Source: Treponema sp.
GTDB lineage: Bacteria > Spirochaetota > Spirochaetia > Treponematales > Treponemataceae
Assembly: GCA_024687165.1 (NCBI GenBank)
Contig: JAILEY010000084.1
Coordinates: forward strand, 1-41,091
Direction: 5' to 3'
DNA length: 41,091 nt
Positions 1 to 41,091 of the stretch are shown piece after piece. The notes beneath the pieces were generated by a model. It made no database searches, was not told the origin of the DNA, and worked only from the letters and a program-made list of their open reading frames with translations. Positions within the stretch are counted from its first letter, which is position 1, and each line of letters opens with the position of its first letter. Both the position numbers and the translations under genes were made by a program.

Positions 1-810
1 GCATATGTTGATAATTCATTTAATCCACTTATGATTGCAACGAATATTAAATCATATTTATTGACCATTTTCTACGATTTAAAAAATACATCTACATTAT
101 TATTTTCACTCTTAGTTATTATTTCTTTTATTATTACAGGAATGAAAATAACACAACAAAATAAAACAAATTCATTTATGTTAATTATTCTATCACTTTT
201 AGTTTCCATTCCACTTTCATTTGGAGCCTATATAGGTCTTTCAATGCCTGAGTTTACACCAAGAGCTATTATGGGCCTAGGAGTTTTATTAGGTTGTCTC
301 TCTGTTTTCTCCTTAAAAATTTTTGAACATAGTAATGCAAAAAACTATTATACAAAATTCTCTTGTGTACTTTTGTCATATTGTATAATTGCATATTCAT
401 TTGCATATGGTAATGCTCAAGCCCAACAAAAAAGATATATAAATTTTAGAACTACATTATTATTGAATGACTTATCTAAAATAGTAAAAAATTCAGATGA
501 AACCATTGAAATTCTTTTCAAAAATGAAATAGATTATTGTCCAGAGGTTAAGAACTTAGCAAAATCTTATCCATTAACAAAACGAAGCATAGATGCAGGA
601 TTATGTGATGGAAGATCGTCATTGAATATATTAAAATCATACGGTTTCTGTGATTTCAAGGGGTCAAAAAATCATGATTTTAGGAATGATGATTTACCGA
701 AATTACTCGAATCAGATTATCATATCATTTATGGAAAAGATAATTATTACTTAATTGAATATAAAACTCCAAATCATAAAGTTGTAAAAACAAGATCATT
801 TTATGACTAA
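1..810 (+). CDS. GtrII-type glucosyltransferase, C-terminal part (5' truncated by window)
   Basis: The frame is open from the first base of the window, so the ATG at 31 is probably internal and the gene continues upstream. The visible part is about 270 residues: three or four hydrophobic segments, then a soluble tail of about 130 residues. The segment with PRAIMGLGVLLG followed by a helix and the RYINFRTTLLLNDL stretch resembles the C-terminal half of GtrII-family (O-antigen type) polyprenyl-linked glucosyltransferases, which transfer glucose from undecaprenyl-phosphate-glucose to a surface glycan. That is a family resemblance from memory, not a search result. The gene is strikingly AT-rich, with many TTA, ATA and AAA codons, unlike the genes that follow, which suggests recent acquisition. 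It could also be another polytopic glycan-modifying protein. Confidence 0.5.
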   Translation, partial: AYVDNSFNPLMIATNIKSYLLTIFYDLKNTSTLLFSLLVIISFIITGMKITQQNKTNSFMLIILSLLVSIPLSFGAYIGLSMPEFTPRAIMGLGVLLGCLSVFSLKIFEHSNAKNYYTKFSCVLLSYCIIAYSFAYGNAQAQQKRYINFRTTLLLNDLSKIVKNSDETIEILFKNEIDYCPEVKNLAKSYPLTKRSIDAGLCDGRSSLNILKSYGFCDFKGSKNHDFRNDDLPKLLESDYHIIYGKDNYYLIEYKTPNHKVVKTRSFYD

Positions 811-833
811 TTTTTTGTTAATTTTAAGTCTTA

Positions 834-862
834 TTGTAAAAACAAACTTAAAATACTATAAT
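834..862 (+). promoter_or_regulatory. Sigma70-type promoter directly abutting the YidC-sulfatase start codon
   Basis: TTGTAA (834-839), a 17-base spacer and a perfect TATAAT (857-862). Six bases separate the -10 box from the ATG at 869, so the expected transcription start is the A of the ATG. No Shine-Dalgarno sequence precedes that ATG. A 9-bp perfect inverted repeat (ATTTTAAGT at 821-829, ACTTAAAAT at 846-854) brackets the -35 box; it could be an operator, or a weak terminator of the upstream gene. Confidence 0.55.
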
Positions 863-868
863 TAGTTC

Positions 869-3568
869 ATGTTTTACTCAGTTGTAATTTACCCACTAAC
901 TCAGTTAATAGAGCTTGTTTTTTCATTTTGCAAAAAACTTTTTGATTCTACACCGGTTGCTCTTATTGGAGTAAGCCTTGCAGTAAGTCTCTTTACACTT
1001 CCTCTGTATATTGTTGCAGAACACTGGCAGCAGGTAGAACGCGACAAGCAGAAAAAAATGAAGCCCACGGTAGATAAGATTAAATCTGTCTTCAAGGGTA
1101 ATGAACAGTACATGATTCTTTCTACGTACTACCGACAGCAGCATTATCATCCAATCATGGGATTAAGATCTGCATTTGGTCTTTTAATTCAGATTCCTTT
1201 CTTTACAGCTGCATATACATGTCTTTCTAATATGAGTGCACTTCATGGATCGTCGTTCTGGATTTTCCGTGACCTCGGTTCACCTGACGCTGTTTTTATG
1301 ATCGGTTCTTTCAAGGTAAACATTCTTCCTATCCTTATGACACTTATTAACATGGGATCCGGATTGATATATACAAAAGGACTTGGAATTCGTGACAAAG
1401 TACAGGTATTCGGTCTTGCACTTGTTTTTGTTGCAATTCTGTACAACTCTCCAGCCGGTCTTGTAATGTATTGGACAATGAACAATCTGTTCAGTCTTAT
1501 AAAAAATGTATTCTATAAAATGAAGAATCCTATAAAGGTTCTTTACTATATTGCATGTGCAGCTGTCACAGCATTAATTATCTGGCTGTTTGCATGTCAT
1601 GTTCTTTCTGTAAAAAGAGCTCTTCTTGTAAGTGTTGTCTTTGCAATGGTTTATTTTGCACCACTCTTTGTAAAACTGTGCAACTGGCTTATCGACAATC
1701 CACTTTCATATCTTAAAGACAACAGAAAAATAAGAACTTCTCTTTTCATTCTATCATGTCTTTCTCTTGCGCTGCTTTTGGGACGGCTTATACCAACACT
1801 TCTTATTTCCTCAAGTCCAATGGAGTTTTCAGGAATAGATGGATATGGTAATCCAATGTTTTTTGTAAACAATACATTTATCCAGGCTATAGGTCTCTGT
1901 ATTGTTTGGCCATGTCTTGTATACTTTTTGTTTAAGGAAAGAATACAAACTCTGGCCTCTTTTGGATTTTTCTCACTTCTTCTTATGTCTCTCTTAAATA
2001 CATTTGTATTCCAGGGGAACTATGGAAATCTTTCAAAACTTCTTATTTTTACAGATGCAATAAATGTTGATTCACCAATAAAACTTCAGATTATAAACAT
2101 CTTAAGTATAATTGCAATTTTTGCATTAATAATCGTGCTTATAAAAAAATTTAATGCATCAAAACTCCTTTCTTATATAGCAGGAATGTGTGCATTCAGT
2201 CTATTTGGTGTATCTTTTATGAATTCACAGAAAATCAACAAAGGCTACAATGATTACAAAAGACTTAAAGCACAAGGTGGAGCTACAGAAAAAACAATTC
2301 CTAAAATTTTTCATCTTTCAAGAAATGGGAAAAATGTAATTTACTTATATATGGACAGAGCGCAAAATATGATGATTGAACCATTGTTCAAAGAGTGTCC
2401 AGAGCTTGTTAAATCATTTGATGGCTTCACACTTTACAAGAACACTGTTTCTTTCAACGGACACACTCTGATTGGAGCTGCACCATGCTATGGTGGATAC
2501 GAATATACTCCTGAGGCAATGAACAGAAGAAAAGAAACGACTCTCATAGAAAAACAAAACCAGGCACTTCTTTTACTTCCAAGAATTTTTACAGAACAGG
2601 CTGAAAACTTTAGTGCGACTGTTACAGATCCAACATGGGCAAATTACAATTGGATACCAGATATTTCAATCTTTAATAAATATGAAAAAATCAATGCCCA
2701 TATTACAGACAACAAATATCTGGACAGGTGGTATAAGGATCATAATGAGACAGCAAAACTTGCAGTTACAAGTAAATCCCTTAAAAGAAATATTTTGTGG
2801 TACGGTCTTTTCAGAATGTCTCCTCTTTCTTTAAGACCTGCTTTTTATAACGACGGGAACTATTGGTCAACAAACAAAGAAAACGACGATTTTAATGATT
2901 ATCTTGCAGGGTATTCTGTTCTTGACTATCTGCCGGAATTTACAGACTTTGATTCTAAAACAGAAAACGTTTATATGAATCTAACAAACAACACAACACA
3001 TGATGGAATTTTCCTCCAGGCACCTGAATATACTATCGTTCCAAATGTTACAAATTATGGAACTTCGGAACATGCAAAAGACAGAAGTTACCACAGTTTT
3101 GCAGGTGCATTTAAGCGACTTGGTGAATGGATGGACCTGTTGCAAAAAGAAAATATTTACAATAACTGTAGAATAGTAATAGTTGCGGATCACGGTGCAG
3201 GTGGTAGCAACAATGACTACGAAAACACAGACAAACTGAATAAAATTGGTACGGAACATTATCATCCTCTTTTAATGGTTAAAGATTTTGGTGAAACCGG
3301 TGAACTAAAAATAGACACAGAAAATTTTATGACTAATGCCGATACTCCTTTGCTTCTAACAGAAGGAATCATACAGGATGCAAAAAATCCATTCACAGGG
3401 AAAAAGCTTGAACCTGATAAAGAAAATGGAGTACTTGTATGTACATCCGATATTTGGATGCCGCATCACAACAAGAGTAAATATGTTTTTACCGCCAAGA
3501 AGAATGAATGGTGGCGTGTTAAGCAAAATATTTTTAAAGATGCAAACTGGACTCAGGAGGATCACTAA
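869..3568 (+). CDS. YidC/Oxa1-like domain fused to membrane-anchored sulfatase/LTA-synthase-like domain
   Basis: An 899-residue fusion. Residues 1-220 resemble the YidC/Oxa1 insertase core (hydrophobic segment 27-50, basic hydrophilic loop 52-80, further segments near 100-120, 145-170 and 178-200). Residues 222-452 add about seven more membrane segments. Residues 488-890 look like an alkaline-phosphatase-superfamily sulfatase/phosphoglycerol transferase domain: Asp496 in YLYMDRAQ, a candidate nucleophile Thr533 in NGHTLIG, Asp774-His775 in VADHGAGG, and His797/His799 in EHYHPLLMVKDFG. Family knowledge: LtaS-type domains transfer glycerol phosphate from phosphatidylglycerol outside the membrane. 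The next gene starts two bases downstream and encodes a CDP-glycerol glycerophosphotransferase relative, which supports a role in a phosphate-containing surface polymer. The start matches the usual YidC N-terminus. Whether the YidC part inserts proteins or moves glycolipid is unknown. Confidence 0.75.
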   Translation: MFYSVVIYPLTQLIELVFSFCKKLFDSTPVALIGVSLAVSLFTLPLYIVAEHWQQVERDKQKKMKPTVDKIKSVFKGNEQYMILSTYYRQQHYHPIMGLRSAFGLLIQIPFFTAAYTCLSNMSALHGSSFWIFRDLGSPDAVFMIGSFKVNILPILMTLINMGSGLIYTKGLGIRDKVQVFGLALVFVAILYNSPAGLVMYWTMNNLFSLIKNVFYKMKNPIKVLYYIACAAVTALIIWLFACHVLSVKRALLVSVVFAMVYFAPLFVKLCNWLIDNPLSYLKDNRKIRTSLFILSCLSLALLLGRLIPTLLISSSPMEFSGIDGYGNPMFFVNNTFIQAIGLCIVWPCLVYFLFKERIQTLASFGFFSLLLMSLLNTFVFQGNYGNLSKLLIFTDAINVDSPIKLQIINILSIIAIFALIIVLIKKFNASKLLSYIAGMCAFSLFGVSFMNSQKINKGYNDYKRLKAQGGATEKTIPKIFHLSRNGKNVIYLYMDRAQNMMIEPLFKECPELVKSFDGFTLYKNTVSFNGHTLIGAAPCYGGYEYTPEAMNRRKETTLIEKQNQALLLLPRIFTEQAENFSATVTDPTWANYNWIPDISIFNKYEKINAHITDNKYLDRWYKDHNETAKLAVTSKSLKRNILWYGLFRMSPLSLRPAFYNDGNYWSTNKENDDFNDYLAGYSVLDYLPEFTDFDSKTENVYMNLTNNTTHDGIFLQAPEYTIVPNVTNYGTSEHAKDRSYHSFAGAFKRLGEWMDLLQKENIYNNCRIVIVADHGAGGSNNDYENTDKLNKIGTEHYHPLLMVKDFGETGELKIDTENFMTNADTPLLLTEGIIQDAKNPFTGKKLEPDKENGVLVCTSDIWMPHHNKSKYVFTAKKNEWWRVKQNIFKDANWTQEDH

Positions 3569-3569
3569 A

Positions 3570-4856
3570 ATGCTTTTTAATAATTTTCTATACATTGATC
3601 CTGGAACCGGAAGTATGCTCTTTTCTGTGTTTATTGGAGCTGCGGCAACTTTGTTTTTTCTTGCACGTGCTGCATTCTTAAAAATCCAGCTTCTGTTTGC
3701 AGGGAAAAAAGCTGGTGAAGCAATTAAAGCAGGTCGTAAAAAATATGTAATTTACAACGAAGGAAAACAGTACTGGAATGTTTTTAAGCCGGTTCTCGAT
3801 GCCTTTGAAAAAAAACAGACACCTGTTACCTATCTTACATCTTATAGTGAAGACCCGGTATTTGAAGCAGGCTATAGTTTCGTAAAGGCAGAATACATCG
3901 GTGAAGGCAACAAAGCTTTTGCCCGTCTTAATCTTTTAAGTGCCGACGTTGTTCTTATGACAACCCCAGGTCTTGATGTCTATCAGATGAAACGCAGTAA
4001 AAACGTAAAACACTATGCACATCTCCGTCACGGTTCTGGAGATGCCACCATGTACCGTCTTTTCGGAATTGATTATTTTGATTCAGTTCTCTTAACAGGA
4101 GATTACCAGAAGGAAGACATCCGTTATCTGGAAAAGGAACGCGGCATAAAGGAAAAGGAGCTTGTAACAGTCGGCTGTACCTATCTTGATGAATTAAAAA
4201 GAAAAATGGAAGAAATTCCTTCAGAAGAAAATCATAAGTTCACGGTTTTACTCTGCCCTTCCTGGGGACCAAGTGCAATTCTTTCTAAATACGGAGAGAA
4301 ACTTCTTGATCCGCTTCTTGCAACCGGGTGGCATGTTATTGTACGTCCGCATCCGCAGTCAAAAAAATCGGAAGCAGAAATGCTTGAACGTCTTCAGAAA
4401 AAATACGAAGATGCAGACAACATTGAATGGAACTTTGACAGGGACAACATTTATGCTTTAAAACGTGCCGACATTATGATAAGCGACTTCAGCTCCGTAA
4501 TATATGACTATACCTTCCTCTGCGACAAGCCTGTTATGTACGTAAATGCAGACCTTGACCTGCGCATTTATGATGCAAGCGAAGTATACACAGAAGACGG
4601 TACACAAAAACGCATCTGGCAGTTTACAACCCTGGAAAAAATCGGAATTGAACTAAAGGAAGAACAGTTTTCTGACATTAAAAACGTTATTCAGAATGCA
4701 TCAGATTCGCCTGTTCTTGCAAAAGCACGCGCAGAAGCAAAAGCCCAGGCCTGGATGCACATCGGAGAAGCAGGAGAACGTACGGCTCAGTTCATGATTG
4801 ATAAATCTGATGAACTGGAAAAACTTTCTTCAGAAAAGAAAAAGGAGGCAGAATAA
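3570..4856 (+). CDS. CDP-glycerol glycerophosphotransferase family protein (TagB/TagF-like)
   Basis: 428 residues from the ATG at 3570, chosen because AGGAGG lies at 3555-3560; a longer in-frame start at 3378 would lie inside the previous gene. The N-terminus has the YIDPGTGSM motif and one membrane segment (about 15-40). The rest matches the GT-B teichoic-acid polymerase family: RHGSGD (candidate catalytic His), RPHPQS, and SDFSSVIYDYTFLCDKPVMY near the C-terminus. Such enzymes move glycerol- or ribitol-phosphate from the CDP-activated form onto a glycan or lipid on the cytoplasmic face. The gene is almost fused to the YidC-sulfatase gene and overlaps the nucleotidyltransferase gene by one base (TAATG), so the three are very likely co-translated. 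The actual alcohol phosphate donor is not determined by the sequence. Confidence 0.8.
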   Translation: MLFNNFLYIDPGTGSMLFSVFIGAAATLFFLARAAFLKIQLLFAGKKAGEAIKAGRKKYVIYNEGKQYWNVFKPVLDAFEKKQTPVTYLTSYSEDPVFEAGYSFVKAEYIGEGNKAFARLNLLSADVVLMTTPGLDVYQMKRSKNVKHYAHLRHGSGDATMYRLFGIDYFDSVLLTGDYQKEDIRYLEKERGIKEKELVTVGCTYLDELKRKMEEIPSEENHKFTVLLCPSWGPSAILSKYGEKLLDPLLATGWHVIVRPHPQSKKSEAEMLERLQKKYEDADNIEWNFDRDNIYALKRADIMISDFSSVIYDYTFLCDKPVMYVNADLDLRIYDASEVYTEDGTQKRIWQFTTLEKIGIELKEEQFSDIKNVIQNASDSPVLAKARAEAKAQAWMHIGEAGERTAQFMIDKSDELEKLSSEKKKEAE

Positions 4857-5602
4857 TGCAGGCAATGATTTTAGCTGCAGGAACAGGTTCAAGACTCAGA
4901 CCGCTTACAAACGAAGTTCCTAAATGCATGGTAAAAGTAAACGGCGTTCCAATGATTGAGCGCGCAATAGATGCGCTTGTTGCAGCCGGAATTAAAAAGC
5001 TCATAATCGGGCTTGGATATAAAAGCGAAGTGTTAAAGGATTTTATCCGTACAACTTTTGATGAAAAACGACTTAACGGAATGACAATCGAATTCGGAGA
5101 AAACCCTGACTATGATAAGACAAACAACATCTATTCGCTTTATCTTTTAAAAGATTTCTTTTCTGCTGATGACACGCTTCTTTTGGAAAGTGATCTTATC
5201 TACAGACCGGAAATCATCAGGGAGCTTGTAAACTCAAAGGAAAAAAATCTTGCAGTCGTAAGCCGCTGGGAAGACTGGATGGACGGAACGGTAACCCTTC
5301 TTGACAGCACAGACGGAATTACAAACTTCATCGTAAAGAAAAATCAGAAGGAAGAGGAAAAACCTTCTTACTATAAAACAGTAAACATCTACAGGTTTTC
5401 AAAAGAGTTTACAAATAATTACTATCTTCCGTTTCTTAAAACTTACATGGACGTATTCGGGAAAAACTCCTACTACGAAACCTGCCTTAAGTTTATTGCA
5501 GAAACAGATTCTTCCCTGCTTAAGGGCTTTAAGATTGACCAGAGCGTATGGTACGAAATAGACAATCAGGACGATCTTAAAGTTGCAGAACAGAGGTTTT
5601 AA
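4856..5602 (+). CDS. Nucleotidyltransferase, CTP:phosphocholine / phosphonate cytidylyltransferase-like (LicC/PntC family)
   Basis: 248 residues with the GT-A nucleotidyltransferase signature MILAAGTGSRLRPLT and the activating lysine in EVPKCMVKVNG. The stretch TNNIYSLYLLKDFF and the terminal YEIDNQDDLKVAEQ follow the pattern of LicC-type phosphocholine cytidylyltransferases rather than sugar-phosphate enzymes. LLESDLIY and YYKTVNIYRFS recall the PntC (2-aminoethylphosphonate) branch known from Treponema denticola. It would supply a CDP-activated head group to the glycerophosphotransferase-like protein encoded just upstream. No licA/licB kinase-transporter genes or pepM/ppd phosphonate genes are in the window, so the substrate (phosphocholine, aminoethylphosphonate, glycerol phosphate or another) is open. 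Confidence 0.7.
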   Translation: MQAMILAAGTGSRLRPLTNEVPKCMVKVNGVPMIERAIDALVAAGIKKLIIGLGYKSEVLKDFIRTTFDEKRLNGMTIEFGENPDYDKTNNIYSLYLLKDFFSADDTLLLESDLIYRPEIIRELVNSKEKNLAVVSRWEDWMDGTVTLLDSTDGITNFIVKKNQKEEEKPSYYKTVNIYRFSKEFTNNYYLPFLKTYMDVFGKNSYYETCLKFIAETDSSLLKGFKIDQSVWYEIDNQDDLKVAEQRF

Positions 5603-5613
5603 CTTAACTAACC

Positions 5614-6690
5614 ATGCAGGAAAAGCTTCTCATAAACGGAAATTTTTTGAACAGAAATCTCACGGGAATTGAACGCTTCTCCTTTGAAGTTTTAGCCAGG
5701 TTTGATTCCCTGCTTAAGGCTGCTGATGATGTTTCAATTCTTGTTTCCGCAAATGCTAAGTTTATTCCGCAATATAAAAATATTAAAATCCTTAAATCAA
5801 AAAAAGGGATTAGTTCTTTTCCAAAATGGGATCTCTTTGAGTTTAAGAAAGCCTGTAAAAAAAATAAGACTCAGGGCTTGAGCTTTTCTAACACTGCCCC
5901 GCTTGGAAAATATTGTGGCTATGCTTTTATTCACGACATTTACGCTGTGGATTTCCCAGAGGATTTTACTTCTAAAAAAGAAAAGCTTATAAAACTTTAC
6001 TGCAAGCTCAATTATAAAAATATTGCAAGAAATGCTAAAAAAGTTTTAACAGTTTCACTCTTTAGTAAAAAGCAGATTCAAAACGCTTATAAAGTTGAGG
6101 ATTCAAAAATTGAAGTTATTCCAAACGGATGGGAACATTTTTTAAACGTAAAGGAAGATGATTCAATTTTTGAAAAATATCCTGATTTAAAAAAAGGCAG
6201 TTTTTATTTTACGCTTGGCTCCCTTCAGAAAAGAAAAAATCTTAAATGGATTGTTCAATACGCAAAAAATCATTCTGATGAAAAATTTGCAATTTCCGGT
6301 AAAGTGATTTCAGGTCTTGAATCACAGGAAATATCCGAGCTGAAAAATCTGCAGAATGTAACTTTACTCGGCTATGTTTCTGATGAAGAAGTTAAGGCGC
6401 TTATGAAAAACTGCAAAGCCTTTGTCTTCCCCTCTTACTATGAAGGATTCGGGATTCCGCCTCTTGAAGCATTGTCCGTTGGTGCAAGAATTATAGTCGC
6501 AAAATCAGCAAGCCTCCCGGAAATATACGGAGAGGCTGCGGTTTATATTGACGACCAAAATCCTGACTGCAATCTAAATGAACTTTTAAAAAATACAAAA
6601 ATTTCTGACACAAAAGTTAAAGAAGTTTTAGAGAAATACACATATCAGAATGCTGCAGAAAAACTCTACAAAGTAATTTTTGAAAAATAA
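5614..6690 (+). CDS. Glycosyltransferase family 4 (GT-B)
   Basis: 358 residues, a GT-B retaining glycosyltransferase. The N-terminal domain carries LLINGNFLNRNLTGIERF, and the linker motif VSLFSKKQI is followed by IEVIPNG. The C-terminal donor domain has the EX7E region YYEGFGIPPLEALSVGA and a LPEIYGEAAVYID segment. These features fit the GT4 family; donor and acceptor sugars cannot be read from the sequence. The gene starts 11 bases after the nucleotidyltransferase gene and probably ends the operon. It likely adds a sugar to the surface polymer made by its neighbours. Confidence 0.85.
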   Translation: MQEKLLINGNFLNRNLTGIERFSFEVLARFDSLLKAADDVSILVSANAKFIPQYKNIKILKSKKGISSFPKWDLFEFKKACKKNKTQGLSFSNTAPLGKYCGYAFIHDIYAVDFPEDFTSKKEKLIKLYCKLNYKNIARNAKKVLTVSLFSKKQIQNAYKVEDSKIEVIPNGWEHFLNVKEDDSIFEKYPDLKKGSFYFTLGSLQKRKNLKWIVQYAKNHSDEKFAISGKVISGLESQEISELKNLQNVTLLGYVSDEEVKALMKNCKAFVFPSYYEGFGIPPLEALSVGARIIVAKSASLPEIYGEAAVYIDDQNPDCNLNELLKNTKISDTKVKEVLEKYTYQNAAEKLYKVIFEK

Positions 6691-6702
6691 TTTTAACAAA
6701 AA

Positions 6703-6739
6703 AAGCCTGACTTCTGCAGCAAATGCAAAAATCAGGCTT
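6703..6739 (-). terminator. Intrinsic terminator of rpiB (possibly bidirectional)
   Basis: AAGCCTGA (6703-6710) pairs with TCAGGCTT (6732-6739) around a 21-base loop. On the - strand the stem is followed by a run of T, the ideal layout for ending rpiB transcription. On the + strand the following tract is CTCTATTTT, a weaker terminator for the glycosyltransferase gene. Confidence 0.7.
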
Positions 6740-6765
6740 CTCTATTTTAAAATCAAACTGTAATT

Positions 6766-7206
6766 TTATTTCCAGTACTGTTCAAGCATGTCTACTCTTT
6801 TCTGGTGATGCTGCCCCATAAATTCAGCAGACAAGAATGATTTTACGATTGCAAGGCAAAGTTCAACGCCGATGATTCTAGCTCCCATGCAGAGAACGTT
6901 TGCATTGTTGTGAAGTCTTGTAAGGCGGGCAGATTCTGTGTCACCGCAAAGACCTGCACGAATTCCTTTATGCTTGTTAGCTGCAATGCTCATTCCGATT
7001 CCAGTTCCGCAGATAAGAATTCCAAGATCAGCTTTTCCTTCTGTAATGTCCTTGCAGACAGCATCCGCATATTCAGGATAATCAACAGAATCTGTTGTGT
7101 TTGTTCCAAAATCATGAACTTCATATCCTTCCTTTTTAAGAAGTTCCACAACCTTAGCCTTATAATCAGGACCTGCATGATCACAAGCAATTGCAATAGT
7201 TTTCAT
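6766..7206 (-). CDS. rpiB: Ribose-5-phosphate isomerase B
   Basis: 146 residues starting MKTIAIACDHAG, typical of RpiB. The enzyme interconverts ribose 5-phosphate and ribulose 5-phosphate in the pentose phosphate pathway (RpiB/LacAB family). The CGTGIGMSIAANKHKGIRA segment holds the active-site Cys and phosphate-binding loop, and ARLTRLHNNANVLCMGAR is also conserved. The ATG at 7206 is preferred over a TTG at 7215 because a GAGG ribosome-binding site lies nine bases upstream (7216-7219). The gene stands alone and reversed between two + strand glycosyltransferase runs, with its own terminator and probably its own promoter. Confidence 0.93.
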   Translation of the reverse strand: MKTIAIACDHAGPDYKAKVVELLKKEGYEVHDFGTNTTDSVDYPEYADAVCKDITEGKADLGILICGTGIGMSIAANKHKGIRAGLCGDTESARLTRLHNNANVLCMGARIIGVELCLAIVKSFLSAEFMGQHHQKRVDMLEQYWK

Positions 7207-7235
7207 AAAAATCAACCTCGAATAAGTTTTTGTGT

Positions 7236-7241
7236 ATTATA
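7236..7241 (-). promoter_or_regulatory. Candidate -10 box for rpiB
   Basis: A perfect TATAAT on the - strand, about 30 bases upstream of the rpiB ATG and in front of its GAGG site. The -35 region is only a long T tract (A-rich on the + strand, 7242-7264), so the -35 box is not identifiable and the A/T tracts may compensate. Confidence 0.4.
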
Positions 7242-7291
7242 TAAAAAAAAATATAAAAAAAAAAGTATATGTATAAAAGTTGCTTCCGTTC

Positions 7292-7393
7292 AAAAATCAA
7301 GCTGACAGCACCGCTAGCTAGCGTCGCTGGACACGCAGCGCGGCAAGGAAACTATCGTTCCACGCTGCGAGTCCTGCTGCCATCCTGATTTTT
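7292..7393 (+). repeat. Structured repeat, copy A (outer stem, two inner hairpins, 16-nt conserved loop)
   Basis: Part of the gene-free stretch 7207-7672. Outer arms AAAAATCAAGCTGACAGCA (7292-7310) and TGCTGCCATCCTGATTTTT (7375-7393) pair at 16 of 19 positions. Inside lie a 12-bp palindrome CGCTAGCTAGCG (7312-7323) and a hairpin with stem CGCAGCG / CGCTGCG (7334-7340, 7363-7369) plus an inner GG/CC (7342-7343, 7360-7361). Its loop is CAAGGAAACTATCGTT (7344-7359). It is more GC-rich than its surroundings. The same layout, with a nearly identical loop but unrelated stems, recurs inverted at 7490-7620. It may be a REP-like or MITE-like element or a structured RNA. Confidence 0.7.
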
Positions 7394-7489
7394 TCACTCG
7401 CGCAACATTATTTCTTTTTCTATTTTCTAAAAAAAATGAAATTATTTTATAAAAAAAACTTATGAGTTCAATTTATGAAACCAACATGA

Positions 7490-7620
7490 AAAAATACGCG
7501 AGGAGTGAGACGGCTGAACAAAATGACTCGTTATCCGGAATGATAGTTTCTTTGCCGGATAACGAGTCAAGGGGCTTATGCCCCGTTTTTGGGCAGCCGG
7601 ATCACGACGGGAGTATTTTT
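7490..7620 (-). repeat. Structured repeat, copy B (inverted relative to copy A)
   Basis: Read on the - strand it has the same topology as copy A. The 27-base outer arms (7490-7516 and 7594-7620) pair at about 21 positions and end in AAAAATAC / GTATTTTT. An inner hairpin GGGGC-loop-GCCCC lies at 7571-7584. A perfect 15-bp stem TGACTCGTTATCCGG / CCGGATAACGAGTCA (7524-7538, 7555-7569) carries the loop which on the - strand reads CAAAGAAACTATCATT, 14 of 16 identical to copy A. The stem sequences of the two copies are unrelated yet both pair fully. On the + strand the GGGGC hairpin is followed by GTTTTT, so it could also act as a terminator or attenuator before the downstream glycosyltransferase operon. 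Confidence 0.7.
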
Positions 7621-7655
7621 TTATATTATTCACATGCTTGAACTGAGGGGTGTTT

Positions 7656-7676
7656 ATGGATAAAATAATTCCATGA
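7656..7676 (+). promoter_or_regulatory. Six-codon leader ORF overlapping the glycosyltransferase start
   Basis: ATG at 7656 opens a frame encoding MDKIIP, with TGA at 7674-7676 overlapping the next gene's ATG (7673-7675) as ATGA. GAGGGG at 7645-7650 is a strong, well-spaced ribosome-binding site for this mini-ORF, while the glycosyltransferase ATG itself has none. This fits translational coupling or a small regulatory leader. Confidence 0.45.
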
Positions 7677-8791
7677 AAACAGCGATTGTACATGACTGGC
7701 TTGTAACTTACGGCGGTGCTGAACGTGTTGTTGAGCAGATGCTTAAGCTTTATCCTGAAGCAGATATTTTTACGCTTGTATACGATGAAAAGAAAATGGG
7801 AAAGTTTTTTCCAAAAGAAAAAGTTCATACATCATTTTTACAAAAAATTCCTAAGGCAACAAAGCTTTACACAAAGTTTCTTTCGCTCATGCCAAAAGCC
7901 TTTGAATCCTTTGACCTTACTTCTTATGATCTTGTAATCGCAAGTTCTTCGTGCTGTGCAAAAGGCGTTATTACTTCACCGGATACAGCTTTTGTTGCTT
8001 ACATTCACTCGCCTATGCGCTATGCATGGGATTTGTACTACGACTATTATAAATCAGCAGGATTGATTACAAGATTTTTCATGAAAAGGCAGATGCCAAA
8101 AATCAGGGAATGGGATTTTCTTTCAAGCCAGAGAATCAACACACTCATTGCAAATTCAACTTACATAAAAAAGAGAATTAAAAAATTCTGGAACAGAGAT
8201 GCAGAGGTAATTTTCCCGCCGGTTGATACTGACAGGCTTTCTCCAAATAATCTTCCGTCAGAAGATTTTTATGTTGTTTTCAGCCGTTTTGTTCCCTACA
8301 AAAGAGTCGATCTTGCAATTAAAGCATGCGGTACACTTGGGAAAAAACTTGTTGTAATTGGAAGCGGCAGTCAGGAAAAAGAGCTTAAAGCACTTGCTTC
8401 AAAATATAAAAATGAAGACATTTTTTTCACTGGAAGAATCAGCGACGAAGAAGTTAAGGAATACCTTCAGAAATGCAAGGCAATGATTTTTAGTGCAGAA
8501 GAAGATTTTGGAATCATTCCTGTAGAGTGTCAGGCCTGTGGACGCCCTGTAATTGCATTTGGAAAAGGTGGTGCCCTTGAAACTGTTGCAGACAAAAAGA
8601 CAGGCATTTTCTTTAATGAGCAGACTGAAGAATCTTTGATAGAAGCAATTAAAGAATTTGAAGTTCTTGATTCAAAAGGAAAATTTAAATCATCAGCAAT
8701 TGTAAAACATGCAGCAAAGTTCAGCAGTGAAAGATTCAGAAAAGAACTGCAAGCAGCAATCGATAAAACAATTAAGGAAGTCCGCGGATGA
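7673..8791 (+). CDS. Glycosyltransferase family 4 (WbaZ/mannosyltransferase-like)
   Basis: 372 residues. The N-terminus KTAIVHDWLVTYGGAERVVEQ is typical of GT4 enzymes of O-antigen and capsule clusters, and YIHSPMRYAWDLYYDYY is characteristic of the WbaZ-like subgroup. The donor domain shows FSRFVPYKRVDLAIKAC, FFTGRISDEEVKEYLQ and the EX7E region AEEDFGIIPVECQACGRPVIAFGKGG. The donor sugar is unknown; GDP-mannose is the usual guess for this subgroup. Its start is coupled to an upstream six-codon ORF, and it overlaps the next glycosyltransferase gene by four bases (ATGA), so it heads a three-gene run ending with rdgB. Confidence 0.88.
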   Translation: MKTAIVHDWLVTYGGAERVVEQMLKLYPEADIFTLVYDEKKMGKFFPKEKVHTSFLQKIPKATKLYTKFLSLMPKAFESFDLTSYDLVIASSSCCAKGVITSPDTAFVAYIHSPMRYAWDLYYDYYKSAGLITRFFMKRQMPKIREWDFLSSQRINTLIANSTYIKKRIKKFWNRDAEVIFPPVDTDRLSPNNLPSEDFYVVFSRFVPYKRVDLAIKACGTLGKKLVVIGSGSQEKELKALASKYKNEDIFFTGRISDEEVKEYLQKCKAMIFSAEEDFGIIPVECQACGRPVIAFGKGGALETVADKKTGIFFNEQTEESLIEAIKEFEVLDSKGKFKSSAIVKHAAKFSSERFRKELQAAIDKTIKEVRG

Positions 8792-9783
8792 AAATCGCTG
8801 TAGACATGCGCATGAGCGGCAAAAGCGGAATCGGTACTTTTCTTGATGAGATAGTTCCGTATTTTAATGAAAGCAGCAATGAAATAATCTTTATAAAACC
8901 TAACGTTGGAACTTTTTCTTTAAAAGAGATTTTTGCTTTTCCAAAGGATGAATTAAAAAAAATCAACTCATGTAATGTATATTTTACACCCTACTGCAAC
9001 ATCCCGGGCGGAATAAAAATTCCTGTATTTTCAACGATTCATGACGTCGTATTTTTAGACGTAAAAGGGCTCTCAGGAAAAATCGGAAGGCTTGCAAGAA
9101 AATTTTTCTACAGACGTGCCGTAAAAAAATCAAAGGCAATTTTTACGGTTTCAAATTTCAGCAGGAAAAGAATCATTCATCATTTAAAATGCAGAAAACC
9201 AATTCATGTTGTTTATAACGGACTTCCTTCATATTTTAACAACATTGAAAAATGCCAGAACAAAGACAACTCAATTATTTTTATAGGCAACATAAAAAAA
9301 CACAAGGGACTTTCTGTTTTGCTTGATGCATTTGAAAAAGTACTGGATGAAAAATCAGACCTGAAACTTTTAATCGTGGGCAACAATAAAAATTTCCGCA
9401 CAGAAGATTCAACGGTATATTCAAAAATTGAAAAAATAAATTCAATTCACACTTCTTCAATTTCTTTCACGGGATTTGTAGAAAACGAAGAGCTTAAAAA
9501 TCTTTTATGCAAGGCAAAGCTTCTTGTTCAGCCTTCGCTTTATGAAGGATTCGGGATTCCACCTCTACAGGCTCTTGAATGCGGAACAAACGCAGTTATC
9601 TCTGACATTGAAGTTTTCAAAGAAATATACGGAAAGCTTCCTGTAACATTTTTTAAATCTGAAGACAGTGAAGATCTTAAAAATAAAATCCTTGAAACTT
9701 TAGAAAAACCACAGCCTCAAATTAAAGAAAAAATCTATTCATACAAAAAAACAGCACAACTTATTCTGGAGAATTTAAAATGA
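8788..9783 (+). CDS. Glycosyltransferase family 4 (GT-B)
   Basis: 331 residues. The N-terminus MKIAVDMRMSGKSGIGTF has the glycine-rich loop of GT4 glycosyltransferases. FTVSNFSRKRI follows mid-protein. The donor domain shows IGNIKKHKGLSVLLDAFEKV and the YEGFGIPPLQALECGTN region with the conserved Glu pair. It overlaps both neighbours by four bases (ATGA at each end), so it is translated as a unit with the preceding glycosyltransferase and rdgB. It resembles the GT at 5614-6690 in organisation, suggesting the two runs serve one polymer. Sugar specificity is not deducible. Confidence 0.87.
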   Translation: MKIAVDMRMSGKSGIGTFLDEIVPYFNESSNEIIFIKPNVGTFSLKEIFAFPKDELKKINSCNVYFTPYCNIPGGIKIPVFSTIHDVVFLDVKGLSGKIGRLARKFFYRRAVKKSKAIFTVSNFSRKRIIHHLKCRKPIHVVYNGLPSYFNNIEKCQNKDNSIIFIGNIKKHKGLSVLLDAFEKVLDEKSDLKLLIVGNNKNFRTEDSTVYSKIEKINSIHTSSISFTGFVENEELKNLLCKAKLLVQPSLYEGFGIPPLQALECGTNAVISDIEVFKEIYGKLPVTFFKSEDSEDLKNKILETLEKPQPQIKEKIYSYKKTAQLILENLK

Positions 9784-10418
9784 AAATTTATCTTGCAACA
9801 GGTAACAAAGACAAAAAGCGCGAAGTTCAGGAAATGTTTCCGGAGCACACAATCGTAATTCCAAAAGATGAAAATATCGATTTTGATCCGGTTGAAGACG
9901 GAAAAACTTTCTATGAAAATTCGCTTATTAAAGCAAAGGCTTTGTATGAAATTGTACACTGCCCTGTAATTGCAGACGATTCAGGAATCTGTGTTGACGC
10001 CCTTAACGGCGCACCTGGAATTTTTACAAGCCGCTATGCTGGCCCTGACTTTATGCAGGGAAAACCGGACGGTTCAAAAATAAGCCAGGCTGAACAGAAC
10101 AAATTTCTTGTTGAGCAGACTACAAAAGCAATTGCTGACGGTAAAGGAAAAGACAGAAAAGCTCACTACACATGCGCAATGGTTGCATATTTTGGAGCAG
10201 ACAGAGTATTTGTCTGTCAGGAAACTTTTGAAGGTGAAATTATCGACAGAATTGAAAATGCACGCGGAACAAACGGCTTTGGCTACGACCCGATTTTCTA
10301 TGTTCCAGAATACAAAAAGACTTCTGCAGAACTTACAGCGGAAGAAAAAAATGCAATTAGCCACAGAGGTAAAGCATCCCGTCTTTTAAAAACAATTGTT
10401 GAAAAATTATTAAAATAA
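9780..10418 (+). CDS. rdgB: XTP/dITP diphosphatase (RdgB/HAM1 family)
   Basis: 212 residues. It hydrolyses non-canonical purine triphosphates (dITP, XTP) to monophosphates and so keeps them out of DNA. Family hallmarks are LATGNKDKKREVQ at the N-terminus, FYENSLIKAKALYE, the ADDSGICVDALNGAPGIFTSRYAG block with acidic catalytic residues, GTNGFGYDPIFYVPEYKKTSAEL and SHRGKASRLL at the end. Length is normal. It is joined to the glycosyltransferase gene by an ATGA overlap, a housekeeping gene carried at the end of a glycan operon. Confidence 0.95.
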   Translation: MKIYLATGNKDKKREVQEMFPEHTIVIPKDENIDFDPVEDGKTFYENSLIKAKALYEIVHCPVIADDSGICVDALNGAPGIFTSRYAGPDFMQGKPDGSKISQAEQNKFLVEQTTKAIADGKGKDRKAHYTCAMVAYFGADRVFVCQETFEGEIIDRIENARGTNGFGYDPIFYVPEYKKTSAELTAEEKNAISHRGKASRLLKTIVEKLLK

Positions 10419-10428
10419 ATAAAAAAAA

Positions 10429-10456
10429 GGGACGGTTCAGATTAACTGGCCGCCCC
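10429..10456 (-). terminator. Intrinsic terminator between convergent rdgB and acyl-CoA synthetase gene
   Basis: On the - strand GGGGCGG pairs with CCGTCCC (one G-U pair) and a run of T follows (A tract 10421-10428 on the + strand). This is a good terminator for the acyl-CoA synthetase gene. On the + strand one A-C mismatch and a short T tract make it weaker for rdgB. Confidence 0.65.
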
Positions 10457-10477
10457 ATTATTTTACGTGAAGGATTT

Positions 10478-12172
10478 TTAGAATTCCTGTTTTACGCGGT
10501 TAACATCAGTACCCTTGTCTTTTTCGCGGATTTCTACACGCCTGATTTTTCCAGAAACTGTCTTTGGAAGTTCCGCAACGAATTCAATAATTCTAGGACA
10601 CTTGTACAAAGCTGTTTCCTTTTTAACGTAATCAAAAAGTTCAATCTCAAGTTCATGACTTGCTGAATATCCCTGGGAAAGAACGATTGTTGCCTTAACT
10701 GCCTGACCACGCTGCTCATCAGGAACACCTGTAACGGCACATTCAAGAACTGCAGGATGTTTCTGCAAAACAGATTCAACTTCAAAAGGACTGATTCTGT
10801 AGCCAGAGGACTTAATGATGTCATCTTTTCTTCCGACAAACCAGACATATCCGTCTTCATCCATTTTAACAGTATCGCCTGTATGATAAACGCCGCCGTC
10901 AAAAGCATTTGCTGTTAATGTAACGTCTTTGTAATATCCTGTTAAAAGTCCAAAAGGATGTCCTTTATCAACGTGAATTACAAGTTCACCTACTTCACCA
11001 GGCTGAACTGCTTTTCCGTTTGCATTTACAACTTCAACATCGTACTGAGGGCTTGGACGTCCCATAGATCCCGGCTTAATCGGTGTATCCATAAAGTTGC
11101 CGCAGATAATTGCAGATTCAGTCTGACCGTAGCCTTCATAAATCTTTTTTCCAGTCTGCTCAATGAACTTATCATAAACTGCACCGTTCAAAGCTTCACC
11201 GGCTGTAGAAAATCTTACAACCTTTGACATGTCGTATTTTGAAAGATCCTGGCGAATCAAATATCTGTAAACTGTCGGAGGTGCACAGAAAGTTGTAAGG
11301 CCGTACTGTGCAATCATTTTTAAAACCTTGTCCGGTCTGAATGAGTTCATATCATATACAAACTGAGCAGAACCGCAGATCCACTGACCGTAAAGCTTAC
11401 CCCAGGTTGATTTTGCCCAGCCTGTTTCTGCAATTGTAAGGTGAAGGCCGTTATCAAGAACTCCGTGCCAGTATTTTGCAGTTGTAATATGTCCGATCGG
11501 ATAAAGGAAATTGTGAAGTACCATTTTCGGATATCCTGAAGTTCCAGAAGTAAAATAAAGAAGCATCGGATCATCGTTGTGAGTTGCATTTTCCCCTACA
11601 GGACGAGGAAATTCCGGTGAATATTTTGCAACTTCTTCATGGAAATCAATCCAGCCTTCTCTTTTTGAACCGACTGTCATCAGCATTTTTACAGAAGGTG
11701 ATTTTGGCATTGATTTTTCAATTTCTGCCTGAAGCTCAGGATAATCGCATGTTATGATCATCTTGATTTCTGCGGCATTATTGCGGTATTCAATGTCATG
11801 CTCAAGAAGCTGTGTTGTTGCCGGAACTGCAATCGCTCCAATTCTGTGAAGAGCCATCATGATCCACCACCATTCATAACGGCGGCGGAGCATCAGCATT
11901 ACGGCATCTCCTTTTTTAATTCCTAGAGTCGTAAAGTAATATGCAGTTCTCTTTGATTCACGGGAAATGTCTTCAAATGTAAATGTCTTTTCTTCACCAT
12001 TGTCATCAACCCAGACCATTGCCCTTTTTCCAGGTTCTGTAATCGTATAGCGGTCAACAATGTCGTATGCAAAATTAAAATTTTCAGGGGTCTTAAAACG
12101 GCAGTTAGCCTTAAGGTCTTCATAATCCTTAAAATCCCTGTCATCTACTAAAAATTCATGATATAGTGCCAT
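10478..12172 (-). CDS. AMP-dependent acyl-CoA synthetase (acetyl/medium-chain type)
   Basis: 564 residues of the ANL superfamily. It activates a carboxylic acid with ATP to an acyl-adenylate and then to acyl-CoA. Motifs in order: LLYFTSGTSGYPKMV (ATP-binding A3), STAGEALN, YEGYGQTESAIICG (A5), GVYHTGDTVKMDEDGYVWFVGRKDD (A7-A8), SSGYRISPFEVES (hinge) and LPKTVSGKIRR with the catalytic lysine near the C-terminus (A10). The N-terminal FNFAYDIVDRY and WWWIMMALHRIGAIAVPAT stretches favour the medium-chain/acetyl-CoA synthetase-like group over long-chain FadD; chain length is not certain. AGAGG lies just before the ATG. It is monocistronic with its own promoter and terminator. Confidence 0.88.
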   Translation of the reverse strand: MALYHEFLVDDRDFKDYEDLKANCRFKTPENFNFAYDIVDRYTITEPGKRAMVWVDDNGEEKTFTFEDISRESKRTAYYFTTLGIKKGDAVMLMLRRRYEWWWIMMALHRIGAIAVPATTQLLEHDIEYRNNAAEIKMIITCDYPELQAEIEKSMPKSPSVKMLMTVGSKREGWIDFHEEVAKYSPEFPRPVGENATHNDDPMLLYFTSGTSGYPKMVLHNFLYPIGHITTAKYWHGVLDNGLHLTIAETGWAKSTWGKLYGQWICGSAQFVYDMNSFRPDKVLKMIAQYGLTTFCAPPTVYRYLIRQDLSKYDMSKVVRFSTAGEALNGAVYDKFIEQTGKKIYEGYGQTESAIICGNFMDTPIKPGSMGRPSPQYDVEVVNANGKAVQPGEVGELVIHVDKGHPFGLLTGYYKDVTLTANAFDGGVYHTGDTVKMDEDGYVWFVGRKDDIIKSSGYRISPFEVESVLQKHPAVLECAVTGVPDEQRGQAVKATIVLSQGYSASHELEIELFDYVKKETALYKCPRIIEFVAELPKTVSGKIRRVEIREKDKGTDVNRVKQEF

Positions 12173-12195
12173 AAGTTCCTCTTTTTTTCTTCATA

Positions 12196-12224
12196 AGTAT
12201 ACATCAATATCAAATTAATTACAA
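12196..12224 (-). promoter_or_regulatory. Promoter of the acyl-CoA synthetase gene
   Basis: On the - strand TTGTAA (12224-12219), a 17-base spacer and TATACT (12201-12196), followed within 25 bases by AGAGG and the ATG at 12172. It uses the same -35 hexamer as the promoter at 834-862. Confidence 0.6.
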
Positions 12225-12298
12225 ATAAGTATCACTTAATTTTCTTAAGTATGATTAAATTTCGATTTTTAAGCATAAAGCAGCACAACTTGAATTTA

Positions 12299-12327
12299 TT
12301 GAACTAAGAGAGTTTTTTGTGTATAAT
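12299..12327 (+). promoter_or_regulatory. Promoter of the smc operon
   Basis: TTGAAC (12299-12304), a 17-base spacer and a perfect TATAAT (12322-12327). The expected start is near 12334, leaving a leader of about 30 bases that contains AAGGA (12354-12358) seven bases before the GTG start. It lies in the 193-base divergent gap 12173-12365, where only the two promoters were recognised. Confidence 0.65.
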
Positions 12328-12365
12328 CATTTGATAACCAAAGATAACAAAATAAGGATTCATCT

Positions 12366-15300
12366 GTGTTTTTAAAAAGTCTTGAAATATTCGGTTTTAA
12401 ATCATTCGCTGACCGCACACATATTAATTTTGCTGACGGAATTACAGCTCTTCTTGGTCCAAACGGCTGTGGAAAGAGTAATGTCGTTGATGCAATAAAA
12501 TGGGTTCTTGCAGAAAACAAATCAAAAAATCTCCGTGCAGACAGCATGGAAGACGTAATCTTTAACGGAACAGAATCACGTCCCCAGCTTTCAATGGCGG
12601 AAGTTACTCTTACAATTGCAAATGAAAACGGACTTCTTCCTCTTGAAGATACTGAAATCGCAATTAAGAGACGACTCTACCGCAACGGTGAAAATGAATA
12701 TTACATCAACAAGGAACAGGTTGGTGCTACTGCAATCAGAAAGCTCTTCATGGACACTGGTGTCGGAAAAGCAGCTTACTCTGTTATGGAACAGGGAAAA
12801 ATTGACCAGATTCTTTCTTCTAAACCGGAAGACCGCCGTTACCTTTTTGAAGAAGCAGCGGGAATCAGCAGATCTAAATCAGAAGTTGCAGAAGCAGAAC
12901 GCGAAATTGAAAAGACAAAAGCAAATCTTGCACAGATTGAAATCGGTCTTGCAGAAACAAAACGAAATTACGAGACTCTCAAAGTTCAGTCTGATAAAAC
13001 TACAAAATACAGAAAGTTTCAGGACGACAAATTTAATTTTGAACTGGACATTCAGCTTTTAAAGCTCAAGGATTTTACACAGGACAGAGCCCGAAACGAA
13101 CAGACAAAAGCTGAGGCAGAACAGAAAAGAGATGATGCTGAAAAAGCAATCGAAGAGATTTATTCAACACTCAACGAAAACACTGATAAAATCAAGCAGC
13201 TTCAGGAAGAAGTAAACGCTAAGACTCAGGAAAACATTCAGCTTTTTGCGGAACAGAACGGAAAGAAAGAAATGGCCCGTCAGCTCCACGAACAGCAGAG
13301 ACAGATAAAAGAAAAAATCAGCCAGATTGAAAACCGCATTAAAAATACTCAAGAGCGAATTGAAGATTATAATGAAGAAATCGACAGCCTTAACGTTGAC
13401 CTTCATGAAAAAAACAAATCGATTGCAGACATCGTAAAGAACATCGACGGCTTCATTGAAAACATCAGAACCTCTTCCCTTCAGATTGAAGACAACAAGC
13501 GCGTAATCAGCACAAACGCAGGAAAAGTTCACAATCTTGATGCAGAACGTGCAGACCTTCAAAAGCAGCTTGCATCGATTACAGAAGACATCGTTACGGA
13601 ACTTGATGCAAAGCTTAAGGACGCAGGTTATTCTTCTCAGGCAAACAAAAAGGCAAAGGAAGAGCTTAACACTGAACTTGAAAAGATTAAGGTTTTTGTA
13701 AACGGCCGTGCAAATATTTTTAAGGATTTTGCGTCACTTCCTTCGCACTCAGAAAAAGACAGTTCTAAAATGGGAACGGATGCAGTTCAGGCTTTTACAG
13801 AACTTTTGAACATGTTCGAAAATATTTCTGCACTCATTGAAAACTATACAAAGACCACGCCTCAGTTTATTGACGATTTTTTAAGTCCTGAAGGTATCAT
13901 CACAAAGAAGCGCGGAATTGACAGTTCGATTGAAGAAAATCTTTTAAAGATTGAAGCAATCAACAGGGAAAACGAAGAGCTTACAGAAAAGAACAACGAG
14001 TTCAGCAAAAAAATTGATGAATACAAAGAGACTCTTTCAAAGCTCCAGATTACACGTGCAGAAATGGCCCAACAGATTACATCTTGTGAGCAGCAGATCA
14101 GCACGATTAAACGCTCTCTTGCTCAGGAAGAAAATTCTCTCAAAGAACAGAACGACGAACTTTTTGAAGAAACAAAAAGACAGGAAGAAAGCGACGATCA
14201 GATTCAGGAAGTTGAAGAAGCAATTGCAGACCTTGAACTCAGGGGCCGCCGTATTGCGGAAGAACTTAAGGATCTTGATAATCAGATTGCAGAATGTAAC
14301 AGCCGTGTAAGCGGTAAGCAGAATGCACTTGAAAAGAAGCAGGAAGAGAAAAAGAAATATCAGGCTCAGATTGAAAGATTCAGCATCGACATTGCAAGAA
14401 GCGAAACTGAAATCCGAAACATTAAGCAGAACTTCCAGGACAACTACTCGCGCGACCTTATGGAATTTGAAGAGAGGATGTACACAATTACAACACCGTC
14501 TGCAATTCTTAAGGAAAAACTTGCACAGACAAAACAGAAGATTCAGGAGCTTGGTTCAGTTAACCACATGGCCGTTGAACAGTTCGCAGAAGAAAAAGAA
14601 AGATTTGAACGTCAGCAGGCAAACTTTGATGACACAAAAAAGACTCTTGATAATCTTGTACGCGTCAGTGATGAAATCAGAACAAAATCTTCTGAGCTCT
14701 TCCTTGAAACTTATAATAAAATCAGAAGAAATTTCCACAACATGTTCCGCCGCTTAATGAACGGTGGACGAGCAGAGCTTAAACTTACAGACCCTGCAAA
14801 CATTCTTACAAGTGGTGTTGAAATTTACGCACAGCCGCCTGGAAAAAAACTTCAGGCAATTTCACTTCTTTCCGGTGGTGAAAAGACAATGACTGCCGTA
14901 GCACTTCTGTTTGCAACATATCAGGTACGCCCTTCACCATTCTGTCTTCTTGACGAAATTGATGCGGCTCTTGATGACAAGAACGTTGCCTCATTTGTAA
15001 GTACTCTCCGCGCATTCGGAAACGTAAGCCAGTATATCGTTATTACTCATAACAGAAAGACTGTAATGGGTGCTTCAACAATGCTTGGTGTTACGATGGA
15101 ATCTGCAGGTATTACAAAGGTTCTTCAGGTGCGTCTTGATGAAGACACGATGAACGGAAACATCACTTTTGATGATCAGAAGGACTTTGTGGAAGAAGAA
15201 GTTGCTCCGGAAGAAGGCATTGTTATTCCACCACGACCTCCGCGCCGTGAACACAATCCCGACGGAACATTAAAGGTTGTTCAGCCGGCACAACCTCAGC

Positions 15301-15407
15301 AAATTCAGACCGAACAGACAGAAGCAGTAGAAACAAAAGAAACGGAAAATGAAGCTTCTGCAGAAAATACAGCTGAAGAAAAAACAGATGGAGATGCTCA
15401 GCAGTAA
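12366..15407 (+). CDS. smc: Chromosome segregation SMC protein (short, atypical hinge)
   Basis: 1013 residues with a GTG start, supported by AAGGA at 12354. SMC forms ATP-driven DNA-loop-extruding dimers. The N-terminal head has FLKSLEIFGFKSFADRT and Walker A GPNGCGKSNVVDAIKWVL (about 31-48), then EEAAGISRSKSE. Long coiled coils follow. The C-terminal head has the LSGGEKTMTAVALLFA signature (about 835) and Walker B CLLDEIDAALDD (about 860). Usual bacterial SMC proteins are near 1150-1190 residues with a glycine-containing hinge; here the middle (about 400-520) is mostly charged and helical, and I cannot recognise a canonical hinge. A tail of about 80 residues rich in Pro, Gln and Glu follows the head. 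No scpA or scpB lies nearby. MukB- or RecN-like proteins are less likely because of the head motifs. Confidence 0.92.
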   Translation: MFLKSLEIFGFKSFADRTHINFADGITALLGPNGCGKSNVVDAIKWVLAENKSKNLRADSMEDVIFNGTESRPQLSMAEVTLTIANENGLLPLEDTEIAIKRRLYRNGENEYYINKEQVGATAIRKLFMDTGVGKAAYSVMEQGKIDQILSSKPEDRRYLFEEAAGISRSKSEVAEAEREIEKTKANLAQIEIGLAETKRNYETLKVQSDKTTKYRKFQDDKFNFELDIQLLKLKDFTQDRARNEQTKAEAEQKRDDAEKAIEEIYSTLNENTDKIKQLQEEVNAKTQENIQLFAEQNGKKEMARQLHEQQRQIKEKISQIENRIKNTQERIEDYNEEIDSLNVDLHEKNKSIADIVKNIDGFIENIRTSSLQIEDNKRVISTNAGKVHNLDAERADLQKQLASITEDIVTELDAKLKDAGYSSQANKKAKEELNTELEKIKVFVNGRANIFKDFASLPSHSEKDSSKMGTDAVQAFTELLNMFENISALIENYTKTTPQFIDDFLSPEGIITKKRGIDSSIEENLLKIEAINRENEELTEKNNEFSKKIDEYKETLSKLQITRAEMAQQITSCEQQISTIKRSLAQEENSLKEQNDELFEETKRQEESDDQIQEVEEAIADLELRGRRIAEELKDLDNQIAECNSRVSGKQNALEKKQEEKKKYQAQIERFSIDIARSETEIRNIKQNFQDNYSRDLMEFEERMYTITTPSAILKEKLAQTKQKIQELGSVNHMAVEQFAEEKERFERQQANFDDTKKTLDNLVRVSDEIRTKSSELFLETYNKIRRNFHNMFRRLMNGGRAELKLTDPANILTSGVEIYAQPPGKKLQAISLLSGGEKTMTAVALLFATYQVRPSPFCLLDEIDAALDDKNVASFVSTLRAFGNVSQYIVITHNRKTVMGASTMLGVTMESAGITKVLQVRLDEDTMNGNITFDDQKDFVEEEVAPEEGIVIPPRPPRREHNPDGTLKVVQPAQPQQIQTEQTEAVETKETENEASAENTAEEKTDGDAQQ

Positions 15408-15785
15408 ATGGAATTCCTGGAAAGATTAAAGGCAGGCATTAAAGATTTTCTTGAAGAAAATACAAAGCTTGCCGTCGCAATTTCTGTAGTTCTCACAGTC
15501 GCTCTTTTAGGAGCAGTAGTTGCAGTTGCTTTCCAGGATCCGCTTCCAAAAAAGAAGAAGAAAGCTGATATTAAACCTCCGCATCCATACGAAGCCGTTC
15601 AGGAATTTCTTCCGCCAAAAGGCAGTAATCTGACAGAAGATTATTATTTTTCAAGAGAACAGAATCCAAAATGGTCAGATGAGGAATTCAACAAATGGTT
15701 TACTGTTCCAACAGAAAAAGACAGAGAAGAACTTGGTGAAGCCAACGAGAATCTTATAAATGAATTACTGGGAGAAGTTCCATGA
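15408..15785 (+). CDS. Small single-pass membrane protein of the smc operon, unknown function
   Basis: 125 residues. The ATG follows the smc stop codon directly (TAAATG), and the end overlaps the next gene by four bases. The N-terminal 20 residues are amphipathic, residues 21-42 form one transmembrane helix (KLAVAISVVLTVALLGAVV), and a lysine run (KKKKK) follows, giving the start inside by the positive-inside rule only if the tail is cytoplasmic. The remaining 75 residues are acidic, Pro-containing and hydrophilic, with NPKWSDEEFNKWF. I do not recognise a family. Its position implies co-expression with SMC and the lipoprotein, but that alone does not show a shared function. Confidence 0.75.
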   Translation: MEFLERLKAGIKDFLEENTKLAVAISVVLTVALLGAVVAVAFQDPLPKKKKKADIKPPHPYEAVQEFLPPKGSNLTEDYYFSREQNPKWSDEEFNKWFTVPTEKDREELGEANENLINELLGEVP

Positions 15786-17425
15786 AAAAAACAGGAAGCA
15801 TCTTAATTTTAGCGGCAGTCTTATTTTTATTCTCATGTGCATCAACACCAGAAGCAGATTCTAAGAAGACAGAAGCTGTATCAGAAACAACTGTAGAAGA
15901 AGCTGAAGATAAAACAGAAGAAGCAGAAACTCCACAGGAGGAAATTGCAGAAACTCACCAGGAAGAAACAGAAGTTGAAACTGAAGAAGAAGCAGAAGAA
16001 ATTCTTGAGCCTGTTGAATCAGATATAATCGGCTGGTATGAAAGCGATCCTTCAGAAGTAGTCCTTTCTCCTATGAACACAGAACTTCCCGAAGCAATAG
16101 AAGAAAAAGAAGTAAAAGACGAAGTTGAAATTACAAAAATTCCTGTAACAGAAAATGAGCATGTTTTGGGAGAGTCAAAAGAAGGAAAGAAAATTGCCGA
16201 AATCACAGCTTCTGTAGATGAAGTTAAAAATGAAGTCGCTGATGTAAAGAAAGATGTCGTTGAAGTAAAAAAGGATGTTGAAAAAATCCGTGACGACATT
16301 AAAGAAATCAAAACAGAAAAAGAAGAAACAAAAACTGTAAAAGCAGAATCAAAACTTGCAAAGGCAGAACCAAAAGTTACAGTCCGCGAAGAAAATGCAG
16401 AGAAAAAAGAAAACGGAACTGTTACTGCACTTGGAGCAGATATTCCGGCTGAAACAGAAGAAAAAGAAATCGTTGCAGAACCTGTAATTACTCCAAGCAG
16501 AAAAGTTACAATGCTCAACAATCAGTATCTTGATATTGAATACCCTGGAACAGGCTGGATTTATCTTGGTGAAAAAAATAATTCAGCACTCATGCGTTAT
16601 TTTGGAAGAAAGCTCGGCTCTGAAAATACACTCTTTACACTCAGAAGCCGCGAAGAAGGAACTACAATTCTCCACTTCTATAAAAATGATGCGCTTACAG
16701 GCCACTACATTGATGACTATCTTGAAGTAGAAGTTAAAGGAATTAATACTACAACACACAGAGTTACAGCTCCACGCTATGCAGACATAGTTCCTTCACG
16801 TCCAGAAAAAAAGACTTTCATAAATGCAGAAGAAGAAATCAAAACTGCAAAAAAACTTGAAGAAGAAAAAAAATCAGCACAGACAAAAAAAGAAACAGAA
16901 AAAAAGCAGACTGTAAAACCAGTACCGGAAGTAAAAACTGCAACTACAAAAGTTCCGCAGCCTCAGCAGACGGAAGATGATAACGGAGCAAAAACTGTAA
17001 TCCAGACAACAGGCTCAAATGAAAGCATTCAGTCAAATGTAATTTCTGATGATGCAGAAGTTATTCAACCTCCGGCACAGACTGAAGAGAATACAGCTGC
17101 ACCAAAAACAAAAGTTCAGATTCAGAATACAAAGGATATGGTTGCAGACAAGATTCTAGAACTTGCTCAGGAAGCTTACAATAAAAAAGAATATGCAGCA
17201 TCCCTCGCCTACCTTGATGAATTCTTTGAAAAAGCAACAACAAGAATTGATGAAGGACTTTATCTTCAGGGACAGAATTTTGAATCAGCCTCTGAAGTGC
17301 GAAACATTAAAAGTGCACTTGAAACTTATGAAACGATTGTAAAAAAATATCCGCAGAGCATAAACTGGGCAAAAGCAAATGCACGCGTAACTTACCTGAA
17401 AAAATTTTATTTCAATATAAGATAA
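15782..17425 (+). CDS. Glu/Lys-rich lipoprotein with TPR-like C-terminus, unknown function
   Basis: 547 residues. A lipoprotein signal ends in LFSC with Cys19 as the lipidation site. Residues 20-230 are low-complexity, acidic and lysine-rich, with heptad-like runs (EVKNEVADVKKDVVEVKKD) predicting a coiled coil or extended spacer. Residues 240-325 form a compact beta-rich domain (KVTMLNNQYLDIEYPGTGW). A second low-complexity linker follows. The last 100 residues (LELAQEAYNKKEYAASLAYLDEFF and on) look like a TPR/YbgF-type repeat. It probably sits in the periplasm or outer membrane, reaching across the envelope. It is translationally coupled to the preceding small membrane protein. The function is not known. 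Confidence 0.75.
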   Translation: MKKTGSILILAAVLFLFSCASTPEADSKKTEAVSETTVEEAEDKTEEAETPQEEIAETHQEETEVETEEEAEEILEPVESDIIGWYESDPSEVVLSPMNTELPEAIEEKEVKDEVEITKIPVTENEHVLGESKEGKKIAEITASVDEVKNEVADVKKDVVEVKKDVEKIRDDIKEIKTEKEETKTVKAESKLAKAEPKVTVREENAEKKENGTVTALGADIPAETEEKEIVAEPVITPSRKVTMLNNQYLDIEYPGTGWIYLGEKNNSALMRYFGRKLGSENTLFTLRSREEGTTILHFYKNDALTGHYIDDYLEVEVKGINTTTHRVTAPRYADIVPSRPEKKTFINAEEEIKTAKKLEEEKKSAQTKKETEKKQTVKPVPEVKTATTKVPQPQQTEDDNGAKTVIQTTGSNESIQSNVISDDAEVIQPPAQTEENTAAPKTKVQIQNTKDMVADKILELAQEAYNKKEYAASLAYLDEFFEKATTRIDEGLYLQGQNFESASEVRNIKSALETYETIVKKYPQSINWAKANARVTYLKKFYFNIR

Positions 17426-17463
17426 AAATTATTTAATAATTTTAAGCAGAAGGAGATTTTAAA

Positions 17464-18204
17464 ATGAAAAAAACATTATTGATTTTAACTGCAGCAACCG
17501 CAATAGCAGCATTAACATCCTGTTCAAGAAAAACAGTAAACAAAGATTTTAACAGAGTGATTACTGTAAAAGGAACAGGCGTAGTTTCTATTCCAAATGA
17601 AAAAGCAACAATTTCACTTTCTGTAATTACAAGAAACAAAGAAGCCCTTGCAGCAAGCCAGGAAAATGCACAGAAGATGGAAGCAATTCATAAAGTGCTT
17701 AAAGATAAACTTGGATTGACAGGAAAAGACCTTGCAACCTGCGGCTACTCTCTTCGTCAGGACAGTCACTGGCAGAACAACAAGCAGATTTATGATGACT
17801 ATGTAGTTTCAAATGAGCTTCGTGTTTTTGTAAAGGATGTTTCAAAAACTGGAGAAATCATAGACCTTGCAACAAGAGCAGGCGCTAACAGATTTAATTC
17901 AATTCAGTTTTCTGTTGAAGACACAAAAGAATCAGAAATGAAGGCTCGTGAAGAAGCTGCTAATGATGCAAAAAAGAAAGCAGAAGTTCTTGCTCAGGCA
18001 TCCGGAGCAAAGCTTGGAAAGCTTGTTTCAATTTCTGAAGGTAAAGATTATGGCACAGGACCTATAATTGCAAGTAACCAGCTTTTGTATACTGAAAAGG
18101 TAGCAAATTCTGACTATGACAGTGCTGGATATTACACTACATCGACCGAAGCAGGAAATTCAAAAATCACTGTCACAATAGAAGCAGTTTACGAAATTAA
18201 ATAA
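17464..18204 (+). CDS. SIMPL-domain (DUF541) lipoprotein
   Basis: 246 residues. A lipoprotein signal ends in LTSC (Cys20). The body matches the SIMPL/DUF541 family: ITVKGTGVVSIPNEKATISLSV near the start, LGLTGKDLATCGYSLRQD in the middle, and ARAGANRFNSIQFSVEDTKESEMKAREEAANDAKKKAEVLAQASGAKLG compressed near the end, of which only the motif pattern matters. Members are periplasmic or outer-membrane-associated proteins of mostly unknown role; in some bacteria they form ring-like oligomers. AAGGAGA (17450-17456) supports the start. It follows the smc operon by 38 bases and may share its transcript. Confidence 0.85.
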   Translation: MKKTLLILTAATAIAALTSCSRKTVNKDFNRVITVKGTGVVSIPNEKATISLSVITRNKEALAASQENAQKMEAIHKVLKDKLGLTGKDLATCGYSLRQDSHWQNNKQIYDDYVVSNELRVFVKDVSKTGEIIDLATRAGANRFNSIQFSVEDTKESEMKAREEAANDAKKKAEVLAQASGAKLGKLVSISEGKDYGTGPIIASNQLLYTEKVANSDYDSAGYYTTSTEAGNSKITVTIEAVYEIK

Positions 18205-18217
18205 AAAGAATATCATG

Positions 18218-18257
18218 TGTGACATTACAAATTCTCAAATGAATTCACTATGTCACA
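18218..18257 (+). other. Hairpin in the serS leader
   Basis: TGTGACAT (18218-18225) pairs with ATGTCACA (18250-18257), and inside AATTC pairs with GAATT (around TCAAAT). The two stems are separated by a 4x4 internal loop. It lies between the SIMPL-gene stop and the AGAGG site (18262-18266) of serS. It may be a processing site, weak terminator or leader control; no T-box features were seen. Confidence 0.5.
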
Positions 18258-18272
18258 AATCAGAGGAACAAA

Positions 18273-19610
18273 ATGTTAGACTACAGATTTATTAAAGAGA
18301 ACCTTGAAGCAGTAAAAAAGAACATCATCGACCGCAACATGGATCCATCAAAAGCAGACGCTGATCTTGTTGTAAAGCTCTACGATGAAAGAACAGCATT
18401 AACAACTGAACTTCAGGATCTTCAGACAAAAAGAAACGCAAATGCAGCTGCCATGAAGCAGAAGCTGGATGCAGAAACAAGACAGAAATTTATTGATGAA
18501 GGAAAAGCACTTAAAGATGAAATTTCTGCAAAAGAAGCAAAGCTCAATGAAGTTGAAGAAGCCCTTGAAAACGCAGGACGCCAGATTCCAAACATGGCAC
18601 ACCCTGAAACACCAATCGGAAAAGTTGATACAGAAAATCTTGAAGTAAAAAAAGTTGGAACACCACGCAAGTTCGACTTTAAGGCAAAGAGTCATGTTGA
18701 ACTTATGGAAGCTCTTGATCTTATTGATTTTGAAAGAGCAACAAAAGTTTCAGGACCTAAGTTCTACTATCTTAAGAATGAAGCTGTTTTCCTTGAACAG
18801 GCTCTTATCATGTATGCTCTCAATATTCTCCGCAAGCACGGCTTTACAACTTTCATCACACCGGATGTTGCTAAGGAAGAAATTCTTAAAGGAATCGGAT
18901 TTAATCCACGCGGAAATGAATCAAACGTTTATGCAATTGAAGAAGAAGGAACATGTCTTGTTGCAACTGCAGAAATTACTCTCGGCGGTTATCACTCAGG
19001 AGAAATTCTTGACAAGTCAAAGCTTCCTCTGATGTACTGCGGTCTTTCACACTGTTTCCGCCGTGAAGCAGGTGCTGCAGGTCAGTTCTCAAAAGGACTT
19101 TACCGCGTTCATCAGTTTGATAAAGTTGAAATGTTCGTTTACTCTACTCCGGAACAGTCTGATGAACTTCACGCAAAGCTTCGCGAAATTGAAGAAGAAA
19201 TTTTCACAGGGCTTGGTATTCCTTTCCATGTAGTTGATACTTGTACAGGCGATCTTGGAGCTCCTGCATACCGCAAGTGGGATCTTGAAGCATGGATGCC
19301 TGGACGCGCAGACGAAGCACATCCTGAAGGGGATTACGGTGAAGTAACATCAACTTCAAACTGTACAGACTTCCAGGCACGCCGTCTCAACGTAAAGTAC
19401 CGTGACGACGACGGAAAGAACAAATACGTTCACATGCTTAACGGAACTGCAATCGCTGTAGGACGCGCAATGCTTTCTATCATTGAAAATTATCAGAATG
19501 AAGACGGATCTATTACAATTCCTGAAGCACTTGTTCCATTCTGCGGATTTGACAAAATCGGTCCAAAGACAAATGTTTCTTCCCCTGTTTTCAAGTCTTC
19601 TAAAAAATAA
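18273..19610 (+). CDS. serS: Seryl-tRNA synthetase
   Basis: 445 residues. It charges tRNA-Ser with serine in the cytoplasm. The N-terminal arm (MLDYRFIKENLEAVKKN and two long helices to about residue 110) is the tRNA-binding coiled coil. The class II core has motif 2 in CFRREAGAAG, serine-pocket residues in TAEITLGGYH, and motif 3 in LNGTAIAVGRAMLSIIENYQ followed by IPEALVPF. Length is normal. AGAGG lies seven bases upstream, behind a leader hairpin. The AI-2E-family permease gene follows after 20 bases and may be co-transcribed. Confidence 0.97.
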   Translation: MLDYRFIKENLEAVKKNIIDRNMDPSKADADLVVKLYDERTALTTELQDLQTKRNANAAAMKQKLDAETRQKFIDEGKALKDEISAKEAKLNEVEEALENAGRQIPNMAHPETPIGKVDTENLEVKKVGTPRKFDFKAKSHVELMEALDLIDFERATKVSGPKFYYLKNEAVFLEQALIMYALNILRKHGFTTFITPDVAKEEILKGIGFNPRGNESNVYAIEEEGTCLVATAEITLGGYHSGEILDKSKLPLMYCGLSHCFRREAGAAGQFSKGLYRVHQFDKVEMFVYSTPEQSDELHAKLREIEEEIFTGLGIPFHVVDTCTGDLGAPAYRKWDLEAWMPGRADEAHPEGDYGEVTSTSNCTDFQARRLNVKYRDDDGKNKYVHMLNGTAIAVGRAMLSIIENYQNEDGSITIPEALVPFCGFDKIGPKTNVSSPVFKSSKK

Positions 19611-19630
19611 CTTTCAGGAGTGTGACATTC

Positions 19631-20767
19631 ATGGATGATCAAAAAAAATATTCAAAAGGAATCTTCCTTATACTTTTCTTTTTTGCAATTGTTCTGGGTG
19701 CCGCACTTTTAAAAATCACAGCATCATTTACCTTACCGATTATTGTAGCAGTCCTTCTTTCCTTCGTATTATACCCGATGGTAAAGAGACTCTACACAAT
19801 CGGGATTCCATGGATTGCGGGAGTGCTGATTTCAGTTGTATTTGTTCTCGCACTCTGCTTTGCCGTTGGAAATCTTCTTTACATAAGTTCAAAAGCCGTA
19901 CTAAACGTATACCCTAAGTACGAAGAAAAATTCACTCAGCTTTTTACGATGGGTGCAAAACTTCTGAACATTCCGTTTGATGAAGATTCGTCGCTTGGAG
20001 CAAACTTGTGGAAATCTCTTGAAGTAAGAAATTTTGTACAGAACTCTGCAATTGCTGTAAGTAACTTTCTTATTTCCGGCGCAAAAGTATTTTTTATCGT
20101 AGCACTTCTTGTTGTATTCCTTTTAATCGAAATGAAAAATATGACTGTAAAAATTAAAATTGCATTTCCAAACAATAAGCTCAGTCACAAAATCATTTTT
20201 ATTTCGATGAAAACAATTACAGAAGTTACTCATTATCTTTCAATAAAATTCTGTATTTCACTTTTAACCGGACTTCTTGTTTTTACATGCTGTAAAATTA
20301 TCGGGCAGGATTTTGCCGTTATCTGGGGATTCATTGCATTCGTGTTAAACTTCATTCCAAATTTCGGTTCGATTTTTTCCTGGATGATAACAACAATTTT
20401 TGCACTTCTTCAGTTCTATCCTGACTGCGAAAAAGTTATTTTTATAGCAATTGCAATTCTGTTAATTAACTTTACGCTTGGAAACGTTATTGAACCGAGA
20501 ATTGAAGGCAGCGGACTAGGAATCTCGCCGTTCATTATTCTTGTAAGTCTTTCTCTGTGGGGCTACATCTGGGGATTTATCGGAATGGTTCTTGCAGTTC
20601 CAGTTCTTGTGATTATTAAAATCATCTGTGAAAACATAGACATGCTCAAACCGGCTGCAATAATTCTTGGAAACTCAGAATCTGCACTCTTACGCAGGAA
20701 AAACAAAAACTTCAAAGAGTTTTTTAAATCATTTTTCAGGAAGCCAGATCAAAAAAACGGCCAGTGA
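19631..20767 (+). CDS. AI-2E family transporter (PerM/TqsA-like permease)
   Basis: 378 residues. I chose the ATG at 19631 because AGGAG ends at 19620, ten bases upstream; an earlier GTG at 19622 is too close to it. About seven or eight membrane segments are visible, with the characteristic N-terminal pair (LPIIVAVLLSFVLYPMVKRL), a charged mid-loop, FIAFVLNFIPNFGSIFSW, and the conserved NVIEPRIEGSGLGISPFIILVSL segment near the end. The family includes putative autoinducer-2 exporters and Na+/H+ antiporters, so the substrate is open. The last 32 bases overlap the end of the convergent PilZ-like gene. Confidence 0.9.
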   Translation: MDDQKKYSKGIFLILFFFAIVLGAALLKITASFTLPIIVAVLLSFVLYPMVKRLYTIGIPWIAGVLISVVFVLALCFAVGNLLYISSKAVLNVYPKYEEKFTQLFTMGAKLLNIPFDEDSSLGANLWKSLEVRNFVQNSAIAVSNFLISGAKVFFIVALLVVFLLIEMKNMTVKIKIAFPNNKLSHKIIFISMKTITEVTHYLSIKFCISLLTGLLVFTCCKIIGQDFAVIWGFIAFVLNFIPNFGSIFSWMITTIFALLQFYPDCEKVIFIAIAILLINFTLGNVIEPRIEGSGLGISPFIILVSLSLWGYIWGFIGMVLAVPVLVIIKIICENIDMLKPAAIILGNSESALLRRKNKNFKEFFKSFFRKPDQKNGQ

Positions 20768-21722
20768 TTCTTTCATAGATGAATCTGTAATCCTCTTCCT
20801 TAAGGCCCTTGTATTTTAATGAATAGCATTTTACGTGAGGATTATTGGCATTAATGTAGGAGTTTTCTACAGAACACTCGATTGAAACTCTTCTCTTAAA
20901 AATCTTGTTCCCGGAAATTGAGAATGAAAGAATGATGTTATAATCAAAGCTGTCAGAAAGCTCTTCTGTACCTTCCCCAGCGGCCAGGACAATGCGCTTA
21001 TCATCAACATAAATCATATTGAAAGGCTTGATTCTTCCCTGAACTGCTTCCGGAGATTCATACTTTTTTCTTTCACACAAATATTTTACAATCGTTAAAA
21101 GCTGAAGTCCGTTTCCAACAGGAGATGCTTCACCGGATTTTACTTCATTCACAAATCTTTCAAGAAGGCTTTTTGCTTCAATCTGATTCTGATCCGGGAT
21201 GTCCCCCCATTTAGGCTGTGTAAAAATCTTATAGCCCGCAAGAGGAAGACAGTCAATTTTTACAATAGAATTTTCAACTTCATAGCAAAGCTCACCAGTA
21301 AAATCATAATCAACTTTAGGAGTCACATCGGGAATTCTGTAGATTTTTGCAGGAACAACAAGCGCAAGTCCTTTTGAACACTCTTTCATTTCTGTTATAA
21401 AATAAAGGCCAAGGTGATTAAAATAAAACTGCACCCTTACCTGCTTTCCCAAAAACGGCTGAACAGTTCTTGCCTGATTTTTCAAAAGGATAATTCCCTG
21501 ATTCAAAACAGAAATCTGATCCGCTTTAATTGCAACCGGGAAAACTGCACTCGCAGGAATTCTCTTTTCTTCATCCGGCAGCTGAGTTTTTTCCTGATCA
21601 AAATCAACTTCTGCCATGGAAGGTTTTTCTTCAAGAGTTACAGTAAGAGGAACATTATCATCCCTCAAATACTGAATAACAAGCTCGCGTTCAATTCCTG
21701 TAAGTTCCTGCTGTTCTGACAT
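20736..21722 (-). CDS. PilZ/YcgR-like protein, degenerate c-di-GMP motif
   Basis: 328 residues, no signal peptide. The N-terminal half resembles the YcgR-N/PilZN barrel: LGKQVRVQFYFNHLGLYFITEM followed by LALVVPAKIYRIPDV, where QRR/RxxxR of a c-di-GMP-binding linker would be expected but is absent. The C-terminal half ends YSLKYKGLKEEDYRFIYERITGRFF, a pattern seen at the end of spirochaete PilZ domains (EEDxRFxYE). The D/NxSxxG motif is not evident. It may be a PilZ relative that no longer binds c-di-GMP, or binds differently; the family call is by pattern and moderate. It overlaps the AI-2E gene tail to tail by 32 bases, and the small lipoprotein gene lies 15 bases upstream in the same direction. 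Confidence 0.45.
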   Translation of the reverse strand: MSEQQELTGIERELVIQYLRDDNVPLTVTLEEKPSMAEVDFDQEKTQLPDEEKRIPASAVFPVAIKADQISVLNQGIILLKNQARTVQPFLGKQVRVQFYFNHLGLYFITEMKECSKGLALVVPAKIYRIPDVTPKVDYDFTGELCYEVENSIVKIDCLPLAGYKIFTQPKWGDIPDQNQIEAKSLLERFVNEVKSGEASPVGNGLQLLTIVKYLCERKKYESPEAVQGRIKPFNMIYVDDKRIVLAAGEGTEELSDSFDYNIILSFSISGNKIFKRRVSIECSVENSYINANNPHVKCYSLKYKGLKEEDYRFIYERITGRFFDLAS

Positions 21723-21737
21723 AATACCTTCCCCTTT

Positions 21738-22388
21738 TTAATTCTGCATAAATTCAATTTTAAAAATTCTCCAGGTGGAATCTGTTTTCTTCATGGAAAA
21801 CTTTAGGTCCAGATGAAGTTCATCATCAAATCTTTTTTTTTCATCTTTTATTTCTGATTTAAAATACAGTCTGAGCGGACATTCATAAAAATCGTTCCCC
21901 TTAAAAGGCTCTCCAAGAACGTATGAAGAAAATTCAGCATCGCCAAACATATTCTCAAGATCATATTTAAAAACAACAAGCGCATGAATCGAATCTCTGC
22001 TCATATATGGTTCAATTGAAGAATTTTCAACGAAGGCTTCTGCAACATTTTTTATGATTTTATAAGCTTCATCATCAAATAAAGAATCATCAATTCCCGT
22101 AAAACCATTTATGCGCGGAAAAACACCTTTAAGCTGTGAATCTTTACCCGAAAGAAAAACATTGTCTGCATTTACAGAAACAGAACCAGATATTCCATCA
22201 ACTTTTCCCTTTTGTTTTGCTGCAGGAAGAGTTTCAAGCGGCTGAGTCCATTCATTTTTTGAGTCCAGCATTCTGGATGTATTTCTTAAAGTACCCTCAT
22301 CATCCCGACCGCTGTTATCATTTGCGTTACAGGAAATAAAAGCAAAAACAAGCAATACAATTGTCCATTTCATCTGCATTTTCTTCAT
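21738..22388 (-). CDS. Small lipoprotein, unknown function
   Basis: 216 residues from the ATG at 22388; the signal peptide MKKMQMKWTIVLLVFAFISC gives a lipobox FISC with Cys20. A longer frame from 22472 would run past the divergent ComFB-like start and lose the signal, so it was rejected. After a hydrophilic linker, residues 110-216 form a compact alpha/beta domain (YKIIKNVAEAFVENSSIEPYMS, and RIFKIEFMQN at the end). I do not recognise the family. It is transcribed toward the PilZ-like gene with a 15-base gap. No clear ribosome-binding site is seen; the start may vary among three nearby ATGs. Confidence 0.7.
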   Translation of the reverse strand: MKKMQMKWTIVLLVFAFISCNANDNSGRDDEGTLRNTSRMLDSKNEWTQPLETLPAAKQKGKVDGISGSVSVNADNVFLSGKDSQLKGVFPRINGFTGIDDSLFDDEAYKIIKNVAEAFVENSSIEPYMSRDSIHALVVFKYDLENMFGDAEFSSYVLGEPFKGNDFYECPLRLYFKSEIKDEKKRFDDELHLDLKFSMKKTDSTWRIFKIEFMQN

Positions 22389-22401
22389 TATAGCATAAAA
22401 G

Positions 22402-22430
22402 TTGAAAAATCGCCATTGATAGATTATACT
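22402..22430 (+). promoter_or_regulatory. Promoter of the ComFB-like gene
   Basis: TTGAAA (22402-22407), a 17-base spacer and TATACT (22425-22430). The leader of about 25 bases includes GGAG at 22450-22453, eight bases before the ATG at 22462. Confidence 0.6.
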
Positions 22431-22461
22431 TATATATAGAATATTTTTTGGAGCTGGGATT

Positions 22462-23172
22462 ATGGCAAACATTCACAATGTAATGGAAGAATATGTTGTA
22501 GAACATGTAAATGCACTTTACGATCAGGTTAAATCACATGAAAAAACATGGCTTTCCTGCGACTGTCAGAACTGCAGGATGGACACAGTCTGTTATGTAC
22601 TCAACAGGATTGCACCGCGTTATGTTGTAAGCGGACGAGGTGTTACTCATAATGCTAATATGTTAAGCGAGAACAACCAGATTTCCGTAGATATTGATAA
22701 GCTTTGTATTGAAGGCATGCGTTTAGTTAATGCTGCAAAAAGACCATATCATGCTGCAGTACATGCAGGTTCAACAACACCGGGCAAGGCAGAATTCAAC
22801 TTTCCTACTGTTGTTGGAAACGTATTTGACGGTCTTACATTTGAACCGATGCCGAATGCATTTGTAACTCTTAAGCTTGAGGGCGAAAATGCATCTATGA
22901 TGGACGAAACCTGGCCGAATCCATGCCAGACTTACAAGGCAACGGCAGGAAGCTATTCATTCTGGGTTGCTCCACAGTCTGCCGCAGAAGAAAGAATAAA
23001 CAAAAAATTCATGTTTACTGTTGAAGTAACATGCGAAGGATATGAACCTGCTTCTTATTCCTTCACAGTTCCTCTTGTAAGCGAATCGTCAACTTCAAAG
23101 GAACTTGATGCAACCTTTAATGTAAAAGTAAAAGACATTTTCCTCTTCAAAAAAGAAGAAGATGAAAAATAA
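22462..23172 (+). CDS. ComFB-domain protein with C-terminal beta-sandwich domain
   Basis: 236 residues. Residues 1-95 match the ComFB (late competence protein FB) pattern: NVMEEYVVEHVNALYDQV, then CDCQNCRMDTVCYVLNRIAPRYVVSGRG with Cys33, Cys35 and Cys38 as likely zinc ligands. Recent work on cyanobacterial and Bacillus ComFB proteins shows c-di-GMP binding, so this may be a c-di-GMP receptor (family inference). Residues 112-215 add a carboxypeptidase-regulatory-like beta-sandwich (TVVGNVFDGLTFEPMPNAFVTLKL) not found in short ComFB proteins. There is no signal peptide, so it is probably cytoplasmic. The Bax-inhibitor-like gene follows after 19 bases and is probably co-transcribed. Confidence 0.75.
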   Translation: MANIHNVMEEYVVEHVNALYDQVKSHEKTWLSCDCQNCRMDTVCYVLNRIAPRYVVSGRGVTHNANMLSENNQISVDIDKLCIEGMRLVNAAKRPYHAAVHAGSTTPGKAEFNFPTVVGNVFDGLTFEPMPNAFVTLKLEGENASMMDETWPNPCQTYKATAGSYSFWVAPQSAAEERINKKFMFTVEVTCEGYEPASYSFTVPLVSESSTSKELDATFNVKVKDIFLFKKEEDEK

Positions 23173-23191
23173 AAAAAAAGGAGATTAAAAA

Positions 23192-23905
23192 ATGGTAAAC
23201 TCAACATCGCTCTTCAGGCCGTCAATCGATGAAAAGAGAATCTTTTTGATGAAAACATATCTCTGGATGTGTTTCGCATTGATTGTAAGTGCAGTTGCAG
23301 CTTATTCTGCAGCAAGAATTCCAGTGCTTTTAAATTTTGTCTGGGGAACAAGATACGGATTTTTGATTCTTGCAGGTATTGAAATCATGCTTGTATGGAC
23401 ACTGTCTGCATCATTAAGGACAATTCCAGTTTTTGCAGCATTCCTTATGTTTACAGCCTATGCAGCAATCAACGGACTGACAATATCTTACATTTTTATT
23501 CTTTTCAGCAAAAGTTCGATTGTTTACAGTTTTATTTCAACTGCTGTTATGTTTCTTCTGATGGCATTGTACGGTGCACTTACAAAACAGAGCCTTGCAA
23601 GAGCCGGCCACTATCTTCTTATGGCACTTATCGGCATTGTAGTAGTTTCTCTTGTAAACACAATCGTAACAATGATTACAAGAACAAGACTTGATATGCT
23701 TGACTGGGTTATTTCACTTGCAACAGTTGTAATTTTTACGGGACTTACAGCCGTAGACAGTCAGAAAATCCTCCGTGCTGCACAAAGAGCAGATGATTCA
23801 GATGCATTCAAAAAGCTTGCAATCTACGGAGCACTTGAACTTTATCTTGACTTCATCAACATTTTCCTTTCTTTACTTAATCTCTTCGGAAAATCAAGAG
23901 ATTAA
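23192..23905 (+). CDS. Bax inhibitor-1/YccA family membrane protein
   Basis: 237 residues with seven hydrophobic segments. The order of segments and the terminal LATVVIFTGLTAVDSQKILRAAQ and GALELYLDFINIFLSLLNLFG stretches (paired Asp residues in the last two helices) are typical of the bacterial BI-1/YbhL/YccA family, which includes pH-sensitive Ca2+ leak channels and an FtsH modulator. The bacterial role is largely unproven. AAGGAGA (23178-23184) sits eight bases before the ATG. The stop codon overlaps the stop of the convergent dinG gene (TTAA). Confidence 0.92.
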   Translation: MVNSTSLFRPSIDEKRIFLMKTYLWMCFALIVSAVAAYSAARIPVLLNFVWGTRYGFLILAGIEIMLVWTLSASLRTIPVFAAFLMFTAYAAINGLTISYIFILFSKSSIVYSFISTAVMFLLMALYGALTKQSLARAGHYLLMALIGIVVVSLVNTIVTMITRTRLDMLDWVISLATVVIFTGLTAVDSQKILRAAQRADDSDAFKKLAIYGALELYLDFINIFLSLLNLFGKSRD

Positions 23906-26034
23906 ATAAACTTTTCAATGGCATCAAGAATGTATGACAGAGAGTTGTTCATTCTTCTTGTCATTGGAACGCTTTTCGTAAACATTTTTCCGTATTTATT
24001 TTCTACGATTCTTCTGTCAAGGACAACAATCACACCTTTATCATCGCCTCTTCTTATTAGACGTCCGAATCCCTGACGGAATTTTATTACTGCCTGAGGA
24101 ACACTAAGCTGCATGAATGAAGAACCGCCTTTTTTTTCAATTGCTTCACTTCTTGCAGCAAACACAGGGTCATTGGGAACTGCAAAAGGCAGCTTTACTA
24201 TAATAACCTGAGTTAAACTGCTGCCGGGAACATCAACTCCTTCCCAGAAACTGTCAGTTGCAAATAAAACGCTTGTTGTATCTTCCTTAAATCTTTCAAG
24301 GAGGCGGAATCTGTCATCATCCCCCTGTTTAAAAAGATTGATTCCTTTTTCTGCGAGAAATGTACGGCTGGAACTGTATGCATACTTAAGGCTTTCATAC
24401 GAAGTAAAAAGAACAAGAGTCCTTCCACCTGAAGCAGAAATAAGTCGCGGTAATGTTTCTTCAACATAGCTTTGAAAATACGAACTGTTTGGAAATGGTG
24501 CATCATTTGGAACTGCAAAAAGAACATTCTGCCTGTATGGAAAAGGAGAATCAAAATCAGCAGTTAATAGACGCTCTGGAACTGTAAAAGAAGCTCCGGT
24601 TCTGCGCATCCAGTATCCGAAGTTATTTTCAGTGCGCAAAGTTGCACTTGTACAGATTACAGTTTCAAGCGGCTCAAAAACACCTTTATTCATCATCGGT
24701 GCAATATCAAGTGGGGTCTCAACAAACTGCATGAAAACAAGGAAATCTTCCCCTGGTGTTTTAGGCGGAATCTTAATCTTTTGAAACCAAAATACATCTT
24801 CGCAATGTTCTGACCATGTGCAGAATTTTGTACACAAAGCTGCAAATCCTGCAATTCTGTTAAGCACTGTTTTACATTCCCAGACACTCGGTAAATCCTG
24901 ATCCTTTTCATCAATCTTATCTAAAACTTCACCCGCTACATCAGTAAACAAACAAAGGGCTGTTTTTAATCTTGAAAAACCATCAAAAAGATCACAGAGC
25001 ATAGATTCATTTTTTTCATGAATTCTTAAAGTCATCTCCTCATCTAAAACAAGAAGCGCAGTCTGATCAAGAAAAAGCAATGCATCCTTTATGCTTTCAA
25101 CAGCTTCAAGAGCCTTTTGAGAAAAATCTCCGGCAGCAGAAACAGCACTGGATTGCACCAGGAAGCCGGAATATGAACCGTGATAAGCGCGGAACAAAAG
25201 ATTAATCTGTTTCATTAAAGAAAAACGCGTAAAGCTTTCACTAAAGAAGCTTGTGGCACTGTCTTCTATTCCATGAGCTTCATCAAGCACGAGCCTTTTA
25301 TAAGCAGGAAGAACCGCAGCATCCTCATAACCGGCACCGTTCATTCTGCTTTCAATATCTGCAAACAAAAGATGATGATTTACAACAACTATATTTGCTT
25401 CATTTGCCTCTTTGCGGACTTTCTGAACAAAACATTCATCATGATACGGACAACGACCTCCCATACATCCGTCACTTTCACTGTTGACTTTTGACCACAC
25501 TCTGTCAGACGGCACAAAATCAAGTTCATTTTTACAGCCTTCCTTTGTATTTTTTGACCACTCGTAGATTGTGTCAAAAACTTCAGAATCTTCTGTAAAA
25601 AGATCTTTTTCTGCTTCTGCATCAGCAAGTTTTCTAAGGCACAAATAATTCTGTCTGCCTTTAAGCAAAATTGATTTAACTTTCTTACCGGTAATTTTCT
25701 GGGCCAGAGGAATATCCTTCTCAAAAATCTGGTGCTGAAGGTTGATTGTACCTGTTGAAATTACGACGCGCTCTTTATTTTTTACAGCCCACAAAATCGA
25801 AGGGATAAGATAGGCAAAACTTTTACCGACACCGGTTCCTGCCTCAAACACACCGATTTTAGACTCATTAAAGGACTGCATTATTTTTTTTACAAGTTCA
25901 ATCTGACAAGGACGCTCTTCATAATTTGTACTTGAATGCGCAAACGGTCCTTCTTTACTCAAATAAAACGCAGCATCTTCAACAGGAATCTCCTGTCCTG
26001 CGACCGTTAAATCATCATCAATCTGATTATACAT
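23902..26034 (-). CDS. dinG: DinG-family ATP-dependent helicase (XPD-like)
   Basis: 710 residues from the ATG at 26034, which overlaps the truA stop by eight bases; a TTG at 26052 is the alternative. Superfamily 2 helicase: Walker A FEAGTGVGKSFAYLIPS (Lys71), STGTINLQHQ (motif Ia), a four-Cys iron-sulfur patch (NYLCLRK, then CMGGRCPYHDEC), VVNHHLLFAD, the DEAH box LVLDEAHGIEDSA, and C-terminal motifs SFWEGVDVPG and KFRQGFGRLIRRGDDKGVIVVLD. The family unwinds 5'-tailed or damaged DNA structures and D- or R-loops. Lacks an N-terminal exonuclease domain, so it is of the short DinG/YoaA type. It ends the operon with truA and its upstream neighbours. Confidence 0.92.
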   Translation of the reverse strand: MYNQIDDDLTVAGQEIPVEDAAFYLSKEGPFAHSSTNYEERPCQIELVKKIMQSFNESKIGVFEAGTGVGKSFAYLIPSILWAVKNKERVVISTGTINLQHQIFEKDIPLAQKITGKKVKSILLKGRQNYLCLRKLADAEAEKDLFTEDSEVFDTIYEWSKNTKEGCKNELDFVPSDRVWSKVNSESDGCMGGRCPYHDECFVQKVRKEANEANIVVVNHHLLFADIESRMNGAGYEDAAVLPAYKRLVLDEAHGIEDSATSFFSESFTRFSLMKQINLLFRAYHGSYSGFLVQSSAVSAAGDFSQKALEAVESIKDALLFLDQTALLVLDEEMTLRIHEKNESMLCDLFDGFSRLKTALCLFTDVAGEVLDKIDEKDQDLPSVWECKTVLNRIAGFAALCTKFCTWSEHCEDVFWFQKIKIPPKTPGEDFLVFMQFVETPLDIAPMMNKGVFEPLETVICTSATLRTENNFGYWMRRTGASFTVPERLLTADFDSPFPYRQNVLFAVPNDAPFPNSSYFQSYVEETLPRLISASGGRTLVLFTSYESLKYAYSSSRTFLAEKGINLFKQGDDDRFRLLERFKEDTTSVLFATDSFWEGVDVPGSSLTQVIIVKLPFAVPNDPVFAARSEAIEKKGGSSFMQLSVPQAVIKFRQGFGRLIRRGDDKGVIVVLDRRIVENKYGKMFTKSVPMTRRMNNSLSYILDAIEKFI

Positions 26035-26812
26035 GTCTTCTGATACCGTCAAATTTTATCTGATATAAAAACAGGCCCGTAGGTGGAGCTGTTACCCCTG
26101 CATTTTTTCTGTCGCAGCTTTCAAGAATGCTTTTAAAATAAGCAGAATCTTTTCCCTTCTGTTCAGACTGAATTAAAGTGCCTGTCAAAGAGCGGACCAT
26201 CTTCCACAAAAAAGAAGATGCTTCAATCTGAAAAACAAGAAGATCCGGATTTACTTTATCCCAGTAAAAAAAAGCATCATCAATATAGCGGCTTGTTGAA
26301 AGGCTTTTGTCTCCGGCCGCTGCAAAAGTTGCACAATCTATTTCACCGCGCAAATGAGAACACATGGAATTAAGGACTTCAATATCCGGCCTGTAGTGAA
26401 GATACCATCTGTATCTGCTTTCACTTGCAAGAGAAGGTTTAACAGTTTGAATGAAATATCTGTAAACACGCGACGTTGCATTAAATCTTGAATTAAACTT
26501 CTCATCAACGCCACAAGCTTCCATTATGCGGATATCAGGCGGAAGAAGACCATTTAAAGCTCGTATGTAATTTTCCGGCGGGATTTTATCTGAAGGTGAA
26601 TAAAAATTTGCACACTGACCCATTGCATGTACACCGCTGTCAGTTCTGCCGCTTCCATAAAGCTTCACAGGAACCTTTAACATTTTTTCCAGGGCAGCTT
26701 CAATTTCTCCCTGAACAGTTCTAACAGGATTTCCATCATCTGCTTTATCCTGACGCTGCCATCCGCAAAAATCAGTTCCATCATAAGAAACAGTGAGAAG
26801 GATATTATTCAT
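26027..26812 (-). CDS. truA: tRNA pseudouridine(38-40) synthase
   Basis: 261 residues starting MNNILLTVSYDGTDFCGWQRQ, as in TruA. The catalytic Asp is Asp58 in GSGRTDSGVHAMGQ. RYRWYLHYRP and the SFLWKMVRSLTGTLI stretch are also family features. It forms pseudouridines at positions 38-40 of the tRNA anticodon arm. A longer frame opening at 26959 only runs through the DUF2225 gene. The chosen ATG overlaps the DUF2225 stop by eight bases (ATGAATAA), and the truA end overlaps the dinG start by the same amount (ATGTATAA), two matched coupling junctions. Confidence 0.95.
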   Translation of the reverse strand: MNNILLTVSYDGTDFCGWQRQDKADDGNPVRTVQGEIEAALEKMLKVPVKLYGSGRTDSGVHAMGQCANFYSPSDKIPPENYIRALNGLLPPDIRIMEACGVDEKFNSRFNATSRVYRYFIQTVKPSLASESRYRWYLHYRPDIEVLNSMCSHLRGEIDCATFAAAGDKSLSTSRYIDDAFFYWDKVNPDLLVFQIEASSFLWKMVRSLTGTLIQSEQKGKDSAYFKSILESCDRKNAGVTAPPTGLFLYQIKFDGIRRHV

Positions 26813-27707
26813 CGTCATCTGAGAAAACGTTATTATCAGAAAGTTCCGCAGCAAGCTTATCGTAAAGATCTCGTGCAGTTTCAAGCAATGGACCCGGTTT
26901 TGATTTACTTGATTTTCCAAGACCGAAAATTCTTGCAATTGCTTTTTTGCTTTCTTCAAGCTTCTTAAGTCTTAAGCCCTGATTTTCACGCTGGCCGTAT
27001 TTATATTCAAGAAGTCCGCTTAAATAAATTACACCGTCATATCCGTAGTTTTTATCAGTGTCTGGTCCAAAATTATTTACTACTTCAATTGATTCAATTC
27101 GGCCGGTTTCATTAATCAAAGTCTGCTGATAGAAAAACAAAGCCTTTCTATAAAATACTTCTGCAATATAATCAAAATTATGCTTTGGGCATGCTGCATC
27201 AAGATCCTGACAAAGCCATGCAAGCCTTAGACAAAGCTGTCCTCTCTTAAAGGTTGGTGCATATGCAATATCAACATCTTCATAACAGAGGATTGCAAAA
27301 TAATACATCGCAGCTCCGTCATAAAGATTTCGTTCAAATCTTAAATTAAAGTTCGGGAAAATATTTTCTACCATTGAAAGACGCTTCTCCTGATTCTGCA
27401 TAAGGCGTCCCCAGGTTTCTGCATCGCGGATATCTTTAAAATCCTTCCAGAAAAGTGCTGTAAAACAGTGCGGACAGCAGCCGATTTCATAAATCAAAGG
27501 ATAAACACGTCCATATTTTTTTGAAGGTTCATAAAGACGGTGAAGTTCATCTGTAAGCTTTCCAGCAATAGTTCTCCCTCCACCCTGATGCATTACTTCC
27601 TGCTTAAATTTCTTTCCACATGCAGGACAAACAATTTCTTCTTTTGCCCAGTATGAAATTGCAGGTTTCTTTTCTGTTCCGTCTTTCATTGAACTTGAGT
27701 ATGCCAT
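26805..27707 (-). CDS. DUF2225 domain protein (zinc-ribbon plus helical repeats)
   Basis: 300 residues. The N-terminus carries two Cys pairs, CPACGKKF (27-30) and IGCCPHCFTALF (about 77-81), that could bind zinc. They are followed by helix-rich sequence with TPR-like features (LCLRLAWLCQDLD, YRKALFFYQQTL, DGVIYLSGLLEYKYG). This is the arrangement of DUF2225 proteins, common in spirochaetes and Firmicutes and of unknown function. The end is very acidic (FSDDDE). GGAG before the ATG supports the start. It lies 26 bases after acpS and overlaps truA. Confidence 0.85.
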   Translation of the reverse strand: MAYSSSMKDGTEKKPAISYWAKEEIVCPACGKKFKQEVMHQGGGRTIAGKLTDELHRLYEPSKKYGRVYPLIYEIGCCPHCFTALFWKDFKDIRDAETWGRLMQNQEKRLSMVENIFPNFNLRFERNLYDGAAMYYFAILCYEDVDIAYAPTFKRGQLCLRLAWLCQDLDAACPKHNFDYIAEVFYRKALFFYQQTLINETGRIESIEVVNNFGPDTDKNYGYDGVIYLSGLLEYKYGQRENQGLRLKKLEESKKAIARIFGLGKSSKSKPGPLLETARDLYDKLAAELSDNNVFSDDDE

Positions 27708-27733
27708 AAGAATCTCCGTCAGTCTGTTATTTA

Positions 27734-28108
27734 TTAATTTTCTATCTGAACAAATGCAACTGCATATTCTTTTTCATGACTTAGTGTAACATGCAAACGG
27801 CTATTTGTGCCACATTTTTTTTCCAGAAGCTCCTGTGCCCTGTCTTTAACTATAAGCTCAGGTTTTCCAAGCTCATCTTTAATAATGTACACATCACGCA
27901 AATCAAAGCCCGAAATTCCTGTTCCAAGTGCTTTAGAAAATGCTTCCTTTACAGCAAAATGTCCCGCATAATATTCACATTTTCTCAGCGTCGAAGCAGA
28001 ATCAGAAATTTTTTCATTCTGATTAAAAAATCTGTCAATCAAATTTCCGCTGACCCATTTTTCAAAACGAGAAACCTTTACAATATCACAACCGATGCCG
28101 TAAGTCAT
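27734..28108 (-). CDS. acpS: Holo-[acyl-carrier-protein] synthase
   Basis: 124 residues from the ATG at 28108, one base after the ybbR stop; the preceding in-frame TTG at 28129 lies inside ybbR. It transfers the 4'-phosphopantetheine group from CoA to acyl carrier protein. The two metal-binding motifs are present: GIGCDIVKVSRFEKW (Asp) and AGHFAVKEAFSKALGTG (Glu and Lys). LHVTLSHEKEYAVAFV closes the fold. Length matches AcpS rather than Sfp. It sits in the dxs-to-dinG operon, an arrangement with cdaA-ybbR-acpS. Confidence 0.95.
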   Translation of the reverse strand: MTYGIGCDIVKVSRFEKWVSGNLIDRFFNQNEKISDSASTLRKCEYYAGHFAVKEAFSKALGTGISGFDLRDVYIIKDELGKPELIVKDRAQELLEKKCGTNSRLHVTLSHEKEYAVAFVQIEN

Positions 28109-28109
28109 T

Positions 28110-29090
28110 TTATTCCACCAGCTCTTCAACTGCAGGTTCTAAAGGACGTTCAAGAACATGCACTTTAATTTTTGATACAGACTGACTTGAAACGCTTACT
28201 TTTTTTGGAGCATTAATCAAAACAGAAAGCTCGTATTCACCAGGCATTTCTATGAAAGAACAGTCAGCAACAGCTTTAACATTTCCATCCTTAATTGAAT
28301 CAAGATCAAGGACATTTCCTTCAAGAACTGAATCACAAGAAATATTTTTTTCTTCGATTACAAGATTTTCTTTCAGACCGTCAAATTCAACAGGAATATT
28401 TTTAACCTCACGAACCATCTCCTGCGGAATGACTACAGCAGAAACACGGACCAGGTTATCATCAAGAACAGAAATATAGGAATTTGTATTGATTACTTTA
28501 TTAACCTTTGTAACAGTTTCTGCACATCCGTCAATATTCAGCGAAGGAAGCGGCATAAAATCGATTTTATCAACAAAAGAGGCAGGTCCACTGATTGTAA
28601 CTGCATTCGGCTCACAGGAAATCGATGTATATCTGAATCCGTATGCAGGAATTCCGATTACAGACGGCTGAATGCGGACAGTTTTTGTTTTTTTGTTTTC
28701 AATTTTGAGTTTTAGATTTGACGGATAAACGGTAATTTCAAGAGGCTCAAGAAGAAGTGCCTTATCACTTGGTTCAATAATAACAGGAATTTTAATGTTT
28801 CCGTTTTTTGTATAAGGAGTAAGGTCAATATAAGCCTTAAAATCACTTTCTGAAATTGAGTCTATTCTGTTTGATTTTGTTCTTACTGTTACTTTTACAG
28901 ATTTATGCTTTTCAAGACCATTTACAGGAACTACAGTTCCCGAAGCTTTTATTTCAAGAGGAAGAACGAAGCTTTTTGATTCAAGCAAAGAAACCTGATA
29001 GAAAAAATAAATGGCAACTGCAAGAACAAAACAGATAACTTTTACAGGCCAGTTTTTGGAAACTTTTTCAACTATTGGCTTTATGTTCAT
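28110..29090 (-). CDS. YbbR-domain protein (CdaR-like regulator of CdaA)
   Basis: 326 residues. One N-terminal transmembrane helix (about 16-35, VKVICFVLAVAIYFFY) anchors an extracytoplasmic region with about three YbbR repeats, beta-rich segments of about 80 residues (for example VPVNGLEKHKSVKVTVRTKS and VKNIPVEFDGL). In Firmicutes the YbbR protein CdaR is encoded beside cdaA and modulates its diadenylate cyclase activity at the membrane. Here the gene overlaps cdaA by 23 bases, so the same partnership is likely. Confidence in the domain is high, in the regulatory role moderate. Confidence 0.88.
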   Translation of the reverse strand: MNIKPIVEKVSKNWPVKVICFVLAVAIYFFYQVSLLESKSFVLPLEIKASGTVVPVNGLEKHKSVKVTVRTKSNRIDSISESDFKAYIDLTPYTKNGNIKIPVIIEPSDKALLLEPLEITVYPSNLKLKIENKKTKTVRIQPSVIGIPAYGFRYTSISCEPNAVTISGPASFVDKIDFMPLPSLNIDGCAETVTKVNKVINTNSYISVLDDNLVRVSAVVIPQEMVREVKNIPVEFDGLKENLVIEEKNISCDSVLEGNVLDLDSIKDGNVKAVADCSFIEMPGEYELSVLINAPKKVSVSSQSVSKIKVHVLERPLEPAVEELVE

Positions 29091-29883
29091 CTATTGTATC
29101 CTCAATTACCTGCTGATCGGGTGTAATTTCAAGCTGTTTTTCAAGAATCTTTGTCATCTGTTCAAGGGAAAGGTCATAATGAAGCTTTGAGTCATATGCA
29201 AGACTGTAGGCTCCTGTTTCCTCACTGACTACAAGAACAACACTGTCACTTACTTCACTAAGTCCAAGTGCTGCACGATGTCTTGTTCCGAAAGTCTTTT
29301 TAATATCGTATTGTTCACTTGACGGAAGAAAGCAGCCGGCCGCAATTACTTTGCCGCCCTGAATAATACATGCACCATCATGAAGCGGAGTATTATGACC
29401 AAAAATTGTTACAAGAAGTCCTGAAGAAAGATCTGCATTAAGCTTTGTGCCTGTACCGATTATGTTGTCAAGCTTTGTCTTTCGCATGAAAACAGCAAGC
29501 ATTCCTCTTTTCTGATTTGAAAGTATTTCTGCAGCAATCAAAACTGCATCGACATAAGAATGCTTTGCACGGCTTCCAAAAGTAAACCATTCAGTCTGTC
29601 CGAGTTTAAGGAAAACTTTTCTAAGTTCAGGCTGAAAAACGATTGCAAAAGCCATAAGAAGTCCCGGTGCAATTACGTTAAAAAGCCAGAGCATTGTTTT
29701 AAGCTGAAATACAAGGACAAGCACATAACCGATAACAACAACACATGCTGCTTTAATGAGCTGAACTGCGTTTGTACGGATTATGATTTCATATGCTTTA
29801 TAAAGAAGAAATGTTAAAACACCAATATCTAATATTGGACGGATAAAATCATATATTCTTCTTAAAACTTCAAACTGACTCAT
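29068..29883 (-). CDS. cdaA: Diadenylate cyclase CdaA (c-di-AMP synthase)
   Basis: 271 residues. Three transmembrane helices (about 15-90) are followed by a DisA_N-type diadenylate cyclase domain. The catalytic DGA motif is Asp169-Gly170-Ala171 (PLHDGACIIQ) and the RHR motif is 201-203 (GTRHRAALG). It converts two ATP to c-di-AMP, which in other bacteria controls potassium and osmolyte balance and envelope integrity. The gene overlaps folP by 14 bases and ybbR by 23, so all are translated together. The Firmicutes partner glmM is not adjacent; acpS follows ybbR instead. Confidence 0.95.
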   Translation of the reverse strand: MSQFEVLRRIYDFIRPILDIGVLTFLLYKAYEIIIRTNAVQLIKAACVVVIGYVLVLVFQLKTMLWLFNVIAPGLLMAFAIVFQPELRKVFLKLGQTEWFTFGSRAKHSYVDAVLIAAEILSNQKRGMLAVFMRKTKLDNIIGTGTKLNADLSSGLLVTIFGHNTPLHDGACIIQGGKVIAAGCFLPSSEQYDIKKTFGTRHRAALGLSEVSDSVVLVVSEETGAYSLAYDSKLHYDLSLEQMTKILEKQLEITPDQQVIEDTIDEHKANS

Positions 29884-30700
29884 AGGAACTGGTATATTTT
29901 AACACAGCAAGACTTTCTTTACAAGGAGCAACATCATGCACACGAACCATTGAAGCGCCTCTCTCTACAGAAAGAATATTTGCTGCAACAGTCGGAATAA
30001 GGCTCTCTTCTGCAGTTGAAAGTCCGCATGAATCCCTGAGAAATCTTTTTCTTGAAAGAGCCATGAGCACCATATATTTTCCGCCGCACAATTCTCCACA
30101 GCGGGAAACAAGCTCATAATTCTGCTCCATGTTTTTTCCAAATCCGATTCCAGGATCTACAATAATTTTTTCTTTTTCGATACCTGCATCAAGCGCAAAT
30201 TTTACACGTGATTCAAGATATCCGTTAACTTCATCAAATACGTTTGAATATTCTGTATTCTTCTGCATGTCAGACGGGATTCCTCTTTTATGCATTAAAA
30301 TAACAGGAATCTTTTTTTCCGCTGCAAAAGATGCAAGTTCAGGTGAATCTTCAAAAGAGCTTATGTCATTAAGAATATCTGCACCAGCGTCAAATGCGGC
30401 CTTAAAAACCTCACCTTTTCTTGTATCAACTGAAATCGGAATATCTGAAAATTTTCTGATTTCTTTTATAACCGGAATAAGGCGGGAAATTTCTTCTTCT
30501 ACTGAAACATATTCACTGCCCGGACGAGTAGATTCAGCACCAAGATCAAGAAGATCTGCGCCCTGTTCAATAAGAGAGCGAGCCCTTTCAACCCCACCGC
30601 GGCTTTCTGCAAAAAAACTGTCCGGTGTACAATTTACAATTCCCATTATAAAAGCCGGTAAAGATGTTTCAATTTTTCTGTTATGAAGAGATAAAATCAT
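29870..30700 (-). CDS. folP: Dihydropteroate synthase
   Basis: 276 residues. It condenses p-aminobenzoate with dihydropterin pyrophosphate in folate synthesis and is the sulfonamide target. TIM-barrel motifs: MGIVNCTPDSFF (usual NVTPDSF, here Cys for Val), QGADLLDLGAESTRPGSEYV, ISVDTRKGEVFKAAFDAGADILNDIS, VILMHKRG, IIVDPGIGFGKNMEQN, LMALSRKRFL and a terminal MVRVHDV. The ATGA overlap with dxs (30697-30700) and a GAGG site before the ATG imply coupling. The SDGG normally after TPDSF is replaced by FAESRGG. Confidence 0.95.
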   Translation of the reverse strand: MILSLHNRKIETSLPAFIMGIVNCTPDSFFAESRGGVERARSLIEQGADLLDLGAESTRPGSEYVSVEEEISRLIPVIKEIRKFSDIPISVDTRKGEVFKAAFDAGADILNDISSFEDSPELASFAAEKKIPVILMHKRGIPSDMQKNTEYSNVFDEVNGYLESRVKFALDAGIEKEKIIVDPGIGFGKNMEQNYELVSRCGELCGGKYMVLMALSRKRFLRDSCGLSTAEESLIPTVAANILSVERGASMVRVHDVAPCKESLAVLKYTSSYESV

Positions 30701-32604
30701 AGAACCTCGAATGCACTTTCTGAAATTTTTTGAGAACTCAATCCTGCTTCATCAAGAATCTGTTCTCTTGTACCATTAGGAGAGAATCGGTCCGGGAAAG
30801 CAAGAACCTTTGTTTTAATTTTTTTAGCTTCAGGAGATTTTCTAAAAATTCCTTCAGCATAATCAGCAAATCCACCTGTTTTAACACCGTCCTCAACGAA
30901 AAGAACCGCGTTATATTTAGAAGCAAGCTCAACAAATCCTTCTGAATCAAAAGGCTTAAGGAATCTTGCTGAAAAAATATCTGCCCAGATATTCTTTCTT
31001 AAAAGCAAACGCGCAGCCTGAAGTGTTTCTGTAAAAATACTGCCCGTGCATACAAGAAGAATTTTCTTAACTCTCTTTTTTTCAAGAAGACTGACTGACA
31101 AAGACGGATCAAAATCTTCTGCAGAAACAAAAACACCCTTGCCTGTATCAGCAGGAGATTCAAATGGAAGAAGATCGGACGAACAAGTCATTTTAGGCCA
31201 GCGGATTACAACAGGACCTTCTGCAGAAACTGCATAATCCATACACTTTTCAAGATCCGCTTTTGTTGCACATGTCATAAGTGTTAGATTTGGAATCGGA
31301 CGCAAAAGAGAAATATCAAAAATTCCCTGATGAGTTTCACCATCCTCCGGTACAGCACCTGCTCTGTCCAAAACTATAACAACATGTCTATTTTGAAGTG
31401 CAATATCTTCAATAATCTGATCAATGCTGCGCTGAATAAAAGTTGAATAAATTGCAACAACAGGAATACTTCCACCTGCAGCAAGTCCACCGGCAAATGT
31501 TACCGCATGTTCTTCCGCAATCCCAACATCAAAAAATCTCTCTGGGAACTTTCGTGAAAAAGCCGCAAGCCCTGTACCCTTTGCCATTGCAGCAGTTATT
31601 GCAACGATTTTAGGGTTCTTTTCTGCAAGCTCAAGAATCTTATTGCTGAAACATTCTGTAAAACTTACGGTATCAAATTTTTCAACAACACCATCGCTTG
31701 TGTTAAACGGACCAACACCATGGAATGCAGACGGATTATTTTCTGCTGGAGAATATCCCTTTCCTTTTTTTGTTGTTATATGAACTACAACAGGATGAGG
31801 AATTTTCTTTACACGCTTAAGAACCTTCTCAAGTTCAAAAATATCATGCCCGTTCAGTGGACCTACATATTCAAAGCCAAAATTTGAAAAAATATTATTT
31901 GACAGAAGAAGTCCCTTTAGTCCGCGCTTAATTCTGAAAATAAATTTCCCGATAAAGCCGCCGATAAACGGAATCTTTCTGACAACATTGTCAATTCCAT
32001 GCCTTACGCCCTGATAAGTTGAAGTCATCGTAAGTGTAGAAAGATAACGCGAAAGAGAACTGACATTGTGGTCAATAGACATCTGATTGTCATTCACTAT
32101 TACAATAAGATTCTTTGAAAGCTGTCCTGTATGACACAAGCCTTCAAAAGCCATTCCGCCAGTCAAAGCTCCATCCCCTATAACGGCAACAACTTTATCT
32201 TTTCTGCCCTGAAGATCCCAGGAAGCAAGAAGACCTAAAGCTGATGAAATTGAAGAGGATGCATGACCAGCGTCAAAATAATCGTGTTCACTTTCATGGA
32301 TTTTTGTAAAACCTGAAATACCGTTTTTCTTTCTGATTGTAGAAAATTTATTATATCTTCCGGTAAGAATCTTATGAGGATAACACTGATGGCTTACGTC
32401 CCATACAATAGCATCATGAGGGCTGTCAAAAACTCTGTGCAGCGCAATCGAAAGTTCAACAACACCAAGATTACTTGCAAGATGACCGCCGTTCTGTCCG
32501 ACAACCTCAATTATCTTTTCACGGATTTCATGAGCCAGAGCAGGAAGCTGTTTTGCTTTGAGTTTTTTTAAATCTTCAGGAGAGTTTATGTTCTGTAAAA
32601 TCAT
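30697..32604 (-). CDS. dxs: 1-deoxy-D-xylulose-5-phosphate synthase
   Basis: 635 residues. It joins pyruvate and glyceraldehyde 3-phosphate with thiamine diphosphate, the first step of the MEP isoprenoid pathway, and also supplies thiamine and pyridoxal precursors. Motifs: GGHLASNLGVVELSIALH, DAGHASSSISSALGLL, the ThDP motif GDGALTGGMAFEGL, VNDNQMSID, DVGIAEEHAVTFAGGLA with the catalytic Glu, DRAGAVPEDGETHQGIFD and the C-terminal GGFADYAEG. Full length. It heads the eight-gene operon through dinG. No Shine-Dalgarno precedes the ATG, and a TATAAT lies only 13 bases upstream. Confidence 0.97.
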   Translation of the reverse strand: MILQNINSPEDLKKLKAKQLPALAHEIREKIIEVVGQNGGHLASNLGVVELSIALHRVFDSPHDAIVWDVSHQCYPHKILTGRYNKFSTIRKKNGISGFTKIHESEHDYFDAGHASSSISSALGLLASWDLQGRKDKVVAVIGDGALTGGMAFEGLCHTGQLSKNLIVIVNDNQMSIDHNVSSLSRYLSTLTMTSTYQGVRHGIDNVVRKIPFIGGFIGKFIFRIKRGLKGLLLSNNIFSNFGFEYVGPLNGHDIFELEKVLKRVKKIPHPVVVHITTKKGKGYSPAENNPSAFHGVGPFNTSDGVVEKFDTVSFTECFSNKILELAEKNPKIVAITAAMAKGTGLAAFSRKFPERFFDVGIAEEHAVTFAGGLAAGGSIPVVAIYSTFIQRSIDQIIEDIALQNRHVVIVLDRAGAVPEDGETHQGIFDISLLRPIPNLTLMTCATKADLEKCMDYAVSAEGPVVIRWPKMTCSSDLLPFESPADTGKGVFVSAEDFDPSLSVSLLEKKRVKKILLVCTGSIFTETLQAARLLLRKNIWADIFSARFLKPFDSEGFVELASKYNAVLFVEDGVKTGGFADYAEGIFRKSPEAKKIKTKVLAFPDRFSPNGTREQILDEAGLSSQKISESAFEVL

Positions 32605-32617
32605 TTAACAAACTATC

Positions 32618-32623
32618 ATTATA
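32618..32623 (-). promoter_or_regulatory. Candidate -10 box for the dxs operon
   Basis: A perfect TATAAT on the - strand ends 13 bases before the dxs ATG, giving a leader of about seven bases with no ribosome-binding site. The -35 position falls in the stem of the upstream terminator (GCGGTC), a poor match, so an extended or activator-dependent promoter, or read-through, is possible. Confidence 0.35.
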
Positions 32624-32639
32624 AACTGCATAAAAAAAA

Positions 32640-32670
32640 AGACCGCAGTCAGTCTATACAACCGCGGTCT
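32640..32670 (-). terminator. Intrinsic terminator of the AURKAIP1/COX24-like gene
   Basis: On the - strand AGACCGC (32670-32664) pairs with GCGGTCT (32646-32640), loop of 17, followed by nine further T residues (A tract 32632-32640 on the + strand). It is a strong terminator placed between the ribosomal-protein-like gene and dxs. Confidence 0.85.
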
Positions 32671-32722
32671 CTTCAAAAAGGCCTTTTGAATATTTAGCAA
32701 CCCTGCACGTTACAGGATTAAC

Positions 32723-32812
32723 TTACTTACTCTTATGGCGATTTCTTCTAAGCTTCTTCTTACGCTTATGTGTGGCTATTTTAGCGCGCTTTCTTTTTTT
32801 TCCACAAGGCAC
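32723..32812 (-). CDS. AURKAIP1/COX24-domain protein (bS22/mS38-like small ribosomal protein)
   Basis: A 29-residue, highly basic peptide starting with GTG: VPCGKKRKRAKIATHKRKK, then KLRRNRHKSK. This matches the short AURKAIP1/COX24-domain proteins of bacteria, related to mitochondrial mS38 and the mycobacterial ribosomal protein bS22, which bind near the decoding centre of the small subunit. AGGAG (32820-32824) lies seven bases before the start. A strong promoter precedes it and a strong terminator follows, so it is a monocistronic, highly expressed unit. Its small size makes it easy to miss. Confidence 0.88.
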   Translation of the reverse strand: MPCGKKRKRAKIATHKRKKKLRRNRHKSK

Positions 32813-32843
32813 AATAGAACTCCTTACTATAATAAGTTCCTAT

Positions 32844-32872
32844 ATTATGAACATTTCTACATTTTAAGTCAA
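32844..32872 (-). promoter_or_regulatory. Promoter of the AURKAIP1/COX24-like gene
   Basis: On the - strand TTGACT (32872-32867), a 17-base spacer and CATAAT (32849-32844), leaving a leader of about 25 bases that contains AGGAG. The -35 box lies just downstream of the hemW stop codon. Confidence 0.65.
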
Positions 32873-32879
32873 TAGAATT

Positions 32880-34016
32880 TTATAAATCAAGAAGAATTTT
32901 GTTTAAAAACAAGATCTGATTCTTATCAAGAAAATAATCTGCAGATCCATCCGGTTCCTCTTTTCTGCTGATTCTCTCCGCAAGAAAATTCAGCCTTGAG
33001 TCAAGATTCCCGTTCCATGGGGCAACAGAAGAAAAACGTCTGCTATATTCTGCAGAATTAACTCCGCTTCCCTTTCTAAGCCCCATCATAAGAAATTCAA
33101 ACTCCTGTGTTTCTACAGGTAACTCTTCTCTTTCAGAAACAGAATCAAACTTTAGCGCAGAAATATTTTTTACGTAAGCATCAACATCATTTTTATTAGC
33201 CCACCTTTCACCGCAAGAACCATAAACTGAACCGGAAGCCCCTGCACCAACACCAATATAATTTTCAAGGTTCCAGTAGGTTAAATTATGAAGACATTCA
33301 GCCTCAGGCAAGGAAAAATTAGAAACCTCATACTGAGTAAAACCTTTTTTAAAAAGAATTTCGCGTCCCAAAAGCCACTGACGGTCAGCATCATCAAAAT
33401 CAAATTTTATGCGGTTTGCTTCAATTTCTGAATAAAGCGGAGTTTCTTCTTCAACTGTCAAAGTATACATTGAAACATGATCAGGATTATAAGAAAGGAT
33501 TTTTTCAAGCGACAAAAGAAATTCATCATCGCTCTGATCCGGGAGACCTGCAATGACATCAAGATTAAGCCTTCCGTTCCAGACTTTTTTTACTATATCC
33601 AGAGCTTTTTCAGCATGCTTTGACCGGCATACTCTGCCGATTGTTTCAAGAGCTTTATCGTTAAATGACTGAATACCCAGAGAAAGTCTGTTTCCGCCAG
33701 AATTACTGAAAGACTGCAATTTTTCTTCTGTCAGTGATTCAGGATTCATTTCCATTGTGACTTCAATTGTTTCTGTAGAAACTGCAGAATTCAGCAGAAG
33801 CTCTATTTGATGTGCTGAAAGAAGGCTTGGTGTTCCGCCTCCGACATAAACAGTTCTAAAGTGATCTATTGAAAATTTATTTTTGTAAAAATCAATCTCT
33901 TTGAGAAGACAATTCAAATAATCTTCCGATACATTGCAGCACGGAAGACTGAAAAAATCACAGTAAAGACATTTTGAAACACAAAAAGGAATATGGCAGT
34001 AAAGTGAATAAGCCAT
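32880..34016 (-). CDS. hemW: HemW-like radical SAM protein (heme chaperone family)
   Basis: 378 residues of the HemN/HemW radical SAM family. Cys12, Cys16 and Cys19 in IPFCVSKCLYC bind the 4Fe-4S cluster. YVGGGTPSLLS is the S-adenosylmethionine-binding GGGTPS motif, followed by MEMNPESLTEE, NRLSLGIQSFNDKALETIGR, DVIAGLPDQSDDEF and YEVSNFSLPEAECLHNLTYW. The short N-terminus without the HemN extension points to HemW (heme chaperone) rather than coproporphyrinogen dehydrogenase. The start codon follows the lepB stop immediately, so the two are co-translated. Confidence 0.92.
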   Translation of the reverse strand: MAYSLYCHIPFCVSKCLYCDFFSLPCCNVSEDYLNCLLKEIDFYKNKFSIDHFRTVYVGGGTPSLLSAHQIELLLNSAVSTETIEVTMEMNPESLTEEKLQSFSNSGGNRLSLGIQSFNDKALETIGRVCRSKHAEKALDIVKKVWNGRLNLDVIAGLPDQSDDEFLLSLEKILSYNPDHVSMYTLTVEEETPLYSEIEANRIKFDFDDADRQWLLGREILFKKGFTQYEVSNFSLPEAECLHNLTYWNLENYIGVGAGASGSVYGSCGERWANKNDVDAYVKNISALKFDSVSEREELPVETQEFEFLMMGLRKGSGVNSAEYSRRFSSVAPWNGNLDSRLNFLAERISRKEEPDGSADYFLDKNQILFLNKILLDL

Positions 34017-34712
34017 TTACAAAAGCTTCATTTTATTAAACGGGAAAAATTTCCAGACTGCAACACCCTTAATTCTTGAAGCATCAACAACTCCATATAC
34101 GCGGGAATCGATTCCTTCAATACGGTTATCTGCAAGAACAAAATACTCATTTTTTCCAAGAATCTTGTTGTCAAAATTTCCAGAAATTCCTAGACCAGCC
34201 CATTCTACCGGAACAGAATAAACGCTTACTTCATAATCCTTTGAAGAAACTTCAAATTCAGAAAGATATTGAGTCTGCTTTACAGGTTTTACATAAAGAA
34301 TATAATCCTTCATGCAGACTGTATCGCCTGGAACTGCAACAACACGACGAAGGCTCTCACTTCCACTCATACGGTCTGAAGCACCGAAAAGCTGAACCTT
34401 TTGAAGCGTAAAAAATTTAACAAAATTATTTACAATTCTCTGCAGAAAGGATACGTTTTCATTATCCATTCTTGAAAGATAAACAACCTGTCCTCTTGAA
34501 GGAGTTTGAATCATCGGACAGACAAAAACGACAGATCCCTTTGGAAGACTTGATTCCATTGAAGAAGTTTTTAAACTAACCGGAAAAAGAAAAAATCTGA
34601 AAAACAGGGAAAGAAAAATAAAACAGATTACACATGCAGCTGAAATTCTTGTTATCTTTGCCTGCTTAGCTTTTTTATATTCGTAGGAATAATCACTTAC
34701 ACTTTGTTTCAT
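34017..34712 (-). CDS. lepB: Signal peptidase I family protein with atypical active site
   Basis: 231 residues with one transmembrane helix (about 22-45) and an extracytoplasmic S26-type domain. Box B is SSMESSLPKG with nucleophile Ser51. Box D reads SLRRVVAVPGD, where the consensus is (I/V)KRVxGxPGD, so the general-base Lys is replaced by Arg122. Box E is NEYFVLADNRIEGIDSRVYG, with ADNR in place of GDNR. Apart from these changes the family pattern is well kept. It might be an inactive or altered paralogue, or another Lys (for example Lys105) may serve. No Shine-Dalgarno is seen and the promoter abuts the ATG. It forms a two-gene unit with hemW. Confidence 0.85.
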   Translation of the reverse strand: MKQSVSDYSYEYKKAKQAKITRISAACVICFIFLSLFFRFFLFPVSLKTSSMESSLPKGSVVFVCPMIQTPSRGQVVYLSRMDNENVSFLQRIVNNFVKFFTLQKVQLFGASDRMSGSESLRRVVAVPGDTVCMKDYILYVKPVKQTQYLSEFEVSSKDYEVSVYSVPVEWAGLGISGNFDNKILGKNEYFVLADNRIEGIDSRVYGVVDASRIKGVAVWKFFPFNKMKLL

Positions 34713-34718
34713 AGATAA

Positions 34719-34747
34719 AAAATACCAAAAATAACTTTTTCAATCAA
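34719..34747 (-). promoter_or_regulatory. Tentative promoter abutting lepB
   Basis: On the - strand TTGATT (34747-34742), a 17-base spacer and TATTTT (34724-34719), with exactly six bases before the lepB ATG. No ribosome-binding site is present. The geometry is the same as at 834-869, but both hexamers are only 4/6 matches in this AT-rich gap. Confidence 0.35.
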
Positions 34748-34761
34748 CAGATATCAGAATT

Positions 34762-36069
34762 TTAGAATTTCCATCCAACCGATACACCAGGACGTGAAAG
34801 AAGGAATTTCATGTCACTCAACAGCGCATATGAAACGCTTACGTTCGGTTCAATGAAAAGACGGTTTCCAATAAAAATCTGATATGCAAGAGATACCTTT
34901 ACACCAAGATTAAGGCTGTTCAAAGGTTCTGATTCAATTCCATGGCCGAAGTGGAACTTATAATTCAAGAAGGTTTCAACACCAAGTCCCGCACTCATTT
35001 CAAAACAGCTCCAGATTCTGCCTGTAACCTTACTCTTAAACGGAATCTGATATACAAAAGGACTAAAATAAGCACCAAGAAGGTTTCCGTTAACAGTATA
35101 AGAATCATATTTTGCAGTCATGAAAGTATAGGAAACATCAATTCCAAATCCAAGATAATAATTCTTATGTTTTCCCCACATAAAAATGCTTGGTGGAATT
35201 AAAACAGCCTTTCCATAAATACTGAGAGGGAATGCTTTTGAATTAAGATATTTTTCACAAACATTGTCATCAAGAAGAACTACAGGAACCTGATATCCAC
35301 CGCTGATATCAAAGTCAACAGGCTTTTTATAGCGGATTGTAAGCATATTATCCGAAGAACGCTCTGATTCAAGTCCACTGGCATCACGTGCAACAAAATA
35401 ATATGTACCAACGTCGATATTTTCGTAGTCAATTAAGAACAATGCAGAACTGTTTTTCTTACTGTCATGATCTGTAAATTCAAGGGGAATAAAATTTTCA
35501 CTATTCTTCTGATTTTCAAGGAAATATTCAGTGAATTTAATCGATTCAATATCTTTAGAATTTTCAACAAAAGCCTGCTTGTCAAAAAGGTTCTTACCTT
35601 CAATCGTAACAAGACCATCGTTAACTTCTTCATAATAGATTGTAGAAGATTTATTTACATTAACGCTTACATCGGAGATTTCAGGCTGATGTGCTACATA
35701 AATCGTAAAGTCAATCCATTCGCTTGGTTCTTCAAGATTACCGATAAGGTTATATGCGGCAACATTGTAGCGGTAAAATCCAGGAGGAAGCATCGGATCA
35801 ATCTTGATTCTGCATGTATTGCTTTCTGTTTCCAGTACGCGAACATTTTTATAAACATTCTTTTTGTAATTATACTCTTCAATGTTTATCTGATATTTGA
35901 GAACATAATCATTTGCACTGTTATCCCATTCAAGAATCTGCCACTCATCAGAAACATCTTTCTTTTCTTCCTGAGCAGTCTCTTCCTTTGAGAAAACTGA
36001 GCTGACCGTTAAAAGCAGAACTGCTATAAAAAGCAGGATTTTTCTACTTTCGCTTCTTTGTAGTACCAT
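34762..36069 (-). CDS. Outer-membrane beta-barrel-like protein with N-terminal Ig-like region
   Basis: 435 residues from the ATG at 36069, overlapping the end of the FecR-repeat gene by 26 bases; a GTG at 36075 is the alternative. A signal peptide (KILLFIAVLLLTVSSVFS) is followed by a beta-rich region of about 240 residues, with PPGFYRYNVAAYNLIGNLEEPSEW and GTYYFVARDASGLES resembling Ig/FnIII-like strands. The last 170 residues look like an outer-membrane barrel with alternating hydrophobic strands, ending SRPGVSVGWKF with a terminal Phe as in barrel proteins. Family unknown. In Treponema pallidum the locus near the cyclase and FecR genes (TP0483-0485, from memory) contains a fibronectin-binding protein; equivalence is not shown. 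Confidence 0.65.
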   Translation of the reverse strand: MVLQRSESRKILLFIAVLLLTVSSVFSKEETAQEEKKDVSDEWQILEWDNSANDYVLKYQINIEEYNYKKNVYKNVRVLETESNTCRIKIDPMLPPGFYRYNVAAYNLIGNLEEPSEWIDFTIYVAHQPEISDVSVNVNKSSTIYYEEVNDGLVTIEGKNLFDKQAFVENSKDIESIKFTEYFLENQKNSENFIPLEFTDHDSKKNSSALFLIDYENIDVGTYYFVARDASGLESERSSDNMLTIRYKKPVDFDISGGYQVPVVLLDDNVCEKYLNSKAFPLSIYGKAVLIPPSIFMWGKHKNYYLGFGIDVSYTFMTAKYDSYTVNGNLLGAYFSPFVYQIPFKSKVTGRIWSCFEMSAGLGVETFLNYKFHFGHGIESEPLNSLNLGVKVSLAYQIFIGNRLFIEPNVSVSYALLSDMKFLLSRPGVSVGWKF

Positions 36070-38935
36070 ACCCACCCTTTATTTTCTTTCCGCTTGATTT
36101 TCCTGCAGCCGGAACATCTACTACAAATTTTCCTTCTGCCGGAATACCGCGTTTAAATACTTTAAGTTCACCCTTCCTGTTTTTGTCAATATTAAGGGCT
36201 TCAACAGTCCATGTGAATTTTCCATTTTCAAGAACAGAAACATCAAATTCAATCTTTGTGTCCTTAAGACGCTGATTTAAGAAAAGCTTCTTGTTTTTGA
36301 AAACCACAACTTCATAATCCGTTGCACCGCTTACTTTATCCCATGTAAGACGGAGAGATCTAGGATTCTTCAGGTTTCTCAAATAATCTGCGTCAAAGCT
36401 TTCCGGAGTTGCACTAACCTTCTTTGAAGATGGCAGCGGAGGAATTTCTGTAATCGTAAAGTAACAGATATTCTTTTCATCAGTATTTGAGATATCGATA
36501 TCATCATAAGTAATTGCGTTTACAATAATCTTGTACTGCCCAGGCTCAAGACCGTCTGTAGTATCAAGAAGAATTTCATTTGGAGCAACTGTTTTACCTG
36601 CAGCCATATTTTCATCAGACGGAACTGTAATTACAGGCTCCCAGTCTTCATATTTCTTCCAGGCTTTTTTTACTTCAATCTTTCTGTAAACAACAACCTG
36701 TGCCTTCTTAAGGGAATCAACGGCAGACCATTTTAATACAGAAGGACTTTTAATTGCTTCATAACCGTCAATTACAGCACCCTTTTTAGGAGCAACAACT
36801 TCAACAGGCTTAAGTTTAATCAGCTTGAATGAGCGGGATGCCATCTGTCCAGAGAAACGGCTTCTTACACCAGGAACAGCCATAGCTCTTGCCTGAACTT
36901 CATAACGGTACTCAGCTTTATCAATAAACTTTGAAGAGTACATTTCAAGCTTAAGTGAATTACCATAAACAGTATCTTCATGAACAAGAGAATTATCACT
37001 TGCACGGTACAGGAAGAACTTATAGAAATCAGCTTCCTCAACAGGATTCCACTTAAACTCATAAGGCATATTTTCCCTTACAACTGCACGATATGTCGGT
37101 GCAACAAGTTCAGCTTTAGGCAAAGGTCCAAGAACATTAAGCTTCTTTGGAGACGTTACCATTTCCATGCCGTTTGATTTATTAACTGATTTAATTCGCC
37201 AGTAATATTCACCGATTGGAAGAATTGAACACTGGGCACTAAGCTTTCCGTTTTCTTCGCCTACAACAAGAGTATCAAACTGAGGTGTCGTTGAAACCTG
37301 GAATTCCGTTACAAAGTTTTCTGTAAGGCTCTTTTTCCATGTGAATTTTGTATCAGGAAGAAGGCTCTGTGCAACGTAATAATTATCCTGAGGTTCAATT
37401 GTATACTGATTAAGTTCACCTTTATGTGCGTAGAATTCGCGCACTTCAGATACAGGAGAAACGTTATCTTCCGTGTCGCGGTAAGAAACAGACCAGTAAT
37501 ATTTTCCGTCTGCAAGAGTTGTTTTTGAAGGATCAAACTTATAGAAGTTTCCGGAAACATTTTCTGTAACTACGGCAGAGCGCATATCTTCATTTGAAGA
37601 AATCTTGAAAATATAGTTTGCGGCTTCAAGTTCATTTTTCCATGAGAATGTAGTTACACGTCCCTGAGGATCTGTATTTACAAAGCCCGCTGCAGAAGGA
37701 ACATAAAGCAATGCAGGACTTAAGCTGCCCTTCTTTGAGATAGAGAATCTTCCAACTTCTGAAGGAGCTTCAAATCCAGCTTTATTAACACTGTAATATG
37801 GAGTTACCTGCCAGAAGTAAACGCCTGAATTAAGTGTTGAAATTATTGAAGAACTTGATGAAGATCTCTGTTCTATAACAGGATTGCTCAAGTCTCTGTT
37901 TTTTGAAACTACAAGTTTATATGAAGTTGCAAATGGTGTATCAGACCAGATGAATCTTACAGCCGGATTTTTAACACGGAATGAATATTCATAATCTGGA
38001 ACAGGAGTAATCAATTTTGGTGGAAGAGACTGGATAACCTGAAGTCTTCCTGAAGAATATGAAATTACAGATTTATTATCATTATCCTGAACAAAAACTT
38101 TCCAGTAATATACGCCTGATTTAAGCGATACATTAAGATTTGAAATATTTGTTACAGTAACCTGATTTACAACCTTCTTAAAATCCTTATCTTCGGCAAC
38201 AAGAAGAACAACAGATTCATTTTCTTTTACATTAAATGCAGTCCAGTTAAAAGAAACCTTTGCATCTTCAACAGTATGATAAAGAATCTTTGAATTTGTT
38301 TTTGGCTGCTGAACAGAAATCTGAGCTGTTGTAATTGCTTTAGAAGGATCAACATTAACCTGATCACCCTGAGAAATTGTGCTTCCATCAACAGATGCAG
38401 TACCTGAAACAACCTGAAGTGAAACGCCGCCCTCTTCAGAATTACTTGCACTTAAAGAAGAACCCGAACCGACAACAACTTCAACACCGTTACTTGAAAG
38501 CACTGCACTATTTTTTGCAGATGTCGAATCAATAAAAGCATCACCTTCAAAAAGTTCAGTTTTAAGGCCTTTATCTTTCTTATCATTGAGGAATACCTGA
38601 GCCATTGTATTTTCGCCCAGTTCCATTACATTTCCGTCTTCAAACCAGATTGTAGCTTCAGAAAGATTTGATGTGTGAATCGTGTCGCCGTTATAAACAG
38701 GTGATTCCTGCTTCAATCTGTCCCAGAGAGACTTACCGAGGAATTTTCTCTGAGCTGTTTTATACTTGAAAGTAATTGTAGCAATTGGCTCTTCGTTAAG
38801 CTTATAGAGAGACTGAGTAAAATTTCCGTAAAAAAGATCCAGGCTTACTGCAGCACCAACAAAACAGATGACAATTGAAAGCAGAAAGACCAGAGTTATA
38901 TCACTGCTTAACCTGGATTTTGTTCTCTTCTTCAT
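36044..38935 (-). CDS. FecR-domain protein with about seven FnIII-like repeats
   Basis: 963 residues. One N-terminal membrane segment (13-35), then a FecR domain (about 50-210; ESPVYNGDTIHTSNLSEATIWFEDG and the acidic GDAFIDS). From about 205 to 945 seven repeats of about 100 residues follow, each with an early F-x-W (FNWTA, FIWSD, FSWKN, FTWKK, FKWNP, LKWSA, LTWDK) and a later aromatic strand (GVYYWKV, GVYFWQV, GKYYWSV, GEYYWRI, EYRYEV, GKFTWTV). This is FnIII-like. The end is basic (KKIKGGYGTTKKRK). It is likely an anchored periplasmic or surface protein. It overlaps the cyclase by 35 bases and the barrel-like gene by 26, so all three are coupled. Confidence 0.8.
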   Translation of the reverse strand: MKKRTKSRLSSDITLVFLLSIVICFVGAAVSLDLFYGNFTQSLYKLNEEPIATITFKYKTAQRKFLGKSLWDRLKQESPVYNGDTIHTSNLSEATIWFEDGNVMELGENTMAQVFLNDKKDKGLKTELFEGDAFIDSTSAKNSAVLSSNGVEVVVGSGSSLSASNSEEGGVSLQVVSGTASVDGSTISQGDQVNVDPSKAITTAQISVQQPKTNSKILYHTVEDAKVSFNWTAFNVKENESVVLLVAEDKDFKKVVNQVTVTNISNLNVSLKSGVYYWKVFVQDNDNKSVISYSSGRLQVIQSLPPKLITPVPDYEYSFRVKNPAVRFIWSDTPFATSYKLVVSKNRDLSNPVIEQRSSSSSSIISTLNSGVYFWQVTPYYSVNKAGFEAPSEVGRFSISKKGSLSPALLYVPSAAGFVNTDPQGRVTTFSWKNELEAANYIFKISSNEDMRSAVVTENVSGNFYKFDPSKTTLADGKYYWSVSYRDTEDNVSPVSEVREFYAHKGELNQYTIEPQDNYYVAQSLLPDTKFTWKKSLTENFVTEFQVSTTPQFDTLVVGEENGKLSAQCSILPIGEYYWRIKSVNKSNGMEMVTSPKKLNVLGPLPKAELVAPTYRAVVRENMPYEFKWNPVEEADFYKFFLYRASDNSLVHEDTVYGNSLKLEMYSSKFIDKAEYRYEVQARAMAVPGVRSRFSGQMASRSFKLIKLKPVEVVAPKKGAVIDGYEAIKSPSVLKWSAVDSLKKAQVVVYRKIEVKKAWKKYEDWEPVITVPSDENMAAGKTVAPNEILLDTTDGLEPGQYKIIVNAITYDDIDISNTDEKNICYFTITEIPPLPSSKKVSATPESFDADYLRNLKNPRSLRLTWDKVSGATDYEVVVFKNKKLFLNQRLKDTKIEFDVSVLENGKFTWTVEALNIDKNRKGELKVFKRGIPAEGKFVVDVPAAGKSSGKKIKGGYGTTKKRK

Positions 38936-41054
38936 TCAAATTAACCTTGTCAAATTCTGGAATATCAATGCCGAGCATTACACGTACTTCATTCAAAGTC
39001 TTAGGACCTGTTTTTCCAACAGCCTTTATACAGTCAGGATCAGCCTTAAAATCAGGATTTCCCTGTCTGAAGAATTCTTCAATATCGAAGTTAGGCATAT
39101 TAACAACACCATAAAAGTGCTGAGCGCCCTTTCCCTTAACTTCAAATTCTACCGGAATCATTTCTACAACGATTTCATTAATTTCATTTTCAGGTTTAAG
39201 AGTAAAATTATTTTCCTTACAACGGATATAATCCATCTTAAGAAGGTCGTATGTATCCTGAGTGATAAGCATATCTGTACCACAAGGCTTATTTGAAGCT
39301 TCGGTACGGCTTGCAAAGTTTACGGCATCTCCAATGGCAGTATATTCCATCTTGTCTTTTGAACCCATGATACCGGCTGTTGCGCGTCCAGTATTCAAAC
39401 CGCGTCCAATTTTAATATGAGGCTTATACTGTGCACGAGGTTCATTTTTATGAGCTTCTGTAAAGGCTGCTGCATCCTTGTTGTACTGCATGAGGGAATA
39501 ACGCATTGCAATCGAACCTTTACATGCATTGATTGCATCTTCACGAACATGCTGCATATGGATTTTTTCAGCTTCAATTCTTTTTGGATCATTTTCAGGG
39601 AGCTTTTCATAATCGATATTATCATCACGAAGAATTCCCCATACAGCCATGATGGCATCACCTTCAAACTTATCTACGTTTCCGCCGCTCAAGAAGATAC
39701 ATTCACACATTCGGCTCATGTAGTCATTCAAGAACCCGATGATTTCACGCGGAGAATCATTTCCGAATTTATTTTTAAATCCGTCTGAAATTGCAGTAAA
39801 TCCGCGGATATCAGAGAAGAAGATTGTAATATCTTTAAGATGAGGCTCAAAGTCAATTTCATTTCGTGCAATAGCTTTAGCAACACCCTTATTTGTAAAC
39901 TTACTGAAGGTATTCAAGAATCCGATTTCAGCTTTTGTAGAACGAGAGAGAACACCGATTTCATCTCCGCGCTTCATGTTCATTCTATTAATCATGTCAA
40001 CATCAAAGTTTCCGGACTGAATTTCATTAGCAGCAAAAGAAAGCTTTTTAAGGTGACGTGAAATTGCAAGCTTAGAAAAGATAAGAATAAATATAATCGA
40101 AACAAAGAAAACTGAAAGTGTAAGGTAAATATTATTTTTTCTGGTATTTCTTACGCCCTGAAGAACAGAGTCAAGATCTACAGTAGTAAGAACAACGATA
40201 TCAGCAAAATCAAGTTTTTTATATGCTCCATAATATGAAACATAATTACCTTTTTCATCCTTAACCTTAAACGGAACCTGACGGCTGTCTTCATTATTCT
40301 CATTATTCTTTCTCATCAGCTGAACAAGAGGATAATTTTCAAGGCTTTCACCGGAAAGAACTCTATCTGAATACGGATGCGACAAAAGCTGATTTTCATG
40401 ATTGATCATGAAAGTAGTATTCATTGAATTTGCACCGAGAATATCACCAATTCCTTCAGTTGAGAAACCGATTATACAAGTCTGCTCATATCCGTTTTCT
40501 GAATACGGAAAAAGGAGTGCCATAGAAGGAACACCAAGGAAAGGAGAAATATTAAGAGAAAGAGTTTCTCCAAGACATGATTTTTCTATATAAGGTGCAT
40601 CAACTTTAATGAAGGTTTCAATAGAAGAAACATCTGCTTCATTTGAAATAAAGAACTGGCCGTTAGTAAAACGAATATCAGTACCCTGTACACGCTCTAC
40701 ACTCTTTGCAGAAATAACATATACAAATGCAATATCAGGATTACGTTCAAAGAAGAATGCTTCTGACTGCTTTGCAAGACTTGAAGACTTACCTCCAGTT
40801 ACAACACCAACAAGATCTAGTAACTGGAAAACATTAGAACGAACTGTTGAAAGTTTATCATTAACAGTACTTGCAGCGCGGGAATTTGTAGACAGATTAT
40901 TCTCTTCAGCCGTAACCTGAACGTCCTGACCGACAAGAATACTGTTCAAAATAGTAACAGCACCAAGGGACACAAGAACAATAAATCCAATGATTACTGC
41001 AAGTTTAAAACCGATTGAAAACCTAACTTTACTCTCACTACCATTTTTTAACAT
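38901..41054 (-). CDS. Membrane-bound class III adenylate/guanylate cyclase with sensor and HAMP domains
   Basis: 717 residues. Transmembrane helix 14-38, an extracytoplasmic Cache-like sensor (40-300), a second helix (310-330), a HAMP region (about 330-385) and a class III cyclase domain (about 400-600). Catalytic residues: Asp415 in IFFSDIRGFTAIS, Lys462 and Asp466 in DKFEGDAIMAVW, and Asn and Arg in IGDAVNFASRTEA. The Lys with Thr in YTAIGDAVN fits adenine recognition, so cAMP is the likelier product. An insert near 480-540 and a tail after 620 add length. The membrane sensor suggests a ligand-gated cyclase. The start lies 37 bases from the window edge, so promoter and ribosome-binding site could not be judged fully. 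Confidence 0.9.
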   Translation of the reverse strand: MLKNGSESKVRFSIGFKLAVIIGFIVLVSLGAVTILNSILVGQDVQVTAEENNLSTNSRAASTVNDKLSTVRSNVFQLLDLVGVVTGGKSSSLAKQSEAFFFERNPDIAFVYVISAKSVERVQGTDIRFTNGQFFISNEADVSSIETFIKVDAPYIEKSCLGETLSLNISPFLGVPSMALLFPYSENGYEQTCIIGFSTEGIGDILGANSMNTTFMINHENQLLSHPYSDRVLSGESLENYPLVQLMRKNNENNEDSRQVPFKVKDEKGNYVSYYGAYKKLDFADIVVLTTVDLDSVLQGVRNTRKNNIYLTLSVFFVSIIFILIFSKLAISRHLKKLSFAANEIQSGNFDVDMINRMNMKRGDEIGVLSRSTKAEIGFLNTFSKFTNKGVAKAIARNEIDFEPHLKDITIFFSDIRGFTAISDGFKNKFGNDSPREIIGFLNDYMSRMCECIFLSGGNVDKFEGDAIMAVWGILRDDNIDYEKLPENDPKRIEAEKIHMQHVREDAINACKGSIAMRYSLMQYNKDAAAFTEAHKNEPRAQYKPHIKIGRGLNTGRATAGIMGSKDKMEYTAIGDAVNFASRTEASNKPCGTDMLITQDTYDLLKMDYIRCKENNFTLKPENEINEIVVEMIPVEFEVKGKGAQHFYGVVNMPNFDIEEFFRQGNPDFKADPDCIKAVGKTGPKTLNEVRVMLGIDIPEFDKVNLNEEENKIQVKQ

Positions 41055-41091
41055 ACACTACCCATTACTGCATAAATAGCTTATACAATTA

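Follow-up and report, generated by a model that had tools for sequence, protein, structure and literature searches.

Smc proteins of Treponema and other Spirochaetota lack a recognisable hinge and in most cases probably carry a helical tip at its position

Models of SMC function assign ring closure, DNA binding and signalling to the heads to the hinge, which in canonical SMC proteins is an alpha/beta fold. A gene at positions 12366-15407 (+ strand) of the stretch of Treponema sp. DNA analysed here (41,091 nucleotides in length, hereafter the window) raises the question of what stands at the apex of an Smc protein when no such domain can be recognised. The open reading frame list of the window gives the gene a GTG start and a product of 1013 residues. 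An initial annotation, made from the sequence, had described this product as an SMC protein with both ATPase head halves complete, a charged and helical central region, an unusual tail, and a hinge that was either shortened or replaced.

Judged by its matches, the gene product is the chromosomal Smc of the cell. It matches the NCBIfam model TIGR02168 with 754.7 bits (cut-off 567.35), its top NCBIfam match is Smc (among the best 25 of 39 matches), and the Pfam family SMC_N matches with 191 bits against a cut-off of 40. The alignment of residues 1-215 to residues 1-215 of B. subtilis Smc has no gaps, residues 722-926 align to the C-terminal head of that protein, and the ATPase motifs lie at residue 31 (Walker A), residue 835 (LSGG) and residue 864 (the Walker B glutamate). 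Walker A, signature and Walker B motifs are all in place across two ABC head halves, and the annotated pair of complete halves in a protein of 1013 residues is borne out by the motifs and the alignment. From this alignment and the motif positions, the N-terminal head half was placed at 12366..12875 (about residues 1-170, an approximate boundary) and the C-terminal half at 14601..15143 (about residues 746-926), on the + strand like every feature given below. The N-terminal arm helix runs over 12876..13622 (about residues 171-419, the start being approximate), as indicated by TIGR02168, which aligns residues 2-453 to model positions 1-452, and by modelled helices spanning residues 301-419 in the longer of two AlphaFold2 models and 384-419 in the model of the tip. 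The C-terminal arm helix (13896..14600, about residues 511-745) rests on a modelled helix at 511-639, with an approximate end taken from the B. subtilis alignment. Long antiparallel coiled-coil arms are thus present in the form of the predicted helices 301-419 and 511-639.

What the protein does not have is a recognisable hinge. SMC_hinge (PF06470) is absent from the 14 Pfam families that match it at E<=10, as are the MukB, MksB and zinc-hook families, and SMC_hinge exceeds its cut-off nowhere in the window genome (a draft of 87 contigs), where the sole weak match, of 12.1 bits, falls in a 334-residue ORF whose sequence suggests a secreted binding protein. A Pfam scan of 64 central regions, viewed for the 25 most matched of 469 families and so compatible with a rare weak hinge match in one member, returned coiled-coil-type families among those 25. 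The stretch between the heads is also short. We take S1090 and E1118 of B. subtilis Smc to be its signature and Walker B motif residues, and by both of these markers (S836 and E864 in the window Smc) the window protein has 254 residues fewer between its heads. The B. subtilis residue numbers are those of the mutants S1090R and E1118Q in the strain list of PMC5344682. Between its collinear parts (residues 454-516), the window Smc has about 64 residues where the TIGR02168 model has about 320, the C-terminal side being placed by subtraction. The zinc hook of Rad50 is held by cysteines; residues 383-560 contain no cysteine, and so no apical CxxC of the Rad50 type. The annotated absence of a recognisable hinge therefore stands, since no SMC_hinge match was found at E<=10 and no hinge fold in residues 380-560. 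Given that no alpha/beta hinge was found, we class the protein as an Smc variant and not as a canonical Smc.

At the position of the hinge, a helical tip is predicted (about residues 405-525; 13578..13940), on the grounds of an all-alpha AlphaFold2 prediction, a tip profile and conservation at residues 401-420 and 501-520. Two AlphaFold2 models, one of residues 300-640 (64 aligned sequences, mean pLDDT 92.0) and one of residues 383-560 (91 aligned sequences, mean pLDDT 94.4), are both all-helical and contain no strand. Their predicted order is an N-terminal arm up to residue 419, helices at 424-457, 463-497 and 502-506, and a C-terminal arm from residue 511. The first two of these helices, assigned by DSSP on the AlphaFold2 model, are tip helix B (13635..13736) and tip helix C (13752..13856), and the third, the short helix D, lies within the best conserved motif of the tip, FIDDFLSPEGIITKKRGID (residues 501-519; 13866..13922), which stands out in a conservation profile of 159 sequences and contains invariant or nearly invariant columns. 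The description of residues 400-520 or so as charged, helical and poor in glycine agrees with the count of 5 glycines and 36 D/E/K/R among 121 residues, and with the helices of the models. As modelled, the central region is more than a mere coiled coil, ending in a small helical domain with the conserved motif at 501-519.

Conservation is not evenly spread over this domain. Across the 159 sequences, the heads mostly reach 2-3 bits and most of the arms about 0.86-0.97, and within the tip the values are 1.21 bits for residues 401-420, 0.67-0.91 for 421-500 and 1.55 for 501-520. Because the first and last of these stretches exceed the arms and the middle one does not, it is the base of the tip that is conserved, and not helices B and C, which are in addition shortened in several spirochaete families. 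How far the tip motif lies from LSGG could be measured in all but 22 of the 159 sequences; the distance equals 326 residues in 41 of 69 sequences phylum-wide and in 45 of 68 closer relatives, and falls within 321-327 residues in 61 of the 69 and 64 of the 68.

Structural comparison of the longer model gave fragments of Smc arms among the best rows (5xg2, Z 16.3, rmsd 3.2, 237 aligned; 5nnv, Z 14.7, rmsd 3.0, 247 aligned). The yeast Smc2-Smc4 hinge with extended coiled coils was matched with Z 11.7 and rmsd 8.1 over 211 aligned residues, a value that does not discriminate in a list full of long coiled coils. For the isolated tip, Foldseek returned no match at E<=0.001 (the best was 0.08), the best VIA-align 2 row (Z 10.6, rmsd 13.7, 167 aligned) fell in the range given for helical bundles, and neither search listed a hinge structure. 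Comparison of the tip profile with PDB sequences gave weak matches, mostly to coiled coils and designed bundles, with a best E of 0.0047.

The missing hinge is, on the evidence of profile searches, a trait of the phylum and not a peculiarity of the window protein. We examined a sample of 296 Spirochaetota genomes together with 14 control genomes. TIGR02168 matches 280 of the 296 at E<=1e-30 (235 over the cut-off), and SMC_hinge matches nine at E<=0.01, exceeding its cut-off in one; among the controls, 11 of 14 have an Smc match and 10 of these 11 a hinge over the cut-off, the exception being Caulobacter. The sole Spirochaetota genome with SMC_hinge over the cut-off, G116, owes this to a 1083-residue JetC-like protein flanked by ORFs resembling JetA, JetB and JetD, presumably a cluster of the Wadjet JetABCD type, and its own Smc carries the helical tip. 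This Wadjet-like cluster (G116:C27:15000-28000, locus L082) lies near an integrase-like ORF. Weak hinge matches in eight genomes of one family, f6 (17-21 bits, below the cut-off), fall in ORFs of 561-573 residues some 18-28 kb into contig 1 and away from Smc, and were rejected as chance. Of the annotated shortening or replacement of the hinge, then, the replacement is backed by the domain searches, the collinearity with B. subtilis Smc and the predicted fold, and it is not special to the window protein. The annotation also expected such a hinge to change how the dimer forms, which may not hold: B. subtilis Smc works with an unrelated dimerisation domain at that position (PMC5344682).

The tip profile matches 242 of the 296 genomes at E<=0.001; some of these genomes also served to build it, and a few of the weakest matches may be chance coiled coil, as for example in G266, which has a match of 3.8e-5 and no Smc match. 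The search covered Spirochaetota genomes, and carries no implication of absence from other phyla. Among relatives that bear a species name, the tip is found in Treponema ruminis, T. berlinense, T. zioleckii, T. vincentii and T. saccharophilum; the best 80 of 388 genome-contig relatives are all titled Treponema, Spirochaetia, Spirochaetales or Spirochaetaceae, and a scan of viral contigs found no relatives of the tip.

Within the phylum, the tip varies. The motif was not seen in families f35 and f42, and the Borreliaceae-like family f6 retains hardly any of the tip, most of its genomes having no tip-profile match. The distance from Walker A to LSGG is 700 residues in Borreliaceae-like proteins as against about 804, and the motif of the tip lies 300 residues from LSGG in a Borreliaceae-like pair and 400 in four long-armed families (f29, f39, f46 and f47, represented by loci L041, L046, L050 and L056), which form one clade in a head tree drawn without an outgroup. 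Two of the four, L041 and L050, carry an EGxYTQKE form of the motif. The 74-residue step on the C-terminal side of the arm in this clade, seen in few sequences, is compatible with stepwise change of arm length. Four near-complete genomes, G149, G238, G266 (family f9) and G278 (f15), have no Smc match at E<=1e-30, and a repeated search of G149 and G278 at E<=1e-8 also gave none; Smc may have been lost in these four.

The partners expected of an Smc complex were found in the window genome, with ScpA (G000:C6:73202-73858, E 1.5e-30) adjoining ScpB (G000:C6:74127-74603, E 2.0e-52) and ParB on G000:C79. At E<=0.01, ScpA is found in 245 and ScpB in 250 of the 296 genomes of the phylum sample. ScpA is missing in every f6 genome listed, and ScpB is matched weakly in two of them (E 0.003 and 0.008). 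The ScpA result differs from that given for B. burgdorferi in PMC10406323, where a ScpA homologue is present and ScpB absent; a diverged ScpA may account for the difference.

At its other end, beyond the C-terminal head half, the window Smc continues into an acidic tail (residues 927-1013; 15144..15404), delimited by comparison with the tails of relatives, in which conservation is near zero beyond residue 960. The composition of residues 928-1013, which are acidic with a high content of E, Q, T and P, fits the annotated acidic Pro/Gln tail, but the tail is not unusual, being common to relatives in the family and order and containing a conserved short motif. This core, FVEEEVAPEEGIVIPPRPPRR (residues 941-961; 15186-15248), is kept in most Treponema relatives in the form F[VI]EE[DE]VxPEExxxIPPRPxKR while the remaining tail varies freely; families elsewhere in the order have a shorter core, EEDVxPEEGxxLP, and the Smc of most remaining spirochaetes has little sequence beyond the head. 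In its sequence, the core looks like a docking motif. By eye, the tail core (FVEEEVAPEEGI...) seemed as if it might be related to the tip motif (FIDDFLSPEGI...), but this idea was rejected when, for the window protein, 1340 of 2000 shuffled tails did at least as well. One hand-picked pair of short peptides gave 37 of 2000, but the pair was selected with hindsight and we do not count it in favour.

The ORF directly after the smc stop codon (15408..15785) encodes a protein of 125 residues that has a single hydrophobic segment and matches no Pfam family. A tblastn match to it was found at 76 of 110 loci searched, all 76 being among the 80 genome-contig loci (Treponema relatives, beside smc), and the protein may be a small membrane companion of Smc in Treponema. 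It is followed at 15782-17425 by a lipoprotein-like protein of 547 residues, whose long middle part is acidic and repetitive and whose C-terminal part resembles YfiO (E 7.1e-5, below the cut-off).

Arm lengths offer a further comparison. PMC5344682 gives arms of 344 residues for B. subtilis Smc, lengths of 253-267 and 330-373 as functional in that protein, and modes of 238, 341 and 515 for natural Smc arms. Subtraction from arms of 344 and an assumed hinge of 165-198 residues (198 being the length of the stretch 487-684 in the strain list, which includes the hinge) yields arms of about 254-270 residues for the window Smc when the tip is taken as 91 residues, and 240-256 when it is taken as 120; over all the tip and hinge starts tried, the estimate spans 239.5-270.5. 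At about 254-270 residues, the arms would fall in the short length class that is functional in B. subtilis (253-267).

How, then, might such a protein work? We think it reasonably probable that a small all-helical tip took the place of the canonical hinge early in the history of Spirochaetota, and that two Smc subunits would be joined at the apex by this tip. On this reading, neither the Smc-ScpAB ring nor its cycle of ATP use would differ from those of other bacteria, and the ATP cycle and the head-side ring are likely the same because heads, arms, kleisin and kite are alike. B. subtilis with an Smc fitted with the zinc hook of Rad50 grows normally on rich medium, and the pattern of arm lengths stays similar with this hook (PMC5344682); by analogy with such a swap the tip as an exchanged dimeriser is the simplest reading of the apex. 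It is odd, however, that helices B and C, the likeliest interface, are conserved no better than the arms and are shortened in several families, and the nearly tipless Borreliaceae-like family and the absence of the motif from f35 and f42 also speak against a dimerising tip. Two of these observations lend something to the idea that the hinge was simply lost, the tip merely capping a folded-back coiled coil and the subunits meeting only at the heads and through ScpA and ScpB: helices B and C show as much variation as the arms, and the Borreliaceae-like proteins, with their shorter distance from Walker A to LSGG, manage with almost no tip. We nevertheless regard such an open apex as rather unlikely, since the 501-519 motif and the 401-420 stretch are clearly constrained and the spacing from tip to head is nearly fixed, as would be expected if the apex has a job.

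That the best conserved part of the tip is the 501-519 motif could also mean that another protein binds it, joining the apex as a bridging partner or as a hinge supplied in trans, but no candidate was found, the genome has no SMC_hinge over the cut-off and its lone 12.1-bit match lies in the ORF resembling a secreted binding protein, so we hold this to be improbable. A canonical hinge diverged past recognition is a very unlikely explanation; PF06470 is imperfectly sensitive, missing Caulobacter, a control with an Smc match, at E<=0.01, but a hinge would have to be fitted into the short stretch at 454-516, and two high-confidence models contain no strand. An internal deletion, frameshift or assembly error might be suspected in a draft of 87 contigs, but this reading is refuted by the relatives, given that the same tip is found by profile in 242 of 296 genomes and at 80 genome loci, including those of the isolates Treponema ruminis and T. 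vincentii.

A search of the accessible literature found no earlier description of hinge replacement in spirochaete Smc, and we have moderate confidence that such a replacement has not previously been described in full. Soppa, writing in 2001 (Gene 278), is reported to have noted that a number of bacterial species have a much shorter hinge and much shorter coiled coils. In B. burgdorferi, ParB recruits Smc (PMC9712426). The chromosome arms of this species make no contacts with each other despite the presence of Smc, for which a missing ScpB has been suggested as a possible cause; the main text of the report in question (PMC10406323) makes no mention of 'hinge'. Spirochaetes with ScpA and ScpB but no hinge, of which the window genome is an example, would separate the hinge from ScpB as the cause of the Borrelia result. 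More generally, the zinc-hook swap made in B. subtilis has its natural counterpart in a phylum that lacks the hinge fold, and such a phylum lets the jobs of the hinge be separated. Were the open apex to prove true, a hinge-closed ring would be dispensable for bacterial chromosome organisation across an entire phylum.

Apical dimerisers other than the SMC hinge are carried on an ABC head and long arms by Rad50/SbcC, with its zinc hook, and by MukB/MksB. The window Smc differs from both in that its tip has no cysteine pair and the protein no Pfam match to MukB or zinc-hook families. It resembles the Smc-ScpAB of the B. subtilis type in its head halves, motifs and collinear arms and in having ScpA, ScpB and ParB in the genome, and is unlike B. 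subtilis Smc in having a helical tip and no hinge, in being 254 residues shorter between the heads and, by subtraction, in having each arm about 74-90 residues shorter. Among spirochaetes, Borrelia burgdorferi Smc (BB0045), called canonical in PMC10406323, would be another hinge-less Smc if family f6 is Borreliaceae, as its genome size, gene position and missing ScpB suggest; the f6 proteins are shorter still (frames of 819-823 residues), with the tip nearly gone, and, unlike the window Smc, come without ScpB. Closest in design is the engineered B. subtilis Smc(Zh), which likewise joins Smc heads and arms to an apical domain unrelated to the hinge, there a dimerisation domain, and was also made (PMC5344682) with shortened arms; that protein is man-made, whereas the tip of the window Smc is natural and has no cysteine in residues 383-560.
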